From: Petrachloros mirabilis ULC683
GTDB lineage: Bacteria; Cyanobacteriota; Cyanobacteriia; Thermosynechococcales; Thermosynechococcaceae
Direction of reading: 5' to 3'
Assembly (NCBI RefSeq): GCF_009939295.1
Contig: NZ_WVIC01000003.1
Span: forward strand, 62,001 to 126,000
Length of the DNA: 64,000 nucleotides
Shown here: piece by piece, positions 1 to 64,000 of the stretch
How the letters are laid out: the number at the start of each line of letters is the position of its first letter
Position numbering within the stretch: position 1 is the stretch's first letter
Notes under the pieces: model-generated
What the model was told of the DNA's origin: nothing
What the model saw: only the letters and a program-made list of their open reading frames with translations
Databases searched by the model: none
Program-made: the position numbers and the translations under genes

Positions 1-63
1 TTTTTGTCTAACTTACCCCAAGCCTTGCAGCGGACGCTGGAAGCTGCGGTGGACAATCAATAA
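1..63 (+). CDS. C-terminal end of an unidentified gene (partial)
   Basis: Reading from base 1 gives 20 sense codons ending in TAA at 61-63, with the residues FLSNLPQALQRTLEAAVDNQ. The reading frame enters from outside the window, so the product cannot be identified. It is called only because the frame runs cleanly to a stop just upstream of the tRNA gene and the composition is protein-like. A chance open frame of this length is possible. Confidence 0.4.
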   Translation, partial: FLSNLPQALQRTLEAAVDNQ

Positions 64-154
64 GACTTCCCCCATCAAGGGTGAAAGATGCTCCCGGAAC
101 CCGTTGGCTAAAGTTGCTTCGGTTCACACCGCTGTGATAGATTGATATGCCTGA

Positions 155-236
<82 letters not shown>

Positions 237-367
237 AGCCATATACAGTAAGGCTTTTGGGAATCCTAAACGATTCTTGAAGGCTTATTTTGCTGTCAAT
301 AAGCAAGTGAGCATAGGCTTTTAAGGGTTGTTTGGGGCTGTGAGTTTACCCCGATATTTACCCCGCC

Positions 368-903
368 ATGAAAACCACGATCGAAAACCACGATGGACGT
401 TTACGCTTGCGATGGAGATACCACGGCAAGCGGTACACATTAGCCTGTGGCGTTGCTGATAGCGCGATTGGGCGAGGGCTTGCCCGTCAGAAGGCGTCCC
501 AGATTGAGGTGGACGTTGCCACAGGGCATTTTGACCACACGTTGCTGAAATACAAGCCCAGAATTCTGGGCAAGACTCCTACTGAGCTGAGTGCCCCAGT
601 GCTATTTGAGCGCTACACCCAAGCCATGGCCAAAGAGAAGGGTCTATCCCTGGGGCTTTGGTAAAGTATCGCGGTTGCCTGAGTCACTTGCGGCGATCGC
701 TGAATTGTAACGCTCAGGCCGTGAATCGAGCGGTTGCCGAAAACTTCAAGGCAGCCTGCCTTGAGCGCGTCAGTTCACCCACAGCTCGGGCAATGCCCCA
801 GGTTGAACCAGGTGAGCGTGTCGCCATTGCCTCAGCCCTGTTTGCGGCAACTGTTGCGGCGGCTGGACTACCGTTTGAGGTGAAACCGGATGTATTTAAT
901 TGA
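368..903 (+). pseudogene. tyrosine-recombinase integrase remnant (frameshifted, no catalytic domain)
   Basis: The first part (368-664) reads MKTTIENHDGRLRLRWRYHG and continues with basic, beta-strand-like sequence and a motif like QIEVDVATGHFDHTLLKYKP. That matches the arm-type DNA-binding N-terminus common in cyanobacterial phage-type integrases. It stops at LGLW. In another frame from 658 the text VKYRGCLSHLRRSLN continues like the core-binding helix region, so a frameshift near 658 is likely. No R...HxxR...Y catalytic residues follow; after about residue 45 of the second piece the sequence is unrelated. Its place right behind the tRNA supports an integrase origin. I infer it is inactive. 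Confidence 0.65.
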
Positions 904-922
904 ACTTTTAGGATTTTGAACC

Positions 923-1300
923 ATGCCAAAAACGTCAAAGAGCAAAATCGAGCGAGAGCAACGAAAGGCAAAGGCAATTGCCCTAAGGCTTGAGGGTAAA
1001 ACGGTTAGGGCAATTGCCGATGAGCTGAATGTATCTGTGGGATTAGCTTTCAAGGATATTGACGACAGTCTCGCTCAACTCAGAGAATCCCAACACCACA
1101 GTGCAGAGAAATATCTAGCCATGGAGCTGGCGCGATTGGATGCTGCAATGGCCGCGATCGCACGTCATCGATTCTCGGCTCACCCCTGGCAAAGGTCTAC
1201 TTTGAACCCGACAAAAACCAAGCCAGTGGCGATCGGCGTGGAGCATCGCGGTATCAAGATGCAAAAGCAACCGAACAGGAAGTGGAAAGAGATTAGGTGA
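923..1300 (+). CDS. HTH-domain protein, possible phage terminase small-subunit relative
   Basis: The protein is 125 residues. Residues 8-45 (REQRKAKAIALRLEGKTVRAIADELNVS) form a helix-turn-helix of the type at the start of phage terminase small subunits and other resolvase-like DNA-binding proteins. A second helical part (about 60-78, MELARLDAAMAAIARHR) also recalls those proteins. After about residue 80 the sequence becomes basic and low in family character, so the C-terminus may be frameshifted or replaced. It sits inside the tRNA-Val element and is followed by a strong hairpin terminator at 1311. The function as terminase subunit is a guess; DNA binding is better supported. Confidence 0.55.
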   Translation: MPKTSKSKIEREQRKAKAIALRLEGKTVRAIADELNVSVGLAFKDIDDSLAQLRESQHHSAEKYLAMELARLDAAMAAIARHRFSAHPWQRSTLNPTKTKPVAIGVEHRGIKMQKQPNRKWKEIR

Positions 1301-1310
1301 ACTGATACAG

Positions 1311-1339
1311 AAAACCCCGGTTTGTTGGCCGGGGTTTTT
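1311..1339 (+). terminator. Rho-independent terminator
   Basis: AAACCCCGG (1312-1320) pairs with CCGGGGTTT (1329-1337) around a loop of eight bases, followed by more T residues. It stands just after the HTH gene and ahead of the next small-gene cluster. Confidence 0.8.
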
Positions 1340-1396
1340 GCTTGTGCCAAAGGCTTGACACAGGGATATACTGTAGGTGTTGAGTTACGGTAAGCC

Positions 1397-1624
1397 ATGC
1401 CTAAAGGAAACCCCAACCCTGTCATTACCCCAGAGTTCAAAGCCAACCAGTTCAAGAGAGCTGACAACACCACAGAGCCAATGGCCAAGAGGAATATTCA
1501 ACTGAGGCTCACAGAGTCTATCGACACCCTAGTAAGAGCGTTACCGAATCGGTCAGCCTGGTTGCGGCGAGTCATCACTGAAGCAGCTCTAGCTGAGCTG
1601 ATGGACAAGGATGGTGAGACGTGA
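1397..1624 (+). CDS. small protein of a ribbon-helix-helix-like type
   Basis: This is a 75-residue protein starting MPKGNPNPVITPEFKANQFK. The second half (about 29-70) has a beta-strand segment (RNIQLRLTESIDTLVRAL) followed by helices (NRSAWLRRVITEAALAEL), a layout like ribbon-helix-helix DNA-binding proteins. It overlaps the next gene by four bases (GTGA), indicating co-translation. Its C-terminal 30 residues are clearly paralogous to the shortened gene at 2368-2514. The regulator role is inferred from the fold pattern only. Confidence 0.6.
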   Translation: MPKGNPNPVITPEFKANQFKRADNTTEPMAKRNIQLRLTESIDTLVRALPNRSAWLRRVITEAALAELMDKDGET

Positions 1625-1875
1625 CCCCAGCTACCGATAGTGACTTTCAGCGACTTGTCCTGGAACGACTAGACAAGATTGACCATGATATTGCTGGGCT
1701 AAAGCAAGACACCAGGGACACCAATACCAAATTTGATGCCTACGTTAAGGCATCCGAGAAGATCGAGCGCCTTGCTACCACGATCATCATCACGGCTGGC
1801 ACTGTTACTCTACTGGCTCCAGTGCTTCAGGCCATTGCCCCCACCATCCGGGCTTTCCTAGGAGGTGCAGCATGA
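1621..1875 (+). CDS. small coiled-coil protein with one membrane segment
   Basis: The product is 84 residues from a GTG start that overlaps the previous stop. Residues 1-45 are charged and helical (LERLDKIDHDIAGLKQDTRD), likely coiled coil. Residues 50-80 are hydrophobic (TTIIITAGTVTLLAPVLQAI), likely one membrane helix. It is a paralog of the next gene; both share the TIIxTAGTVxxLxPxLQA hydrophobic core. The combination of short coiled coil and C-terminal membrane helix recalls holin-like or membrane-anchor phage proteins, but no function can be assigned. Confidence 0.6.
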   Translation: MTPATDSDFQRLVLERLDKIDHDIAGLKQDTRDTNTKFDAYVKASEKIERLATTIIITAGTVTLLAPVLQAIAPTIRAFLGGAA

Positions 1876-2174
1876 CCGAACGCTGGACAGATGAAACCCT
1901 GGATCGGTTTGCCTCAACTGTGGCAACCGCAACCCAAGCTAACCAGGAGTTGATCACAAAGAATACCGAAGCGATCGCTGAACTCAAGGATGACTTGAAA
2001 GCGGAATCGCGCAAATGGGATGAACGGTACTTTCAACTGACGCGGGATACCCTTGGCACTGCTAAAACCATCATCGTCACGGCTGGCACTGTGGTGATTC
2101 TCTCCCCATTGCTCCAAGCACTATCCCCAGCCATTGAAAAAATTGTGACCCGACTCTTGGGAGGCCAAACTTGA
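1872..2174 (+). CDS. small coiled-coil protein with one membrane segment (paralog)
   Basis: This 100-residue protein starts at ATG 1872, overlapping the preceding stop by four bases. Residues 1-60 are hydrophilic and helical. Residues 69-92 (TIIVTAGTVVILSPLLQALS) are a membrane helix nearly the same as in the gene before it, so the two arose by duplication. It is the last gene before the right attachment repeat. No function is recognised. Confidence 0.6.
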   Translation: MTERWTDETLDRFASTVATATQANQELITKNTEAIAELKDDLKAESRKWDERYFQLTRDTLGTAKTIIVTAGTVVILSPLLQALSPAIEKIVTRLLGGQT

Positions 2175-2295
2175 CCATGCTACATGCTGTACTACAAACC
2201 GTAATCCCAAGGGGGTTTACCCCGATTCTGACCCCGGTCATTTATTGAGAATGCCTGAAAGCCTTATCTGTCAATTGCCATAGCCAATAGCGACC

Positions 2296-2352
2296 CTTCC
2301 TTCACACGGAAGGGGTCACTGGTTCGAGTCCAGTATCGCCCATTGGCTGGGG
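2296..2352 (+). repeat. attachment-site repeat (right copy, tRNA-Val 3' half)
   Basis: This is an exact 57-base copy of 180-236. The 5' half of the tRNA (acceptor strand and D-arm) is missing here, so this is not a second tRNA gene but the displaced attachment site left by integration. Confidence 0.85.
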
Positions 2353-2367
2353 GAGCCATATTACAGT

Positions 2368-2514
2368 ATGAACAGTCGGCTATTCGTCGGGGTTTCAGCA
2401 GGCATTGACGCAGCGGTCGAGGCTTTACCCCGAGATCACCGCCTTGAGTGGTTGCAGCGCGTCATCACCGAAGCAGCCGAGCGTGAGCTAATGGGCAAGG
2501 AGGGTAAGACATGA
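2368..2514 (+). CDS. shortened paralog of the ribbon-helix-helix-like gene
   Basis: The frame from ATG 2368 encodes 48 residues and stops at TGA 2512-2514, overlapping the next start as ATGA. The C-terminal part (VEALPRDHRLEWLQRVITEA) matches residues of the gene at 1397-1624, and both genes are followed by a coiled-coil/membrane gene with the same overlap. The first 15 residues are unlike the paralog and begin 16 bases after the attachment repeat. I infer that recombination at the attachment site removed the original 5' end. It may be expressed or be a remnant. Confidence 0.5.
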   Translation: MNSRLFVGVSAGIDAAVEALPRDHRLEWLQRVITEAAERELMGKEGKT

Positions 2515-2825
2515 CTCAAGCAACCGATAGCGAGATCCGAGAAATCCGAGATTTAATCCTCGGAATGGACAAGAAAATAGACAGCCTTGATAAACGGCTA
2601 GAAGTCTCCCAAGCCAGAAATGATGAGCGGTTTAACAGCATTGATAAACGGTTTACTGCATTGAACACCCAATTGTCGGACTTCAAAAAGACGACTGACA
2701 CTCAGCTCGCAGACATTAGAACCCAGTTAAGATCTCAAGATAATCGTCTGTGGACGTTTGTCACCGCTCTTATCCTGGCGTTGGTGGGACTGCTATCTAA
2801 GCTGGCGTTCTTCCCCGAGCTATAG
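2511..2825 (+). CDS. coiled-coil protein with C-terminal membrane helix
   Basis: The 104-residue product has a long charged helical stretch (residues 5-78, including repeats such as KKIDSLDKRLE and ERFNSIDKRF) and a C-terminal hydrophobic helix (WTFVTALILALVGLLSKLAF, 82-101). It is translationally coupled to the gene before it. It belongs to the same general type as 1621-1875 and 1872-2174, with more pronounced heptads. A membrane-anchored coiled coil is visible; no function is assigned. Confidence 0.6.
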   Translation: MTQATDSEIREIRDLILGMDKKIDSLDKRLEVSQARNDERFNSIDKRFTALNTQLSDFKKTTDTQLADIRTQLRSQDNRLWTFVTALILALVGLLSKLAFFPEL

Positions 2826-2856
2826 CCGTACGTCTTTAAAGTCTTCCCATGCTCTA

Positions 2857-2966
2857 CACTCGCCCCCCAACCCCCCATTCTGGGAGGCTTTGATCACTCT
2901 TAAGTCCCCCAGAATGGGGGGTTTAGGGGGCGGGTGCAAGGCGTTAGAAACTTTTCAAACCGCCGC
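2857..2966. repeat. palindromic interspersed repeat (C-rich stem family)
   Basis: The arms CCCCCCAACCCCCCATTCTGGG and CCCAGAATGGGGGG face each other around a short loop, followed by GGGGGCGGGTGCAAGGC and a TTTTCAAAC tail. The same arms and the GCGAGTGCAA-type flank occur at about 13.7, 20.3 and 60.7 kb. It fills most of the gap between 2825 and 3032. No gene is seen in that gap. Confidence 0.75.
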
Positions 2967-3031
2967 TAAAGGAGGCGACTTGACGAGGGATCCGGTGCAT
3001 TGAAGTCAATCAAGGCATGCCTCGATCCTTT

Positions 3032-4318
3032 CTAGGCATCGGGGGTAACTTGACCCACTACTTCTAGGGTGCCATCGTCCTCGACTGTCCAGACATCGTA
3101 GACACCGACCACATCCCCATTCTCATCGATGTCAACATTGCCGCTGGCTCCCTGGTAGTTAATCTCTTCTCCAGCTTTGAGGCGCTCTAAGCCTTCACAA
3201 ACATCAGAGACTTCTGTGCCGGGGGCATTGGATACATCTCTAAGGGTGCGGGCAATGCCTTCGCCAGTATTTTCTCCGGCGGCTTGAGCCGCCAGCGCCA
3301 ATAGGGCTGCGGCATCCCAGCTTTGAGGGACAAAGGCAGGGGGGGCTTCGTTGCGGGCGGCCTGCCAGCGTTCGGTTAGATCGGCCAAGGCCACGCCGTC
3401 TGCACCTGGCACTGTACCGATGGCACCGGCAATGATAAACTGGCCGTCGCTGGTGCGACCCACTTGAGCCGCAAATTCTTCAGACTTGACGCCGTCGGTG
3501 AGCATAATCTGTACCCCTTCAGTCAGACCTTGTTCGTAGGCCGATTTCAGCAGCAGACTACCCGTTTCGGCATAAAGCACTGCCACGACTGCTTCGGGTT
3601 GCCCTGCAAAGGCGGCGGCGGCTTCGGTGTCAAAGGTGGTCGCCCGGGGGTCGTAGCGGGTGGGGGTGGCGGTATTGGTCACCGTTCCCCCGAGTTCCTG
3701 AAAAGCCTGGACAAAGACTTGCTCAAAGCCCACGCCATAGTCGTTGTTGATCACTACGGTCGAAACCCGCTCAAAGCCGCGATCGCGCGCCAACTGAGCC
3801 AGTGCCCGAGCCTGATAGGTATCCGGGGGGGCGGTGCGCGCCCAATAGCCATTGAAGTTGCCCTGCTCAGCCCGCTCGGTAAACACCGGACTGGTACTAC
3901 CTGGAGACAAAAGCATCACCCGATTGCGAACGGCAACGTCTACAGCGGCCTGAGATACACTACTGGCAAAGGAACCCACCACCCCTGCAACTCGATCTAC
4001 TTCGGCCAGCTTGGTCATAGCTGCGTTGCCTGCCGTGGGGTCGGTCTGATCATCTTCACTAATCAGGATGACGGGGTTGTCGTTAACTCCCCCACAGGCA
4101 TTGACGGTTTCGATCAGAAGAGGCACGGTTGCAATCATAGGCTGGCCAATGGGCGACAGATCGCCCGTAGAGGGCAGCAAGGTCCCGAGCTTTAAGCCCT
4201 CGGTGCTGCCCTCTGGGCTACTTTCTCCCTGGCAAGCCCCGAGAAAAAGCCCCAGAACCAGAAGGGCAAGAATTTGTCGGAGAGAACGGCCAATCTTAGG
4301 GGGCTGGGGGGTTGACAT
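3032..4318 (-). CDS. ABC transporter substrate-binding lipoprotein, branched-chain amino acid type
   Basis: This is a type I periplasmic-binding-fold protein of about 428 residues. The N-terminus has a signal peptide ending in a lipobox (LGLFLGAC), so it is probably a membrane-anchored lipoprotein. The mature part starts with LKLGTLLPSTGDLSPIGQPM, the standard opening of LivJ/UrtA-type receptors, and later has VAGVVGSFASSVS and VINNDYGVGFEQVF. The ATG at 4318 was chosen over the TTG at 4327. No permease or ATPase genes adjoin it, so the ligand (amino acid, urea or other) cannot be told. It lies downstream of cobM on the same strand with a 93-base gap. Confidence 0.85.
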   Translation of the reverse strand: MSTPQPPKIGRSLRQILALLVLGLFLGACQGESSPEGSTEGLKLGTLLPSTGDLSPIGQPMIATVPLLIETVNACGGVNDNPVILISEDDQTDPTAGNAAMTKLAEVDRVAGVVGSFASSVSQAAVDVAVRNRVMLLSPGSTSPVFTERAEQGNFNGYWARTAPPDTYQARALAQLARDRGFERVSTVVINNDYGVGFEQVFVQAFQELGGTVTNTATPTRYDPRATTFDTEAAAAFAGQPEAVVAVLYAETGSLLLKSAYEQGLTEGVQIMLTDGVKSEEFAAQVGRTSDGQFIIAGAIGTVPGADGVALADLTERWQAARNEAPPAFVPQSWDAAALLALAAQAAGENTGEGIARTLRDVSNAPGTEVSDVCEGLERLKAGEEINYQGASGNVDIDENGDVVGVYDVWTVEDDGTLEVVGQVTPDA

Positions 4319-4420
4319 GATGTGCAAGTGCTCCTCGATCCAAGACGAGACTGGGGTTAGATCCTTTGAGATAAGAGCTTATCATCATTCATGGTTTCTA
4401 TACTCAAACCATGGCTGGGG

Positions 4421-5215
4421 TTAGGGGGGGTTGGCAGGTCGAAACAAATGGTGATGCTCAGGATGATAGAGGCGCGATCGCGTCTGTGCTCGCGTTGCTG
4501 CCAACACCGGACTAATCACATAGAGGGTTGTGCGCTGAAGCTGATGCATCTGGGTGGCCGAGGCCATCTCAGCCAAGGGGACGGTAAACACTTGCTCATC
4601 TGGCCAGCCCAGTCGGTAGCAAATGGCCACTGGCAAATCTGGGGCATAGTGCAGCAGTAGTTTAGCCTGAGCTTGCTCAATATGACGGGCACTTAAATAG
4701 AGGCAGAGCGTCGCTTGGTGGGCAGCCAAGCTCGCCAGTTCCTCGGTCGGGGGCACCTGGGTGCGGCCACTGATGCGGGTCAAGATCACCGTTTGCACCA
4801 AGTTGGGGAGTGTTAGTTCTATACTCAGGCGAGCGGCAGCCGCTTGAAACGCACTGATACCCGGAATCACTTCAAAGGGAATTTCAGCCTCGGCAAGGGC
4901 CTGCATTTGTTCCTGCACCGCCCCATAGAGACAGGGATCACCCGAATGAAGGCGCACCACTGACTGCTGCGATCGCACCCGCGCCACCATAATCGGCAAA
5001 ATTTCCTCTAGGGTTTTGTGAGCGGTGTGAATAATTTCGGCATCAGGCCGTACATCTTGGAGCACCTGACGAGGCACCAACGAATCCGCATAAAGAATCA
5101 CATCGGCCTGGGTCAGCAGGCGGTATGCCTTGAGGGTCAGCAGATCAAGATCACCCGGGCCAGCCCCCACAATATAGACCTTAGGAGACAACGGTGCTGG
5201 AGCAGGGGAGGTCAT
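4421..5215 (-). CDS. cobM: precorrin-4 C11-methyltransferase
   Basis: The enzyme methylates C11 of precorrin-4 (or the cobalt form) with S-adenosylmethionine in cobalamin ring synthesis. It is 264 residues, normal for the family. The start VYIVGAGPGDLDLLTLKAYR is the SAM-binding glycine-rich motif of tetrapyrrole methyltransferases. YADSLVPRQVL, VVRLHSGDPCLYGAVQEQM and the PGISAFQAAAARL region follow the CobM/CbiF pattern. The other cobalamin gene in the window is the cobU-type gene at about 50 kb, not adjacent, as usual for cyanobacteria with scattered cob genes. Confidence 0.9.
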   Translation of the reverse strand: MTSPAPAPLSPKVYIVGAGPGDLDLLTLKAYRLLTQADVILYADSLVPRQVLQDVRPDAEIIHTAHKTLEEILPIMVARVRSQQSVVRLHSGDPCLYGAVQEQMQALAEAEIPFEVIPGISAFQAAAARLSIELTLPNLVQTVILTRISGRTQVPPTEELASLAAHQATLCLYLSARHIEQAQAKLLLHYAPDLPVAICYRLGWPDEQVFTVPLAEMASATQMHQLQRTTLYVISPVLAATRAQTRSRLYHPEHHHLFRPANPP

Positions 5216-5314
5216 AGGCAGGCATCAAACCTTCAAAAAAGAATAAGATCTGTGGCCCCCAAGGGGAATCCCCCCTGGGCAGACGAGCTAGGGCCGCTTC
5301 AGTCAGAGACTCAA

Positions 5315-5629
5315 TTAGGCCAATGCCTCGGGAGCCCGAACCAACACAAAGGGTTGCACAATCAAAGTACAGAAGACCGTATTGACATGGGCATTCCAAT
5401 CCGACAACTGAGCTGGGGTGGGCTTGTAAACCAGGCTTTGCTGAATCCACAACTGCACCAATGCCGTATTGTCCTCAGCAATCGCCACCCCAACACTGAC
5501 CAAATCCAACGTCGGACTGACCACAATCACGGCATCGCGCTTGCTGTGGGGGATCAGATCTTGCCACAACACTTCCGCGAGGTCAGCCCTGAGGCGTGTT
5601 TTAATATCTTCCATGGCGATCGTCTGCAT
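5315..5629 (-). CDS. DUF2288 family protein
   Basis: The protein is about 104 residues. The run LRADLAEVLWQDLIPHSKRD, then VIVVSPTLDLVSVGVAIAED, KPTPAQLSDWN and LIVQPFVLV follows the DUF2288 family pattern seen in cyanobacteria and proteobacteria. The function of the family is unknown. Starts at 5629 or 5614 are both ATG; I keep the longer. It stands alone between cobM and the next forward gene. Confidence 0.8.
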   Translation of the reverse strand: MQTIAMEDIKTRLRADLAEVLWQDLIPHSKRDAVIVVSPTLDLVSVGVAIAEDNTALVQLWIQQSLVYKPTPAQLSDWNAHVNTVFCTLIVQPFVLVRAPEALA

Positions 5630-5867
5630 TGGCGGAAGCGACCCATCTAGGGAACTGTCTTGAGGGTACCGGAATTCGGGAAGATTGACGAGAGATGCTA
5701 GATGCTGACCATGAGAGCACTGCTCAGGATATAGATCAAAAAGATCAAAGACAGATCACGAAAGAGAATTTTGATTAGTCTTTAATGAAGAAGATTGGAG
5801 CGTTCTTGGCGAATCTGCCACCCGCCAATACGACAGAAAACAGATAAGGGAGAGATCGCACCGAACC

Positions 5868-8486
5868 ATGAAGCACCATCATTGGATCGCCACAGGCGCA
5901 TGGCAACGCAGTATTCTCCTGGTTCTGCTTCTGGGTACCGGGAAATCAGTCCTGCTCTCTCCCCTCGCATCGGCCACTATGAATCCGGTGCCCCTACCCC
6001 TGGCTCAGATCGCAGAGCCTACGGATCCCACTGTGCAACAGCAGCTTGAAATGCAACTGCGGGTCTTTGTCTGGGTGATGTTTGGCGTACTGGTGAGTCT
6101 GGCAACGGCAACAGGGGTCGGGCTGTTTTTGCTGCGGCGCTCCGTGCTCCGGGAGGTTACCGAGGTCGTGCAGGCTCATCTCCAAGAAATGACCGACCTG
6201 AAGGCGCGGCTGTCAATTGCCAATGATGCGGTTGAGACGCTGCTGCGAGAAGCCGCGTCTCTTAAGGCAGATCTGGGTCAAGAGGCCGATGGGTTTTATG
6301 CAGAGTTGGGGCATAAGCGCCAGGAGATCACCCAGCAGTTAAGCCACTTTGCCGAAGCTCAACAGTGGTCTCTCCAAGAGCTAGAGAAAGTGCTAGCCTC
6401 AGCCCACGAAACCATGGCACACCTGGAAAGTCATTCTTCGCAGCAGTTAGAGCAGGTGCGCCACCATTTACAAGACGAACAACACCGGATCCTAGATCAT
6501 TTACGCCAACAAGAGCGTACCTTTGAATTGCAATTGTCAGGCTTTGAAGCCGAGGCTAGCAGTCATAAGACGGTATTGCTAGAAACCCTGCGACAAGCAG
6601 AGATGGGCTTTCAAAGCCAGTTAAGCCAATTTCAGACTGCGGCTCAGCAGCAGCGAGATTTGGTGCTGCAACACATAGAATCCTTGGGCACAGCCTTCAA
6701 GCCCCAATTGGCTCACCTAGAAGAGCAGGTGCATCGGGAACAACAGGCAGTTCTGGGGGCACTCAAGGGAGCTGAGGGAGCGTATCAAACCCATCTCGAC
6801 CAGTTATATGGTGCCGCTCAAACGGAGAAAGAGGACTGGGTACGGCAACTGGGTCAGGTGCAGGCCGACTATCAAGCCCATCTCCAAGATCTCAAGACTG
6901 AAGCACAGCAGCAATGGCATGAAAGCCTTCAGCATTTGGGGCAGATGGCGCAAAACTTTGCCCCCCGCCTGTCAGAGTTTGAGGCAGCCGCCCAGGTTCA
7001 GGCCGCCCAGGAGCGCGATCGCACCCTAGCCAAACTAGAACGCTTAGGCACCGACTTGGCCACCCAACTGCGCCAGTCCTACGCAGAGGCACAGGGTGAG
7101 TCTCAGCAGCTTTTACAGCAGTTGCAAGGGCTAAGTGCCGAATTTATGGCGGAGTTGACAACGGTACGCACCCAACTTGAACAGCAACAGCAGTTGACCT
7201 GGGCACAAATCCAGGGCTTAGAAACCGAGGCCAGCGGCCAGGTAGCTGGCCTCAAGCAGGCTGTTCAAACCCAACAGCAGCAGACCCTAGACAGCATTCA
7301 AACCCTAGCCAATCAGGTCACCCGCCAGCTCACGGCCTTACAACAAGATCTGGGCAACCAGCGGGAGCAACAGCAACACCATCTCAAGCACTTGCAGTCT
7401 GACACCGAGGCCGCCCTGTCTGAGGTGTTGCAAGCCGCACAAGGTCGTAAAGACGAAATTTTGGCACAGTTGGCCGCATTAACCCCAGCAGAGATTGCCC
7501 AGGATGCCCTGGCCGAGATCACGGCCCAGTTGAGCGAACTCTCTGGCAAACTAGCCCGCATTGAAGAAAATCGCCCTGAATTGCTCATGGATGTGCAGTC
7601 CTACCTGCAACAGGGACAGGAGCAGTTGGCAGCCAAGGACTATGCAGCGGCGCTGGCAACCTTTGATCAAGCCCTGAATCTGCAACCCGACAATGCTGAA
7701 ATCTGGTCGCAGCGAGCACTGACTTTGGGGGGGCTGAAGCAGTATGAGGAGGCCATTACTGCTCTAAACAAGGTGCTGGATGTCCGGCCAGATGACCCAG
7801 AGGCTTGGTATCAGCGAGGACTCTATCTGCGCGATCTGCGTCGCTATGACAGTGCCGTGGCAGCCTTTAGTCGAGTGGTTAAAACCCGTCCAGAGGATGC
7901 CAAAGCCTGGCTGAATCGGGGTCTGATGCTGGAGCGACTACAGCGGTTTGAAGACGCGATCGCATCCTACGACCAGGCACTCAACGTCAAACCAGACTAT
8001 CCCGAGGCTCTGCTGAATCGCGGGGCAGTCCTCGGCCTATTACAGCGACACACCGAAGCCTTCGAGTCCTTTGACCAAGCCGTGCAACTGCACCCCCAGG
8101 ATCAGGTGGCTTGGTTAAATCGGGGTCTGGCCTTAGAGGTGCTAGAGCGATATGAAGAGGCCTTTGGCTCCTTTGACCAGGTGGTGCAGTTGGCTCCCGA
8201 GTCGTTCAAGGGCTGGAGTCATCGCGGCTATGCCCTAGCCAAACTCAACCGCGACCAAGAAGCCCTCGACAGCCTCAATCAGGCTTTGAAGCTTAACCCA
8301 GAATATGCCCACGCCTATTACAGCAAAGCCGTTTGCTATATCCTCAAAGGCCAAATTGATCGAGGCTTAGATCACCTCGAACAAGCCGTACAGCTCAATC
8401 CCAAATTGATCCAAGAAGCCCGCACCGATCCAGACTTTGTGGAGCTACGCAATGATGCTTGGTTTCGAGAAATTGTGTCCCGTTGA
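5868..8486 (+). CDS. membrane-anchored coiled-coil protein with C-terminal TPR repeats
   Basis: The protein is 872 residues. It has a signal-like hydrophobic N-terminus (16-36) and a membrane helix at about 66-88 (VFVWVMFGVLVSLATATGVG). A very long Gln- and Leu-rich coiled coil runs from about 90 to 560. At least seven tetratricopeptide repeats fill about 585-860 (for example AWLNRGLMLERLQRFEDAIA). Such proteins usually act as membrane-tethered scaffolds for protein assembly; the partner here is unknown. It is transcribed alone, with a 238-base upstream gap and no gene closely following. Confidence 0.8.
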   Translation: MKHHHWIATGAWQRSILLVLLLGTGKSVLLSPLASATMNPVPLPLAQIAEPTDPTVQQQLEMQLRVFVWVMFGVLVSLATATGVGLFLLRRSVLREVTEVVQAHLQEMTDLKARLSIANDAVETLLREAASLKADLGQEADGFYAELGHKRQEITQQLSHFAEAQQWSLQELEKVLASAHETMAHLESHSSQQLEQVRHHLQDEQHRILDHLRQQERTFELQLSGFEAEASSHKTVLLETLRQAEMGFQSQLSQFQTAAQQQRDLVLQHIESLGTAFKPQLAHLEEQVHREQQAVLGALKGAEGAYQTHLDQLYGAAQTEKEDWVRQLGQVQADYQAHLQDLKTEAQQQWHESLQHLGQMAQNFAPRLSEFEAAAQVQAAQERDRTLAKLERLGTDLATQLRQSYAEAQGESQQLLQQLQGLSAEFMAELTTVRTQLEQQQQLTWAQIQGLETEASGQVAGLKQAVQTQQQQTLDSIQTLANQVTRQLTALQQDLGNQREQQQHHLKHLQSDTEAALSEVLQAAQGRKDEILAQLAALTPAEIAQDALAEITAQLSELSGKLARIEENRPELLMDVQSYLQQGQEQLAAKDYAAALATFDQALNLQPDNAEIWSQRALTLGGLKQYEEAITALNKVLDVRPDDPEAWYQRGLYLRDLRRYDSAVAAFSRVVKTRPEDAKAWLNRGLMLERLQRFEDAIASYDQALNVKPDYPEALLNRGAVLGLLQRHTEAFESFDQAVQLHPQDQVAWLNRGLALEVLERYEEAFGSFDQVVQLAPESFKGWSHRGYALAKLNRDQEALDSLNQALKLNPEYAHAYYSKAVCYILKGQIDRGLDHLEQAVQLNPKLIQEARTDPDFVELRNDAWFREIVSR

Positions 8487-9219
8487 CGCTCTCACTCGGA
8501 CCTACGGTACAGAGTGAGATTCCTGCTTCACTGGCTCACGCCTAGATACCCAAGCAAGCCTGAATATCCCTGGTCAGAACGCCTCCACAGGCTGTTTGTT
8601 TAACGTCCACGATGCGCCCCACCGCAGACCTGAATCGAGAACCGAAATTCTCTTTGCCACACCGACTGGCGATTTTGTGGTCTCCCTCCACCACGAGTTT
8701 TTTGGGTGTTCCGAACCATACCCTTAGGATTTCAAAGACCGTTGCCGGTAATGCAATTTTACCTTTTTGCTCGTTTCAGCGCTATCCCTTCTCTCGCTAT
8801 CGCATTGTTCAGGGATGCACCTCAACTCACGCGCCGCTGCTTCGCGCGTCCTTCGGCCTACACCACCCCCCAAGCCTATGCCTGCGGCAGGCTTCGCCAA
8901 CGGCTATGGGCGGAGCACTGCGACGGATCAAGGTAGGGTTTGAATGGTCGCTATTTAGCGCTCTACTCCTCACTGCCTTACAGAAACTTTTGGGAATAAT
9001 CGTCATTTTGTCATGCACTGGCCGCACAATGGCTATGATATTTGCACTGTGTAAGGGGTACTGAGTTATGGCGATCGCAGCTCTCCATTTTTGCCAGCCG
9101 TTCAGTACCAACAGATCAGGGGACGGATTTTTAGGGTGCTTATGCAGTCGTGCTTACCCTTAGGGGTTGGAGGCAACAGAGAGAGCGAGGTGACTACCCC
9201 AAGTCAACGATCGCCAGCG
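8487..9219. other. intergenic stretch with short palindromes
   Basis: No convincing gene is seen in this 730-base gap. It holds an imperfect hairpin just after the TPR gene (TCTCACTC about 8488-8495 facing GAGTGAGA about 8512-8519, without a T run) and, at 8880-8892, the palindrome GCCTGCGGCAGGC followed by TTCGCCAACGGCTATGGGCG. That sort of repeated hairpin word is often dispersed in cyanobacterial genomes. Open frames here have biased, non-protein-like composition. Confidence 0.5.
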
Positions 9220-10185
9220 ATGGCAACACCCATTGCCCTTGGGGGCGTGCTCATTCCCCCTGGCAAAAAACAGCGCGTCGAGTTACCCATTAGTCGCCTG
9301 CCCACCCAGACTTTGCTGTCCCTATCGGTAACCGTGATCCATGGGCGATGTCCCGGCCCTTGTCTTTGGTTGAGTGCGGCTATTCACGGGGATGAAATCA
9401 ATGGGGTAGAAATTATTCGCCAGGTGTTGACGCAGATCAATCCCCGGCAACTCAAAGGCACGGTGATTGCGGTGCCTATTGTCAATATTTTTGGCTTTAT
9501 TGACCAATCTCGCTATCTGCCCGATCGCCGTGATCTGAATCGTTCCTTTCCGGGTTCACCGCGAGGGTCACTGGCCAGCCGTTTGGCTCACCTATTTATG
9601 AAGGAGGTGGTCAGCCCCTGCGCTTACGGGATTGATCTGCATACAGCCTCCCATGATCGCTGCAACTTACCCCAGATTCGCGCCAATCTCAAAGATGCCG
9701 AAACTTACCGCTTGGCGGAGTCTTTTGGGGCACCGGTGATGATCCATGCTGACTCGCGGGATGGGTCACTGCGGCAGGCCGCTGCCCAGCGGGGGGTTCC
9801 GGTGTTGCTCTATGAGGGGGGGGAGGCGCTGCGCTTTGATGGAGATGCGATCGCAGCCGGAGTACAGGGCATCCGTCGCGTCCTAGCTGCCCTCAACATG
9901 TATGCCCTGAACCCAGAGGTGGCCACCACCCCGTCGCTCACAGCCGCAAAACTCACCTGGGTGCGGGCGGGTCGCGGGGGGCTTTTGCACATGGTTGTCA
10001 ACCTAGGAGATCGGGTCGAGAAAAAACAACCCCTGGGCTTGATTACTGATGCCTTTGGCGAATCCAAGCTGAAGGTGTATGCCCCCTGCTCGGGTCTGGT
10101 GGTGGGTTGTGCCCGCAACCCCCTGGTCAATCAAGGCGATGCCATTGTGCATATCGCGGTGATTCGAGAGCCAAAATTGGGTTGA
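9220..10185 (+). CDS. succinylglutamate desuccinylase/aspartoacylase family zinc hydrolase
   Basis: A zinc-dependent carboxypeptidase-fold amidase of about 321 residues. AAIHGDEINGVEIIRQ carries the H and E metal ligands, DLNRSFPGSPRGSLASRLAH is the substrate-binding Arg motif, IDLHTAS gives the third ligand, and LLYEGGEALRF the catalytic Glu. The C-terminal 90 residues form the beta-barrel end typical of the family (GLLHMVVNLGDRVEKKQPLG). The ATG at 9220 was chosen; a GTG at 9190 and TTG at 9091 extend it with less family-like sequence. It lies 23 bases ahead of alaS. The physiological substrate is unknown. Confidence 0.8.
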   Translation: MATPIALGGVLIPPGKKQRVELPISRLPTQTLLSLSVTVIHGRCPGPCLWLSAAIHGDEINGVEIIRQVLTQINPRQLKGTVIAVPIVNIFGFIDQSRYLPDRRDLNRSFPGSPRGSLASRLAHLFMKEVVSPCAYGIDLHTASHDRCNLPQIRANLKDAETYRLAESFGAPVMIHADSRDGSLRQAAAQRGVPVLLYEGGEALRFDGDAIAAGVQGIRRVLAALNMYALNPEVATTPSLTAAKLTWVRAGRGGLLHMVVNLGDRVEKKQPLGLITDAFGESKLKVYAPCSGLVVGCARNPLVNQGDAIVHIAVIREPKLG

Positions 10186-10208
10186 ACAAGGCATGATGGA
10201 AAAGGGAA

Positions 10209-12878
10209 ATGTCAACGTCAAGGTCTATGGTTGCTTATCTAAGTGGTGCCCAAATTCGGCAAAAATTTCTAGACTTCTATGCCGTGAAGGGGCACCAAAT
10301 TCTCCCCAGTGCCTCCCTCGTCCCCGAAGACCCCACGGTACTGCTCACTATTGCCGGGATGCTGCCCTTTAAGCCCATTTTCCTGGGTCAGCGCCCTGCC
10401 GACTATCCCCGTGCCACCACCTCCCAGAAGTGCATACGCACCAACGACATCGAGAATGTGGGACGCACAGCGCGGCACCATACGTTCTTTGAAATGTTGG
10501 GCAATTTTAGCTTTGGCGATTACTTCAAAGCACAAGCCATTGCCTGGGCCTGGGAACTCTCCACAGAGGTGTTTGGCCTGCCGCCAGAGCGGTTAATTCC
10601 CAGTGTCTTCACCGAAGATGACGAAGCCTTTGCCATCTGGCGCGACCAGATCGGCATCCCCGCACATCGGATTCAACGCATGGGCGCAGAGGATAACTTC
10701 TGGACTTCTGGCCCCACAGGCCCCTGCGGCCCCTGCTCGGAAATTTACTATGACTTTTACCCAGAAAAGGGCGATCACAAGATCGATCTGGAAGATGACA
10801 CCCGGTTTATTGAGTTCTACAATCTGGTGTTCATGCAGTACAACCGGGACGCCGAGGGCAACTTAACCCCACTTCAACACCAAAATATTGACACGGGGCT
10901 GGGCCTAGAACGCATGGCTCAGATTTTGCAGGGCGTTCCCAATAACTATGAAACTGATCTGATTTTCCCCATCATCAAAGCGGCGGCGGAAATTGCTGGC
11001 CTTGATTATGCCCAAGCCGACGAGAAAACCAAGGTTTCACTCAAGGTGATTGGGGATCATCTGCGGGCGGTGGTGCATATGATTGCTGATGGCATCACCG
11101 CCTCTAATATTGGCCGGGGCTATGTCCTGCGACGCCTGATTCGCCGGGTGGTGCGCCATGGTCAGCTCATTGGCATTGAAGGGACTTTTGCTACTCAGGT
11201 GGCAGATGTGGCCATGGAATTATCGGCAGATGCCTATCCCAATGTCCGGGAGCGGGAAACTGCGATTAAAACCGAACTGACCCGCGAAGAAGCCCAGTTC
11301 CTGAAGACGCTGGATCGCGGAGAAAAGCTGCTGGCGGAAATCATGGCGCAGCGGCCCAAACAAATCTCGGGGGAAGACGCCTTTATCTTGTACGACACCC
11401 ATGGCTTCCCTCTGGAGTTGACTCAAGAAATTGCGGCTGAACAAGGTTTGACGGTAGATGTTGAGGGCTTTGAAGCTGAGATGGCGCGGCAGCGCCATCG
11501 CTCCCGGGATGCCCACGAAACCATTGACCTCACCGTACAAGGGGCACTGGATACCCTGGCTGAGCACATTCACCCCACGGATTTCCTGGGCTATACCCAA
11601 CCCGCCAGCCAGGCTACGGTTGCCGCCCTTCTGGTTGCAGGCCACGCTGTTGAAGCCGCTGAAGCGGGCACAGCCGTCCAAATTGCCCTGGATCAAACCC
11701 CCTTTTATGCTGAGTCGGGGGGGCAAATTGGCGATCGCGGCTACCTTTCTGGTGACGCAGTGCTGGTGCGGATCGAAGATGTGCAAAAAGAATCGGGGAT
11801 CTTCATCCACTATGGCTGTGTGGAGCGGGGCACCCTGCAAACGGGCGCGCGGATTACAGCCCAAATTGACCTCGCCTGTCGGCGGCGGGTGCAGGCTCAC
11901 CATACCGCCACTCACCTGCTCCAGTCGGCGCTGAAAAAACTGGTGGATGAGGGCATTGGTCAAGCGGGTTCCCTGGTGTCCTTTGATCGGCTCCGGTTTG
12001 ACTTTAACTGCCCCCGCGCCCTCACCCCTGAGGAACTGCAAGCCGTTGAAGACCAGATCAACACCTGGATTGCGGAAGCCCATCCCACCCAGGCCACGGT
12101 GATGCCCATTGCTGATGCCAAGGCCAAGGGAGCCATTGCCATGTTTGGCGAAAAATACGGAGCCGAGGTGCGGGTGCTGGATGTGCCGGAGGTGTCCATG
12201 GAGCTGTGTGGCGGCACCCATGTCAATAACACCGCTGAAATTGGCCTCTTCAAAATTGTGGCAGAAACCGGTGTCGCCTCTGGGGTGCGGCGCATCGAGG
12301 CGGTGGCTGGGCCAGCGGTGCTGGAGTATTTGAATGTGCGCGATCGCGTCGTCCGGGAACTCAGTGATCACTTCAAAGTCAAACCCGAAGAACTGCCAGA
12401 GCGGATCACAGCTTTGCAAACCGAACTGAAATCCACCCAAAAACAGTTAGATGCCCTCAAAGCCGAGCTGGCCCTGGCCAAGTCAGATCAACTCCTCAGC
12501 CAAGCTGAGACCGTGGGTAACTTCCAGATCCTGGTGGCCGAACTGCCGGGGGTAGATGCCGATGCCCTCAAAACTGCTGCCGAGCGGCTGCTGCAAAAAC
12601 TGGGCGAAGGGGTGGTGGTGCTCGGCTCTGTGAGCGAAGCCGGGAAAGTCAGCCTGGTGGCCGCGTGCAGCCCCAAAGCCAATCAACAAGGGGTGCAGGC
12701 CGGGAAATTTATCGGTGCGATCGCTAAACTCTGTGGGGGTGGCGGCGGCGGTCGGCCCAATCTAGCCCAAGCTGGGGGACGCAATCCCGAGCAATTGCCC
12801 ACCGCCCTCGCTGCTGCCCAAGACGAACTTCAATCAACCCTGGGCAGCCCCAAGTCAACATCTGGCAAAAAGAGGTAA
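10209..12878 (+). CDS. alaS: alanine-tRNA ligase
   Basis: This class II synthetase charges tRNA-Ala. It is 889 residues, full length for the family. It has the motif 1-2 region ([20 protein letters not shown]), [14 protein letters not shown] in the catalytic core, and the editing domain with [12 protein letters not shown] and [13 protein letters not shown], which hold the zinc-binding His and Cys residues. The C-terminal coiled coil and C-Ala domain are present, with [15 protein letters not shown] near the end. ATG 10209 precedes [20 protein letters not shown], and the usual conserved start of AlaS is at [18 protein letters not shown]. An essential housekeeping gene. Confidence 0.97.
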
Positions 12879-12935
12879 ACTTCTATTGCTCCAATGCTTG
12901 CCATGATGGAGGCATAACCCTTGAGGGGCTTTGCG

Positions 12936-13514
12936 ATGACGGCTTTCACCATTGACTTCAGTTCCATCACCACCCTCTCAGATGAGCAGTTTGACCGCCT
13001 CTGTGCCGATAATCCTGAAATCAAGTTTGAACGGACTCCTGCTGGAGAACTTGTGATTATGTCCCCCACTGGCGGTGAAACGGGCATGAATAATGCTACT
13101 TTGGTCGCTCGCTTCGTCGTCTGGAATGAACAAGCTAATCTAGGTAAGATATTTGACTCGTCCACTTGCTTCCGACTCCCGAATGGCGGCGATCGCTCTC
13201 CTGATGTGTCCTGGGTGGAAAAGTCTCGCTGGGATGCCCTCACCCCAGACCAGCAGCGCAAGTTCCCGCCCCTTTGCCCGGATTTTGTGCTGGAGTTGCT
13301 CTCCCCTTCCGATAATCTGCACACCACTCAACTGAAAATGCAGGAGTATTTGGGAAGTGGGATTCGCCTCGGTTGGCTGATCAACCCAGAAGACCAACGG
13401 GTGGAAATTTATCGACCGGGGCAACCCGTTGAAGTGCCACAAACACCCAGCAGTCTATCGGGGGAATCCGTTTTGACCGGTTTTACGCTCTCGTTGGACT
13501 GGCTGTGGAAATAG
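12936..13514 (+). CDS. Uma2 family putative endonuclease
   Basis: A protein of about 192 residues with a PD-(D/E)xK-like fold that is very expanded in cyanobacteria. LSDEQFDRLCADNPEIKFER opens the family domain; GDRSPDVSWVEKSRW, PDFVLELLSPSD and LGWLINPEDQRVEIYRPG hold the conserved acidic residues. ATG 12936 was chosen over TTG 12921. The biological role is unknown; family members are often many per genome and mobile. Two others are at 37527 and 52459. Confidence 0.85.
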   Translation: MTAFTIDFSSITTLSDEQFDRLCADNPEIKFERTPAGELVIMSPTGGETGMNNATLVARFVVWNEQANLGKIFDSSTCFRLPNGGDRSPDVSWVEKSRWDALTPDQQRKFPPLCPDFVLELLSPSDNLHTTQLKMQEYLGSGIRLGWLINPEDQRVEIYRPGQPVEVPQTPSSLSGESVLTGFTLSLDWLWK

Positions 13515-13566
13515 CCACCCTTGACCCTCGGGATATCGTCTATAGCAGTCATCATCCAGGGCATAT

Positions 13567-13829
13567 TATAGCGGTTTACAGATCAATGGAGTACATGGGG
13601 TGCAGGGGGCAGTGCCCCCTGCGTGGGGGTTCCACCCCCACACCCCGTACCTCACTCAGAGCGTGTTTTAAAAGTCTCATCAACCCTGCATTAGCCCCCC
13701 CGACCCCCCAAATTTGGGGGGAGAAAGGCGAGAACTCTGACCCTATTCCCCCCAGGATTGGGGGGCTAGGGGAGCGAGTGCAAGATCTAAGCACCTTTTC
13801 AAACACTCTCTCAGGTGAGAACCGCTATA
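13567..13829. mobile_element. MITE-like palindromic element with TATAGCGGTT ends
   Basis: Terminal inverted repeats TATAGCGGTT (13567-13576) and AACCGCTATA (13820-13829) enclose two strong hairpins: GCAGGGGGCA/TGCCCCCTGC with GTGGGGGT/ACCCCCAC (13602-13640) and the C-rich stem family (about 13695-13775) also found at 2.9, 20.3 and 60.7 kb. There is no transposase. A TA target duplication, as made by IS630/Tc1-type elements, would fit the outermost bases but is too short to prove. It fills most of the 400-base gap before the CRISPR locus. Confidence 0.65.
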
Positions 13830-13930
13830 TTCATAACTTTTTGGCACGCTTAAAAACTTAATTTTGAAAGGCGGAAGCATTTTTGCAGGGTTGCTCTTTT
13901 AAGATGGGGGCAGTCTTTTGAGATCTAGCA

Positions 13931-14328
13931 ATGCTACGTCGATTTGAGCGAGTTTTACAGCCTGATCAACTCTTACGAAATTGGGAGCGCACAACCGCAC
14001 CGTCTCTGGGAAAAGAGCTGGAAGTGAGTGAACGAACCGGGCGCTATGACTTAGATTTTTTACGCGATCGCATGGGTGCACCGATTGCTTGCTCTCGTCA
14101 ACGGGGATACACCAACAGGAACGGCGTTGGCACCCCGACATTACCGAACATGGGGATCGATCGCTGACCTTGACGCTGCCAGTGGGGAGACTCAATGACC
14201 TCAACCGCTAGGTTTGGGGATATGGGCAAGGTGCTAAGGTCTTGGCTCCACCTGAGTGGGTGGCGATGGCACGGGATGAGTTGGCGGGAATGCATCAGTA
14301 CTATTGCGATGAAGGGCAGCAGCAATGA
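13931..14328 (+). pseudogene. WYL-domain transcriptional regulator, internally deleted
   Basis: The N-terminus (MLRRFERVLQPDQLLRNWER, then LGKELEVSERTGRYDLDFLRDR) is the HTH of WYL-type regulators, which control several CRISPR-Cas loci. After GAPIACSRQRGY the sequence jumps, near 14115, into another frame that reads the far C-terminal WYL region (ERRWHPD, SLTLTLPVGRLNDL, then after a stop at 14208-14210 VWGYGQGAKVLAPPEWVAM). The middle of the protein, normally about 150 residues, is missing. Its final TGA overlaps the cas3 start as ATGA, showing it was the first gene of the cas operon. I infer loss of function. Confidence 0.8.
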
Positions 14329-17018
14329 ATCACCCCAGATTTTGGGCCAAAACAGGTCAGGGCAATCTGAGAGAAGATGGTCAGCCGCAGTATCATCCGG
14401 TGATTTGTCACCTCGCAGATACAGCCGCAGTGGCGATGGAGATGGTCAGGACGTACCTCAGCCCCATTGCCCGCAAGCATCTAGCAGAAGGGCTAGGATT
14501 ACCCGATAACGAATCCCTGGTGCGATTCTGCGGGTTTATGGCCGGGAGCCATGACCTGGGCAAGGTAAGTGCAGCATTTCAGTTCCAGGTCAGTAACGTT
14601 GGGCGAGCCCTAGTTGGAAAATCCCTTTATGACCTGTGGCATAGCTATCCAACAACAGGCCAGAAAACTCCCCATGGCACGGTGACAGCGGCGACCTTAC
14701 CAGAATTTCTCAAGGAATTGGGTCTTAACAGGAGTCTGGCAAGAAAATTAGCAGCGATTGTAGGCGGGCACCACGGTTTTTTCCCGGGTTCAGCAGATTT
14801 GGAAGCCTTATCCAGTGACGATGTAGGGCGGGGTAGCTGGGCTCAGTTTCGGCGGGATATTTATGAGCAATTAAGGGATTTTGTCGGTCTTGTGGCAGTC
14901 GATTTACCCAGTCAGTGCGACAACGCCGCCGCCATGATTTTGGCGGGATTAACCACCGTATCTGACTGGATCGCCTCAAATCCAGAGGAGAAGTCAGGTT
15001 TTCCCTATGCCAATGACGAACCCTTTGCAACTTATCAGACAGGGCTAGCCGAGAAGGCGAAGCAAGCCCTCAAAGCCCAGGGATGGAGTCACCTCGAAAC
15101 AGGAAAACCCCTATCGTTTACTAAACTGTTCCCCTTGATCACCATTGTTCGTCCCCTTCAGGATGCCGCGATTCAGCTTACGGATGACCTGACCCCCCCG
15201 TGTTTGGTGATGGTGGAAGCCTCGATGGGGGAGGGCAAAACGGAAGCGGCGCTGTACCTAGCCGATCATCTGCAACATCAGTCAGCCGCAGGTGGCTTTT
15301 ACATTGGCTTACCGACCCAGGCCACTAGTAACGCCATGTTCAAGCGGGTGCAGGAATTTTTGCAAAAGCGCTATGACGACAAGGTGGTGAATCTCACCCT
15401 CAGCCACGGAGCCGCCGCACTGAAGGGGGAGTACCTAGATACGGTCTGCCGATTGGATCAGGTGTATGACCACGAGGGGCGCGGCGTGTTTGCCAGTGAA
15501 TGGCACACCGCGCGGAAGCGTACCTTACTGAGTCCCTTCGGCGTAGGCACGCTGGATCAGGGCTTGATGGGGGTGGTGCGATCGCGCCATCAATTCGTCC
15601 GCCTCTTTGGCTTAGCGGGGCGCACCATCATCCTGGACGAAATCCACGCCTATGACCTCTACACCAGCACCCTTCTAGAACGCTTTTTGGAATGGGCAGC
15701 GGTGTTGGGTTCCCCGGTGATTGCCCTCTCGGCCACCTTGCCCGCCAGCACCCGCCAGCGCTTATTGACCGCCTACGCCACCGGGTGTAACCAACCCGTC
15801 CCGCCTTTACCAGAGGCTCCCTACCCTCGCATCACGGCCTTTGCCAACGGGACAGCCGTAGCGCAGTCCTTTGCCGCCTCAGAGCATGTGTGCCGGGAGT
15901 TGGGCATTCACTGGGTCAAGGATGAAGAGTGGCCAGCGGATCTATCCCAGGAACTCAGCGATCGCGGCGGCTGCGTGGCCGTCATCTGCTCCACGGTGAA
16001 CCGTGCCCAGGAGGTATACCAGCAGTTGCAAGATTACTTCCCGCCAGAGGATCTGGGGCTGTTCCATGGGCGGTTTCTGTTCAAAGACCGGGAGACGATT
16101 GAGGCCGATTGTTTGCGGAAATTTGGTAAGGGGGATGCCCATCGCCCCCAGCGCTTTGTCTTGGTCGCCACCCAGGTGATTGAGCAAAGTCTGGATGTAG
16201 ACTTTGACCTGATGATTAGCGACCTAGCCCCCATTGACCTGTTGCTCCAGCGCTCCGGGCGACTCCATCGCCACAAGCGGGACAATCGCCCCGCTGGCTT
16301 GAACACGCCCCAACTGTGGATCGTGGCACCAAGCTTTACCACTGACGGTAAAGCTGATTTTGGTGTCAGTAAGTACATCTATGAACGCCATATTCTTTTG
16401 CGAAGTTGGCTAGCTCTAAGGTGTCGGCATCACATTCAACTTCCAGATGAAACCGATGAACTCATAGGAGCGGTATATGACCCAAATATGGCAGTTCCGG
16501 AAAACATCGAGCCTATTCACGCTCAAGATTGGCAAACTTCACGCGATGAAGAGTTAACTCCTGAAGAACAGAAGAAACTTGCAAAAGCTAATGAAATTAA
16601 GCTGCCTCCACCTCATGGGGAAGTGAAGCCTTGTGATTTCACACGAAAAGGTGAAGAGGATGACGAAGGAACTATTGCTGCCGCTACCCGCCTCGGTGAA
16701 CCCTCTGTCGCCACCATCTTTTTGCAACGCACCGATACCGGACTGGTGTTTCCGGGCACCCAAGAACAGGTGGATCTCAACACCCGTCCCGACCTACCCC
16801 TGATTCGCAAACTCCTCGCCCACAGCACCCGCCTCTCTAAACCTCCTCTCGTCAAAGCTTTGTTAGCCCAGGACAACCCCCCCACTTGGACATCGGCACT
16901 ACTGCGAAACTGCCGCTATGTAGAGGTCAATGCTCAGAGAGTGGCGGTGGTTGGGGACTGGCGGCTGACCCTCGATCCTCTTCGGGGAGTGCTGATTGAG
17001 AAGGAGGAAGCACCTTAG
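14325..17018 (+). CDS. cas3: CRISPR-associated helicase-nuclease Cas3 (type I-E)
   Basis: Cas3 is recruited by Cascade to nick and shred target DNA. It is 897 residues with HD nuclease first: H29, H76-D77 (GSHDLGK) and GGHHGFF near 148. The superfamily 2 helicase follows: Walker A ASMGEGKTEAAL near 300, DEIH in ILDEIHAYDLYTS, SATLPAS, and motif VI QRSGRLHRH preceded by VIEQSLDVDFDLMISD. All key residues appear intact. The region at about 16380-16680 has lower similarity and a more A-rich base composition than its surroundings. The gene starts at the overlap with the WYL remnant and is 107 bases ahead of cse1. Confidence 0.95.
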   Translation: MNHPRFWAKTGQGNLREDGQPQYHPVICHLADTAAVAMEMVRTYLSPIARKHLAEGLGLPDNESLVRFCGFMAGSHDLGKVSAAFQFQVSNVGRALVGKSLYDLWHSYPTTGQKTPHGTVTAATLPEFLKELGLNRSLARKLAAIVGGHHGFFPGSADLEALSSDDVGRGSWAQFRRDIYEQLRDFVGLVAVDLPSQCDNAAAMILAGLTTVSDWIASNPEEKSGFPYANDEPFATYQTGLAEKAKQALKAQGWSHLETGKPLSFTKLFPLITIVRPLQDAAIQLTDDLTPPCLVMVEASMGEGKTEAALYLADHLQHQSAAGGFYIGLPTQATSNAMFKRVQEFLQKRYDDKVVNLTLSHGAAALKGEYLDTVCRLDQVYDHEGRGVFASEWHTARKRTLLSPFGVGTLDQGLMGVVRSRHQFVRLFGLAGRTIILDEIHAYDLYTSTLLERFLEWAAVLGSPVIALSATLPASTRQRLLTAYATGCNQPVPPLPEAPYPRITAFANGTAVAQSFAASEHVCRELGIHWVKDEEWPADLSQELSDRGGCVAVICSTVNRAQEVYQQLQDYFPPEDLGLFHGRFLFKDRETIEADCLRKFGKGDAHRPQRFVLVATQVIEQSLDVDFDLMISDLAPIDLLLQRSGRLHRHKRDNRPAGLNTPQLWIVAPSFTTDGKADFGVSKYIYERHILLRSWLALRCRHHIQLPDETDELIGAVYDPNMAVPENIEPIHAQDWQTSRDEELTPEEQKKLAKANEIKLPPPHGEVKPCDFTRKGEEDDEGTIAAATRLGEPSVATIFLQRTDTGLVFPGTQEQVDLNTRPDLPLIRKLLAHSTRLSKPPLVKALLAQDNPPTWTSALLRNCRYVEVNAQRVAVVGDWRLTLDPLRGVLIEKEEAP

Positions 17019-17125
17019 CAGATAGACCTCTCAGCTTGATCCAATAGGGATTTAGCCATGATTAGGAAAAGTCATATTCGTCTCTCATATTTCATCAGAT
17101 TGTGTGAATCACCAACATTTCAGCT

Positions 17126-18691
17126 ATGAATGAAACACCGTCCTCTTTTAACCTAATCGATCGCCCCTGGATTCCGGTGATGACGCCCGATTTCCAAATC
17201 CGGGAGGTTTCCCTCGTTGAACTCTTTCAAACCTGGGAAACCCTGTGGGAAATCCAGGCCGATAACCCACCCACTACTCTGGCGATCTATCGCCTGCTGC
17301 TAGCGATTCTCCACCGCGCCCATCAAGGGTCACGGAATGAAGACCACTGGGAAGAGATTTTTGAGGACAACGGTCAGAGGGCGATCGCCTATCTCAACCA
17401 ATGGCGCGATCGCTTTGACCTACTCCACCCCGACCATCCCTTCATGCAAGACCCCATCTTGCCCCTAGACAAAGCCGTCCCTATCTACGCCCTCCACACC
17501 ATGAGCACCTCCCAGGTGTTCTCCCATGAGCACGAATGGAGCGGCTACAGCATTTCTCTACCCCAAGCCGCTCGCTTGCTGGTGCGACTTCAGGGGGTGG
17601 ATATCACCAGCCTAAGAGCCTTCTACGTGGGGCAATCCAGCGGCAACCGCTCGGCAGTCAATACCCCCACCATCAATGCCGCCAATGTGCTCGTGCGGGG
17701 CAGCACCCTGAAGCAAACCCTGCTGTTCAACCTGATGCGCTATGACCCGGCCTCGGAGGTGCCCAGTGTGGTCACGGGAGAAGATCTGCCCGCTTGGGAG
17801 ACGGGCTATGGCGGCAAACCTAAGAAGACGACTCCCCAGGGCTATATCAGCTACCTCAGCTTTCCCTGGCGACGGTTGCGGCTGTTTCCCGAAAACGGTG
17901 AAGTCAGCCAGTTGGCAATCACGATGGGGAATTCTCTACCGGATCAGGTGTCGCCCCAACAGTGGGAATGTGGAGTCGCCTATCGGGAGGACAAGCCCGT
18001 GCGCCTGTCCTTGAGGAAGCAACTTTGGCGGGATGCCGATAGCTTTTTGCTGACGGCAGAGAAGCAACATCGCCCCCGCATTGTGGATTGGCTTGCCAAT
18101 TTGAAATCAGAAGACTTGATTGATGATGTCGTGACTTTTCAAATCTCTGGTCTTAGTGCGGATAAGGCTAAGCCTTTGGGGTGGAGTTGGGAGCAGTTTT
18201 CGGCACCCATTCGGTATGTGACTGATGCGGATTTGGCGACGGTGCTGAAGGGTGCGATCTCGATCGCCGAAGAACACCAACAGATCTTCCGATCCTTCCG
18301 GGGTAGCCCCTACTTCGCCCTGGCAGAAGTCCTCAAGTATGGGGAGGCTGGCAGCTTGGCCAGTGCCCTGGATGGGGAATCCCGTTATTGGGTAGAGCTT
18401 GATCGCAAATTTCCTGAACTGCTTCATGCTCTACCCCGAGACAGCCAAACCGGAGCCGATGGCATCACCCGCTATGGGTTTAAGGAATTGCCCGCTTGGA
18501 CTCAGACGGTTCAAACCGCTGCCCGTCAAGCTTTCACCGAGTCCATTGCATCCATTCGCAACTACCAGGCCAGAGCCGCTGCCCTGCGCACCTTGGAGTG
18601 GAAACTCGCAGATTTGCGGGCCAGCCCAGAGGAGAAGGAAGCCAAAAAAGCCAAAGCTGCTGCCAAGAAAAAAGAAAAAGTTGCCAAATAG
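17126..18691 (+). CDS. casA: Cascade large subunit Cse1/CasA (type I-E)
   Basis: The large subunit reads the PAM and recruits Cas3. It has 521 residues, usual for Cse1. The start FNLIDRPWIPVMTPDFQIREVSLVEL is the standard family opening. Further family signs are ALHTMSTSQVFSHEHEWSGYS and the SGNRSAVNTPTINAANVLVRG loop. The last 20 residues are a Lys/Ala-rich tail (EKEAKKAKAAAKKKEKVAK) not typical of the family core. cse2 follows after 11 bases, so the two are co-transcribed. Confidence 0.93.
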   Translation: MNETPSSFNLIDRPWIPVMTPDFQIREVSLVELFQTWETLWEIQADNPPTTLAIYRLLLAILHRAHQGSRNEDHWEEIFEDNGQRAIAYLNQWRDRFDLLHPDHPFMQDPILPLDKAVPIYALHTMSTSQVFSHEHEWSGYSISLPQAARLLVRLQGVDITSLRAFYVGQSSGNRSAVNTPTINAANVLVRGSTLKQTLLFNLMRYDPASEVPSVVTGEDLPAWETGYGGKPKKTTPQGYISYLSFPWRRLRLFPENGEVSQLAITMGNSLPDQVSPQQWECGVAYREDKPVRLSLRKQLWRDADSFLLTAEKQHRPRIVDWLANLKSEDLIDDVVTFQISGLSADKAKPLGWSWEQFSAPIRYVTDADLATVLKGAISIAEEHQQIFRSFRGSPYFALAEVLKYGEAGSLASALDGESRYWVELDRKFPELLHALPRDSQTGADGITRYGFKELPAWTQTVQTAARQAFTESIASIRNYQARAAALRTLEWKLADLRASPEEKEAKKAKAAAKKKEKVAK

Positions 18692-18702
18692 GAGCCTGAT
18701 TC

Positions 18703-19257
18703 ATGACCACAACCCAAACCCCACCCCGTAATCGACTAGAGCGAGAAACAAAATTCCTACAGGCGATTCGCGATCGCATCAAAAATGATACCGGTGCCAA
18801 AGCCACCTTCAAACGGGCACTCTCTGGTGAACACCACCATTTACGCAAAGTTTACCGCTTTACACTGCCCTATTTGGAAGGTATCCACGAGCGGCAACAG
18901 GATATCTGGATTTTTGTGGCTTGCCTCTCGATTTACCATGACCAAGACTCTGAGCCAGCCCCCCGCAGTTTTGCCAAAAGCTGCCTGGACTTACACAACA
19001 GCAGCGAGTCTAAAGGCCCAGAACGACGATTTAGAACCTTGCTAGATACCGATCTTGTTGATATCCAATCTCCGATTACGGCTTTGGTGCGACAGATCAA
19101 AAGTAAAAAAGACAAGAAAATTCCTGTCTATTATCCCCAACTCATAGTCGATCTCTGTTTCTGGGATCATCCCGATCAATTTGTCCAAGACCACTGGGCT
19201 AAAACCTTCTGGCGAGCAACGCTCCCTTCAAGCAAGCTGGACGAGGCGGAACCATGA
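18703..19257 (+). CDS. casB: Cascade small subunit Cse2/CasB
   Basis: The small helical subunit forms the dimer that stabilises the R-loop in Cascade. It is 184 residues, all-helical, with GAKATFKRALSGEHHHLRKV near residue 30 and FVACLSIYHDQ, as in the family. KKIPVYYPQLIVDLCFW and VQDHWAKTFW near the end match the C-terminal helices. It overlaps the following DUF2283 gene by four bases (ATGA), which ties the inserted small genes to the cas transcript. Confidence 0.92.
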   Translation: MTTTQTPPRNRLERETKFLQAIRDRIKNDTGAKATFKRALSGEHHHLRKVYRFTLPYLEGIHERQQDIWIFVACLSIYHDQDSEPAPRSFAKSCLDLHNSSESKGPERRFRTLLDTDLVDIQSPITALVRQIKSKKDKKIPVYYPQLIVDLCFWDHPDQFVQDHWAKTFWRATLPSSKLDEAEP

Positions 19258-19463
19258 AAATCATCTATGACCCAGAGGTAGACGTGCTGAGAATCTTATT
19301 TCAAGACACGCCTATTAGCGAAAGCGACGAGGATGGGTTCGGCATTATTTTCGATTTTGATGATCAGGGCAATGTCGTTGGCTTAGAGGTTCTGGATGCA
19401 TCTCAGCGCATCGACGATCCCCAACCAGTTAGCTACACGATTGCAAAACCCACACTTCGTTAA
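19254..19463 (+). CDS. DUF2283 family protein (orphan antitoxin-like)
   Basis: The 69-residue protein starts MKIIYDPEVDVLRILFQDTP and continues with GFGIIFDFDDQGNVVGLEVL, the DUF2283 pattern. Members often stand beside DUF4258 genes as predicted toxin-antitoxin pairs; no DUF4258 gene is visible here. The start overlaps the cse2 stop, so it is translated with Cascade. It is the first of four non-cas genes lying between cse2 and cas7. The antitoxin role is inference from the family. Confidence 0.8.
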   Translation: MKIIYDPEVDVLRILFQDTPISESDEDGFGIIFDFDDQGNVVGLEVLDASQRIDDPQPVSYTIAKPTLR

Positions 19464-19488
19464 TCAGTCAAATTCAGGAGGAAACACC

Positions 19489-19698
19489 ATGCAATCCCTT
19501 TCCAAACGAGAGCAAGACATAATCGAAAAAATACGACATCTCCAACCTCACCAGGTTTGGGAAGTAGAGGACTTTATTGATTTTTTAAGTCAACGTTCTC
19601 GAAATGAGCCGACTAGGGAAGAGTTTATCCAGCTATCAGAAGCCGCTTTTGCTAGGGTTTGGGACAATTCTGAGGATTCTGCCTATGACAACCTATGA
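19489..19698 (+). CDS. DUF2281-like antitoxin
   Basis: The protein is 69 residues from ATG 19489, preceded by a strong ribosome-binding site AGGAGG at 19476-19481. KIRHLQPHQVWEVEDFIDFL is the short helical DNA-binding part typical of DUF2281-type antitoxins; the rest (TREEFIQLSEAAFARVWDNSEDSAYDNL) would wrap the toxin. The gene overlaps the MazF-type toxin by 14 bases, a normal toxin-antitoxin layout with antitoxin first. Confidence 0.8.
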   Translation: MQSLSKREQDIIEKIRHLQPHQVWEVEDFIDFLSQRSRNEPTREEFIQLSEAAFARVWDNSEDSAYDNL

Positions 19699-20026
19699 CT
19701 TTGCAGATGTGTTGTTAGTGCCCTTCCCATTCACTGATCAATCAACAACCAAAAAACGACCAACTGTTGTGATTAGCTCTGGCAGCTACAACACCATGCG
19801 TCCTGACCTGATTCTGATTGCAGTAACTAGTCAAATCACTTCACCTTTGCTCTTTGGAGAACTAGAAATTACAAACTGGCAGAATGCAGGTTTGTTAAAA
19901 GTTTCGGTGATCAAGCCAGTTTTAACCACGATTGCAAAGGAGTTGATTATCCGAAAACTCGGTAGGCTTCAGGTATCTGACCGTGAGAGATTAGAACGTC
20001 TTCTAAAGTCTATTCTGTGCCAGTAA
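19685..20026 (+). CDS. MazF/PemK-family mRNA interferase toxin
   Basis: The toxin is about 113 residues from ATG 19685. DVLLVPFPFTDQSTTKKRPT is the family opening, with the substrate-binding PFPFTD loop and the KRP motif; VVISSGSYN and LIAVTSQITSP follow, and KPVLTTIAKELIIRKLGRL is the conserved second half. All expected family residues look intact, so it should be an active RNase held in check by the upstream antitoxin. It lies inside the Cascade operon between cse2 and cas7, in the same direction as the cas genes. Confidence 0.88.
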   Translation: MTTYDFADVLLVPFPFTDQSTTKKRPTVVISSGSYNTMRPDLILIAVTSQITSPLLFGELEITNWQNAGLLKVSVIKPVLTTIAKELIIRKLGRLQVSDRERLERLLKSILCQ

Positions 20027-20068
20027 AACTGACACCTCGCTAATCAGTAAAATCCAGGAGAAACAACC

Positions 20069-20419
20069 ATGCATCAACTCTCTGTCGTTATCGAAAAAGA
20101 TGAATTTGGCTACTACGCCTACTGCTCTGCCCTGGAAGGATGCCAGACCCAAGGTGATTCGATGGAAGAGATTCAGGCCAACATCAAAGAGGCCATTGAT
20201 CTCTATTTATCCACACTGTCTGAGGATGAAAAGAAAGCTATTGCCCTCACCCTAAATTCCTCTTCCAAGAAGGGCTACGGTGTACACACATCTCTAGTTC
20301 TCCGTGTTCCACGCTGCATTAGCCCCCCCAACCCCCCAAAATTGGGGGGAGAAATCCGAAAGTTAGAACTAGTTCCCCCCAGAATTGGGGGGCTAGGGGG
20401 GCGAGTGCAAAGATTTTGA
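20069..20419 (+). CDS. HicB-family antitoxin, C-terminus replaced by repeat DNA
   Basis: Residues 1-58 (LSVVIEKDEFGYYAYCSALE, then GCQTQGDSMEEIQANIKEAI) are a good HicB partial RNase-H-like fold, and a ribosome-binding site (CAGGAG) precedes ATG 20069. From base 20243 the frame runs into a palindromic repeat, so the last 58 residues (SKKGYGVHTS and on) are repeat-derived. The DNA-binding C-terminus usual for HicB is not there. No hicA is adjacent. It is probably an orphan, damaged antitoxin. Confidence 0.7.
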   Translation: MHQLSVVIEKDEFGYYAYCSALEGCQTQGDSMEEIQANIKEAIDLYLSTLSEDEKKAIALTLNSSSKKGYGVHTSLVLRVPRCISPPNPPKLGGEIRKLELVPPRIGGLGGRVQRF

Positions 20420-20522
20420 ATCTTTTCAAGACTTGTGTGTACACGGTAGCCCAGGACGGGAGAGGGACTTTGAATTCGGCTCCCTTCTCCCAAAAAGGGA
20501 GAAGGAGTTGGGGGATGAGGGC
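20243..20522. mobile_element. MITE-like nested palindromic repeat in the 3' end of hicB
   Basis: The 280-base element has ends GCCCTCAC (20243) and ATGAGGGC (20522). Inside are inverted words GGGCTACGGTGTACACAC (about 20271) and GTGTGTACACGGTAGCCC (about 20438), and the C-rich stem pair near 20325-20400. The copy at 60591-60825 has the same order of parts. There is no transposase gene and I see no clear target duplication. It separates hicB from cas7 and truncates hicB. Confidence 0.75.
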
Positions 20523-20639
20523 TATGAATAAAGGTGAATACACCCACTAGCCCCAGCATAGCCACTCTCACTTTTGAGTGATCTTTCATTTCACCCAAAC
20601 TACAAATCCAAACTTTGTTTTTTACTGAGGAAATTTCCC

Positions 20640-21779
20640 ATGCAACTTGAACTTCATTTGATTCAAAGCTTTCCCCCCGCCAACCTAAACCGGGACGAAA
20701 ACGGAATGCCCAAATCTACGGTCTTCGGTGGTCGTCCCCGTGCCCGCATCTCTAGCCAGTGCCAAAAACGAGCCGTGCGACTGTATTATCAGCAATATTC
20801 AGACGTGAGTGCCGACCAGTTTGCCAATCGTTCTCGCTCTTGGTTGTCTGAGCTGAAAACCCTACTAACCCAAGCAGAAATTCCTGAAGAAAGGGCTGAG
20901 TCAGCAGCTAAGTTGGCTTTGAAATTCTTGGGTGCGGAAGAAGATCCGAAAAAGCCAGGTAAAACCAAAACGATTCTATTTTTAGGTCAGACGGAACTGG
21001 CTGCGATCGCAAATATCCTCGTCAACAATTGGGCAGATATTGAACCCAGCCTGACTGGAGACAAACACGAACTGCCCAAGGAGATTACCAAGGCCATCCA
21101 AAAAGCCTTGGTCGAAACCGGCAAACCCGGTGATGTCGCTCTCTTTGGCCGGATGATGGCCTCCTTGCCCACGGTGAATGTGGATGCTGCCGTACAAATG
21201 GCCCACGCCATCAGCGTCAACACCCTGCAACAGGAATTCGACTTCTTCACCGCCGTAGATGACTTAGGCGGTGACGACGAAACCGGAGCCGACCACATGG
21301 GCGAAACCGGCTACAACAGCTCCACCTACTACCGCTTCGCCACCCTCGATACCGAACAACTCGCCCAAAATCTGGGCAGCACCGAGCACCTCGATGCGGT
21401 GATCAAAGCCTTTGCCGATGCCTTTGTGCAAGCCATTCCCAGCGGTCACCAAAACGGCTTTGCCGCCCATACCCGCCCCGCCGCCGTCATGGCCGTGGTG
21501 CGCCAGGGGCAACCCGTTTCCCTAGTAGATGCCTTTGAGGATCCCATCAGTCCTAAACATGGAGCCAGTTTGTTAGCAAACGCGGTGGGGGCGATCGATG
21601 CCCACTGGGCAGACTTGATGGCCATGTATGGGGAGTCAGGGGTGCAATACAAGGGTATTGTCACCCGCAGTAAATTCACAGACCAATTGGATGCCCTCAA
21701 GCCAGCGAAAAAGGATTCTGTCGAGGTGCTCTTGAGTGAAGCTCTCGGCGCTGCCCTCAACGGCCAGGGAGGGAAGTAG
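20640..21779 (+). CDS. casC: Cascade backbone subunit Cas7e (Cse4/CasC)
   Basis: Six copies of this subunit coat the crRNA in type I-E Cascade. The start MQLELHLIQSFPPANLNRDE followed by GMPKSTVFGGRPRARISSQC is the diagnostic Cas7e opening. ATG 20640 follows GAGGAAA at a good spacing and gives 379 residues. NVDAAVQMAHAISVN and GETGYNSSTYYRFATLD are further family motifs. It is separated from the upstream cas genes by four non-cas genes and a repeat, and followed after one base by cas5. Confidence 0.95.
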   Translation: MQLELHLIQSFPPANLNRDENGMPKSTVFGGRPRARISSQCQKRAVRLYYQQYSDVSADQFANRSRSWLSELKTLLTQAEIPEERAESAAKLALKFLGAEEDPKKPGKTKTILFLGQTELAAIANILVNNWADIEPSLTGDKHELPKEITKAIQKALVETGKPGDVALFGRMMASLPTVNVDAAVQMAHAISVNTLQQEFDFFTAVDDLGGDDETGADHMGETGYNSSTYYRFATLDTEQLAQNLGSTEHLDAVIKAFADAFVQAIPSGHQNGFAAHTRPAAVMAVVRQGQPVSLVDAFEDPISPKHGASLLANAVGAIDAHWADLMAMYGESGVQYKGIVTRSKFTDQLDALKPAKKDSVEVLLSEALGAALNGQGGK

Positions 21780-21780
21780 A

Positions 21781-22431
21781 ATGCTGACCCTATTAATGCG
21801 GCTGCGGGCACCGATGATGAGTTGGGGCGATCATAGCCAGTTTGGTCATCGCGATAGCCGCCGCGAACCCACCAAATCTGCCGTAATTGGCCTCCTCTGT
21901 GCCGCCCTCGGTCGCCCCCGCTGGGAGCCTGTGCATGACCTCGCCGCCCTGAAAATGGGAGTACGGGTCAACAAAGAAGGGGTGCTGCAACGGGATTATC
22001 ACACCGTGCAAGACAACATGCGGGACGACGGGGGCAAGGTCAATACCACCCTTAGCGATCGCTACTACGTGGCTGACGCGGACTATTTGGTGGGGCTTGA
22101 GGGATCACCGGAGCTGCTAAGCCAGCTAGATGCAGCGCTTCAAAACCCCCATTGGCAACTGTATTTAGGCCGCAAAAGCTTTATCCCCAGTCATCCCATC
22201 CGGGTGGGAGTGGTGAATTTGCCCCTACTATCGGCTTTACAGCAGGCTGCCTACGAACATCGAGGTCGCAAGAATCGCCCCAGCCAGTTGCGGTTTGTGC
22301 TGGAAACCACGGACAGCACTGATACCCGCCAAGATGTGCCCCTAGACTGGCAGCGTCGCCAGTTTGGTCGCCGCACCGTCGCCACTGAATATCATCCTTT
22401 ACCGGAGGTTGTATGTACCTTTCCCAACTAA
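21781..22431 (+). CDS. casD: Cascade subunit Cas5e (CasD)
   Basis: Cas5e caps the 5' handle of the crRNA. The product is 216 residues. LLMRLRAPMMSWGDHSQFGH and REPTKSAVIGLLCAALG are the classic Cas5e start, including the Gly-rich region. The LGRKSFIPSHPIRVGV segment also fits. It begins one base after the cas7 stop and overlaps cas6 by 19 bases, as is common in type I-E operons. Confidence 0.94.
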   Translation: MLTLLMRLRAPMMSWGDHSQFGHRDSRREPTKSAVIGLLCAALGRPRWEPVHDLAALKMGVRVNKEGVLQRDYHTVQDNMRDDGGKVNTTLSDRYYVADADYLVGLEGSPELLSQLDAALQNPHWQLYLGRKSFIPSHPIRVGVVNLPLLSALQQAAYEHRGRKNRPSQLRFVLETTDSTDTRQDVPLDWQRRQFGRRTVATEYHPLPEVVCTFPN

Positions 22432-23033
22432 TCTTGAATGACCGGCAACCCCAGGTTCATCGAGATCTGGGCAATGCCCACGCCTTCCACCAAAGGCTGA
22501 TGCATGGCTTTCCCGATCAGCCAACGGAAACCCCACGAGCTGATTGGGCGATTCTGTACCGGCGAGAACCAGATAGCTATGCAGTGCTGGTGCAGTCGGC
22601 AATTGCACCCAACTGGTCTCATTTACCCAACCACTATGTGCAGTGTGAGCCTCAGGTGAAGCCCTTTGAGCTAACCGCCAACACCCTCTCTGTGGGACAA
22701 CAATTACAGTTTCGCCTCAAGGCCAATCCTAGCAAGCGGGACAAAGCAACCCGCAAAACCATCGGCTTCTACCGACGGGAAGACCAACTGGCCTGGTTAG
22801 CCCGTAAGAGAAAGCGCCATGGGTTTGAGCTACTAACCGTAGATGCCATACCAGCCCCAAATGTTTTTGGCACCAAGGCCAAGGGCAAGGCTCCAATTCG
22901 CATTCATACGGTGCTGTTTCAGGGCGTGTTGCAAGTCACCGACGCTGCGGCTTTGGTGGCAGCGGTGCAGCAGGGCATTGGCCGAGGACGTTCCTATGGC
23001 TGTGGTCTCTTGTCTTTAGCCCGCCTAGATTAG
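22413..23033 (+). CDS. casE: crRNA-processing endoribonuclease Cas6e (CasE)
   Basis: Cas6e cuts the precursor transcript at the base of the repeat hairpin. The protein is 206 residues with the ferredoxin-like start MYLSQLILNDRQPQVHRDLG and HAFHQRLMHGF, which carries the catalytic-region His. The C-terminal glycine-rich loop GIGRGRSYGCGLLSLARL is intact. Its substrate repeat hairpin, CCCCACGCATGTGGGG, is present in the array. The stop overlaps the end of the convergent hicA remnant. Confidence 0.94.
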   Translation: MYLSQLILNDRQPQVHRDLGNAHAFHQRLMHGFPDQPTETPRADWAILYRREPDSYAVLVQSAIAPNWSHLPNHYVQCEPQVKPFELTANTLSVGQQLQFRLKANPSKRDKATRKTIGFYRREDQLAWLARKRKRHGFELLTVDAIPAPNVFGTKAKGKAPIRIHTVLFQGVLQVTDAAALVAAVQQGIGRGRSYGCGLLSLARLD

Positions 23034-23240
23034 CGTAGGTTTTGAAACTCAGCCTCGGTAATTCCCAATTGTTTCAGGATTTTGCGGAATAGCCAGCCGC
23101 AAACTTCAGCATTGCTATGGATGGGAATTGTGGTGGCGCGTCCGTCGGGATGTTGTCAACGGGCATGACTTCCCTTGGCAGGTTTTCTCAAAATCTAATT
23201 TTTGGCCGACCCGTTCAAAATCCTTGGCCTTAGCGGGCAT
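23030..23240 (-). pseudogene. hicA: hicA toxin remnant (frameshift and stop)
   Basis: The start MPAKAKDFERVGQKLDFEKT is HicA-like. After CQ the correct family text appears in another frame: KGSHAR, then a TGA where HicA has Trp, then QHPDGRATTIPIHSNAEV and WLFRKILKQLGIT to the end. So there is one frameshift near 23175 and one TGG-to-TGA change. The catalytic His (GSHAR) is still encoded but after the shift. The toxin is almost surely dead, while its partner hicB upstream is intact. It is antisense to the cas operon between cas6 and cas1. Confidence 0.85.
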
Positions 23241-23242
23241 AA

Positions 23243-23452
23243 CTAAGTTACCAGCTCCACATTCTGAGGTAGAGGACGCCCAGCCTCCAGGTACTCTTCT
23301 CGGATGATCTCGAAGACGTTGGCCAACGCTTGCTGGGCCTCCTCCCAGGTTGCTCCCCAAGCGTGGCAGCCCTCAATCGCGGGTACATAGGCCACAAATG
23401 TTCTGTTGTCGTCGGGCTGCAAAACAACGGTGTAGTCATGGAGCGATCGCAT
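23243..23452 (-). CDS. hicB: HicB-family antitoxin
   Basis: The 69-residue protein (LHDYTVVLQPDDNRTFVAYV, then PAIEGCHAWGATWEEAQQAL) has the compact HicB fold without a separate DNA-binding domain. It is read just before the broken hicA, two bases apart. Because the toxin is defunct, the antitoxin is now an orphan. It lies in reverse orientation between cas6e and cas1, and its promoter must be in the 71 bases before cas1. Confidence 0.85.
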   Translation of the reverse strand: MRSLHDYTVVLQPDDNRTFVAYVPAIEGCHAWGATWEEAQQALANVFEIIREEYLEAGRPLPQNVELVT

Positions 23453-23523
23453 GGCTATCTCTTTCTAATCCGAGTTCATTTTCATTTTAACGATGCACTT
23501 TTTTCATTTTTCTTGAATTCACC

Positions 23524-24438
23524 ATGACAAATCTGCGTACCTTACCTAAAGTCCGCGACAGCATTAGCTTTTTGTATTTTGAACACTGTCGGATTGAGCA
23601 AGAAGCCAAAGCGATCGCCATTTTCCAAAAGCAAGAAAAATATGTTGTTCCCTGTGCCAGCCTCTCAACTTTGATGCTTGGTCCTGGCACCCGCATTACC
23701 CATGCAGCCATTAAAACCCTGGCAGATAATGCCTGTGAAGTCCAGTGGGTGGGGGAGGACAGTTTTCGATTTTACTCAGCAGGCCGCCAGAGTGCGGCCA
23801 GTGTGCAGCGACTCCACCATCAAGCCAAAGTCTGGGCCGATCCGCAGCAGCGATTAGCAGTCGTGCGGCGAATGTATGAGTTTCGCTTTCCAGAGCCGTT
23901 ACCTCCTGATCTGACACTGCAACAAATCCGGGGTCGAGAGGGGGTGCGAGTGCGGACGGCCTATGCCCGTATGAGCAAGGCAACGGGTGTGCCCTGGCAT
24001 GGCCGCAGCTACAAACAAGACGATTGGTACAATGCCGACCCCATCAACCGGGCGTTGTCTTCTGCTAATAGCTATCTGTATGCAGTGTGTCAGGCGGCGC
24101 TGGTGTCGGTGGGGTATTCACCGGCCTTGGGCTTTGTCCACACGGGCAAGCCTCTCTCATTTATCTATGACGTGGCAGACTTGTACAAGGCAGAAACGAC
24201 CGTTCCAGCTTCATTTGAGGCTGTGGCCGAAGCAGAAGAAAATGCTAAACCTCAGGTACGCCAGAAGTGTCGAGAAAAGTTTACCCAGTATCGCTTGATG
24301 CGCCGCATTATCCAGGATGTTGATTCGGTCTTGGGCTATGCCGAGGGTGATGACTTGGAAGTGCCTCCGGTTAGCTATCTTTGGGATGATCAGGTGGCCT
24401 GGGTCGAAGGTGGGCAAGACTGGGTGGAGGAGTCGTAG
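23524..24438 (+). CDS. cas1: CRISPR adaptation integrase Cas1 (type I-E)
   Basis: With Cas2 it inserts new spacers at the leader end. It is 304 residues. The start RTLPKVRDSISFLYFEHCRI is typical of Cas1e, QIRGREGVRVRTAYARM carries the first acidic ligand, and GFVHTGKPLSFIYDVADLYK carries the catalytic His and Asp. All metal ligands appear present. It is three bases ahead of cas2. Confidence 0.95.
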   Translation: MTNLRTLPKVRDSISFLYFEHCRIEQEAKAIAIFQKQEKYVVPCASLSTLMLGPGTRITHAAIKTLADNACEVQWVGEDSFRFYSAGRQSAASVQRLHHQAKVWADPQQRLAVVRRMYEFRFPEPLPPDLTLQQIRGREGVRVRTAYARMSKATGVPWHGRSYKQDDWYNADPINRALSSANSYLYAVCQAALVSVGYSPALGFVHTGKPLSFIYDVADLYKAETTVPASFEAVAEAEENAKPQVRQKCREKFTQYRLMRRIIQDVDSVLGYAEGDDLEVPPVSYLWDDQVAWVEGGQDWVEES

Positions 24439-24440
24439 AA

Positions 24441-24710
24441 ATGGTGGTCTTTATTCTGGAAAATGTTTCTCCAAGTTTGCGAGGGGAAGTGAGCCGCTGG
24501 TTGTTTGAAGTGAAGGCAGGTGTGTTTACGGGGAAGCTCTCTGCTCTGGTTCGAGATGAGTTGTGGGCGTATGTGGCCAAGAAACTCGGCAATGGATCTG
24601 CCGTGTTGATCTATTCGACGAACAATGAGCAAGGCTTCAGCGCCCGAATGCTCGGAAATTCGTCGAGGACATTGGTAGACATAGAAGGCGTTCTTCTTGT
24701 CAAAACCTAA
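24441..24710 (+). CDS. cas2: CRISPR adaptation protein Cas2 (type I-E)
   Basis: The 89-residue protein MVVFILENVSPSLRGEVSRW shows the Cas2e pattern, with EVKAGVFTGKLSALVRDELW next. It bridges two Cas1 dimers in the adaptation complex. Only 22 bases separate its stop from the first repeat, so the array leader must overlap the end of this gene. Confidence 0.95.
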   Translation: MVVFILENVSPSLRGEVSRWLFEVKAGVFTGKLSALVRDELWAYVAKKLGNGSAVLIYSTNNEQGFSARMLGNSSRTLVDIEGVLLVKT

Positions 24711-26730
24711 AAAAATCAATAATCTGGGAAGCGTCGTCCCCACGCATGTGGGGGTGAACCGCTTTCATGCTCAAGGTGCGGGACACTGTTCGAGCGTCGT
24801 CCCCACGCATGTGGGGGTGAACCGATTAACAGCATCATTTATAAGGCACTCATCAGCGTCGTCCCCACGCATGTGGGGGTGAACCGGTATACGCCTATGC
24901 TGTTGGGTCTGACCCATACGTCGTCCCCACGCATGTGGGGGTGAACCGTGTCGTTGGTTCAGTAGAAGGAACCAATCAACGTCGTCCCCACGCATGTGGG
25001 GGTGAACCAGGCGCATGGGAAGACTTGTAAAACAGTCTCTAAGTCGTCCCCACGCATGTGGGGGTGAACCTCCTACGAGCGCAGCGAGTCCATCGCCGCG
25101 TGCGTCGTCCCCACGCATGTGGGGGTGAACCCCCCGCCCCCGCATCCCAGTTGAAAGTGCTTCCGTCGTCCCCACGCATGTGGGGGTGAACCGGGCTACT
25201 CAGCGCAACTTGGACAATCGGGATCAGTCGTCCCCACGCATGTGGGGGTGAACCATAGCTAGAGCTTATCAATCATTAAGTATAAGCGTCGTCCCCACGC
25301 ATGTGGGGGTGAACCGGGGGAAAGATCCCCTATACACACACAGAAAAAGTCGTCCCCACGCATGTGGGGGTGAACCGCTAGGAGGATTAAAGGTGATTCA
25401 GGCCATCTTGTCGTCCCCACGCATGTGGGGGTGAACCGACGGCTTCCAGTTAGCCACCAGGAGAAACGCAGTCGTCCCCACGCATGTGGGGGTGAACCGC
25501 GCTCGAAGGCGAGTGGGAAGCGCTGAAAGGGGTCGTCCCCACGCATGTGGGGGTGAACCGGTATCCATTTTTCTAATTCCTCGATTGACTACAGTCGTCC
25601 CCACGCATGTGGGGGTGAACCGTTTTTGATATTCACTGGCTGCAAGGTATCCATTGTCGTCCCCACGCATGTGGGGGTGAACCGTACATGCGTACTGCCG
25701 CAACGTGGTGGGTCAGAGTCGTCCCCACGCATGTGGGGGTGAACCGGAGCGCATGGCCGAAAAAGGCATGTTCGATCTGGGTCGTCCCCACGCATGTGGG
25801 GGTGAACCGATTCGTTCGCAATGGCGCAGGTTAAGCTTAGCGTCGTCCCCACGCATGTGGGGGTGAACCGAGAGTCTACCCGTAACGCTATCAATTAGTG
25901 ATCGTCGTCCCCACGCATGTGGGGGTGAACCGCTGAGCAATTGGATCCCCGTGAAAGATTGTTCGTCGTCCCCACGCATGTGGGGGTGAACCGGCCAGAC
26001 TTGGCATGAAGATGAATCAAGTTCGTCGTCCCCACGCATGTGGGGGTGAACCGCAGATGCGATACTTTTTGTACGCGGTTCAAGACGTCGTCCCCACGCA
26101 TGTGGGGGTGAACCGATGTTGTTTCTGCATCCTACGTTTACGGCGGCGTCGTCCCCACGCATGTGGGGGTGAACCGCGAAAATTTGGACTGCGAGTTTAA
26201 GATGCTTGGTCGTCCCCACGCATGTGGGGGTGAACCGTTGCTTTTGAACGGATTACTGCCGCAAAAGATGGTCGTCCCCACGCATGTGGGGGTGAACCGT
26301 CAAGGACAGCGTCCCTGCTTTTGAGCGATTCGTCGTCCCCACGCATGTGGGGGTGAACCGCAACCTGATCACCACAGTCTTTGATAAATTCAGTCGTCCC
26401 CACGCATGTGGGGGTGAACCGAATAGAATCGTCTGAGCAAGAATCAAAACGGCGTCGTCCCCACGCATGTGGGGGTGAACCGGGTTTTGCACCCTCAACA
26501 AAAGCAGCCACTCGGTCGTCCCCACGCATGTGGGGGTGAACCGTAAATTTCAAACCCAAACCAGAATATCTAGAAGTCGTCCCCACGCATGTGGGGGTGA
26601 ACCGACATAGGAGTCAAAGAAATTGTGCTCTAGTACAGTCGTCCCCACGCATGTGGGGGTGAACCGGCCCAGCGGCGCTGGATTCGACTGCTCAAGCGCG
26701 TCGTCCCCACGCATGTGGGGGTGAACCGCA

Positions 26731-26835
26731 TTTGCCGAGGCGTTTGTCGCCTATACTCTGGCTCCCGAGGAGTATAGGCGACTTGATACAGTGGGCTACG
26801 ATCAAATCGACGAGATCATGCAAAACTATGACTAA
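26731..26835 (+). CDS. C-terminal gene fragment inside the giant spacer
   Basis: The frame reads FAEAFVAYTLAPEEYRRLDT then VGYDQIDEIMQNYD and stops at TAA 26833-26835. It has no start of its own, because it begins at the edge of the repeat. The FAEAFxxY motif recalls C-termini of phage head-morphogenesis or minor-head proteins, but the match is by eye and weak. It is probably not expressed as a protein here. Confidence 0.5.
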   Translation, partial: FAEAFVAYTLAPEEYRRLDTVGYDQIDEIMQNYD

Positions 26836-27063
26836 AACCAAGGCTGAAGAGGTTGAGGCCGAAATGAAGGCATTGATCAATTTGCCGCCCACCATGGAAA
26901 ACTGGGATAAGTTGCAAGCCGCGATCGCAGAATTTGGCAAAGAGCGGCCTTTGCTGAAGTTGCTCCCGGAAGCGTTTATCGTAAGCGCTACGCCTGAATT
27001 TTTAGACGAACTTTCAGAATCGCTGAAAGCCAATAGGATCCGGGAAGATGAGTCCATTACAGC
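26828..27063 (+). CDS. N-terminal gene fragment inside the giant spacer
   Basis: ATG 26828 opens 78 codons (MTKTKAEEVEAEMKALINLP, later FGKERPLLKLLPEAFIVSAT) before the next repeat interrupts the frame. The start overlaps the preceding stop by eight bases. Composition is protein-like: acidic, helical. I do not recognise the family. In frame the reading continues into the repeat and stops at 27088, so the tail there is artificial. Confidence 0.5.
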
Positions 27064-27421
27064 GTCGTCCCCACGCATGTGGGGGTGAACCGTAATCAAA
27101 TCAGTTAGCTATTGACTCAATTACTCGTCGTCCCCACGCATGTGGGGGTGAACCGATTGGGGCAATTCAATCTGTTGGGCTAGGTAGGTCGTCCCCACGC
27201 ATGTGGGGGTGAACCGAAGTTTTTTCGATTTGGGAGTTATTTGCTAATCTTCGTCCCCACGCATGTGGGGGTGAACCGGGACGGGGAGCTTTTTGCGTCG
27301 TTACTCGGTTGGTTATCCCCACGCATGTGGGGGTGAACCGTTGCAACCTTGAGGGCTGGTTCCAGCCATACACGTAGGCTGATCTCGCTTAAACCAAACT
27401 TATGGCCTGTTGATTGCTGTG

Positions 27422-27820
27422 TCAAGTTTCTATGACCTGCGTTTGAATCCCAACAACTTGATGGTGGGCTGTTTCTCCCAGCGTGTAAAGCTGGATTTGC
27501 AGATGACCAATCCGGTATACCCGCAAGTCATTGAGGTGGGTTTGCAGTAACTTAACCACGGCTTGAAACCGGGTGACTTGGGCTTGTTCCTCAGGGCCAT
27601 GCCAGGGCTGCGATCGCACCATCGGTGCCCAGCACCCCTCAAACTCAACCTGTTCAATAGGGGTATCGGTTCCATGGTGGGTCAGGGCTAGCACCCGTTC
27701 AAGGGTGAGGTCATCGCCACACACATCCTCCCAAACCACCACTGAGAGGGATGCCTCCGACTCACTCAGCCACAGTAGACCCGTAACTGCTGCTTCCAGT
27801 TCGGCTAGCCATTCATCCAT
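27422..27820 (-). CDS. NuiA-like nuclease A inhibitor family protein
   Basis: The protein is 132 residues from ATG 27820. ELEAAVTGLLWLSESEASLS, PIEQVEFEGCWAPMV, and AQVTRFQAVVKLLQTHLNDL leading to VYRIGHLQIQLYTLGET follow the pattern of the cyanobacterial inhibitor of the sugar-non-specific nuclease NucA. It would bind and block a nuclease or a related protein. Its start overlaps the stop of the gene before it by eight bases. No nucA is in the window. It is directly beyond the distal end of the CRISPR array. Confidence 0.75.
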   Translation of the reverse strand: MDEWLAELEAAVTGLLWLSESEASLSVVVWEDVCGDDLTLERVLALTHHGTDTPIEQVEFEGCWAPMVRSQPWHGPEEQAQVTRFQAVVKLLQTHLNDLRVYRIGHLQIQLYTLGETAHHQVVGIQTQVIET

Positions 27821-28097
27821 CTGAAGCGAGGGCAGCGCCTTCCCAGTCAGGACAAGCTGACATTTGCATCCAACCATAGGGATGAATCGCACAGATCAAA
27901 CGAATGCGCTGCTCTGTGCCATAGGCTTTGCCGTGATAGTGAACACAGCCTGCACAGGGGAGAGGCGTTTGGCTTGTGGCAAGGGTAAACCCAACCTGCG
28001 ATCGCAGAATGTGACGCTTACTTTCTTGCTGATGCCAACGAGCTTGAAGAGTCTTGAGCATAGAACGATTGGCACGTTGATAGGGGTCGCAAGCCAT
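27813..28097 (-). CDS. conserved hypothetical protein with paired cysteines
   Basis: This 94-residue protein has CAGCVHYHG (about 48-56), LICAIHPYGW and SACPDWE near the end; the spaced Cys and His residues suggest a metal site or Fe-S site. I do not recognise a named family. It overlaps the NuiA-like gene by eight bases, so the two form an operon and may act together. Confidence 0.65.
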   Translation of the reverse strand: MACDPYQRANRSMLKTLQARWHQQESKRHILRSQVGFTLATSQTPLPCAGCVHYHGKAYGTEQRIRLICAIHPYGWMQMSACPDWEGAALASDG

Positions 28098-28172
28098 GCC
28101 AAATACCGTATGTTGGAATAATGAGTATCCGTCCTTACGTTACCCTGTTTCGCACTGACCTGTACCAGAGTT

Positions 28173-28958
28173 GTGATGATGCGCTATTTACAAGTTTTGC
28201 GGCTTTTTTGGTTGACCGCGATCGCAGCCGAAATGGAGTACCGCGCCAACTTTGCTCTGGCCGCCTTTAGCAGTGTTGGCAACCTGGTGGGGAGCTTGTT
28301 TGGGCTATTTTTATTTTATCGCACCGGCTATACCTTTCAGGGATGGTCTTGGCCAGAAGCCTTGATTGTTTTAGGGATTTTCACCCTCCTGCAAGGGCTG
28401 TCAGCCACGCTTTTAGTGCCGAACCTGAACCGCATTGTCCGCCATGTCCAGGAAGGCACCCTAGACTTTATTTTGCTAAAGCCAATCAGCAGTCAATTTT
28501 GGTTATCGTCTTATACCCTCTCCCCCTGGGGGTTTTCGGATATCATCTTTGGCCTGCTCTTGATTTTCTATGCAGGAGCGCAACTTCAGTTGCATTGGCA
28601 CCAGTATGCGCTCAGTCTTATCCCTCTCACCTTTGGTTTTTTTACCCTCTATAGTCTCTGGTTTATGCTGGGTGCGACCAGCATTTGGTTTGTCAAAATC
28701 TATAACGTCACCGAAGTCCTGCGGGGACTGGTAGAAGCCGGACGCTATCCCATCGTCGCCTATCCTGCGGCCTATCGCGTATTCTTTACCTTCGTCATTC
28801 CTGTAGCCTTTTTAACCACGGTGCCAGCTCAGGTCATGCTTCAAAGGTCGGAATGGCAATGGGTAGCAGGGGCAGGGGCATTAGCCCTGGCGCTCTTGGT
28901 GGTGTCAACACGCTTCTGGCGATTTGCCCTGCGCTTTTACACCAGTGCCTCAAGTTAA
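28173..28958 (+). CDS. ABC-2 family transporter permease
   Basis: A membrane protein of 261 residues with about six helices and few charges. FWLTAIAAEMEYRANFALAA, VRHVQEGTLDFILLKPISSQ and LSPWGFSDIIFGLLL follow the ABC-2 permease type (DUF990-like relatives) in cyanobacteria. Its ATPase and sister permease are not adjacent. Three tandem starts (GTG 28173, ATG 28176, ATG 28179) are equally possible. The substrate is unknown. Confidence 0.8.
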   Translation: MMMRYLQVLRLFWLTAIAAEMEYRANFALAAFSSVGNLVGSLFGLFLFYRTGYTFQGWSWPEALIVLGIFTLLQGLSATLLVPNLNRIVRHVQEGTLDFILLKPISSQFWLSSYTLSPWGFSDIIFGLLLIFYAGAQLQLHWHQYALSLIPLTFGFFTLYSLWFMLGATSIWFVKIYNVTEVLRGLVEAGRYPIVAYPAAYRVFFTFVIPVAFLTTVPAQVMLQRSEWQWVAGAGALALALLVVSTRFWRFALRFYTSASS

Positions 28959-29003
28959 CCCTATGGGTATGGTACCGTTGGAGGGTTATGAGCGGAGGCG
29001 GCT

Positions 29004-30323
29004 ATGCAAGTTTCAAAAGTGTGCCTCGCCCTTGCCGGCTGGGTTGTGGCCGTTGTTTTACCCCTACCGGTTCGTGCAGCAGAAAACTCAGTGGCCGTGG
29101 GTCAATTGGCCAAAGAAGTTACTGTCCTAATCGAAGGTATGGGGAATGGCTCTGGGGTGATCATCCAGCGTCAGGGTCAGACGTACACACTTCTCACAGC
29201 GAAGCATGTAATTTCCAGTCCCGATGTCTATGAAATTGTGACTGCACGCGGGCATCGGTATGATCTTGATTTACAGGCCATTCAATCTTTTTCCCAGGTA
29301 GACTTAGCAATCGTGACTTTTCAGAGTACTGCCGAATATCCCGTTGCCCCACTCGGAAACTCAGATCAAGCCGTAGAAGGGATGCCAGTTTATGTAGCTG
29401 GTTTTCCGGGGCAGGCATCCACCATTCGACGCTCAGTCTACAACTTCACCCAGGGGCATCTTACAGCCCAAGCCTCAGAGCCTCAGGCCGATGGCTATGC
29501 TTTGATCTACACCAATCACACTCTACCGGGGATGAGTGGTGGTCCTGTTTTTAATGAAGCAGGCCAGGTGATTGGTATTCATGGTCAAGCAGATGGCCGC
29601 TACCAGCAACAAGATCCGGGAAATCCCCAGGTATTTATCAAAAGTGGCTTCAATCTTGGTATTCCTATCAATACCTTTTTGGCCTTAGCACCTGACTCCA
29701 TAGCATCGGCAGCCCATTCACTGTCCCCTAGTGCCGAACCCACCCCCCCCGAATCTGCGGTGTCTCAGCGCCCTGAGGCTGCACCAGCCTCTCCTCGTCT
29801 GGTGTCTACCCGTCCGCCAGCAGTGACTAATCTGTTTTTGCAGGCCGTGGATCACTACCAGCGGGGCGATCTCCAGGCAGCAATGCAGGCAGTACAGAGC
29901 GCCATTCGTCAAACACCGGATTTTGCTCAAGCTTATGCCATTCGGGGCAATATTCGCCTGATCCGCCAAGACTACCCTGGCGCTCTGACAGATTTCAGTC
30001 AAGCACTGAGCCTAGATCAGACCTTGGTGTCCGCCTATATGGGTCAGGGGTTGGCTCAGTCCCGGCTGGGCAATCGTGAGGCGGCGATTGCCGCCTACAC
30101 CGAGGTCATCCAGCTCAACCCCAACTATGGGTTAGCCCACTACAATCGTGGGGTCGCCTTGCTCAACTCCGGTAACGCTGAAGCTGCGCTGACTGATTTG
30201 CAAGCAGCGACAGACATCGCTCTCCAGGAAAATAATCCAGCAGACTATGAGCGTGCCCAGGAAGCCACTCAAATTGCGGCTCGTCAGTGTCGGCAGTCCA
30301 TTCGCACCCTCTGCGATCGCTAG
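29004..30323 (+). CDS. exported trypsin-like serine protease with TPR domain
   Basis: The product is 439 residues. An N-terminal signal peptide (to about 25, cut after VRA) is followed by a chymotrypsin-fold protease: His in LTAKHVISS (near 70), Asp in QVDLAIVTF (near 98), and Ser in LPGMSGGPVFN (near 178). A Pro-rich linker (245-280) leads to three TPR repeats (about 285-410). It would work in periplasm or thylakoid lumen. The gene is followed by a CsgG-like gene on the same strand; they may be co-expressed. Confidence 0.85.
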   Translation: MQVSKVCLALAGWVVAVVLPLPVRAAENSVAVGQLAKEVTVLIEGMGNGSGVIIQRQGQTYTLLTAKHVISSPDVYEIVTARGHRYDLDLQAIQSFSQVDLAIVTFQSTAEYPVAPLGNSDQAVEGMPVYVAGFPGQASTIRRSVYNFTQGHLTAQASEPQADGYALIYTNHTLPGMSGGPVFNEAGQVIGIHGQADGRYQQQDPGNPQVFIKSGFNLGIPINTFLALAPDSIASAAHSLSPSAEPTPPESAVSQRPEAAPASPRLVSTRPPAVTNLFLQAVDHYQRGDLQAAMQAVQSAIRQTPDFAQAYAIRGNIRLIRQDYPGALTDFSQALSLDQTLVSAYMGQGLAQSRLGNREAAIAAYTEVIQLNPNYGLAHYNRGVALLNSGNAEAALTDLQAATDIALQENNPADYERAQEATQIAARQCRQSIRTLCDR

Positions 30324-30456
30324 CACAGCCATCCTCCAAACACTGCCGCCCTGGCACTCCATCCTGTGATCTAGCGCATTGCCAGTCTTGGTGCTTTCCG
30401 CTAAAACAGGGAACGAACCTTTCTGTTCATTTCTGAAGCCTGAAGGAGGTACACTC

Positions 30457-31458
30457 TTGGCCTTGACTCGACTGATTACGACTCTTACCGTTCTTGCTGC
30501 CCTCGGCCTGTCAGTGCCCTTAAGCCTCTATACCGCTCACGCTGCTGAGTCTGGAGTTGAGCGCATTCAAGTTACCGAAAGCCGACGCATCGCTGTTTTA
30601 GACTTCGACTTTGACAGCGTTAGTCTTACTGGGATTGCTCTCAACCTCTACGGGGGTAGCAATGGGGCAGCACGGGGTATCAGCAACATGCTCACCAATC
30701 GCCTAGTTCAAGACGGCACCTATACCCTAGTGGAGCGTAGTCGCATTGATGCTATTCTGGCTGAGCAAAATCTAGGACAGTCCGACCGCATTGAGCCGAC
30801 CACTGCCGCTCAAATTGGTCGGCTCCTGGGGGTTGATGCCGTATTGCTAGGCTCAATTACGCAGTTTCACGTTGAAGATCAATCCCAAGGGGTATCTGTG
30901 GGACGGTTCTTTGGCCTGGGCGGACGTCAGCAGCGGCAAAATGCTACCGTTCGCATGACCACCCGTCTGGTTAGCACAGCCACGGGCGAAATCCTGGCGG
31001 TTGCCGATGGGGCTGGCCAGGCTGATCAAGTCAGTGGTTCGGCTTCCTTTTCGTTCCTCTCTGGGAGTGCCCAATCCGACAGCCGCGATCGCCTCCTTGG
31101 AGAAGCTGCCAATACTGCCGTTGGCGACATTGTGACGAAACTGGTCAGTGCCGCCCCCCAACTGGCTAAACTTCCCCCTGTCTTGCCCGTTGAGTCTATG
31201 ACCATCGCCGATGTCAATGGCGGCCAGGTGATTCTCAATCGCGGCGGGCAACATGGCTTTAGACCTGGCATGGTGCTCAGCGTTGAGCGAGTGATCCGGG
31301 AAGTCAAAGACCCAGAAACAGGTCGAGTGCTTCGGGCGCAAACCGAATCCATTGGCCAACTGCAACTGACCGAAGTCGATCCCCAGTCTTCGGTGGCTCG
31401 GGTGCTGAGTGGCCAGGGCTTCCGTGTGGGCGATCGCGCCAAAGCCATTCCCAACTGA
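30457..31458 (+). CDS. CsgG-family exported protein
   Basis: The chosen start is TTG 30457, seven bases after the strong ribosome-binding site AAGGAGGT (30443-30450); an in-frame upstream start lacks such a site. The protein is about 333 residues with a signal peptide ending around AHA. RRIAVLDFDFDSVS, LTNRLVQDGTYTLVERSRID and IGRLLGVDAVLLGSITQF are the CsgG/curli-assembly domain. The C-terminal part (from GGQVILNRGGQHGFRPGMVL) is an added beta domain. No lipobox Cys is visible, unlike curli CsgG, so a pore function is uncertain. Confidence 0.8.
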   Translation: MALTRLITTLTVLAALGLSVPLSLYTAHAAESGVERIQVTESRRIAVLDFDFDSVSLTGIALNLYGGSNGAARGISNMLTNRLVQDGTYTLVERSRIDAILAEQNLGQSDRIEPTTAAQIGRLLGVDAVLLGSITQFHVEDQSQGVSVGRFFGLGGRQQRQNATVRMTTRLVSTATGEILAVADGAGQADQVSGSASFSFLSGSAQSDSRDRLLGEAANTAVGDIVTKLVSAAPQLAKLPPVLPVESMTIADVNGGQVILNRGGQHGFRPGMVLSVERVIREVKDPETGRVLRAQTESIGQLQLTEVDPQSSVARVLSGQGFRVGDRAKAIPN

Positions 31459-31466
31459 GCCTTCAT

Positions 31467-31502
31467 CTCCTGGCTCGTCCTGAAAGACTGGAGAGCCAGG
31501 AG
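31467..31502 (+). terminator. hairpin after the CsgG-like gene
   Basis: CTCCTGGCTC (31467-31476) pairs exactly with GAGCCAGGAG (31493-31502) ten bases after the stop. There is no T run, so an intrinsic terminator is only possible; a transcript-end stabiliser is an alternative. Confidence 0.45.
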
Positions 31503-31541
31503 GGTATAACTAACAACAGAGATCTCTGCAACCTGTCTAAC

Positions 31542-32153
31542 ATGTCTGTTCCCCCCGCCCACTACGAAGAACTCCTGGCCACCTATAGTCACCATCATCA
31601 TGCGGTGGAACTGCTGCGACAATACCGCCCCTACTTTGAAAAAGTTCCCAGCATCCGTCGCTCCGAAGAGAGCGTGATTACCATCCCCCTCCCAGTGGTT
31701 CAAGTGCGGCAACACTCAACTCCAGGTTCCAAGCGCAGCTTAGACTGTCCTTACGAACTGATCTCGCTCCCCTGCGACCTCGCGCTGCTCATGTGTGACC
31801 CCGAGTGGCAAATTAAGACTGGGGTCGAAATTTTTGTATTTATTCATCGGTCCCACGAAGACTTTTCGGATCTGTTGAGTCGCTGGCGCGAGACTCAAAT
31901 TGCCCTTAGTCGCGGCTATAGCTGGCAGATGCCCCAGCGCTATGCCCATATTTTCAACGAAGGGGCAGAAAAGTTTTATCCGCTGTTTGTGATCTTTGCC
32001 GAAACCCCAGAACGGGTTCGGCGGGGGCTCAAAGGTGCCTTTCTGCCTACGGTCAAGGCGTCTCTGTTCGAGACGCAACAAGTGGCCACCCTTGCAGATG
32101 ATGTAGTCAGTGATCCAGGCGTGGAATCCAGTTCACCCCCTCCAACGCTGTGA
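31542..32153 (+). CDS. conserved hypothetical protein
   Basis: A soluble protein of 203 residues starting MSVPPAHYEELLATYSHHHH. The middle (CPYELISLPCDLALLMCDPE, then VEIFVFIHRSHEDFSDLLSR) looks like a well-folded alpha/beta domain, and the C-terminal 30 residues are probably disordered. I do not recognise the family; no signal peptide or membrane segments. It stands convergent to the ParA-type operon. Confidence 0.6.
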   Translation: MSVPPAHYEELLATYSHHHHAVELLRQYRPYFEKVPSIRRSEESVITIPLPVVQVRQHSTPGSKRSLDCPYELISLPCDLALLMCDPEWQIKTGVEIFVFIHRSHEDFSDLLSRWRETQIALSRGYSWQMPQRYAHIFNEGAEKFYPLFVIFAETPERVRRGLKGAFLPTVKASLFETQQVATLADDVVSDPGVESSSPPPTL

Positions 32154-32170
32154 CTTTGACTTAGACCCCG

Positions 32171-32698
32171 CTAATCAACCCAGCCAATGTCTGCATTCGT
32201 GAGCTTTTGCGCCATGGCTCGGGGTTGCACCGAGTGATCGATGGCATGCTCAGGCAGCTTTTTCAGAAGCAGCCGCTGTGAACGGTAGTCGATTTCAGGC
32301 GTTGTTTTGGGCGTGGCTTGATTGCTGAGTGCGGAAGCCGCTGTCAATTGGCGAATCGTTTCTTCGGCATGGGCAAACTTAGACTGATACTGCTCAGCTT
32401 CTTTGAGATCTGCCTTCAGCTTTTGCATCAGGTCTTTTTGGGCGTCAAGCTCTTTTTGAAGCAGGGTCACCTTTTGGGTCAACTGAGCCTCGCTCGACTG
32501 AGAGGCGGTGAGGTTGGTTTTGAGTTCTTCTATCATGCTTTCTAAATCTGCTTTGGTTAGGGTATTACTGCGCCGAGAACGTGAAGCGGCTGGGGGCTGG
32601 TCGTCGGCACCCAGCTCTGAATCTGGAGTGCTTGAGGTGTCAGTGGGGTTATTTTCCAGCTCATCTCGCAATACGTCCGATAAACGTTTTCTGGTCAT
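32171..32698 (-). CDS. coiled-coil partner of the ParA ATPase, McdB-like
   Basis: The 175-residue product starts MTRKRLSDVLRDELENN, has a disordered acidic/Ser/Pro stretch (15-48), a long coiled coil (about 50-118, LESMIEELKTNL and on), a second loose region, and ends NADIGWVD with Trp third from the end. McdB proteins, the adaptors of cyanobacterial carboxysome positioning, are disordered/coiled-coil proteins encoded next to a ParA-type McdA and keep a C-terminal Trp. These traits and the position 23 bases after the ParA gene make McdB a good candidate; sequence alone does not prove it. Confidence 0.55.
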   Translation of the reverse strand: MTRKRLSDVLRDELENNPTDTSSTPDSELGADDQPPAASRSRRSNTLTKADLESMIEELKTNLTASQSSEAQLTQKVTLLQKELDAQKDLMQKLKADLKEAEQYQSKFAHAEETIRQLTAASALSNQATPKTTPEIDYRSQRLLLKKLPEHAIDHSVQPRAMAQKLTNADIGWVD

Positions 32699-32721
32699 CA
32701 AGTCCTCCAAGTCTGGGTCAA

Positions 32722-33736
<1,015 letters not shown>

Positions 33737-34024
33737 ATGTCCATCTATGTTGGCAACCTGTCTTACCAGGTCACCGAACAAGACGTTAATGACGTCTTTG
33801 CTGAGTATGGCTCGGTAAAGCGGGTTCAGTTGCCTACAGACCGTGAAACGGGTCGCATGCGAGGATTTGGATTTATTGAAATGTCAAGTGAGTCTGAAGA
33901 GACTGCTGCCATCGAAGCGCTAGACGGCGCAGAATGGATGGGTCGTACCCTCAAAGTCAATAAGGCTAGACCTCGTGAGTCTCGCCCAGCTTCAGGAGGT
34001 TGGAACAACCAAGGCCGTCGTTAG
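33737..34024 (+). CDS. RRM-type RNA-binding protein
   Basis: A single RNA-recognition motif in 95 residues. RNP2 is IYVGNL (residues 3-8) and RNP1 is RGFGFIEM (42-49). A short Gly/Asn/Arg tail follows. Cyanobacterial Rbp proteins of this kind respond to cold and bind mRNA, some bringing mRNAs to thylakoid membranes. The tail is short. rpsU lies 136 bases downstream, the linkage known from other cyanobacteria, with a terminator between. Confidence 0.92.
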   Translation: MSIYVGNLSYQVTEQDVNDVFAEYGSVKRVQLPTDRETGRMRGFGFIEMSSESEETAAIEALDGAEWMGRTLKVNKARPRESRPASGGWNNQGRR

Positions 34025-34071
34025 AACGTTCTAGACCATTGGTATTCAGCGTTTAAGGCTGAGTTTTGTAG

Positions 34072-34121
34072 AGCTTAGAGCAGATCAAGGGAAAGATCCG
34101 GCCTGCTCTAAGCTATTTTTT
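34072..34121 (+). terminator. Rho-independent terminator between rbp and rpsU
   Basis: AGCTTAGAGCAG (34072-34083) pairs perfectly with CTGCTCTAAGCT (34103-34114), followed by A and six T residues. Read-through or a separate promoter must serve rpsU. Confidence 0.9.
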
Positions 34122-34159
34122 CTGACTGTCTCCCTGCTGTTTCTATAAGGAGTGTTTGA

Positions 34160-34345
34160 ATGACTCAAGTTATTTTGGGTGAAGGTGAAGGAATCGAGTC
34201 TGCATTGCGTCGGTTCAAGCGCCAGGTTTCAAAGGCAGAGATTTTCGCAGATATGAAGAAAAACCGCCACTTTGAAACTCCCCAAGAAAAGTTAAAGCGC
34301 AAAGCGATGGCTAAGCGGAAGAGAAAGCGCTTCCGTTCTCGCTAG
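34160..34345 (+). CDS. rpsU: 30S ribosomal protein bS21
   Basis: The 61-residue basic protein ([20 protein letters not shown], then [10 protein letters not shown] at the end) is bS21 of the small ribosomal subunit. Its link with an rbp gene is conserved in cyanobacteria, and the partner pair is often cold-regulated. AAGGAG lies before the start. No anomalies seen. Confidence 0.95.
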
Positions 34346-34487
34346 GGTTCTTCTGGGGCATCGCAACATTCATCACACCGTCCGCCATGCTAACTGGCAC
34401 AAGAGCGTTTGGATGATTTCTGGGCTGCCTGAGGGCGCGGATGCAGGGTTGATCCTGTGGTAAGCGTTTATCGATGACCTCAGAACC

Positions 34488-34766
34488 TTAGTCTGGATAG
34501 CGCCTTGAAGTGTGAAGAACCCGCAGAATTTCCACGGTATTGTCCTTGAGCCGGTAGACCACAAAATAAGGTGTATTGGCAATTACTAATTCCCGTGTTC
34601 CTTTAACCCGACCAACCCTTCCCATGAGAGGGAATTGAACCAGTTGCTCTACCGCAACTTGAATCTTTAAGGCTGTTCGAATCGCAGCCTCTGGGTCGTC
34701 TTTGGCGATGTAATCATGAGCCTGCTCTAGATTCCGCAGCGCTTTACGCAGCCATCTAGCTTGCAT
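34488..34766 (-). CDS. RelE/ParE-family toxin
   Basis: The toxin is 92 residues. LRKALRNLEQAHDYIAKDDP, PLMGRVGRVKGTRELVIANT and YFVVYRLKDNTVEILRVLHT followed by SRRYPD are the ParE/RelE-fold pattern. It may inhibit gyrase (ParE-like) or cut mRNA (RelE-like); sequence does not tell. Its start overlaps the antitoxin's stop by 11 bases, the expected order of antitoxin first. Confidence 0.88.
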   Translation of the reverse strand: MQARWLRKALRNLEQAHDYIAKDDPEAAIRTALKIQVAVEQLVQFPLMGRVGRVKGTRELVIANTPYFVVYRLKDNTVEILRVLHTSRRYPD

Positions 34767-34998
34767 CGGTTAACTGGGCAAACATTGCTTGGGCTTCTGT
34801 GTCACTCACAAAGTCTCCAGCTTCTGCCTCAGCAAGCCCCTGTTGGATTTCATCAATTTGCCATTGATGCATTTCTAAATAAACTGCGATCGCTTCATTG
34901 AGAATATAGCTTCGGTCTCGATCCATCCCCGCTGCGATCGCATCCAGCACTTGCCTTTTGTGGCTATCCAGTCGAAACGTAACATTTTCTTTGCTCAT
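34756..34998 (-). CDS. ribbon-helix-helix antitoxin
   Basis: This 80-residue protein (NVTFRLDSHKRQVLDAIAAG, then RDRSYILNEAIAVYLEMHQW) has a CopG/ParD-type N-terminal ribbon-helix-helix and an acidic C-terminal tail for toxin binding. It is the first gene of the pair and would repress the promoter before it. A short direct repeat of ATTGCAAT-like words (35044-35066, GCATTGCAATATATTGCAATGC) just upstream is a palindrome well suited as its operator. Confidence 0.85.
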   Translation of the reverse strand: MSKENVTFRLDSHKRQVLDAIAAGMDRDRSYILNEAIAVYLEMHQWQIDEIQQGLAEAEAGDFVSDTEAQAMFAQLTDAS

Positions 34999-35043
34999 AG
35001 TTTAGTTTTCGCTTGAGTCCTTGTCTCCATGTTTCTATAATGC

Positions 35044-35068
35044 GTTGCATTGCAATATATTGCAATGC
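35044..35068. promoter_or_regulatory. palindrome upstream of the toxin-antitoxin pair
   Basis: GCATTGCAAT and ATTGCAATGC face each other around AT within 35046-35067, about 50 bases before the antitoxin start. The symmetry and place fit an operator bound by the ribbon-helix-helix antitoxin. It also lies just beyond the end of the convergent-side copper ATPase gene, so a role there cannot be ruled out. Confidence 0.5.
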
Positions 35069-35077
35069 AACCAGACA

Positions 35078-37369
35078 TCAATATTGACCTTGAAATTTGC
35101 GCAGGCGTAGGGCATTGGTAACCACTGAGACGGAGCTAAAGGCCATGGCAGCTCCAGCCCAAATGGGATTGAGCAACCAGCCATAAATCGGAAACAATAC
35201 GCCAGCGGCAATGGGGATGCAAATCACGTTGTAGATGAAAGCAAAGAATAGATTTTGGCGGATGTTTTTGAGGGTGGCGCGACTCAGTTGAATGGCTGTG
35301 ACCAGTCCCAGGAGATCGCCGGAAATGAGGGTGAGGTCACTGGCTGCGATCGCAACATCGGTGCCGGTACCAATGGCAATGCCAACATCAGCCTGAGCCA
35401 AAGCAGGTGCATCGTTGATGCCATCCCCCACCATGGCCACAATCCAGTTTTTTGGGCGCTTATTTAAGGGATAGGGGCTGAGCCCCGATAAACCCTGGGC
35501 TTGGATCTGCCGTACCAGCGCCACCTTTTCTTCAGGACGTACCTCTGCCACCACATGGGCAATGCCCACTGACTCAGCAATAGCGTTAGCGGTGGCGTGA
35601 TTGTCCCCGGTAAGCATAACCACGGCCAACCCCATGCGCTGGAGTTTCTGCACAGCTTCAGCCGAAGAGGGTTTCAGGGCATCCGCAATGCCAAACAGAC
35701 CTTCGACTTTGCCATCAATCGCTATCCAGGCCGTGGTTTGGGCGGCAGCTTCCCAAGTTTTGGCCTGGGTGATCAAGGGAGCGGTTTCCAACCCGAGAGA
35801 CTGCATCCACCGCTGGGTGCCAATCTGCACCTGCTGGGTGCCAACCCACCCCTGAACCCCTTGCCCAACCAGCGCTTCAAAGTCTTCCACCTCGGGCAGA
35901 GAGCGCGCCACACCTTGGGTCTGGGCATACTGCACCACCGCTTCAGCTAAGGGGTGCTCAGATTGACGCTCCACAGCGGCAGCCAAGGCCAAAACCTGAT
36001 GCTCATGGGCAGTACCTCGGATCGTGGCATAGTTGGTAACCGTGGGTCTGCCCTGGGTGAGGGTTCCGGTTTTATCCAAAATCATCACCTGGAGTCGATG
36101 AGCCAGTTCTAAGCTGTCGGCACCTTTGACCAAAATGCCGTGCTCAGCACCTTTGCCCGTTCCGACCATGATTGAGGTAGGAGTCGCCAACCCCAACGCA
36201 CAGGGGCAGGCAATAATCAGCACACTAACCATGGTCACCAATGCCAGAGACACTTGCCCCAAAACGCTAAACCAAACCCCAAAGGTGAGCACGGCAATGA
36301 CCAGCACCACGGGTACAAACCAAGCGGTTACTTGGTCAGCCAGCTTTTGGATGGGTGCTTTAGAGGTTTGGGCATCCTGCACCAATTTCACAATTTGAGC
36401 CAGAACTGTTTCTGAACCCACATGGGTAACCTCAAATACAAAACTGCCGGTTTTGTTGAGGGTGGCTCCGATGACCGTATCACCAGGTTGCTTGCCAACC
36501 GGCACAGACTCCCCGGTGACCATAGATTCATCCACAGTGGAGTGCCCAGTCACCACCTGGCCATCCACAGGAATTTTTTCGCCGGGACGCACCCGTACTT
36601 GATCGCTCACTTGCACCTGAGCCATGGGAATATCGATTTCCTGCCCCTGGCGCAGAACTCGGGCAGTTTTGGCTTGCAGTCCCATGAGTTTACGCAGGGC
36701 TTCGGTGGTCTGTCCCTTGGCACGACTTTCGAGCAGGTTTCCTAGCAGAATCAGGGTAATAATGACGGCGGCAGTTTCGTAGTAAACAGACTCTGCTAGT
36801 TCTGGTGACCCCAGGGCGCGGGGGAATAGGGTCACAAATAGCGAGTAGACATAGGCCGCTCCGGTGCCCAAGGCCACCAGGGTATTCATGTCAGCGGTGC
36901 GATGCCGGAATGCTTTAGTGGCTCGTACAAAGAAAGACTGTCCACACCACAGCATCACTGGCGTCGTCAGCACCAGTTGCAGCCAGGGATGATGGAGCCA
37001 GTGGGGAATCCAGGCAATGTGAATCCCCAGCATCATGGGCAAGGAACCAAACACCAAAATGCTACTGATGATGCCCCCTACCCACAGCTTCCGCTTGAGA
37101 GCCTGGTGTTCAGCCAGGTCGATCCCCGAGGTGTCTATGGTTTCAGCCCCAAACTCAGGAAGGGGTTCGGCACCATACCCGGCGGCTGCGATCGCCGCCT
37201 GCAAACCCTTAGTATCCACAACCTGGGGGTCATACTCAACGGTGGCTTGCTCTAGGGCAAAGTTGACGGTGGTTGTCGCCACGCCCGTAACCCTCTGTAA
37301 GGTTTGCTCAATCCGCCGGGCACAGGCCGCGCAGCTCATACCTGTAAGAGATAGATGGGTTGTGGTCAT
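35078..37369 (-). CDS. copA: Cu(I)-exporting P-type ATPase (PIB-1)
   Basis: The pump has 763 residues. The N-terminal heavy-metal domain has GMSCAACAR (residues 10-18). [12 protein letters not shown] is the metal-binding helix motif, DKTGTLTQG holds the phosphorylated Asp, SEHPLAEA the ATP-binding His-Pro, and [10 protein letters not shown] the hinge. The end has YN ([11 protein letters not shown]) and MAFSS, the Cu(I)-specific signatures. It is full length and apparently functional, in plasma or thylakoid membrane (CopA/PacS/CtaA type not resolved). A MerR-type operator lies just upstream. Confidence 0.93.
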
Positions 37370-37403
37370 GGTTGATGCTTTCCTGAGGGCATTAGATACT
37401 TTC

Positions 37404-37435
37404 AGTCTAAACTCTACAGTTGACTAGAGAGTCAA
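37404..37435 (-). promoter_or_regulatory. MerR-family operator/promoter before the copper ATPase
   Basis: On the minus strand, a -35 box TTGACT (37430-37435) and a -10-like TAGACT (37404-37409) are 20 bases apart. The spacer holds the inverted pair ACTCT...AGAGT. Long spacing with a dyad in the spacer is the hallmark of MerR-family activator sites, and this one looks similar to ZntR-type sites. The regulator gene is not in the window. Confidence 0.65.
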
Positions 37436-37526
37436 GGCTTTCTTGGAGAATGAGTATCCATTCCCTCACTACAATAGAAATCACGCTCAAATTGGCGAGT
37501 TAACCCTAGGCAATGGAGCCACCCCC

Positions 37527-38132
37527 ATGGTGCAACTACGGCCTAAACATTTAACCATTCGTGATTTTATTGATGACTACGGCGACAACCCTCAATATGA
37601 ACTCATCGATGGAGAGCCAATCGACTTGGAACCCACGGGTCAACACGAGGAAGTAGCAGGCTTTATAGGTCGCAAACTCAACGTTGCAATTGATCAGCAA
37701 GCTCTGCCCTATTTCATTCCCTATCGCTGTCTGATCAAACTGCTGGGCACCGAAACTGCCTTTCGCCCTGATGTGGTTGTCCTTGACAAGACTCAGCTTG
37801 ACCAAGAACCCCTTTGGCAGCAGGAGCCGGTCATTTGCCGAGGGACTTCCGTTAAATTGGTTGTAGAAGTGGTGAGCAGCAACTGGCAAAACGACTATGC
37901 CCGTAAAACCGAAGACTACGCCCTGCTGGGCATTCCAGAATATTGGATTGTTGATTACCTGGGACTTGGTGGGCGCGACTACACGGGCAACCCCAAGCAG
38001 CCGACCCTAACCCTTTGTGTTTTGAAGGGCGATCGCTATCAAAAACAGGCTCTACAGGGGTGCGATCGCATCCAATCTCGCGCCTTTCCCAGTCTGCAAC
38101 TCGCGGTCGATCAAATCTTTACACCAGACTAG
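37527..38132 (+). CDS. Uma2 family putative endonuclease
   Basis: About 201 residues from ATG 37527 (MVQLRPKHLTIRDFIDDYGD). ELIDGEPIDLEPTGQHEEVA, TAFRPDVVVLDKTQL and VKLVVEVVSSNWQNDYARKT, then GIPEYWIVDYLG, form the PD-(D/E)xK-like Uma2 domain, all acidic positions visible. The longer frame from 37443 adds text with no family character. The role is unknown. It stands alone next to the MerR operator of the divergent copper ATPase. Confidence 0.85.
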   Translation: MVQLRPKHLTIRDFIDDYGDNPQYELIDGEPIDLEPTGQHEEVAGFIGRKLNVAIDQQALPYFIPYRCLIKLLGTETAFRPDVVVLDKTQLDQEPLWQQEPVICRGTSVKLVVEVVSSNWQNDYARKTEDYALLGIPEYWIVDYLGLGGRDYTGNPKQPTLTLCVLKGDRYQKQALQGCDRIQSRAFPSLQLAVDQIFTPD

Positions 38133-38217
38133 TAGGCCAGTAGCCAACTGTAGTGCAACTTCCCGATTTTCCATGGTTGAGAAGAGGCTTTGTAATCTCC
38201 GGCTGATTGGGACATCT

Positions 38218-38424
38218 CTAAAAAACCTGATCTTCTTGACCCACCCACCATTCTCCAAGAGCCATCATGTCCTGGTGGATGTCCTTGAGTTCTGTCAGAT
38301 AAGCCTCTGGTGGCATCTCAGTTCGACGCTCTTGTAGCTTTTTCAGACGCAGTTGCAGCAAAAGCCAGGGCTTTGAAATGCCATCTGTTGCTTCGATATA
38401 CCGAGCAAGTTGCTGACTATCCAT
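38218..38424 (-). CDS. small conserved hypothetical protein
   Basis: The 68-residue helical protein ([20 protein letters not shown], later [16 protein letters not shown]) has a start that overlaps the end of dnaE-N by eight bases, so it is translationally coupled to it. The close coupling downstream of the polymerase gene is notable, but no function is recognised. Confidence 0.65.
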
Positions 38425-41050
38425 AGGGGCTAAGGGTAAGTTCCATAGGGGTGAACGGATCTAGTCTGCTGTCAGTTCCAGTTTTTGCAGCCGGAAGGCG
38501 ATGCAGGTCATGTCCTTCTGCAAAAATCTGCTCAATGGGCAACATCTCACCCTGAGCAGTCATAAACCGATGCTCCGGCGTGGCTCGAATTACAGAGCCA
38601 TCTTCTAGCTCATACTCCATCACCGCTTGGTCACCGCGATGGTGCCACTGGACAATGGGCTGAGTCTGCACATAGCCCTGAGCATCCACAGAAAAGACCT
38701 GACAGTCCAGGTGATGCTTGACTAAAGTGCCAACGGGCACCCAGCCATGTTCAACCGTTAAGACCTCGGTGTCGCTACTAAGACAATACTCGGCAAACAA
38801 CACCATCTGGTCAAATAGTTCCTCGGCCAGTTTTTTCTGCACCCCATTCTGAGCCGCCCCGTCAATGAAGATTTCGCGGTGCTTTTGCATTTCCGACATC
38901 TTTTTTTTGCCCATGGCTCGGCGGAGCAGATCCGCTTGCCCCAGGGAATACCCTGCCATATCCTGGGCAATTTTCATGATTTGCTCCTGGTAGACCATGA
39001 TGCCGTAGGTTTCTTTCAGGATCGGCTCCAGAATGGCATGAGGGTAATCAATACGCTCCCGGCCATGCTTGCGGTTAATAAATTTGGGAATCAATCCTGC
39101 ATCCAGCGGTCCCGGTCGATAGAGCGCCAGAATCGAGGAAATATCTTCAAGATTGGAGGGTTTCAGATCCCGCACCACCTGGCGCATCCCCGAAGATTCA
39201 AGCTGGAATACGCCTTCGAGTTCTCCCTTAGCCAGCAACTCAAAGGCTTTGGGATCATCCATAGCCAATTGATCTACATCCAGATCCAGGTTTTGGTGCT
39301 GGCGAATCAGTTCTGCGGCTTTCTGGATCATGGTCAGGTTTTTGAGACCCAGAAAGTCCATTTTTAGCAAACCCAAGGACTCCAGATCTTCCATGAAATA
39401 CTGGGTAATCACAGAGCCATCGTTATTGCGCTGGAGGGGCACAGTTTGATCTAAGGGCTCAGCCGCAATCACCACCCCAGCCGCGTGAACCCCAAAGGTT
39501 TTGTTTGTACCCTCAATACGAATGGCCATGTCCACCCAGTGACGAACCTTGGGGTCGTTGTCGTATTTTTCCTTAAACTCAGGTGAGGGGGTGTCGTCTG
39601 AAATCATCACCTTCAGTTTGGCGGGCTTGCCCCGTGACACTGGAATCAGCTTTGCCATTTTGTCGGACTCCCCATAGGAGATATCCAGCACCCGCGCCAC
39701 GTCCTTGAGCACCGCCTTGGAGGTCATGCGGTTGAAGGTAATAATTTGGGCGACTCGTTCTTCGCCATATTTGTGGGTGACATATTCAATGATTTTTTCG
39801 CGCTGATCGATGCAGAAGTCGGTGTCAATATCCGGCATTGACTTGCGCTCAGGGTTGAGAAAGCGCTCAAACAGTAGACCATGATGCACGGGGTCAATGT
39901 TGGTAATCCCCAGGGCATAAGCCACCAGGGAACCTGCGGCGGAACCTCGTCCTGGCCCTACGGGAATGCCATGGTCGCGGGCATACTTGATGTAGTCCCA
40001 CACCACCAAGAAATAGGTCGAGTAGCCCATCTGAGCCAGCATTTGTAGTTCGTACTCCAGGCGCTCCTGGTAGGTGGCGTTAATTTCGTTGCGAGTGGCT
40101 ACCCCTAGCCGCGCCTGAAGCCCCTGCCAACTCATCTCAATCATGTAGCTGTCCGGAGTATGACCGGTGGGCACCTCATAGGCTGGGCTTTGGGGGTCTC
40201 GAAAGATGTCGTAGGCTTCAATCTTGGCAGCAACTTCCAGGGTAGTGGCAATGGCTTCCTGAATCACCGTTTCGGGAAGATGATCGCGAAATAGCCGCGC
40301 CATTTCCTCGGCAGATTTGAGATACTCAGTGCCGCTGTAGCGCAAGCGCTTGTCTTCAGTAATCAGCTTGCCGGTTTGGATGCACAAGAGGGCATCGTGG
40401 GCTTCTACGTCGTAGCAGGAAATAAAGTGAGAATCATTGGTAGCAACGACTTGGATGCCGAGTTCTTGGCCAATGCGGACAATTTCTACATTCACGACCC
40501 GGTCTTCTTGAGAGCCGTGATCTTGAATTTCGAGGTAATAATCTTCCCCAAACAAGTCTTGATACCATTGAGTCACTCGTCGTGCCACCTCGGGCTTGCC
40601 CTGCATAATTGCCTGGGGCACTTCCCCGCCCAGGCAAGCACTGGTGACAATTAGCCCTTCATGGTATTGCTCCAGCAAATCTTTATTGATGCAGGGGCGG
40701 GAAAAAATGCCTTTCCCCTGCACGCCCTGAAGGTTGGAAATGGTGGTGAGCTTTACCAAGTTGCGATAACCCTGGGTATTTTTGGCTAGCACCACTTGGT
40801 GGTACCGGGGACGGCGCTCTTGCTTAGTGATGTCGCCGTTGATCACGTACATTTCGTTGCCGATGATCGGCTTGATGTCTTTGCCCCGACAGGCTTTGAG
40901 CAACCCCACCGCACCGTACATGACGCCGTGATCCGTGAGGGCGATCGCAGGCATTCCCAGTTCCACGGCTCGGGTCACCAGATCTGGAAGTTGGCTGGCT
41001 CCATCGAGCAAGCTGTAGTCACTGTGAATATGCAAGCCGACAAAGGACAT
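38417..41050 (-). CDS. dnaE: DNA polymerase III alpha subunit, N-terminal part with split-intein N half
   Basis: The replicative polymerase is encoded in two pieces, as in many cyanobacteria. This one has 877 residues: the PHP domain ([20 protein letters not shown]), the palm with [19 protein letters not shown], and the junction LFAEY at residue 755. From Cys756 ([15 protein letters not shown]) the intein N-terminal half follows, 122 residues. Protein trans-splicing with a second gene, not in this window, restores the enzyme. The catalytic Asp pair (PDIDTD) is intact. Confidence 0.96.
38420..38785 (-). other. DnaE split intein, N-terminal half
   Basis: The intein begins with the nucleophilic Cys at codon 38785-38783, preceded by AEY. 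Block A ([14 protein letters not shown]), the [11 protein letters not shown] stretch and block B ([13 protein letters not shown], with TxxH as ATPEH) are clear. At 122 residues it is about 20 longer than the well-known family members, with an extra tail after LHRLPAA. Confidence 0.9.
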
Positions 41051-41264
41051 CGCTCACCCCAACATACAAGAACTAGATAGACCCTAGGCTATCCGATTCT
41101 GGGTCAGGATGGATGCAGCCGTTTCGTGGGACTCAGTTCATCAAATTGCATCCTTGCATACACTCTTGGTGAACAGATCTCCGTTTTAATGTTGGGTTTG
41201 GATATTAAAATTTTTGATCACCCTGCTGGCTTAATCTGGGGCTTCTGGAGCTGAGTCCCCATCT

Positions 41265-42320
41265 ATGAGACGTTCTTTGCAGCGAATTTTAATTGGCACG
41301 GCCTTTTTCATTGCCACCTTGGGAATTGCTGTGATTGGCTATGTGATGGCGGGCTGGACTATCGTCGAAGCCCTCTACATGGTGGTGATTACCATATTTG
41401 GAGTGGGCTACGGTGAGGTGCGTCCGGTTAACACGCCTTTTTTGAGGTTGTTTACGATTTTTGTGATTTTGGCGGGTACTTCCTCAGCGGTGTATCTGGT
41501 GGGGGGCTTTGTGCAAATGATTACTGAGGGTGAAATTAACAAGGCGTTGGGAGCCCGTCGCATGACCCGAGAGATTGAACAACTTGAACAGCATGTCGTT
41601 TTGTGTGGATTTGGGCGCATGGGTCAAATCTTGGCCAAGCGCTTGGCTCTGGCTAGCTTGCCCTTTATTGTGATTGATCAACAAGCCGACCGGGTTGAAC
41701 AAGCCAGCGCACTGGGCTATTTGGTTTATCCCGGCAATGCCACGGACGAAGCAATTTTAAAGGGGGCGGGCATTGAGCGCGCTAAGACGCTGACAACAGT
41801 TTTGCCCGACGATGCTGCCAATGTATTTATCACGCTGACGGCGCGAGGATTGAATCCTAATCTCCAAATTTTGGCTCGGGGAGAGTGGCCCAGCACTGAG
41901 AAAAAGCTGCGTTTGGCGGGAGCCGATCAGGTGGTGCTACCAGCTAGCATTAGTGCCCAACGGATGGCTCATATGATTACTCATCCCGCTACCCTAGACT
42001 TTTTGAACCAGGATGACGGACGCAGGAGCCTCAATGAGCTATTGGCTCAGGTGGACATTCAGGTGGATGAATTGGTGGTTTCACCGGGTTCACCGATGGA
42101 GGGCGCTACGATTGGGGATGTGGAGGTGCGGGGCAAGGGAACCTTTATTGTGGTTGCGCTCATTCGAGCCGATGGCACCACGGTTAACCATCCGGATCAA
42201 ACTATTGTGGTTTATGAAGGAGACACGATTATTGTTATGGGTCACCGGGGTGATGTGCCGCAATTTGTGCAGCGCCATGTAGTCAAACGGGCGCTGCGGT
42301 ATCGGGGTTCGTCTGTGTGA
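41265..42320 (+). CDS. potassium channel with RCK (TrkA-N/TrkA-C) domains
   Basis: The protein is 351 residues: two membrane helices (15-35, 65-90) around a pore loop with selectivity filter FGVGYGE (residues about 45-51), then an RCK domain with the NAD-binding motif LCGFGRMGQILAKRL (near 113) and a C-terminal TrkA-C domain (260-345). It is a ligand-gated K+ channel of the MthK/Kch type in the plasma or thylakoid membrane. Standing alone, no partner gene nearby. The filter starts FGVGYG rather than TVGYG, a mild variation. Confidence 0.88.
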   Translation: MRRSLQRILIGTAFFIATLGIAVIGYVMAGWTIVEALYMVVITIFGVGYGEVRPVNTPFLRLFTIFVILAGTSSAVYLVGGFVQMITEGEINKALGARRMTREIEQLEQHVVLCGFGRMGQILAKRLALASLPFIVIDQQADRVEQASALGYLVYPGNATDEAILKGAGIERAKTLTTVLPDDAANVFITLTARGLNPNLQILARGEWPSTEKKLRLAGADQVVLPASISAQRMAHMITHPATLDFLNQDDGRRSLNELLAQVDIQVDELVVSPGSPMEGATIGDVEVRGKGTFIVVALIRADGTTVNHPDQTIVVYEGDTIIVMGHRGDVPQFVQRHVVKRALRYRGSSV

Positions 42321-42584
42321 GTCAAGGTGGATCAAGACCAGCCAAATGAATTGATGGCTCATCATTGTCAATCTGCGCGCCCTTGGACAGATGAGGATAT
42401 TACCGATAGCAATGGCTTTTTGCTGAGCAGTTTTAATCAGGGTGAGGACTTCAGTAAATTGAGGCTGTAAAGGATCCGTCATAAATTGCCATCTCTCTCG
42501 ATCTGAGAACGCACCCGAGACGTATAAATCTCATTGCTTCATCGAGTGTGCTTTTCCTTGCTGAACTGCCATAATCTTGAGATC

Positions 42585-43553
42585 CTAACAGCGAATAGCG
42601 GTGCGATGCTCCACAAACCATTGATACGTGGAGGCCAAACCTGTCTCCAACGGGATGCTGGCCATCCAACCCAGTCGTTCTAGACGAGTCACATCTAAGA
42701 CTTTTCGGGGGGTGCCATCTGGCTTGCTAGTGTCAAAGACAATCTGGCCGTCGTAGCCCACCACCCGAGCCATGGTCTCTGCCAACTCGCGGATGGTGCA
42801 ATCAACCCCCGTCCCCACATTGATATGGGAAAGCATGGGTTCGGAGTGCTGCTGATACTGCTGCGCATCGAGTTCCATGACATGAATGCACGCAGCCGCC
42901 ATGTCATCGACGTGTAGAAACTCCCGCATGGGCTGACCACTGCCCCAAACCACCACTTCTGGCGCTTGATCTAGCTTGGCCTGATGGAATCGCTGCATCA
43001 TGGCTGGAATCACATGGCTATTCTGGGGATGAAAGTTATCGTTGGGACCATAGAGATTGGTGGGCATGACGCTGCGAAAATCGGTGCCATACTGTCGGTT
43101 GTAAGACTCGCAGAGCTTAATGCCAGCAATTTTGGCAATGGCATAGGGCTCGTTGGTCGGCTCCAGTTCCCCGGTCAACAGAGCAGACTCAGTCATGGGC
43201 TGGCTGGCAAACTTGGGATAAATACACGAAGATCCCAAAAACAGGAGTTTTTTGACTCCGGTAGTAAACGCCCCATGAATGACGTTGCACTCAATCATGA
43301 GGTTGGTATGGATAAATTCTGCTGGGTAGGTGTTGTTGGCGACAATGCCCCCCACTTTGGCCGCGGCCAGATAGACTTCATCAATGGGGTAGGCTTGAAA
43401 AAAGTCCAGCACAGCCTGTTGATTGGCTAAATCAAGGGATGAGCGGGGGCGCGTGAGGATATTTTGATAGCCTTTCTGGGTAAGCTGACGTAAGAGGGTT
43501 GAACCCACCATGCCTTGATGTCCAGCCACAAAAATGGTTTTATTCACGTCCAT
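42585..43553 (-). CDS. fcl: GDP-L-fucose synthase
   Basis: The 322-residue short-chain epimerase-reductase converts GDP-4-keto-6-deoxymannose to GDP-L-fucose. It has the NADP motif [16 protein letters not shown], the Ser in [13 protein letters not shown], and the YAIAK catalytic Tyr-Lys ([16 protein letters not shown]). [13 protein letters not shown] is diagnostic for the family. The usual partner gmd is not next to it. Fucose would go to surface polysaccharide. Confidence 0.93.
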
Positions 43554-43759
43554 TGCTCTAAAAGTTGGGGGGTGGGAGTGTTTGGGCTTTAGAATAGCGT
43601 GAATAGCTGATTGAGGAACACTCTTGTTCGAGATGGGTTCAATATACCTAGAATTGGGGATATGCGATGGATGTCATCGGTGTCCATATTGGGGGTCTGC
43701 GTGAAGCGCCCCACTCCCTTCTGTTGTAATCGGTACGTTTGTAATTAGTACGTTTGAAA

Positions 43760-44053
43760 ATGAGGACATTCATGCGTTTACCAGCATTTCTCCTGGCGTT
43801 TTGTGTAGCTGCTCTGAGCGGATTTTTCCTCTTGGTGCCTCCTGTGCGGGCTTTGCCGTTGTCGACTATTGCCCCTGTGGTTCGTGTATTGCCGACGACT
43901 GAGGTTGTTTGTCCCCCGGTTCTCCAGCAATCGCGGCAGATCCACTTGAACCATTCGGCCTCATCGTCTGAGGGGTCTTCAGGGTGTAGTTGTCCTATCT
44001 GTCAGCAAGTGGGTTTAGCCCTAATCCAAGGTCGGCTGCCGTTGTCAGCGTAA
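43760..44053 (+). CDS. small secreted protein with CxCxxC
   Basis: The product has about 97 residues, with a signal-peptide-like hydrophobic start (LPAFLLAFCVAALSGFFLLV) and cleavage probably after RA. The mature part has Ser-rich text and SGCSCPICQQ near the end. Starts at 43754 (TTG), 43760 and 43772 (ATG) are possible. No family recognised; the Cys cluster suggests metal binding or disulfides. The 3' end overlaps the convergent permease gene by nine bases. Confidence 0.5.
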   Translation: MRTFMRLPAFLLAFCVAALSGFFLLVPPVRALPLSTIAPVVRVLPTTEVVCPPVLQQSRQIHLNHSASSSEGSSGCSCPICQQVGLALIQGRLPLSA

Positions 44054-45178
44054 GCTACGCGGGTCTAGGGCATCACGGAGGGCATCCCCCAAGAGGTTGA
44101 ATGACAGTACGGTCACAATGATCAAGAGGGTCGGAGGCCAGATTAACCAGGGTTGTAGCACCAAAATGGAGGCATTGGTAGCCAGGGAGAGCATATTGCC
44201 CCAGGATGGATCGGGCTGCTGAATGCCCAAACCAATCAAGCTCAGTACTGACTCGGCCACAATGAAGCTGGGCACTGCTAGAGTCGCCGAGATGATGATG
44301 TAAGTGGCGGTTTGGGGCAAAACATGGCGGGTAATGATGTACAGCGAGCGCCCCCCCATGGCCTTGGCCGCTTGCACAAATTCTTGTTCTTTGATGGAGA
44401 GCACCTGGCCCCGAATCACCCGAGCCAGCCCCGCCCAGCTCACAAAAGAAGTAATCAGGACAATCAGCAGAAATCGCTCTGTGCTGGATAGTCCCGGCGG
44501 CAACACTGCGGCTAGAGCCACCAGCAGATACAGCCCCGGAATCGTCATCAGGACTTCTACGAAGCGCATCAATAGGGTATCAGTGACGCCCCCAAAGTAG
44601 CCGGAGATGCCTCCTACCAACATCCCCAACGGAAAAGAAATGGCCACTCCCACCAGGCCAATGCTGAGACTGATACGCCCCCCAAAGAGCAGGCGACTCC
44701 ATTCGTCTCGGGCTTGATCGTCGGTGCCCAGGAGGCTGAGTCGGCCTTCGCCCACGGTGCCGAACAAGTGGCGATCGCTTCGGAAGCCTGGAAAAATCAC
44801 CCGAGGCTCAATTTGGGGGTTGCTGAGAGACAACCGGGTCGGCAACGGCAAGCTGAATTGCAAAAAGGTGTAATCAAACCCTCTCACGAGTGGGCGGATC
44901 GCAGAGGGCTGTTCCCACTCAATAACCAACTCCCGTTCCCCCGTTTCCAAGTCCATTGCCCCTTGAGTCGTGGGATAGACATGAGGCCCAATCCAGTCTC
45001 CCTGAGGGGTGCGCCAGTAGATCTGGGTGGGAGGGAGCAGTGCCCCATCGACCTGGGAAACTAAGGGATCGTAGGGCGACAGAAAATCAGCGCCGATTAC
45101 AGCCACATACAAGACAATCAGCACGGTCATGCCAAAGCGAGCCAGGGCATTTTTACGGAGACGCTGCCACCAGTTCAT
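44045..45178 (-). CDS. ABC transporter permease, DppC/OppC type
   Basis: The protein is 377 residues with an N-terminal membrane helix (RFGMTVLIVLYVAVIGADFL) typical of OppC, followed by a periplasmic insert of about 130 residues, and then five more membrane helices. The binding-protein-dependent loop (EFVQAAKAMGGRSLYIITRH) fits the EAA motif that docks the ATPase. Oligopeptide, nickel or other solute import is expected; partners (DppB, D, F) are not adjacent. It is last in a run with rpaB upstream but separated by 39 bases. Confidence 0.88.
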   Translation of the reverse strand: MNWWQRLRKNALARFGMTVLIVLYVAVIGADFLSPYDPLVSQVDGALLPPTQIYWRTPQGDWIGPHVYPTTQGAMDLETGERELVIEWEQPSAIRPLVRGFDYTFLQFSLPLPTRLSLSNPQIEPRVIFPGFRSDRHLFGTVGEGRLSLLGTDDQARDEWSRLLFGGRISLSIGLVGVAISFPLGMLVGGISGYFGGVTDTLLMRFVEVLMTIPGLYLLVALAAVLPPGLSSTERFLLIVLITSFVSWAGLARVIRGQVLSIKEQEFVQAAKAMGGRSLYIITRHVLPQTATYIIISATLAVPSFIVAESVLSLIGLGIQQPDPSWGNMLSLATNASILVLQPWLIWPPTLLIIVTVLSFNLLGDALRDALDPRSLR

Positions 45179-45217
45179 TGTTAATTCCCCCCGGAGGCGA
45201 TTTTACTTGGGATTAGC

Positions 45218-45949
45218 CTAGGCAATTTCCCCCGGTTCGACAATGCGCTGGAACAAGTAGCCGGTGCCTCGCGCTGTCAAAATCAGTTCGGGATTGCTGG
45301 GGTCGTCTTCTAGCTTGGCGCGTAGGCGGGAGATATGGACATCTACCACCCGGGTATCGACATGACGCTCGGGGGTATAGCCCCAAACTTCTTGCAAAAT
45401 TTCGGAGCGCGAAAAGGCTTCCCCAGAACGGCTCACCAGTAGCTCCAGAAGACTAAATTCCATGCCTGTGAGGCGAATGCGCTCGTCGCCTTTGTAGACT
45501 TGTCGCTTATTGGTGTCAATGCGGAGGGCGTTAACCTGAATGACACCGGAACTGGGAATGCCGGTACCGCCGTTTTTGCTGACGCGGCGCAAGACCGACC
45601 GAATCCGGGCTTCTAGTTCTTTAGGAGAGAAGGGTTTGACCACGTAATCGTCAGCCCCCAGTTCCAGGCCAGTGATGCGGTCAGCTACGTCTCCCAAGGC
45701 CGTTAACATGATGATGGGTACATCTGATTCTTTGCGCAGCTCTTGGCATACCCCATAGCCGTCCAACTTTGGCATCATGACATCAAGAACGACCAGGTCG
45801 GGGACTTCGTGGTGAAAGGTTTCAATGGCTTCTTCACCATCAGCGGCGGTCACCACTTCGTATCCAATCATGGAAAGTCGTGTTTCTAGAATCCGGCGGA
45901 TGCTGGCCTCGTCATCCACAACTAGAATTCTTTCTTTATGTGTTTCCAA
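45218..45949 (-). CDS. rpaB: OmpR-family response regulator RpaB
   Basis: The 243-residue regulator has a receiver domain with acidic pair DDE (VVDDEASIRR), phospho-Asp in LVVLDVMMPKLDGYG and Lys in YVVKPFSP, and a winged-helix output domain (LTGMEFSLLELLVSRSGEAF, later VDTRVVDVHISRLRAKLE). The text matches RpaB, the light-stress regulator essential in cyanobacteria. Divergent radA lies 157 bases away, a familiar neighbour for rpaB. Confidence 0.9.
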   Translation of the reverse strand: METHKERILVVDDEASIRRILETRLSMIGYEVVTAADGEEAIETFHHEVPDLVVLDVMMPKLDGYGVCQELRKESDVPIIMLTALGDVADRITGLELGADDYVVKPFSPKELEARIRSVLRRVSKNGGTGIPSSGVIQVNALRIDTNKRQVYKGDERIRLTGMEFSLLELLVSRSGEAFSRSEILQEVWGYTPERHVDTRVVDVHISRLRAKLEDDPSNPELILTARGTGYLFQRIVEPGEIA

Positions 45950-46106
45950 TTTCCTTCGTACTCCTTAATGCCCATCGTGACTAAAGGTTAATTTTTGGCC
46001 GCTTTCTCTTAAGTTACCATGACCATTAGAGCTTTTAGAATGGCTGAAAGCCTTATTTTGCCGCGAATAAGGCTTTTTCAAGATTTCAATTAATTTTAAG
46101 AATTGT

Positions 46107-47543
46107 ATGGCTAAGATACGAACTGAATATGTTTGTAATGCCTGTGGGGCAGAATCGCGGCAATATTTTGGCAAGTGCCCCAGTTGTCACGCCTGGAATT
46201 CCCTGGTGGAGCAGGTTGTCGCGCCTCCTGCCTCGGTCACGGATGGCACCCGTTTGGTGGCTCAGCGGTCTGCGGGTCGCAGGGGGCACTCATCTGTGCC
46301 CCAGGCTCAGGCGGCTCTCAGGCTGGCTCAGATTGAAGATACCCCTTATCCTCGGTTTGAGTCTGGCTTTGCTGAGTTGGATCGGGTGTTGGGCGGTGGT
46401 ATTGTGCCGGGGTCTTTGGTGCTGGTGGGCGGTGATCCGGGCATTGGCAAGTCAACGCTGCTGTTGCAAATGGTGAATCGGCTCAGTCAGCGGCGACGAG
46501 TCCTCTATGTGTGTGCCGAGGAGTCGGGTCAGCAGGTCAAATTGCGCGCCCACCGTCTGGGGATGGCCTCGGCAACGCAGCGGTTAGCTGAAGCTGAGGC
46601 TGAGGAATTGTATCTGCTGCCGGAAACCAATTTGGAGGTTGTTCTTCTGGAGCTGGAGTCGTTGCGTCCCACCGTGGCGGTGATTGATAGCATTCAGGCT
46701 ATGTATTTAGAGGCGCTAACCTCAGCTCCTGGTTCGGTGGCTCAGGTGCGCGAATGTACGGCGGCGCTGATGCGGGTGGCTAAGCGCGACCACATTACGC
46801 TGTTTATTGTGGGGCATGTGACTAAGGAGGGTGCGATCGCAGGCCCAAAAGTCCTGGAGCACCTCGTCGATACTGTCCTCTACTTTGAAGGCGATCGCTT
46901 TGCCAGCCATCGACTGCTGCGCTCGGTCAAAAACCGTTTTGGGGCCACCCACGAACTGGGAGTCTTTGAAATGGACAGCCAGGGACTGCGAGAAGTGGTG
47001 AATCCCTCTGCTTTGTTTCTGAGCGATCGCGACGAAGCCACCCCCGGCACCGCCACCATTGTCGCCTGTGAAGGTACCCGTCCCCTCCTGGTGGAACTTC
47101 AAGCCCTGGTCAGCCCCACCAGCTACCCGTCGCCCCGCCGCACCGCCACGGGTATTGAGTACAATCGTCTGCTGCAAATTCTGGCAGTGCTGGAAAAGCG
47201 CCTTGGCATTCCCCTTTCCAAGCTGGATGCCTACGTGGCCTCCTCCGGGGGCTTGAGTGTGGCTGAACCCGCTGCCGATCTGGGCATTGCCATTGCGGTT
47301 GCTGCCAGCTTCCGCGATCGCTGCGTCGATCCCCTCACCGTTCTGTTAGGGGAAGTAGGACTGGGGGGGCAAGTGCGAGCCGTCTCCCAACTAGAGCTAC
47401 GGCTGCGAGAAGCAGCCAAACTAGGCTTTCAGCGTGCCATCATTCCCAAAGGCCAGGATCTTCAGGTCGGTGGACTAGAGATGATTCCGGTGTCACGGGT
47501 CAGTGATGCTATTATTGCGGCTCTCCCCCAAGACCGACGCTAG
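46107..47543 (+). CDS. radA: DNA repair protein RadA
   Basis: A 478-residue recombination helicase-like ATPase related to RecA. The N-terminal zinc ribbon is CNACGAESRQYFGKCPSCH (about residues 10-28). Walker A is GDPGIGKSTLL, KNRFG is present in SVKNRFGATHELG, and a Lon-type C-terminal domain follows. Family length and residues are normal. It lies head to head with rpaB. Confidence 0.95.
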   Translation: MAKIRTEYVCNACGAESRQYFGKCPSCHAWNSLVEQVVAPPASVTDGTRLVAQRSAGRRGHSSVPQAQAALRLAQIEDTPYPRFESGFAELDRVLGGGIVPGSLVLVGGDPGIGKSTLLLQMVNRLSQRRRVLYVCAEESGQQVKLRAHRLGMASATQRLAEAEAEELYLLPETNLEVVLLELESLRPTVAVIDSIQAMYLEALTSAPGSVAQVRECTAALMRVAKRDHITLFIVGHVTKEGAIAGPKVLEHLVDTVLYFEGDRFASHRLLRSVKNRFGATHELGVFEMDSQGLREVVNPSALFLSDRDEATPGTATIVACEGTRPLLVELQALVSPTSYPSPRRTATGIEYNRLLQILAVLEKRLGIPLSKLDAYVASSGGLSVAEPAADLGIAIAVAASFRDRCVDPLTVLLGEVGLGGQVRAVSQLELRLREAAKLGFQRAIIPKGQDLQVGGLEMIPVSRVSDAIIAALPQDRR

Positions 47544-47646
47544 CAAGATCTGCGAGATCTAGCCCTATTAGGACTGGAGGCGAACATCGCGCACTGGCTT
47601 CCAATCAGCCCATTACAATATTAAAGAGCAACCCTGATCATCCCAG

Positions 47647-48048
47647 ATGAGCCGATGGATTAACCTGCTTGCCCTATTGCCCAACACCAGCCTAACGCTG
47701 CTGATCATTAGCATTGCTTTTTTTAGGTTTTACGATGAAACCGACTTCTTCCTCCTCGGACAACTTGCCAGCCCCCGCCTCTGGAGCAACCGACTCACCG
47801 TGGCAGCCCTCCTGGGGGCAGTGGTTAATCTCGGCGTTGAGTGGAACCGTCGAAATCGAGAAACAGACCGCCTGGCTCAAGCAGAACAACGAAAAGCTAA
47901 GGAAACAGAACGAGCGGCTCGCCGAACTCGAATCGAAGTTGAACGAGATCTTGCACTCTTAAATTTCTTGGCCGATCCCTCTGAGCAGAATCGTCATATT
48001 TTGGCTCAGGCGATCGCAGTCCTGTCCGAGTATCGAGACAGTCTGTAG
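47647..48048 (+). CDS. hypothetical membrane-anchored coiled-coil protein
   Basis: The 133-residue protein has an N-terminal hydrophobic segment (LTLLIISIAFFRF, 17-29), a second weak segment (RLTVAALLGAVVNLGV), and a charged coiled coil (ETDRLAQAEQRKAKETERAA). No family recognised. It lies between radA and the groEL gene on the same strand. Confidence 0.6.
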   Translation: MSRWINLLALLPNTSLTLLIISIAFFRFYDETDFFLLGQLASPRLWSNRLTVAALLGAVVNLGVEWNRRNRETDRLAQAEQRKAKETERAARRTRIEVERDLALLNFLADPSEQNRHILAQAIAVLSEYRDSL

Positions 48049-48144
48049 ACATCCGCCACTTGATTAGAATGGGGTTCGGTTATCTCGACAGCACCCCAAA
48101 GCAGAACTTTCCCATTCAGCCAGTACAATAAAATGGCTTTGGAT

Positions 48145-48171
48145 TTAGCACTCCCCTCAAGCGAGTGCTAA
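48145..48171 (+). promoter_or_regulatory. CIRCE heat-shock operator
   Basis: TTAGCACTC (48145-48153), nine bases, and GAGTGCTAA (48163-48171) match the CIRCE consensus exactly. It is 63 bases before groEL and is the site for the repressor HrcA, so the gene is derepressed on heat shock. Confidence 0.95.
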
Positions 48172-48228
48172 CTGCTGTGAATGACCAGCAACCCACAGCC
48201 AAACATTGCTCAGGACGCGCAGAGGTAG

Positions 48229-49896
<1,668 letters not shown>

Positions 49897-49948
49897 GCCT
49901 ATGTCCGCAGCCAAGTCTTGGGATGGTTCCTAAGATCGCTCGTGGTGT

Positions 49949-49979
49949 CAGCGCCTTGCTTAAAGCAGGGCGCTGTTTT
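49949..49979. terminator. terminator between groEL and cobU
   Basis: CAGCGCCTTGCT (49949-49960) pairs with AGCAGGGCGCTG (49964-49975, one mismatch region) around TAA, followed by TTTT. On the other strand an A-rich flank precedes it, so it could serve both convergent genes. Confidence 0.75.
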
Positions 49980-50547
49980 ATGGATCAATGATGGGGGGCA
50001 AAGGTGTTCCCAAGGTTTTGAGATTGAGGGCATAGCCAGCAGTGACAAGATAGACAGCATCTGCGATCGCACCCACCTGTCGCGTTAAAGTCCCCATGCG
50101 ATCTCTGAACCGTCGTCCCAACGGATAAGCTGGCACAACCCCCCATCCCGTTTCTTCTGCAACCAAGATGACCTGACAGGAAGTGATTTGTAGGCTGGCA
50201 AGCAAGCCATCCACTCGATGTTGCCAAATCAAGTCTGTTTCATCTAAGCAATTGGCTAACCAGGTGCCCAAGGCATCCACTAAAATGCAAGCCGTCGGGG
50301 CAGCCCGCGCAATAGCAGTTGCCAATTCCACCGGCACTTCCCAGGTCTCCCATGTGGGAGGACGACGTACCAAATGAGCCTCAATACGAGCCTGCCATTC
50401 TCGATCAGAAGATTGCACCAAAGCCGTGGCTATGTACAGGACAGATCGGCCAGATTGCAACGCCAATGCCTCTGCCCACTCACTCTTACCTGAGCGAGCT
50501 GGCCCGGTAACGACTATCAACCGAGAAGTTTGATCATCCAACACCAT
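49978..50547 (-). CDS. cobU: bifunctional adenosylcobinamide kinase/guanylyltransferase
   Basis: The enzyme phosphorylates and then guanylates adenosylcobinamide in the late steps of cobalamin synthesis. About 189 residues from ATG 50547 (MVLDDQTSRLIVVTGPARSG); the P-loop is GPARSGKSEWAE. The RIEAHLVRRPPTWETWEVP segment has the His that takes the guanylyl group, and VLVDALGTWLANCL (ILVDALGTWLANCL) is Walker B-like. A start at 50619 is possible but adds hydrophobic text of no family type. Confidence 0.9.
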   Translation of the reverse strand: MVLDDQTSRLIVVTGPARSGKSEWAEALALQSGRSVLYIATALVQSSDREWQARIEAHLVRRPPTWETWEVPVELATAIARAAPTACILVDALGTWLANCLDETDLIWQHRVDGLLASLQITSCQVILVAEETGWGVVPAYPLGRRFRDRMGTLTRQVGAIADAVYLVTAGYALNLKTLGTPLPPIIDP

Positions 50548-50631
50548 ATACAAACTTGTCCTTTTACGCAGCAGCGACACCTCTAAACGCACTAGGATGA
50601 TAATAGTGACCCCGTTCAAATTTCTGCTGTT

Positions 50632-51501
50632 GTGTATAAAAAATCAAATCGCTGGATCATCATCATCTTTTTAGGGCTTTCCGTGGTGGCATTTTTGGGG
50701 CTTTCCCTGGTGCCTCTGTTTGGGGCGCTGCTCAGCAACTCCAACCCTTCCACCCCCAATGAGATCGCCAGCGACAGTGCGCCAGAGTCGCCCTATAAAC
50801 AAATTCAAGACGAAGCTAAAGGATACGAACTGGTATTGGAGCGAGAGCCGGAAAATCCTACGGCACTGCGAGGGTTAGTTGAAGCTCGCCTTCAATTAAT
50901 TAGCGTAGGTCTCAGCGATGTTCAAGAGCTGCTCGACCCCTTGGATAAACTGGCTAGGCTTAACCCCCAACAAACCCAGTACACCGTGTTACTAGCTCAG
51001 GTACAGCAACAAGCAGGTGACCCTGAGGCTGCCGCCACATCCTATCGCAACATTTTGGCCACCCAACCTGGAAACCTGGAAGCCCTTCAAGGGTATGTGG
51101 CGCTCCTACTGCAACAACAGCGCCCCACCTATGCCATTGAAGTCCTCCAAAGTACGATTGAAACCGCACCTCAAGCCAATCAACTGCAACCCGGTAGCGT
51201 GAATGTCCCAGCCATTCAACTACTGAAAGGTCAAGTCTATGTAGCACAACAAGACTATGCTCAAGCCCTAGAGCTCTATGATCGTCTGATCGCTGAAAAT
51301 CCTCAGGATTTTCGACCCGTGTATGCCAAAGCCGTTGTTCTTAAAGAGCAAGGCCAATCTGACCAGGCTCAAGCCCTGTTTAGCCAAGCCGTGGCACTAG
51401 CACCCGCTCAGTACAAAGATCAGATTCAAGCGACTGCCCAGCAATCTGCCCCCGCGACACCGCCACCAGCTACCCCCAGTACAGAAGAAGGGCCTGAGTA
51501 A
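50632..51501 (+). CDS. TPR protein with N-terminal membrane anchor
   Basis: The product has 289 residues and starts with a GTG. A single membrane helix (WIIIIFLGLSVVAFLGLSLV, 8-27) is followed by tetratricopeptide-like repeats (about 65-270), and a Pro/Thr-rich tail. Such proteins in cyanobacteria act as assembly factors for thylakoid complexes or as general scaffolds; which, if any, is not visible here. It lies 84 bases from the divergent cobU. Confidence 0.8.
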   Translation: MYKKSNRWIIIIFLGLSVVAFLGLSLVPLFGALLSNSNPSTPNEIASDSAPESPYKQIQDEAKGYELVLEREPENPTALRGLVEARLQLISVGLSDVQELLDPLDKLARLNPQQTQYTVLLAQVQQQAGDPEAAATSYRNILATQPGNLEALQGYVALLLQQQRPTYAIEVLQSTIETAPQANQLQPGSVNVPAIQLLKGQVYVAQQDYAQALELYDRLIAENPQDFRPVYAKAVVLKEQGQSDQAQALFSQAVALAPAQYKDQIQATAQQSAPATPPPATPSTEEGPE

Positions 51502-51505
51502 CGTT

Positions 51506-51841
51506 TCAAACCGCACTCACAGCAAAGGAGTTGCCACAACCGCAGGTTTGCACCGCATTGGGATTGTGAAATCGAAATCCACCCCCCATCAAATCTTCGC
51601 TGTAATCTAGCAGCAAACCATCGATAGTAGGGAAACTCTGGGCATCAACAGCGACTTGCAAATCTTCACAGATGAAGACTCGATCCTGCGGTTGGGCAAT
51701 GGGCTCAAATTTGAGTGTGTACAGCAGGCCAGCACAACCACTAGCGCTCACAGTAATACGAAGCACCCCAGAAGCAGCCCCGAGGTGCTTGATTCGCAGA
51801 CGTTTCACTTCTCCAATCGCAGCAGGGCTCAGTTGGATCAT
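51506..51841 (-). CDS. IscA/SufA-type Fe-S cluster carrier
   Basis: A 111-residue A-type carrier that moves [2Fe-2S] or [4Fe-4S] clusters to target proteins. The Cys triad is seen: GCAGLLY (Cys near 36) and TCGCGNSF (two Cys near 100). FEPIAQPQDRVF and the LLLDYSEDLMGGGFRFHNPN stretch are family-typical. It is the first of two minus-strand genes with a cupin gene. Confidence 0.9.
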   Translation of the reverse strand: MIQLSPAAIGEVKRLRIKHLGAASGVLRITVSASGCAGLLYTLKFEPIAQPQDRVFICEDLQVAVDAQSFPTIDGLLLDYSEDLMGGGFRFHNPNAVQTCGCGNSFAVSAV

Positions 51842-51868
51842 GAGGGTTCAGGTCTTGGACTGCAAAGA

Positions 51869-52270
51869 CTAGCGCGCATAATCATCATCGAAGCGCACAA
51901 TATCATCTTCGCCCAAATACTCGCCATTTTGAACTTCAATCAAAACAAGGGGCACCTTACCAGGATTTTCAAGGCGGTGCGAGGTAAAGCGCGGGACGTA
52001 GGTTGACTCGTTAGGACTCAGCATGATTTCTTCATCCCCTCGGACGACCCGCGCAATCCCCGATATTACAATCCAGTGTTCACTGCGATGGTGATGCATT
52101 TGCAGGCTGAGTCGATGACCCACCTTCACTTCAATGCGTTTAATTTTATAGCCTTTACCTTCTTCCAAAATCGTGAAGGATCCCCATGGACGCAGCTCTG
52201 TCGCGGCAACACTATGGGGGGCGGCTTCCAACAAGGCCGAAGAAACTTTCATATTTTCTGCTTGAGCCAC
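51869..52270 (-). CDS. cupin, mannose-6-phosphate isomerase type II C-terminal-like
   Basis: The 133-residue beta-barrel protein has RPWGSFTILEEGKGYKIKRI, LSLQMHHHRSEHWIVISGIA and the second motif YVPRFTSHRLENPG, the metal-binding His/Glu pattern of phosphomannose isomerase/GDP-mannose pyrophosphorylase cupins. It lacks the nucleotidyltransferase domain, so it may act as isomerase alone. GDP-mannose is the precursor of the fucose pathway of the fcl gene, but the genes are 8 kb apart. It lies 27 bases upstream of the IscA-type gene on the same strand. Confidence 0.85.
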   Translation of the reverse strand: MAQAENMKVSSALLEAAPHSVAATELRPWGSFTILEEGKGYKIKRIEVKVGHRLSLQMHHHRSEHWIVISGIARVVRGDEEIMLSPNESTYVPRFTSHRLENPGKVPLVLIEVQNGEYLGEDDIVRFDDDYAR

Positions 52271-52458
52271 AGCGTATCTTAACCTCTAGCTGAAATTAGG
52301 TTTGAAATGATGTGTAGACGAATACAAGTCAACCAGTACCTGTCATCTGAGCCATCAGTATAGCCAGAACAACCCTAAAGTGACACCCACTAAAGCACAA
52401 ATTTAATCTTTGGAAATAAGGTTAGAGTAGAGTTAGCCTTTAAGTCTTGTGTAGCGTC

Positions 52459-53250
52459 ATGATTGCCAGTACCACCCAGCCGGTCGTCACCTGGGAAAAG
52501 CTTCCTGACGATTTTGTTTTACCCGATGACCCAGTGGACAACATTCTTCAACCCACCCTGGCTGCCGCACTCACGGAAAGCCTGGTACTGGCGGGCAAAT
52601 TACCGGAAACAGCACTGACCTCCACGAACTACGGTATTTGTGCCACGGTCGATGGCAAGATGGTGGTCAAGGCACCCGATTGGGCTTACATTCCATCCAT
52701 TCGAGTGCCTCGGCTTGAAGTCCATCGCAGCTATACTCCCAAGCTGCAAGGCGATCTGCCCCTGATTGTGATGGAGTTTCTCTCAGACAAAGATGGGAGT
52801 GAATATTCCATTAAACCCACTTATCCACCTGGTAAATGGTTTTTCTATGAGCGCGTGCTACAAGTTCCTTACTACGCAATCTTTGATCTGGCAACGGGTA
52901 GTCTGGAGCTATATAAACTTGAGGCTTCTGAGCAATATCAACTTCTGTCTCCCGATGCCCAGCACCGATATTGGCTGCCCGAAATGAATTTAGCTCTTGG
53001 GATCTGGTCTGGGTTGCGTGAACATCGCCCTGGCTCTTGGCTGCGCTGGTGGGATGCATCGGGTAGCCTACTTCCGTGGGGTATTGAGAAGGTTGAGCAG
53101 GAACGCCAGCGGGCTGAACAGGAGCACCAGCGGGCTGAGCAGGAACGCCAGCGGGCTGAACAGGAGCACCAGCGGGCTGAACAGGAACGCCAGCGGGCTG
53201 AGCGCTTGGTAGCTCAGCTCCGAGCAGCTGGATTGGATCTAGATCAGTAA
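52459..53250 (+). CDS. Uma2 family protein with heptad-repeat tail
   Basis: About 263 residues from ATG 52459. The Uma2 nuclease-like domain occupies 1-190 (VRVPRLEVHRSYTP-type text as SIRVPRLEVHRSYTPKLQGD, with LIVMEFLSDKDGSEYS). It is followed by five tandem heptads QE(R/H)QRAE (about residues 214-248) and a short end LVAQLRAAGLDLDQ. The tail should form a coiled coil and make dimers or oligomers. The number of repeats is likely to vary by slippage. It lies 11 bases before the ClC gene. Confidence 0.85.
   Translation: MIASTTQPVVTWEKLPDDFVLPDDPVDNILQPTLAAALTESLVLAGKLPETALTSTNYGICATVDGKMVVKAPDWAYIPSIRVPRLEVHRSYTPKLQGDLPLIVMEFLSDKDGSEYSIKPTYPPGKWFFYERVLQVPYYAIFDLATGSLELYKLEASEQYQLLSPDAQHRYWLPEMNLALGIWSGLREHRPGSWLRWWDASGSLLPWGIEKVEQERQRAEQEHQRAEQERQRAEQEHQRAEQERQRAERLVAQLRAAGLDLDQ
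53098..53202 (+). repeat. 21-base tandem repeat, five copies, inside a Uma2 gene
   Basis: Five units of the form CAGGARCRCCAGCGGGCTGAR alternate between the variants QERQRAE and QEHQRAE. Alternate copies are nearly identical in DNA, so recent duplication of a 42-base pair unit is likely. Confidence 0.9.
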
Positions 53251-53261
53251 TTTCAGTTGCA

Positions 53262-55898
53262 ATGCAATATCTTGACCTGTTGCAGCGCCTTCGCTATTTG
53301 CTTCAGCCCAAGCGGGTTGCTATTGCTGAGGCTTGCCTGATTGGGCTGATTTCGGGTTTGGCCGCTGTGATTTTGCAGCAGGGTATTGGGTTGCTGGGAA
53401 GCTGGCGACTTCAGGCGGCGGCGCAGTTTCCGGCTGCGATGGCCTATGGCCGGTCGGAGACCATCGCACTTCCCCTCATCGGTCTTCTGGGGGGTCTCAT
53501 TGCCGGAACATTGGTGCAGCGCTTTGGCATGGAAACCTCTGGCAGCGGCATCCCTCAGGTCAAAGCCGCCCTAGCACAGTTCCCCGTAGCGCTGAATGGT
53601 CGAGTTGCCTTCGTGAAGCTACTGGCTAGCCTCACCGCCATTGGAGCCGGACTCAGTCTCGGACGACAAGGCCCCACCGTTCAAATTGGGGCGGCACTGG
53701 CTGCCCAGTTGAGTTATTGGGTGCCCACCGTCCCGGAACACCGCCGTCAAATGATTGCCGCCGGAGCTGGGGCGGGGCTAGCGGCTGGCTTTAACGCCCC
53801 CATTGCCGGGGTGTTGTTTGTTGCCGAAGAACTACTCCATGACTTGTCTAGCCTCACCCTGGGCACCGCCATTGTCGCCTGCTTTATTGGTGCGGTTGTG
53901 GCGCGGGTTTTAGGAGGACAGTCTTTATCCTTAAGCTTAGAACAAGTCGCATCTCAGGCCGACTTTACCGTTGTAGACATTCCCTTCCTGTTGTTTTTAG
54001 GTGCTTTGGCAGGGCTGCTGGGCGCGCTTTTTAACAGCGGCATCCTGTCTGGGCAAGTGATGAAGCGCCGTTTCTTTCGGGTGGGACTGCCGCTACAAGT
54101 GGGGCTAGCAGGGGCACTCAGCGGCCTTATCGTCGGTCTATTGCCCGGTGGCTTTCAAAACTATGCTGGGATGCGCGAACTCCTGAGTACCGGAGCCTTG
54201 GGCTGGCAAACCTCGGCCATTGCCTTTGCGCTGCAATTTGGCCTCACCATTCTAGCTTTTAGTTCCGGGGCACCGGGAGGGTTATTTGCCCCCAGTTTGC
54301 TCATGGGGGCAGCCCTGGGAAATGTGGTCGGGGGGATGCAAGCCATAGTTCTAGACACCGGTGACCCCACTACCTATGCTCTGGTGGGCATGGGTGCCTT
54401 CTTTGGGGCCGTTAGCCGTGTCCCCTTCACGGGCATCGTGATCATCTTTGAGATGACCACTGATTTTAATCTGGTGTTGCCCTTGATGATCTGCTCTATC
54501 GTCGCTTACTGGGTGGCCGAGCGCGTCAAACCTGGCTCTATCTATGATTTGCTGCTCCGTGCCCAAGGCATTGATTTGCAGGCCGAGCCCAACGCCGCAC
54601 AAGGTCCCTTAACCAGTCTGACTGCGGCAGACATTATGGAGCGACGGGTCGAAACCCTCACCAGCGAAATTCCCATGAGCCAGGTGGCACAGGCGTTTGC
54701 ACGCTCTCAACATCGAGGATTTCCCATTTTGGCCCAGGGGCACCTCGTCGGCATTGTCACCCAGTCTGATCTGACGAAAGCTCAGCAGCGCCAGCTCAGT
54801 GATCAAACTCCGGTACGGGAGATGATGACCCCCAGCCCGGTCACGGTCAACCCCCATGCCTTGCTATCTGAGGTGTTGTATTTACTGGATCGCTACAAGA
54901 TTAGCCGTCTACCGGTCATGGAAGGCCGCAAAATGGTCGGGGTGATTACCCGAGCAGACATCATTCGAGCCGAAACGGTGCAATTGAGCGGGAAACAGTC
55001 TTTTTTGAAGCCCGCTTCGCCCCCATCCTACGTTGTTTTTCAAACCCGCGCCCCAGCAGTTGCCGAGAGGCGGATGCTGATTGCTTTGGGCAACCCCAAT
55101 ACAGCAGAAACCCTAATGAGATTGGCCGTGGCGCTGACCCAAGATCGCAGCTACGAATTGGAATGTCTTCAAGTGATTGAAATTTCCCGCAACCGTATCC
55201 CCTCAGAAACGGCGGTGCGTACTGAAAAAGGCCGTCATTTGCTCCAGCGATCGTTCCGTTATGGAAAGCGACAGCAGATCCCCGTGCATACCCAAATCCG
55301 CGTTGCCCATGATGTGGGGCAGACCATTCTAGAAGTAGAAAAAGAACGCCATATCGATCTGATTTTGATGGGCTGGCAGGGGCGAGCCACACCCCATGGC
55401 TGGATTCTGGGCGACACGACGGAAACCGTCACTCGCCAAGCGGCCAGTGATGTGATTTTTGTGAAATCTTCAGCGGCTTTTTCCTCGGGTCGAGCCGAAC
55501 GCTGGTTGATCCCGGTCTCAGGTGGGCCAAATATTCAGCAGGCTTTGCAATTCTTGCCTGCACTCCTGACCCTGGGACAGCAGCCGGATATTTACCTCTG
55601 TCAGGTGGTGACGCCCCAACATCCCCAGCCCAATTTTTCGGTTTTGGAAGCCTATACCGAGCGGTTGCAAGCCCAATTTCCAGGACAGGTGCGGATTATT
55701 CCTTTGGTGCACAGCGATGTGGCAGCAGCCATTGTGGAATTGGCGGCGACCAAAGACATTGATGTGATTATGTTAGGAGCCAGTCGGGAAGGGCTACTCC
55801 ATCAAGTGCTGCACGGCAATATTCCCACCGTGATTGCGCAGGCGAGTTCCTGTGCGGTGCTTTTGGTGCGTGCCCACAGTACGGCTGAGCTCTCTTGA
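53262..55898 (+). CDS. ClC-type chloride channel/transporter with CBS and USP domains
   Basis: The protein has 878 residues. The ClC membrane domain (about 1-440) has GSGIPQVKAAL, LGRQGPTVQIGAALA, FVAEELLHDL and GAPGGLFAPSLLMG. Two CBS domains (about 452-575, from ADIMERRVETL) bind nucleotides, and two UspA-like domains (600-725 and 740-878) follow. The gating position normally Glu in GREGP is Gln here, so coupling to protons may be altered. A large, fused architecture, seen in cyanobacteria. Confidence 0.9.
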   Translation: MQYLDLLQRLRYLLQPKRVAIAEACLIGLISGLAAVILQQGIGLLGSWRLQAAAQFPAAMAYGRSETIALPLIGLLGGLIAGTLVQRFGMETSGSGIPQVKAALAQFPVALNGRVAFVKLLASLTAIGAGLSLGRQGPTVQIGAALAAQLSYWVPTVPEHRRQMIAAGAGAGLAAGFNAPIAGVLFVAEELLHDLSSLTLGTAIVACFIGAVVARVLGGQSLSLSLEQVASQADFTVVDIPFLLFLGALAGLLGALFNSGILSGQVMKRRFFRVGLPLQVGLAGALSGLIVGLLPGGFQNYAGMRELLSTGALGWQTSAIAFALQFGLTILAFSSGAPGGLFAPSLLMGAALGNVVGGMQAIVLDTGDPTTYALVGMGAFFGAVSRVPFTGIVIIFEMTTDFNLVLPLMICSIVAYWVAERVKPGSIYDLLLRAQGIDLQAEPNAAQGPLTSLTAADIMERRVETLTSEIPMSQVAQAFARSQHRGFPILAQGHLVGIVTQSDLTKAQQRQLSDQTPVREMMTPSPVTVNPHALLSEVLYLLDRYKISRLPVMEGRKMVGVITRADIIRAETVQLSGKQSFLKPASPPSYVVFQTRAPAVAERRMLIALGNPNTAETLMRLAVALTQDRSYELECLQVIEISRNRIPSETAVRTEKGRHLLQRSFRYGKRQQIPVHTQIRVAHDVGQTILEVEKERHIDLILMGWQGRATPHGWILGDTTETVTRQAASDVIFVKSSAAFSSGRAERWLIPVSGGPNIQQALQFLPALLTLGQQPDIYLCQVVTPQHPQPNFSVLEAYTERLQAQFPGQVRIIPLVHSDVAAAIVELAATKDIDVIMLGASREGLLHQVLHGNIPTVIAQASSCAVLLVRAHSTAELS

Positions 55899-55985
55899 CA
55901 TAAATTTACGCTGAGTACCGTGGAAGGAAATCAGTTACATCAAGTCGCGCAAATTTTGAAACAACTGGCTAGTGGATAATTTGGG

Positions 55986-56849
55986 TTAACTCTTTTTTGG
56001 CTTTTGCTTTTTTTGTTTACTATTCATAACGTGAGTTCGACAGCTCTCGTCTGCCCTCACCCCAACCCCTCTCCCAATGTTGGGAGAGGGGCTAAAACCT
56101 TGAATTTGTGCTCTGTTCCCCCTCTCCCAATGTTGGGAGAGGGGGCTAGGGGGTGAGGGCGGATAAGTCCTCGAACTCACGTTATTCATAGGCTTATGGG
56201 TTACGGGTTCCTGTTTTGTTTCCAATCGTCTGACCCACCACAGCACTACAAAGGCAATAGTTGTCATGATCAGCACCATGACGTTGGCCAGTCCGTAACG
56301 CTGCATTTGCACAGCATCGTAGATCGCTAGAGGTAGGGTTTGGGTGCGTCCCGGAATACTGCCTGCCACCATCAGCGTGGCTCCAAATTCTCCTAGTCCG
56401 CGAGCTACACTGAGTCCAAACCCAGCTAAAATGCCACGATAGGCTGTGGGAATGGTAATGCGCCACAGCACTTCCCCCTCTGTAGACCCCAGGGTGCGGG
56501 CGGCGGCTTCTAGTTCTGGGTTGACATTTGCGATCGCAGCTCTAGTGGATTCCACCATGAGAGGCAAAGCTACCACCGTAGAAGCGATTGCCCCGGCTTG
56601 CCAAGTAAAGAGCAAGTCAATCCCCAACCATTCCTTGATTGGGCTACCCCGCCCTAGTGCTAGGAGTAGGACATAGCCCACGACACTGGGGGGTAAGACA
56701 AGGGGCAAGTTGAGCAGGGTCGAAACAAAAATCTGTCCCGGAAATTGCGTCCTGGCCAAAAAGATCCCCAGGCTCAGACCCAATATTAGAATCGACAGAC
56801 TGGCAACCAAGGTAACCTGGAGGGACAAAATTGAGGGTTGCCAAATCAT
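55986..56849 (-). CDS. modB: molybdate ABC transporter permease ModB, C-terminus extended by a MITE
   Basis: The permease has 287 residues. The family core is residues 1-215: LSILILGLSLGIFLARTQFP, PLVLPPSVVGYVLLLALG, and the coupling-loop text ELEAAARTLGSTEGEVLWRI. The last 72 residues include 54 residues encoded by a 154-base inverted-repeat element plus its 8-base duplication, inserted in frame, followed by SKQKKQKPKKS. The start overlaps modA by four bases. The transport ATPase gene modC is not in this window. Confidence 0.88.
   Translation of the reverse strand: MIWQPSILSLQVTLVASLSILILGLSLGIFLARTQFPGQIFVSTLLNLPLVLPPSVVGYVLLLALGRGSPIKEWLGIDLLFTWQAGAIASTVVALPLMVESTRAAIANVNPELEAAARTLGSTEGEVLWRITIPTAYRGILAGFGLSVARGLGEFGATLMVAGSIPGRTQTLPLAIYDAVQMQRYGLANVMVLIMTTIAFVVLWWVRRLETKQEPVTHKPMNNVSSRTYPPSPPSPLSQHWERGNRAQIQGFSPSPNIGRGVGVRADESCRTHVMNSKQKKQKPKKS
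56029..56182. mobile_element. MITE inserted in frame in modB, with 8-bp target duplication
   Basis: The terminal inverted repeats ACGTGAGTTCGA (56029-56040) and TCGAACTCACGT (56171-56182) are perfect. The target duplications TATTCATA lie at 56021-56028 and 56183-56190. Inside are two copies of CTCTCCCAATGTTGGGAGAG palindromes. No transposase. The insertion adds 162 bases, 54 codons, and keeps the modB frame. Confidence 0.9.
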
Positions 56850-57670
56850 GACACTGGCTCCTCTCCAGGTAGAATAAAGCCGTACTTTCGCATTAAAGGT
56901 CTTCCCTTTTCCCCGTTGATAAACATAGCAAACTGTTTGGCTTCCTCCGGATGGGGGGCACGCTTGGGAACGGCCAGCATTTGTTCTAGGGGATTGTGGA
57001 GTTCCTCAGGCACCAGCACCCATTTGCCGAGTTTCTCAACACTAATGGAGAGCGCCGCGATCGCCACATCCACATTCCTCGCTTCGGCATACTGCTGGGT
57101 CTGCTTGATGTTTTCTCCCAGAATGAGTTTGGGCTGAATTTCCTCCCAAAGACCCGCCGACTGCAAGGCTTCCCGCGCTGCCACGCCATAGGGGGCATGG
57201 TCAGGGTTGGCGATCGCCACGCGCTTCACATTTGGTTTGGCCAGGTCTTTAATATCTTGAATCTCAAGGGTGCTGCCCTCCCGTTGCCACAGCGTGATGC
57301 GTCCTACCCCATATAAAGCCTTTGTATCGGAGAACACTAGCCCCTTTGCGTCCAAATCTTCGACAAATTTCTTGTTCGCGGCAGCAAACAAATCCACAGG
57401 TGCACCGCGCTCAATTTGCTGGGCAAGTTGTCCAGTTGAACCTAGATTAAACTTGACGGTGTGTCCAGTTTCTTGCTCCCAAAGCTTGCCAATCTCTGGA
57501 AAAACGTAACTTAAATCGGCGGCGGCAGACACTATTAGGGTCGCAGGCTCAGCAGTTTGTGAAGGAGAAGCGGCTGGGTTAAACGATTGTTGACTCACCT
57601 GAGAAAACCCACAGGCCATCAGCAAACCCACGCAGGCGAAAACCCAAAAACACCCCCACGTTTTCTGCAT
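56846..57670 (-). CDS. modA: molybdate-binding periplasmic protein ModA
   Basis: The substrate-binding component has 274 residues. A signal peptide with a lipobox-like end (VGLLMACGFS) suggests a lipoprotein. LIVSAAADLSYVFPEIGKLW, VKFNLGSTGQLAQQIERGAP and VDLFAAANKKFVEDLDAKGL carry the Ser, Asn and other residues for tetrahedral oxyanions. modB overlaps by four bases, so they form an operon. Tungstate is an alternative ligand. Confidence 0.92.
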   Translation of the reverse strand: MQKTWGCFWVFACVGLLMACGFSQVSQQSFNPAASPSQTAEPATLIVSAAADLSYVFPEIGKLWEQETGHTVKFNLGSTGQLAQQIERGAPVDLFAAANKKFVEDLDAKGLVFSDTKALYGVGRITLWQREGSTLEIQDIKDLAKPNVKRVAIANPDHAPYGVAAREALQSAGLWEEIQPKLILGENIKQTQQYAEARNVDVAIAALSISVEKLGKWVLVPEELHNPLEQMLAVPKRAPHPEEAKQFAMFINGEKGRPLMRKYGFILPGEEPVS

Positions 57671-57794
57671 TTTCTCTCAACTACTCGATGCGACCCAAGC
57701 CCTGATGCAAGCATGGTTTACATGTTGCCAGTATGCTAGCAAAAAGCTTGTTGATTGTTGCATAACGTTGTAGATGCCGTCAGGAGAATATCGA

Positions 57795-58967
57795 ATGCCT
57801 AAACCCAGTGCTGCGCTCAGGTTCATTGTTCTGCTGGGGTTCGTTAGCCTTTGCGCGGATGCGACCTACGAAGGGGCGCGCAGCATTACTGGGGCTTACC
57901 TCTCCATCTTGGGAGCCAGTGGCACCGTCGTTGGTTTGGTGGCGGGACTGGGAGAGTTGGTCGGCTATGGCCTGCGGTTGCTGACGGGGTTTTTGAGCGA
58001 TCGCACTCGGCAATACTGGGGCATTACGACCCTGGGCTATGCAGTCAACACTGCTGTTGTGCCCTTGATGGCTCTGGCGGGACGCTGGGAAGTGTTAGCA
58101 GGTCTGATGATTGCGGAGCGCACAGGTAAAGCGATTCGTACTCCGCCCCGAGATGTGTTGCTGTCCCATGCCGCCATTCGCGTGGGGAAGGGCTTTGGGC
58201 TTGGGCTGCACGAGGCGATGGATCAGATCGGAGCGGTTTCCGGACCGCTGATGGTGACAGCGGTTTTAGCAATTTGGGGAAGCTATCGGGCAGGATTTGC
58301 GATTTTGGTGATCCCCGCTGTGTTGGGGTTGGTAGTCCTGCTGATGGGTCAGCGCATTTACCCCAACCCCCGCGAGTTTGAGCCAACCACCCAAGACTTA
58401 CAGGGGGAAGGACTGCCGCGTCGATTTTGGATCTATTTAGGAGCTGTGGCATTCATGGCCGCAGGGTTTGTTGATTTTCCCCTGATTGCTTTTCATTTAC
58501 AACAATCTGGCATGGAGCAGCCGACTCAAATTCCGTTGCTTTATGCCTTGGCAATGGGTGTAGATGCGATCGCAGCGCTGATATTCGGGTACTGGTTTGA
58601 TCGCATTGGCATCACCACCCTAATCATGGCCATTCTGCTTTCCATGGGGTTCGCCCCCTTAATTTTTTTGGGCGGCTCTGCCTTTGTCGTCTGGGGTATG
58701 GTGCTCTGGGGTATCGGCATGGGCGCACAGGAATCGATCTTAAAAGCAGTTGTAGCTGGGATGGTGCCGCCAGAGCGTCGCGGATCTGCCTACGGAATTT
58801 TCAACACTGGGTATGGCGTAGCATGGTTTTTGGGCAGTGCCCTGATGGGTGTGTTGTACGACCAATCAATCGGCTGGTTAATCCTGTTTTCGGTACTCCT
58901 ACAGTCAATCGCAATTCCATTGTTAATCTGGATTAAGCGCCAGTCTAGTCAAAGGAACGCACCATGA
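57795..58967 (+). CDS. MFS transporter
   Basis: The transporter has 390 residues from ATG 57795, preceded by AGGAG (57782). There are 11-12 membrane segments. The first cytoplasmic loop has the MFS signature as LTGFLSDRTRQYW, and RTPPRDVLLSHAAI and GLHEAMDQIGAVSGP are distinctive conserved regions. An upstream ATG at 57774 is less likely. Substrate unknown. The stop overlaps the next gene as ATGA, so the two belong to one operon. Confidence 0.85.
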   Translation: MPKPSAALRFIVLLGFVSLCADATYEGARSITGAYLSILGASGTVVGLVAGLGELVGYGLRLLTGFLSDRTRQYWGITTLGYAVNTAVVPLMALAGRWEVLAGLMIAERTGKAIRTPPRDVLLSHAAIRVGKGFGLGLHEAMDQIGAVSGPLMVTAVLAIWGSYRAGFAILVIPAVLGLVVLLMGQRIYPNPREFEPTTQDLQGEGLPRRFWIYLGAVAFMAAGFVDFPLIAFHLQQSGMEQPTQIPLLYALAMGVDAIAALIFGYWFDRIGITTLIMAILLSMGFAPLIFLGGSAFVVWGMVLWGIGMGAQESILKAVVAGMVPPERRGSAYGIFNTGYGVAWFLGSALMGVLYDQSIGWLILFSVLLQSIAIPLLIWIKRQSSQRNAP

Positions 58968-60469
58968 TTATTGATGATCAGCATTACGACATCATCATTG
59001 TCGGCACTGGGGCTGGGGGCGGCACCTTGGCTCAGAAATTAGCACCAACGGGTAAGCGGATTTTAATTTTAGAGCGTGGCGACTTTATGCCCCTTGAAGA
59101 ACAAAACCGCACCAACGTCGATGTCTTCAAGCGAGAACGCTATCATGCCCCAGAGCAGTGGTACGACGAAACGGGTGAGCCATTCTCCCCCCAGACCAAC
59201 TACGCGGTCGGAGGCAATACCAAGATCTACGGTGCTGTTCTGATGCGGATGCGGGAGCGAGACTTTGAAGCAGTTCCCCACCAGGAAGGGACTTCCCCAG
59301 AATGGGAATTGAAGTACAGCGACTTTGAACCGTACTACACCGAAGCGGAACAGCTCTACCGCGTCCATGGTCAGACCGGTGCCGATCCGTCAGAGCCGCT
59401 GCACAGTGCAGAGTATCCTTGTTCGGCGGTGGCCCATGAGCCACATGTGCAATCCATTGTGGATGCGATCGCAGCTCAAAACCTTCACCCCACCCCCTTA
59501 CCCCTGACCCTTGCCGATCAAGATGACGACCCTACCGGAGACTCTGAAGTCTTTGGCATTCAGCCTGCCCTCCAGTATAAAAACGTCACGCTCAAAACCT
59601 CAGCCTTGGTCACCGGTCTGCATACCAACCCCTCTGGGCGTATCGTCAAAGCCGTCGAAGCCCAAGTGGGCGACCAAGCCATTCTGTTTACTGGCGATAT
59701 TATTGTTCTTGCCTGTGGTGCCATTAATTCAGCAGCCCTGCTGCTAAGGTCTGCCAACGACAAACATCCCCATGGCCTCGCCAACCGCACTGACTTGGTG
59801 GGGCGCAACTTGATGAAGCAGCAGATGACCGCCATTGTGCAGCTCAGCACCAGCGTCAACTCAGGCACCTTCCCCCGCAGCGTCAGCGTCAACGACTTCT
59901 ACTGGGGCGACGACAACTACGACTACCCCATGGGTCACATTTACAATACCGGCGGTCTCCTCCAAGACGTGATTTTTGCCGAATCGCCGCCCCTACTTTC
60001 TGTTCTGGCGAAGGTACTCCCTGGGTTTGGTCTCAAACAACTGGCCATGCGCTCCATTGGCTGGTGGGCACAAACCGAGACTCTGCCCGACCCCCAAAGC
60101 CGCGTGCGGCTAGACAAAGGCAAACTGCGCCTGGAATATACCCCGAACAATACCGAAGCCCACGATCGCCTCGTCTATCGCTGGATGGATGTGCTCCAAG
60201 CAGTCGAAAAAAGCGTCAAAGGCTTCCAAAGAAGTGGGGTCTACCCGCGCGCAGAAGTGCCGGTGCAAGTGGTGGCAAGCCAGTGCGGCACCTGTCGCCT
60301 TGGCAGCGACCCAGCCACCTCTGTCCTAGATCTAAACTGTCGTACCCATGAACTCGACAATCTCTATGTGGTCGATAGCAGCTTTTTCCCCTCCTGCTCT
60401 AGCATCAGCCCTGGCCTCACTGTGATTGCCAATGCGCTGCGAGTGGGCGACCATCTCTGTCACTTATGA
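58964..60469 (+). CDS. GMC-family oxidoreductase
   Basis: The flavin enzyme has 501 residues. FAD binding is by IIIVGTGAGGGTLAQKLA near residue 11, and the second region NYAVGGNTKIYGAVLMRM is the GMC signature loop. DSSFFPSCSSISPGLTVIAN at the end holds the flavin and likely active-site positions (choline dehydrogenase/glucose oxidase type). The substrate is unknown. The start overlaps the MFS stop by four bases, suggesting that the transporter and the enzyme share a substrate. Confidence 0.87.
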   Translation: MIIDDQHYDIIIVGTGAGGGTLAQKLAPTGKRILILERGDFMPLEEQNRTNVDVFKRERYHAPEQWYDETGEPFSPQTNYAVGGNTKIYGAVLMRMRERDFEAVPHQEGTSPEWELKYSDFEPYYTEAEQLYRVHGQTGADPSEPLHSAEYPCSAVAHEPHVQSIVDAIAAQNLHPTPLPLTLADQDDDPTGDSEVFGIQPALQYKNVTLKTSALVTGLHTNPSGRIVKAVEAQVGDQAILFTGDIIVLACGAINSAALLLRSANDKHPHGLANRTDLVGRNLMKQQMTAIVQLSTSVNSGTFPRSVSVNDFYWGDDNYDYPMGHIYNTGGLLQDVIFAESPPLLSVLAKVLPGFGLKQLAMRSIGWWAQTETLPDPQSRVRLDKGKLRLEYTPNNTEAHDRLVYRWMDVLQAVEKSVKGFQRSGVYPRAEVPVQVVASQCGTCRLGSDPATSVLDLNCRTHELDNLYVVDSSFFPSCSSISPGLTVIANALRVGDHLCHL

Positions 60470-60494
60470 TGGAAAGAGCAACTGGCTGCCCAGA

Positions 60495-60577
60495 TTCCCT
60501 CTCCCCTGGGGAGGCACTGTGTACACACATCTCTGAATAACCCATTCCACCCTGCATTAGCTCCCCGACCGGGTGCA
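60495..60577. repeat. partial copy of the GTGTACACAC palindromic repeat
   Basis: The left half of the element seen at 60591 and 20243 (CTCTCCC..., then CTGTGTACACACATCTCTGA, CCCTGCATTAG) ends after the word CTCCCCGACC. The right half is missing. It lies directly before the full copy, so one copy was probably broken by a later insertion. Confidence 0.7.
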
Positions 60578-60590
60578 TCCCACTTTTGTA

Positions 60591-60825
60591 GCCCTCACCC
60601 TAAATCCCTCTCCCAGGGCGGGCTACGGTGTACATACATCTCTCGATAAACTCATTCCACCCTACATTAGCCCCCCCGACCCCCCAATTCTGGGGGGAGA
60701 TCAACAAAAACTGGGACTATTTCCCCCCAGAATTGGGGGGCTAGGGGGGCGAGTGCAAGGATTTTGGGTCTTTTCCAGACTTGTGTATACACAGTAGCCC
60801 CAAGAGAGAGGGCTAGAGTGAGGGC
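60591..60825. repeat. MITE-like palindromic repeat, full copy
   Basis: Ends GCCCTCAC (60591) and GTGAGGGC (60825) enclose GGGCTACGGTGTACATAC-type and GTGTATACACAGTAGCCC-type inverted words and the C-rich stem pair (60667-60750). The order of parts is as in 20243-20522. There is no transposase. The region 60470-60924 contains nothing else that I recognise. Confidence 0.8.
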
Positions 60826-60924
60826 TTCTAGGGTTTTACTGAGAAGTTTGTCAGTCAACCAAGGGTGTCACTCCAGCAGTAGTTTGCACAGCCCAATCCG
60901 GATGAGCGCCATAGGACTAAATCA

Positions 60925-61428
60925 ATGGCTTACTTTAGCAAGCACATTCCATCTTCTGGACATCAGCCTTTGAGCTACGAGGAAGTTTATGTTTGCCCCG
61001 TCTGTCGCCATGGGCAATTGAGTGGACTCACCCTGATGGATGCCATGGCCTGCGACTTTTGCCGCCACATTTTTACGTTGAATTTGGAGCAGCAAGTGCT
61101 GCGCATAGAAGATAGCGCTCAAGCCGCGACCTGGAGATGGACAGGCCGAGGCTGGGTGCCGACCCGCCGCCACTCTCCAGATCTGCTCCTGGGTCTTTGG
61201 ATTTTTGCCACTGCCTTACTGGTGATGCCAGGGCTGTTGGTCTGGTTGTCCTATCAGGTGTTTCCCCCCCTGCCCAGTAGTCGGGGGGCTTGGTTGCCGG
61301 GTGTGTGGATCCTCATGACCTTTGCGTCCCATGGTGCGATCGCACTGTGGCTGTTGTGTGAGTACTATCAATTTTCAGTTTATGTTTCTGCCAAAATTCA
61401 ACTTCAGCGCGCCCTCGGGCGTGGATAG
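60925..61428 (+). CDS. conserved hypothetical zinc-ribbon membrane protein
   Basis: The 167-residue protein has a CPVC...CDFC zinc-ribbon-like pair (residues about 24-27 and 43-46), then two hydrophobic segments (LLLGLWIFATALLVMPGLLV near 88-107 and WILMTFASHGAIALWLLCEY near 128-147). Cytoplasmic metal knuckle with membrane anchor. No function recognised. Confidence 0.7.
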   Translation: MAYFSKHIPSSGHQPLSYEEVYVCPVCRHGQLSGLTLMDAMACDFCRHIFTLNLEQQVLRIEDSAQAATWRWTGRGWVPTRRHSPDLLLGLWIFATALLVMPGLLVWLSYQVFPPLPSSRGAWLPGVWILMTFASHGAIALWLLCEYYQFSVYVSAKIQLQRALGRG

Positions 61429-61463
61429 CTCACCTTTGGCATTTCAGGTACCACAGCCAACCG

Positions 61464-62162
61464 TCAAAACGAATCAATATACTCTAAAGCAAGATCAGCC
61501 ACAGCCTGCACCCATTGCGCTTCAAGGCTCGCAGGGATGGGCAGATCACTGCGCCAATCAGGGAAATAGGGCAGTATGCCCAGCACTGGCACCTGGGTCA
61601 AAGACTCAATCAACTGAGGGGGTGCCAAAGATGCGATCGCCTCAGCCGCATCCGGCTGGGTGCAGTTCAGCACCAACCCTTTGAGCTGCACCCCAGACTG
61701 ACGGGCAAGGGCAACATGGGCAACCGTCTGACCGATCGCTCCAAGCTGCACAGGAACAACTAACAGGGTAGGCAGTCGCCAGTCCCGTGCTAGATCCGCA
61801 ACGGTCAGCTCTGCCGTCACCGGGGTGCCAAGCCCCCCTAACCCCTCAACCAGCACCCCCTCATACTGCCCTTGCAACTGTTGCAACCTTTGCCAAACCT
61901 GTTTCAAATCAATTTCTCGGCCTTCCCGCGCCGCCGCAATGGGAGGGGCTACCGGGAAGGAATAATGTAAGGCATTAATCGTGTCCGGGGGCTGACGATT
62001 GCCGACCAGTTGGGTGTAGAACTCTCGATCTCCCATCCCAGTTTGCAGGGGCTTGAAAATCGCCCAAGACTTGCCCTGAGCCTGAAGATAGGCCAACAGC
62101 GCTGCACTCAGCACTGTTTTACCGACCTCTGTATTGGTACCGCTAATCAGTAGGGTAGACAA
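61464..62162 (-). CDS. bioD: ATP-dependent dethiobiotin synthetase
   Basis: The enzyme closes the ureido ring in biotin synthesis. It has 232 residues. The P-loop is SGTNTEVGKTVLSAALLAY with GTNTEVGKT, and VLVEGLGGLGTPV is the second nucleotide motif. Its partner genes bioA, bioB, bioF are not in the window. It lies between the hypothetical protein and the kinase. Confidence 0.93.
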   Translation of the reverse strand: MSTLLISGTNTEVGKTVLSAALLAYLQAQGKSWAIFKPLQTGMGDREFYTQLVGNRQPPDTINALHYSFPVAPPIAAAREGREIDLKQVWQRLQQLQGQYEGVLVEGLGGLGTPVTAELTVADLARDWRLPTLLVVPVQLGAIGQTVAHVALARQSGVQLKGLVLNCTQPDAAEAIASLAPPQLIESLTQVPVLGILPYFPDWRSDLPIPASLEAQWVQAVADLALEYIDSF

Positions 62163-62233
62163 AGCACAATATTCCTAGGTAGACAAACGGGGCTTCTCTG
62201 GCTGGGGGGCACCCCCCAAAACGACTGGCCAGT

Positions 62234-64000
62234 CTAAAGCTCTGGTTCAGCCGCCTCGGAACCAGACTCAGGAATCGCTAGGGTTGGGCGACTGAGGGTT
62301 AACCCATAGGACGTATTATCAATGGCAACGACATCAACGGTATAGCTATCAGCGCCCTCAGCCGGATTAGGTGCCGTCCATTGCAGTACCCGTTGTCCAG
62401 TCGGAATTGCATTTCCCTGCTGATCTTGCAGATTCAGGGTCACAGATCCTTCCGTAACACTAACTGCAAACTGCTGTCCAGGGGCAATGGGAACCTGATA
62501 GCGCTTGATCTGATTGGCACGAATTTGTCCTGAAATCTGTTGGGAGCCTTCACTCGCTGTCAGTTGAATCACTTCAACTTCTGGCTCTGGCTCAACCGGG
62601 TCTGGCACCTCTGGGCCAGGAATCGGCAATGGAATGGGGTCTGGACGCGGCTGAGGATCAACCAAGTCCACCGTTAACCGAAAGGGGCGCGCGGTGGTGA
62701 TACTGGTGGCCAACTGGAGTTGAATCAGATACTCTCCCCGATTGGGTAATCTTCCTTGCCAAGCCGTGACATCCCTGGCGCGGCGTAAAGGACGACGGTT
62801 GCTATCTAACAAGACCATTCGCACACCTTCACCCGATAGACGCGTCGTCAGTTCTTGCCCCGCCTCTGCCGCCAATCGATAAATATGGACTTCTCCTGGA
62901 GCCAATTCCCCTTCGACGACAACTTGCTCACCCGCTTCTAAACTCAGGAAACGACTGACATTTACAGGGCTGGGGGGTGGGCTAGGTTCTGGCTCAGCCA
63001 CCGGAACCTGAGGCGGCCTCTGTCGTTGCGCCTCAATCAACAATCGGGTCAACGTCCATCCCGCCAGAATTGCCCCAATGGCCAAGATCACCCCTAAGAC
63101 AATCGGAACCCAGGGCCTTTCCCAAAGAGAGCGGCGAGGCTGATGATGGACTGGGGGAATCACCGCAGGACGCTGACGGGGCATCTGGAGGCGATTTGGC
63201 CCATCGACGGCAATGGTGCCCATTTGGGAAAGAGCAGACTCGGCTGAGGGATCACCAGGGTCTAATCCAGCATCTAGGGTGGCAGGCTGCTGAATGGGGT
63301 CTGGCAGATTTTGCAGAGCCTTGATGACATCCTGCGCTGATTGATAGCGATCCCCAGGCCGGTAGGCAATCATCCGTTCTAAAACCTGGGCAAAGGCTGG
63401 ACTCACTTGGGCATAGGGACGCCAGTGCCAGGTTGCTGAGGCATCTTGAAATAAGCTCTGAGGTTCGCGCCCCGTCAAAAGCACTAAGGCACAAACCCCC
63501 AGCGCATAGAGATCACTGCTGGGGTAAGCCCGTCCAGTTTGAATTTGCTCAAAGGGGGCAAAGCCTAATTTACCCACCACGGTGCCTGGGGTATTCTCGT
63601 CGCTGTACAACTGGGTGACGACAGTTTTGACCACCCCAAAATCAATTAAAACAGGACACTGATCGGCCTGTCGCAAAATCAAATTTTCCAGAGAAATATC
63701 TCGATGAATCATCCCTTGGGTATGGAGATGATCCAGCACGGGTAGCAGTTGGTGCAGTAGGGTCTGTACTTCTGCCTCTGAGAAAGTGTGTCCTTTGGCC
63801 TTGCGGTCATGCAATAAGCTTCGGTAAGTGGAACCTTCCACATAGTCTTGCACCAAGAACAAGCGTGCCCCTTCAGGGTTGTCATACTCAAAGGAGGCTC
63901 GAAACTGAGGAATTTGGGGATGCTGAATTTGATAGAGAATCTCAGCCTCTCGCTGAAATAGAGCCCGAGACTTTTCTAGCATCACCGTCTGAGCCTGACT
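62234..64000 (-). CDS. serine/threonine protein kinase (N-terminus beyond the window)
   Basis: The frame runs out of the window at 64000, so the ATP-binding P-loop is not seen. The visible part has HRDISLENLIL (catalytic loop, Asp present, with Ser in place of the common Lys), DFGVVKTVV, and the APE region as FAPFEQIQTGRAY, which fits the cyanobacterial Pkn type. A membrane helix (about 295-315) is followed by two beta-rich extracytoplasmic parts with PPC-like domains (LEAGEQVVVEGELAPGEVHI). A receptor-type kinase is likely. Confidence 0.88.
   Translation of the reverse strand, partial: SQAQTVMLEKSRALFQREAEILYQIQHPQIPQFRASFEYDNPEGARLFLVQDYVEGSTYRSLLHDRKAKGHTFSEAEVQTLLHQLLPVLDHLHTQGMIHRDISLENLILRQADQCPVLIDFGVVKTVVTQLYSDENTPGTVVGKLGFAPFEQIQTGRAYPSSDLYALGVCALVLLTGREPQSLFQDASATWHWRPYAQVSPAFAQVLERMIAYRPGDRYQSAQDVIKALQNLPDPIQQPATLDAGLDPGDPSAESALSQMGTIAVDGPNRLQMPRQRPAVIPPVHHQPRRSLWERPWVPIVLGVILAIGAILAGWTLTRLLIEAQRQRPPQVPVAEPEPSPPPSPVNVSRFLSLEAGEQVVVEGELAPGEVHIYRLAAEAGQELTTRLSGEGVRMVLLDSNRRPLRRARDVTAWQGRLPNRGEYLIQLQLATSITTARPFRLTVDLVDPQPRPDPIPLPIPGPEVPDPVEPEPEVEVIQLTASEGSQQISGQIRANQIKRYQVPIAPGQQFAVSVTEGSVTLNLQDQQGNAIPTGQRVLQWTAPNPAEGADSYTVDVVAIDNTSYGLTLSRPTLAIPESGSEAAEPEL

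Follow-up and report, generated by a model that had tools for sequence, protein, structure and literature searches.

The 64-kb stretch of DNA analysed here (the window) carries a type I-E CRISPR–Cas system in which cas3, cse1, cse2, cas7, cas5, cas6e, cas1 and cas2 follow one another in order beside a CRISPR array, preceded by the remains of a WYL regulator gene and by an inverted repeat (Table 1). The Cas3 protein is 84% identical to that of genome G002 and 74% identical to that of genome G358. As the eight cas genes are all open and the 38 repeats of the array have identical 24-base cores, nothing in the locus points to prolonged disuse of the system. Within the array, a 332-bp segment (26733–27064) occupies a spacer position; a search against 50,697 phage records came back empty, and contig C25 of G000 resembles it weakly (71% over 105 bp). 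The cse2–cas7 interval holds, at 19396–20419, a gene for a PemK/MazF-like toxin together with two ORFs that fall short of the Pfam cut-off, one DUF2281-like and the other, a HicB-like antitoxin, by a narrow margin. This interval is about 1 kb long in G002 too, and shorter than 100 bp in G358.

Table 1. Features of the I-E locus in window coordinates, with the basis of each assignment.
Feature	Position	Strand	Basis
Inverted-repeat operator core, 23 bp, GGCGGAAGCATTTTTGCAGGGTT, predicted	13870..13892	+	PWM
Putative -10 box TAAGAT, at a fixed distance from the operator	13900..13905	+	Column conservation
5' WYL remnant, complete HTH	13931..14115	+	Pfam HTH_11 and alignment; frame continues to stop 14165-14167
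Internal deletion junction, ~565 bp, +/- 3 bp	14115..14116	+	Alignment with four intact genes
3' WYL remnant, most of WCX, shifted frame, TAG inside, ends in ATGA	14116..14328	+	
cas3 (type I-E), intact, 897 aa	14325..17018	+	Pfam Cas3_HD, helicase, Cas3_C
cse1/casA, intact	17126..18691	+	PF09481, E=1.4e-76
cse2/casB, intact	18703..19257	+	TIGR02548, E=2.4e-12
cas7e, intact	20640..21779	+	ORF; collinear with G358 and Acaryochloris I-E operons
cas5e, intact	21736..22431	+	ORF; homologs in I-E loci
cas6e, intact	22413..23033	+	ORF; homologs in I-E loci
cas1, intact	23524..24438	+	ORF; homologs
cas2, intact	24441..24710	+	ORF; homologs
CRISPR array, 38 repeats, 24-base core identical in all	24733..27340	+	

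The segment heading the operon, 13931–14328, is a pseudogene of an HTH–WYL–WCX transcription factor. The frame opening at its first base encodes the HTH (PF08279/HTH_11, E=8.2e-6, above the Pfam cut-off) and stops after 78 aa; the C-terminal part of the WYL gene follows in a different frame. A sequence-only reading of this DNA had proposed that the regulator lost its middle, with the two ends lying in different frames about 14115, and had suggested alignment with intact WYL genes beside I-E cas3. The loss is borne out by such an alignment. The junction aligns to 14115/14116, residues ~65–253 of 324 are gone (the whole WYL core, 143–208, and the start of WCX), and the intact orthologs that G002 and G358 carry in the corresponding place confirm the loss. 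The extra stop that the reading had placed at 14208 exists, as a TAG at 14209–14211, and replaces a Trp invariant in 38/38 intact relatives. The ATGA overlap was also described correctly, with the terminal TGA at 14326–14328 lying over the cas3 ATG at 14325; the intact WYL genes of close relatives, 324–328 aa long, run into cas3 with the same overlap. Besides the ~565-bp loss, alignment to the intact orthologs reveals two 6-bp gaps in the remnant. In tblastn, residues 1–60 (7e-16) and 250–324 (6e-15) were recovered in order and far above chance. Over 126 comparable columns, the remnant has changed six of 35 near-invariant residues (one being the stop), compared with at most three in any of the 38 intact relatives when each is left out in turn. 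It also carries 19 residues never seen in those 38, the maximum for an intact relative being 17. Since no single open frame runs across HTH, WYL and WCX, the gene does not qualify as a functional regulator. Its close WYL relatives in named records (L018–L064), and most matches of a further search, are cyanobacterial.

Upstream of the remnant, the inverted repeat belongs to a conserved motif. WYL upstream regions were collected from named-genome loci, Cas3-matched genomes and the genome of the window itself; removal of nine duplicates, and of rows L077, L087 and L089 as mis-anchored, left 46. Of these, 39 served to train a 36-column motif; the seven set aside were all broken genes, that of the window among them. 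All 46 regions beat every one of 100 dinucleotide shuffles of their own sequence. The consensus is an inverted repeat, roughly AACCCGGAAGCTTTTTTGCCGGGTT, with the TA of the -10 box 7–8 bp further on. In the window the core ends 7 bp before the -10 box, and transcription would start near 13912. The window site (scored columns 13867–13902) reaches 42.2 bits under the matrix trained without it, against 3.6 for the best of 100 shuffles, and is the only strong match in the window; a pattern search allowing up to three mismatches returned one match in the 64 kb, with 0 mismatches, where 0.23 were expected. Across 1.02 Mb of loci, 84 matches exceeded 15 bits and the reversed matrix gave 0. Five plasmid loci outside the training set all have the site directly upstream of WYL (23.2–40.1 bits). 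Of the three mis-anchored rows, two do have a site, L089 at a greater distance upstream (29.0 bits) and L077 beyond an insertion (38.9 bits); the matrix scan found none in L087.

The same operator stands upstream of the WYL gene in three kinds of operon: I-E operons, I-MYXAN operons resembling that on contig C18 of the window's own genome, and a third kind with more distant Cas6 and Cas3; a plasmid locus with a WYL, cas6, cas3, cmx8 layout and the operator is annotated as type I-MYXAN. Matrices trained on one kind of operon score the other kinds almost equally (medians 30–37 bits), and the window site obtains 37.5, 42.2 and 40.7 bits from matrices trained on I-E, I-MYXAN and third-kind loci, respectively. 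Ten second sites were examined, in I-MYXAN and third-kind loci. Eight of them lie 33–59 bp upstream of a cas4–cas1 fusion gene; with no WYL gene nearby, these suggest that the regulator is diffusible. The inverted repeat is very probably the operator of this HTH–WYL–WCX family, and in the window it is a candidate site that likely still works. Judging by titles, abstract openings and excerpts, no published description of this operator was recognised. Two further occurrences of the motif were noted. In L032 a very strong operator (8224–8259, 46.6 bits) stands ~1.7 kb upstream of the WYL operator, and what immediately follows it is not a cas gene. On plasmid pSYSM of Synechocystis 6803 (L153 7932–8936), a WYL gene of the family with no cas neighbours has the operator upstream (24.4 bits); because of its place on pSYSM and its orphan state, its identification with Sll7009, the Synechocystis regulator discussed below, was ruled out.

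A Cas3 search of 388 genomes of the class matched 21, in 19 of which (not G464 and G592) the 5' end of cas3 and the DNA upstream are visible. The WYL gene at this position is intact in 13, broken in four and absent in two, and the operator is found in 12/13, 4/4 and 0/2 of these groups, respectively. G459 has an intact WYL gene and no recognisable site. The two genomes without the gene are G540, whose Cas3 is only 40% identical, and G018, a concordant negative that has an I-E system but in which the search recovered neither a WYL of this HTH–WYL–WCX family nor an operator site. Apart from the window, the broken genes are those of G028 (an internal deletion leaving HTH and tail), G423 (a frameshift) and G448 (an insertion); a broken regulator gene on its own is ordinary. 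The changes in G423 may be sequencing errors, since its cas3 also has two frameshifts; every other cas gene there is matched in one piece. In G002-like strains the I-E WYL gene is intact and has no second copy. Neither G448 nor G423 has an intact paralog of the family, G423 having one distant match. All cas genes of G448 are intact despite this, so that a paralog is not required for the cas genes to persist. The I-E WYL gene of G448 (L163 2741–4786) is split by an insertion of ~1.8 kb, with the operator and a match to its initial ~54 codons on one side and the remainder of the gene on the other. Two rearranged loci were also seen. On contig C96 of G007 (L164 3305–5777, the same locus as L063), a broken WYL gene runs straight into the end of cas6e, with cas1 and cas2 behind it; this I-E operon has been stripped of its effector genes but retains its operator. 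In L060 (10001–19684), an intact WYL gene and a 45-residue cas3 stub precede a different I-E-like cas set, so that the effector module seems to have been exchanged while the promoter stayed.

The 4.12-Mb draft genome of the window (79 contigs) encodes one WYL protein above the Pfam cut-off, of 325 aa, at C18:72207–73175. The intact copy elsewhere, for which the sequence-only reading had allowed, thus exists as a paralog heading another operon, a type I-MYXAN system; the window gene itself has no second copy. This paralog and the intact G002 ortholog both unite HTH, WYL core and WCX in one protein and thereby belong to the family, and the HTH of the paralog resembles that of the I-E regulators. 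Allowing one mismatch, the genome contains three operator sites, in the window, at the C18 WYL promoter and at the C18 cas4–cas1 promoter, and none of the reversed pattern; two mismatches add one site, within a C18 cas gene. The window and C18 cas4–cas1 sites are identical in 20/20 core bases, a 20-mer that occurs in no other genome among 158 loci. The window and C18 WYL sites share 18/20, which 15/67 others equal, so that they are not unusually close. A comparable arrangement is seen in G028, where the I-E WYL gene with its missing middle retains a 44.6-bit site and the one intact paralog has a site 33/36 identical to it. At the decay roughly estimated for the window remnant (~0.07 changes per site), a stretch of 20 bp would escape change in about a quarter of cases, and the retention of the operator may be inertia.

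The nearest solved structures to the family are PafC and a DeoR-family WYL protein, which we take to be DriD. An FRxDR motif, conserved in 38/38 intact relatives and lying in the deleted part of the window remnant, aligns with R201 and R204 of PafC (residue numbers counted by hand from the alignment). According to excerpts of PMC11804915, these arginines are part of pairs in the WYL domains that, when mutated together, leave PafBC unable to bind ssDNA, the pair of PafB being critical. DriD, as excerpted from a preprint (PMC12340889), is an activator that sits on the -35 element of promoters with a poor -35, always equally far from the -10 box. The promoters studied here have a similar geometry. 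The TA of the -10 box falls in the same column in 60/60 primary sites, which is partly built in, as the matrix that picked them includes the TA columns; the hexamer in the -35 place matches TTGACA at 0–3 of 6 positions; and the fixed -10 spacing recurs in 5/9 second sites. A sigma-70 consensus scan gave no promoter at the window site, as expected if the -35 is absent. Because of the DriD/PafBC-like domain make-up, the ssDNA-binding arginines and this promoter geometry, the balance tips somewhat towards a family of activators that respond to ssDNA.

From these data the following account is proposed. In relatives, the I-E regulator would bind the inverted repeat at the -35 place of the promoter from which it is itself expressed. 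The window operon has lost this regulator, a presumed activator, in cis, with promoter and operator surviving before an intact operon. The C18 WYL protein, the most likely present controller, would then, at even odds, act in trans on the I-E operator; two promoters of its own I-MYXAN operon carry sites of this kind. To the account as a whole (a dead I-E regulator, a kept operator and an ssDNA-responsive C18 paralog that activates in trans) a probability of roughly 0.5 is assigned. The sequence-only reading was right that the regulator is lost; that the system is unregulated does not follow, because the probable operator is kept and an intact paralog stands behind the same kind of site. More tentatively, the odds being somewhat against it, one ssDNA-sensing WYL activator family may run several CRISPR subtypes as one regulon per genome through the shared operator, in which case the C18 WYL would here switch the I-E operon, the I-MYXAN effector operon and cas4–cas1.

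Two broader patterns were also considered. The notion that one of two WYL loci in a genome decays was not upheld: 5/18 loci were broken in two-locus genomes and 6/61 in those with a single locus (two-sided p=0.11). The counts become 7/22 versus 6/59 (p=0.036) once the window and G028, both identified by a different route, are included; this is not relied on. These counts left out G451, G531, G570, G437, G013, G466 and the distant second match of G423 as distant, partial or possibly at a contig edge. Co-adaptation of operators within a genome, which counts as weak support, fits the window and C18 cas4–cas1 sites, G028 and G007, but fails for the window and C18 WYL sites, for G464 and for most of eight within-locus pairs. 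The likeness of sites in G028 and G007 may reflect common descent of the two loci, since these are 82% and 75% identical in DNA, respectively.

Other explanations have to be weighed against control in trans by an activator. The operon may simply have no regulator, its operator being a relic, and would be constitutive if a repressor was lost or nearly silent if an activator was. The regulator at this position is broken in four of 19 I-E loci, two of them without a paralog, and a young pseudogene can keep its operator without selection. However, the genome contains an intact paralog with cross-compatible sites, inertia leaves the 20-bp identity with the C18 cas4–cas1 site unexplained, and the open cas genes and uniform repeat cores argue against long silence, so that we consider this reading rather unlikely. 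It is still less probable that the deletion removed the sensor and left a DNA-binding part, a 78-aa HTH-only protein that would occupy the operator blind to any signal. Start codon, operator and HTH are open, G028 independently retains a 68-aa HTH frame, and near-invariant residues of the window remnant are changed in 1/16 positions of the HTH against 5/19 of the C-terminal part. That difference is, however, not significant (Fisher 0.19), the dimerising WCX part is lost, and the HTH of G028 has lost two of 13 near-invariant residues. An assembly or sequencing error in the window is hardly credible. The genome is a 79-contig draft, but the damage comprises a deletion of 565 bp, a pair of 6-bp gaps, a nonsense change and several substitutions at near-invariant residues, which is more than one type of error, and the adjoining cas genes are clean. 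The pseudogene is regarded as established.

The paralog could also act in trans as a repressor, its site over the -35 place blocking RNA polymerase. Repression is known from WYL proteins of defence systems, namely BrxR, which has a second site downstream (excerpts of PMC9122601), and Sll7009, which represses the type I-D system of Synechocystis 6803 (excerpts of PMC10212523), and the operator does overlie the -35. However, fixed -10 spacing without a usable -35 hexamer fits an activator better, as do the DriD/PafC-like WYL–WCX arrangement and the conserved arginines, and Sll7009 has no similarity to the family; repression is thus the less favoured sign, at odds well below even. The broken gene exposes a cis-regulatory element common to many cyanobacterial CRISPR–Cas operons of different subtypes, and the window offers a natural case in which the regulator gene is deleted and its operator retained. 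The shared operator allows one to ask what turns these systems on, the predicted answer being ssDNA, and whether a single switch may run different CRISPR–Cas systems in one cell.

Among known regulators, BrxR and CapW (of BREX and CBASS, respectively) are similar in that a WYL regulator heads a defence operon and binds an inverted repeat; CapW is reportedly a repressor. BrxR differs in having its site downstream of the -10 box, as excerpts of PMC9122601 have it, and matches the family weakly (E=3.1e-6, residues 138–231). Sll7009 resembles the window regulator in being a WYL protein that adjoins cyanobacterial cas genes. It is, to our knowledge, the only cyanobacterial CRISPR WYL protein to have been tested experimentally. 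Orthology was nevertheless rejected: Sll7009 shows no significant similarity to the family (E=1.4) and belongs to another subfamily, and the first 30 kb of pSYSA contain no such operator (best 9.5 bits). PafBC of mycobacteria is closer, with a WYL–WCX arrangement, PafC as the best PDB match (E=1.8e-16) and R201/R204 in alignment, but it is a heterodimer that serves DNA damage and is not linked to CRISPR. DriD of Caulobacter shares the domain order, the WCX and, in the excerpted preprint (PMC12340889), a site over a poor -35 at a fixed distance from the -10 box. Its structure matches the family from residue 75 on only, and ssDNA binding by the family is putative. Finally, DriD runs a DNA-damage response, whereas the family found in the window heads CRISPR–Cas operons.

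Follow-up and report, generated by a model that had tools for sequence, protein, structure and literature searches.

The type I-E CRISPR array of Petrachloros mirabilis ULC683 contains, between two intact repeats, a single spacer of 335 nt that is almost certainly phage DNA. As judged from its alignment, this block is one contiguous piece from a relative of a Mu-like prophage present in the same genome. We regard it as a spacer of unusual size, well bounded and of unsettled origin.

A giant unit in a complete type I-E locus

The window analysed here, a stretch of 64,000 nucleotides, carries a complete type I-E gene set (cas3-cas8e-cse2-cas7-cas5-cas6e-cas1e-cas2e, identified with NCBIfam models) adjoining an array of repeats that all run in a single direction (Table 1). 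The 29-nt repeat consensus is GTCGTCCCCACGCATGTGGGGGTGAACCG, and no exact copy of it was found in other species. The cas2e side, to the left, is the leader side, and the imperfect repeats 37 and 38 lie at the far right end. Only 22 bp (24711–24732) separate the cas2e stop from the first repeat. A similarly short gap between cas2e and the first repeat is present on the Acaryochloris plasmid pREC1, and from these two short gaps we infer that the leader in this clade may extend into cas2e. Toxin-antitoxin-like genes lie within the cas operon (19396–20419 and 23243–23452 (−)). The cse2-cas7 gap holds a DUF2281-like protein (weak), a PemK/MazF-like toxin and a weak HicB-like ORF, and the cas6e-cas1 gap holds a HicB-like antitoxin. 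Elsewhere in the window, an N-terminal half of DnaE is encoded at 38417–41050 (−), with polymerase domains found by Pfam; its end looks like what we take to be the N half of the cyanobacterial split DnaE intein.

Table 1. Positions of the cas genes, the array and the features of the giant spacer, in window coordinates
Feature	Position	Strand	Remark
cas3	14325..17018	+	NCBIfam models
cas8e (cse1)	17126..18691	+	TIGR02547
cse2 (cas11e)	18703..19257	+	TIGR02548
cas7e	20574..21779	+	TIGR01869
cas5e	21736..22431	+	TIGR01868
cas6e	22413..23033	+	TIGR01907
cas1e	23524..24438	+	TIGR03638
cas2e, intact, 89 aa, without fused nuclease	24441..24710	+	TIGR01873
Type I-E array, 38 repeats of 29 nt	24733..27340	+	
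Repeat 33, perfect, left border of giant spacer	26700..26728	+	
Giant spacer, 335 nt, almost certainly Mu-like phage DNA	26729..27063	+	
C-terminal end of Mu-type portal gene, 34 codons and stop	26731..26835	+	73% identical to C25 prophage portal
Perfect 13-bp inverted repeat, 11-nt loop (26746–26758 / 26770–26782)	26746..26782	+	lies in portal coding end
Start of small gene after portal gene	26828..27063	+	55% identical to prophage copy, first 55 residues
AAG, possible PAM right before last 34 nt of block	27027..27029	+	statistically neutral
Repeat 34, perfect, right border of giant spacer	27064..27092	+	

Spacers of 31–34 nt fill 36 of the 37 intervals (31 nt, n = 1; 32 nt, n = 18; 33 nt, n = 14; 34 nt, n = 3) and fit the regular I-E layout, in which repeats of 28–29 nt alternate with spacers of 31–34 nt, the giant being the sole exception. 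Both repeats bordering it match the consensus perfectly, confirming the sequence-only reading of this DNA, which had described a 335-bp spacer with an intact repeat on each side in an array whose other spacers are of 31–34 bp. Base 29 of the repeat is G in 34 of the 38 units and A, A, T and C in the other four. In E. coli type I-E systems the last repeat base derives from the PAM, and the variation seen here is as expected for a prespacer-derived base; in this array, the 29th base seems to be carried along with the spacer, that is, to come from the prespacer. The frequency of C as the last base of the spacer (18 of the 36 ordinary spacers here; 230 of 467 elsewhere in cyanobacterial I-E arrays, with T in only 40) suggests that Cas1-Cas2 prefers this base at the PAM-distal end. 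Avoidance of AAG is a signature of primed adaptation (PMC6282206); the spacers of this array showed no AAG depletion, and the signature could therefore not be used. No protospacers for the other spacers were found in the phage collection. Spacer 1 gave a 20-nt match in IMG/VR, which broke off after 21 nt and yielded no PAM.

The giant spacer is real in the assembly and rare. Among 508 intervals in 15 cyanobacterial I-E arrays, including the array under study, the 335-nt block was the only giant. Intervals of 93–98 nt were also present in the survey; they have the length of two units, which points to an unrecognised degenerate repeat, and one interval of 47 nt is an assembly gap that holds ten N. 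A further ~150 intervals on finished plasmids of Acaryochloris, Synechococcus and Thermus contained no giant inside an array, the longer distances in this plasmid survey being single stray matches outside arrays or chance matches on the opposite strand. In all, ~650 comparable I-E spacers were surveyed, with no other giant.

Phage DNA in the block

The block carries the end of one gene, with the translation FAEAFVAYTLAPEEYRRLDTVGYDQIDEIMQNYD followed by a stop, and the start of a second that overlaps the first through ATGACTAA and stays open to the end of the block; both frames had been pointed out from the sequence alone. On its contig C25, the genome also contains a Mu-like prophage that has genes for MuA transposase, TerL terminase, Portal_Mu, Mu F and tail S morphogenesis, in which the end of the portal gene and the next small gene are colinear with the block and share the same ATGACTAA overlap. 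The presence of this junction in the host's own Mu-like prophage shows that it did not arise by chance. It also bears out the earlier proposal of a junction between two phage-like genes, the first being identified by its end as a Mu-type portal gene and the second as the small gene next to it. DNA identity between block and prophage is 72% over the first 110 nt (E 1e-9), and the protein match has an E value of 5e-10. Homology extends from nt 1 of the block to at least ~26990, and the small-gene alignment continues weakly to the end of the block (REDESIT / RADEPAT). Differences between the two copies are most frequent at third codon positions (17 versus 8 and 6 at the other positions, and 38 versus 25 and 20), indicating that both have been under coding constraint and that the ancestor of the block was a working phage gene pair. 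The C25 portal protein itself (L009:16445-18676) is extended at its C terminus by a long segment that includes an HExxH-like motif (YLHEMGHQIHYM) and resembles a metalloprotease domain; no relatives of this segment were found in IMG/VR.

Colinearity with one prophage stretch indicates that the block came from a single piece of phage DNA. It also excludes ordinary spacers merged through the loss of repeats, a reading that the first analysis had named as one that would overturn its own; the giant unit measures 364 bp, about six units of 61. A fragment of a normal host gene, named there as well, was rejected on the ground that the only homologue of the block in the genome lies in the prophage. 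Capture straight from the resident prophage was rejected because identity is only 72%, and the C25 prophage is a relative of the source, not the source itself. A search for a closer source in GenBank phages, PLSDB plasmids, IMG/VR (four protein-level scans), GTDB contigs and 390 cyanobacterial genomes found none, and a weak match in G229 was not phage. The comparison of the block and its frames with phage and prophage proteins, proposed with the sequence-only reading, thus provided a relative in the C25 prophage and no closer phage match. The block has the two-gene junction of this Mu-like prophage of a cyanobacterium, and is unlike it both in the divergence of its DNA and in being an internal portal/small-gene segment without Mu ends. 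Neither phage ends nor a target-site duplication are present at its borders with the repeats, which does not fit a Mu-like insertion.

Routes by which the block may have entered the array

The alignment to the prophage begins exactly at nt 1 of the block (CATTcGCCGAGGC), where the preceding base is T in the prophage and the repeat's own G in the array. Since homology starts at the first base, the left edge is spacer-exact, within one base of the repeat end. At the right edge homology to the prophage is weak, and the last base of the block is C, as it is in half of the other spacers. A spacer-exact left edge together with intact repeats favours either the adaptation machinery or an existing spacer as the point of entry, and disfavours random insertion.

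We tentatively prefer an account, to which we would give somewhat less than an even chance, in which ~336 bp from a relative of the C25 prophage was taken up by Cas1-Cas2e in the manner of a spacer. Cas1-Cas2e would have integrated an untrimmed prespacer of ~336 bp (the 335 nt and the last base of the repeat), with a long linear piece of phage DNA joined at each of its ends to one end of the repeat on the leader side. This repeat would then have been duplicated as usual, and later acquisitions would have pushed the giant unit to position 33. In favour of direct capture, the adaptation and interference genes are complete. The block resembles ordinary I-E spacers made by an E. coli-type Cas1-Cas2e: it occupies the same slot between the same repeats, comes from a phage, starts on the left where the repeat ends and has C as its last base. 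Of the properties expected of a Cas1-Cas2e-made spacer, it has the two intact repeats and the foreign origin but not the ruler length of ~32–33 nt, since it measures 335 nt where the others here measure 31–34 nt. The I-E Cas1-Cas2 complex measures spacers of ~33 bp, which counts against direct capture, as do the lack of another giant in the survey and the triplet before nt 1 of the block, which is AAT and not AAG in the prophage, itself only a relative of the source. Deep sequencing of I-F adaptation attributed length variants to slipping and inaccurate PAM-distal cutting, not to captures of hundreds of base pairs (PMC5059440). The natural 56-bp spacer in an Aggregatibacter I-F1 array, attributed to ruler failure or locus rearrangement (PMC7296934), is like the block in exceeding the ruler length, but the block is six times longer; a search of the open-access literature turned up no I-E capture of this size. 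We rate very slightly below the account of direct capture the reading that a native Cas1-Cas2 complex of type I-E is able to insert ~336 bp of phage DNA as a single unit, in which case the ruler is not absolute and arrays can hold gene-sized pieces of a phage.

Recombination between spacers and their target is a rather doubtful alternative, though the foremost of them. Two spacers, adjacent or nearly so, would have derived from the same strand of one phage ~300 bp apart, and homologous recombination with the protospacers would have swapped the intervening repeat for phage DNA. Such an event would account for spacer-exact edges without breaking the Cas1-Cas2 ruler, and spacer-target recombination has been documented (Varble et al. 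2019 and Watson et al. 2018, cited in PMC8616872). Under this model a PAM is expected ahead of the final 31–34 nt. An AAG does stand ahead of the final 34 nt, a length used in the array. However, the block contains 11 AAG, which makes one near its end weak evidence with a likelihood ratio that we estimate to be near 1, and for the last 32 or 33 nt, the commoner lengths, the preceding base is C, not G. In addition, no other spacer in the array matches the Mu-like prophage, and the homology arms would be short, at only 32–34 bp. As in the recombination of Varble et al. (2019), phage DNA with spacer-exact edges would be placed inside the array, but the known cases, as cited in PMC8616872, are CRISPR loci carried off by phages. 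An internal phage segment retained between repeats was not described in the literature searched. We slightly prefer direct capture to recombination because it needs one event and no further spacer from this type of phage is present in the array.

The identical sequence would result from a recombination event or from an assembly chimera. For a chimera, which we consider improbable, array and phage reads would have shared two spacer-length stretches, leading the assembler from array to phage and back to array. The sequence comes from a single draft assembly in 79 contigs, where at least one scaffold gap is present (100 N, within the prophage), and another of the surveyed arrays has an N-filled gap inside a spacer. 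On the other hand, the rest of this array is clean, with its regular spacers and near-uniform repeats. A chimera would also require that the sample contained a phage matching the array exactly over two spacer-length stretches and that the true path was lost. The only related phage sequence in the assembly is the prophage, which at 72% identity is far too diverged for its reads to be mixed. Illegitimate insertion of a phage fragment into an existing spacer while a broken array was being repaired is very improbable: the weak prophage homology at the right edge would allow it, but the left edge departs from the repeat end by no more than a base, where random insertion would leave old spacer sequence, and both flanking repeats are intact. 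Of the three origins raised in the sequence-only reading (unusual capture, insertion and recombination scar), random insertion is thus disfavoured by the left edge, and capture is only slightly preferred to recombination.

The predicted guide and its implications

Transcription and cutting by Cas6e would give a crRNA with a 335-nt guide. Type I-F1 Cascade assembles and interferes with spacers of up to 176 nt (PMC7296934), indicating that guide length alone is not prohibitive, and by analogy an extra-long guide from the giant spacer would be possible in principle. The perfect inverted repeat in the block corresponds to guide positions 18–54; it was matched in 0 of 2000 shuffles and is not expected by chance. 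With its flanks the stable hairpin folds at about −26 kcal/mol in RNA. The prophage copy is without this 13-bp inverted repeat, which may have arisen by template switching or be an RNA element of the phage. Because the hairpin sits in the stretch that must pair, a normal full R-loop is unlikely, and the predicted guide is probably poor, with little or no interference expected. Within the first 32 nt, block and prophage differ by four mismatches, including one in the seed, at position 5. These mismatches and the AAT triplet make it unlikely that the giant spacer would direct efficient cutting of the resident prophage.

Should the unit prove real in the cell, either Cas1-Cas2e can exceed its length ruler tenfold, a point that would matter for the trimming and measuring of prespacers, or recombination of spacers back with phages can deposit phage DNA in the array. 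If real, the giant unit would also be a natural test of the guide length acceptable to I-E Cascade.
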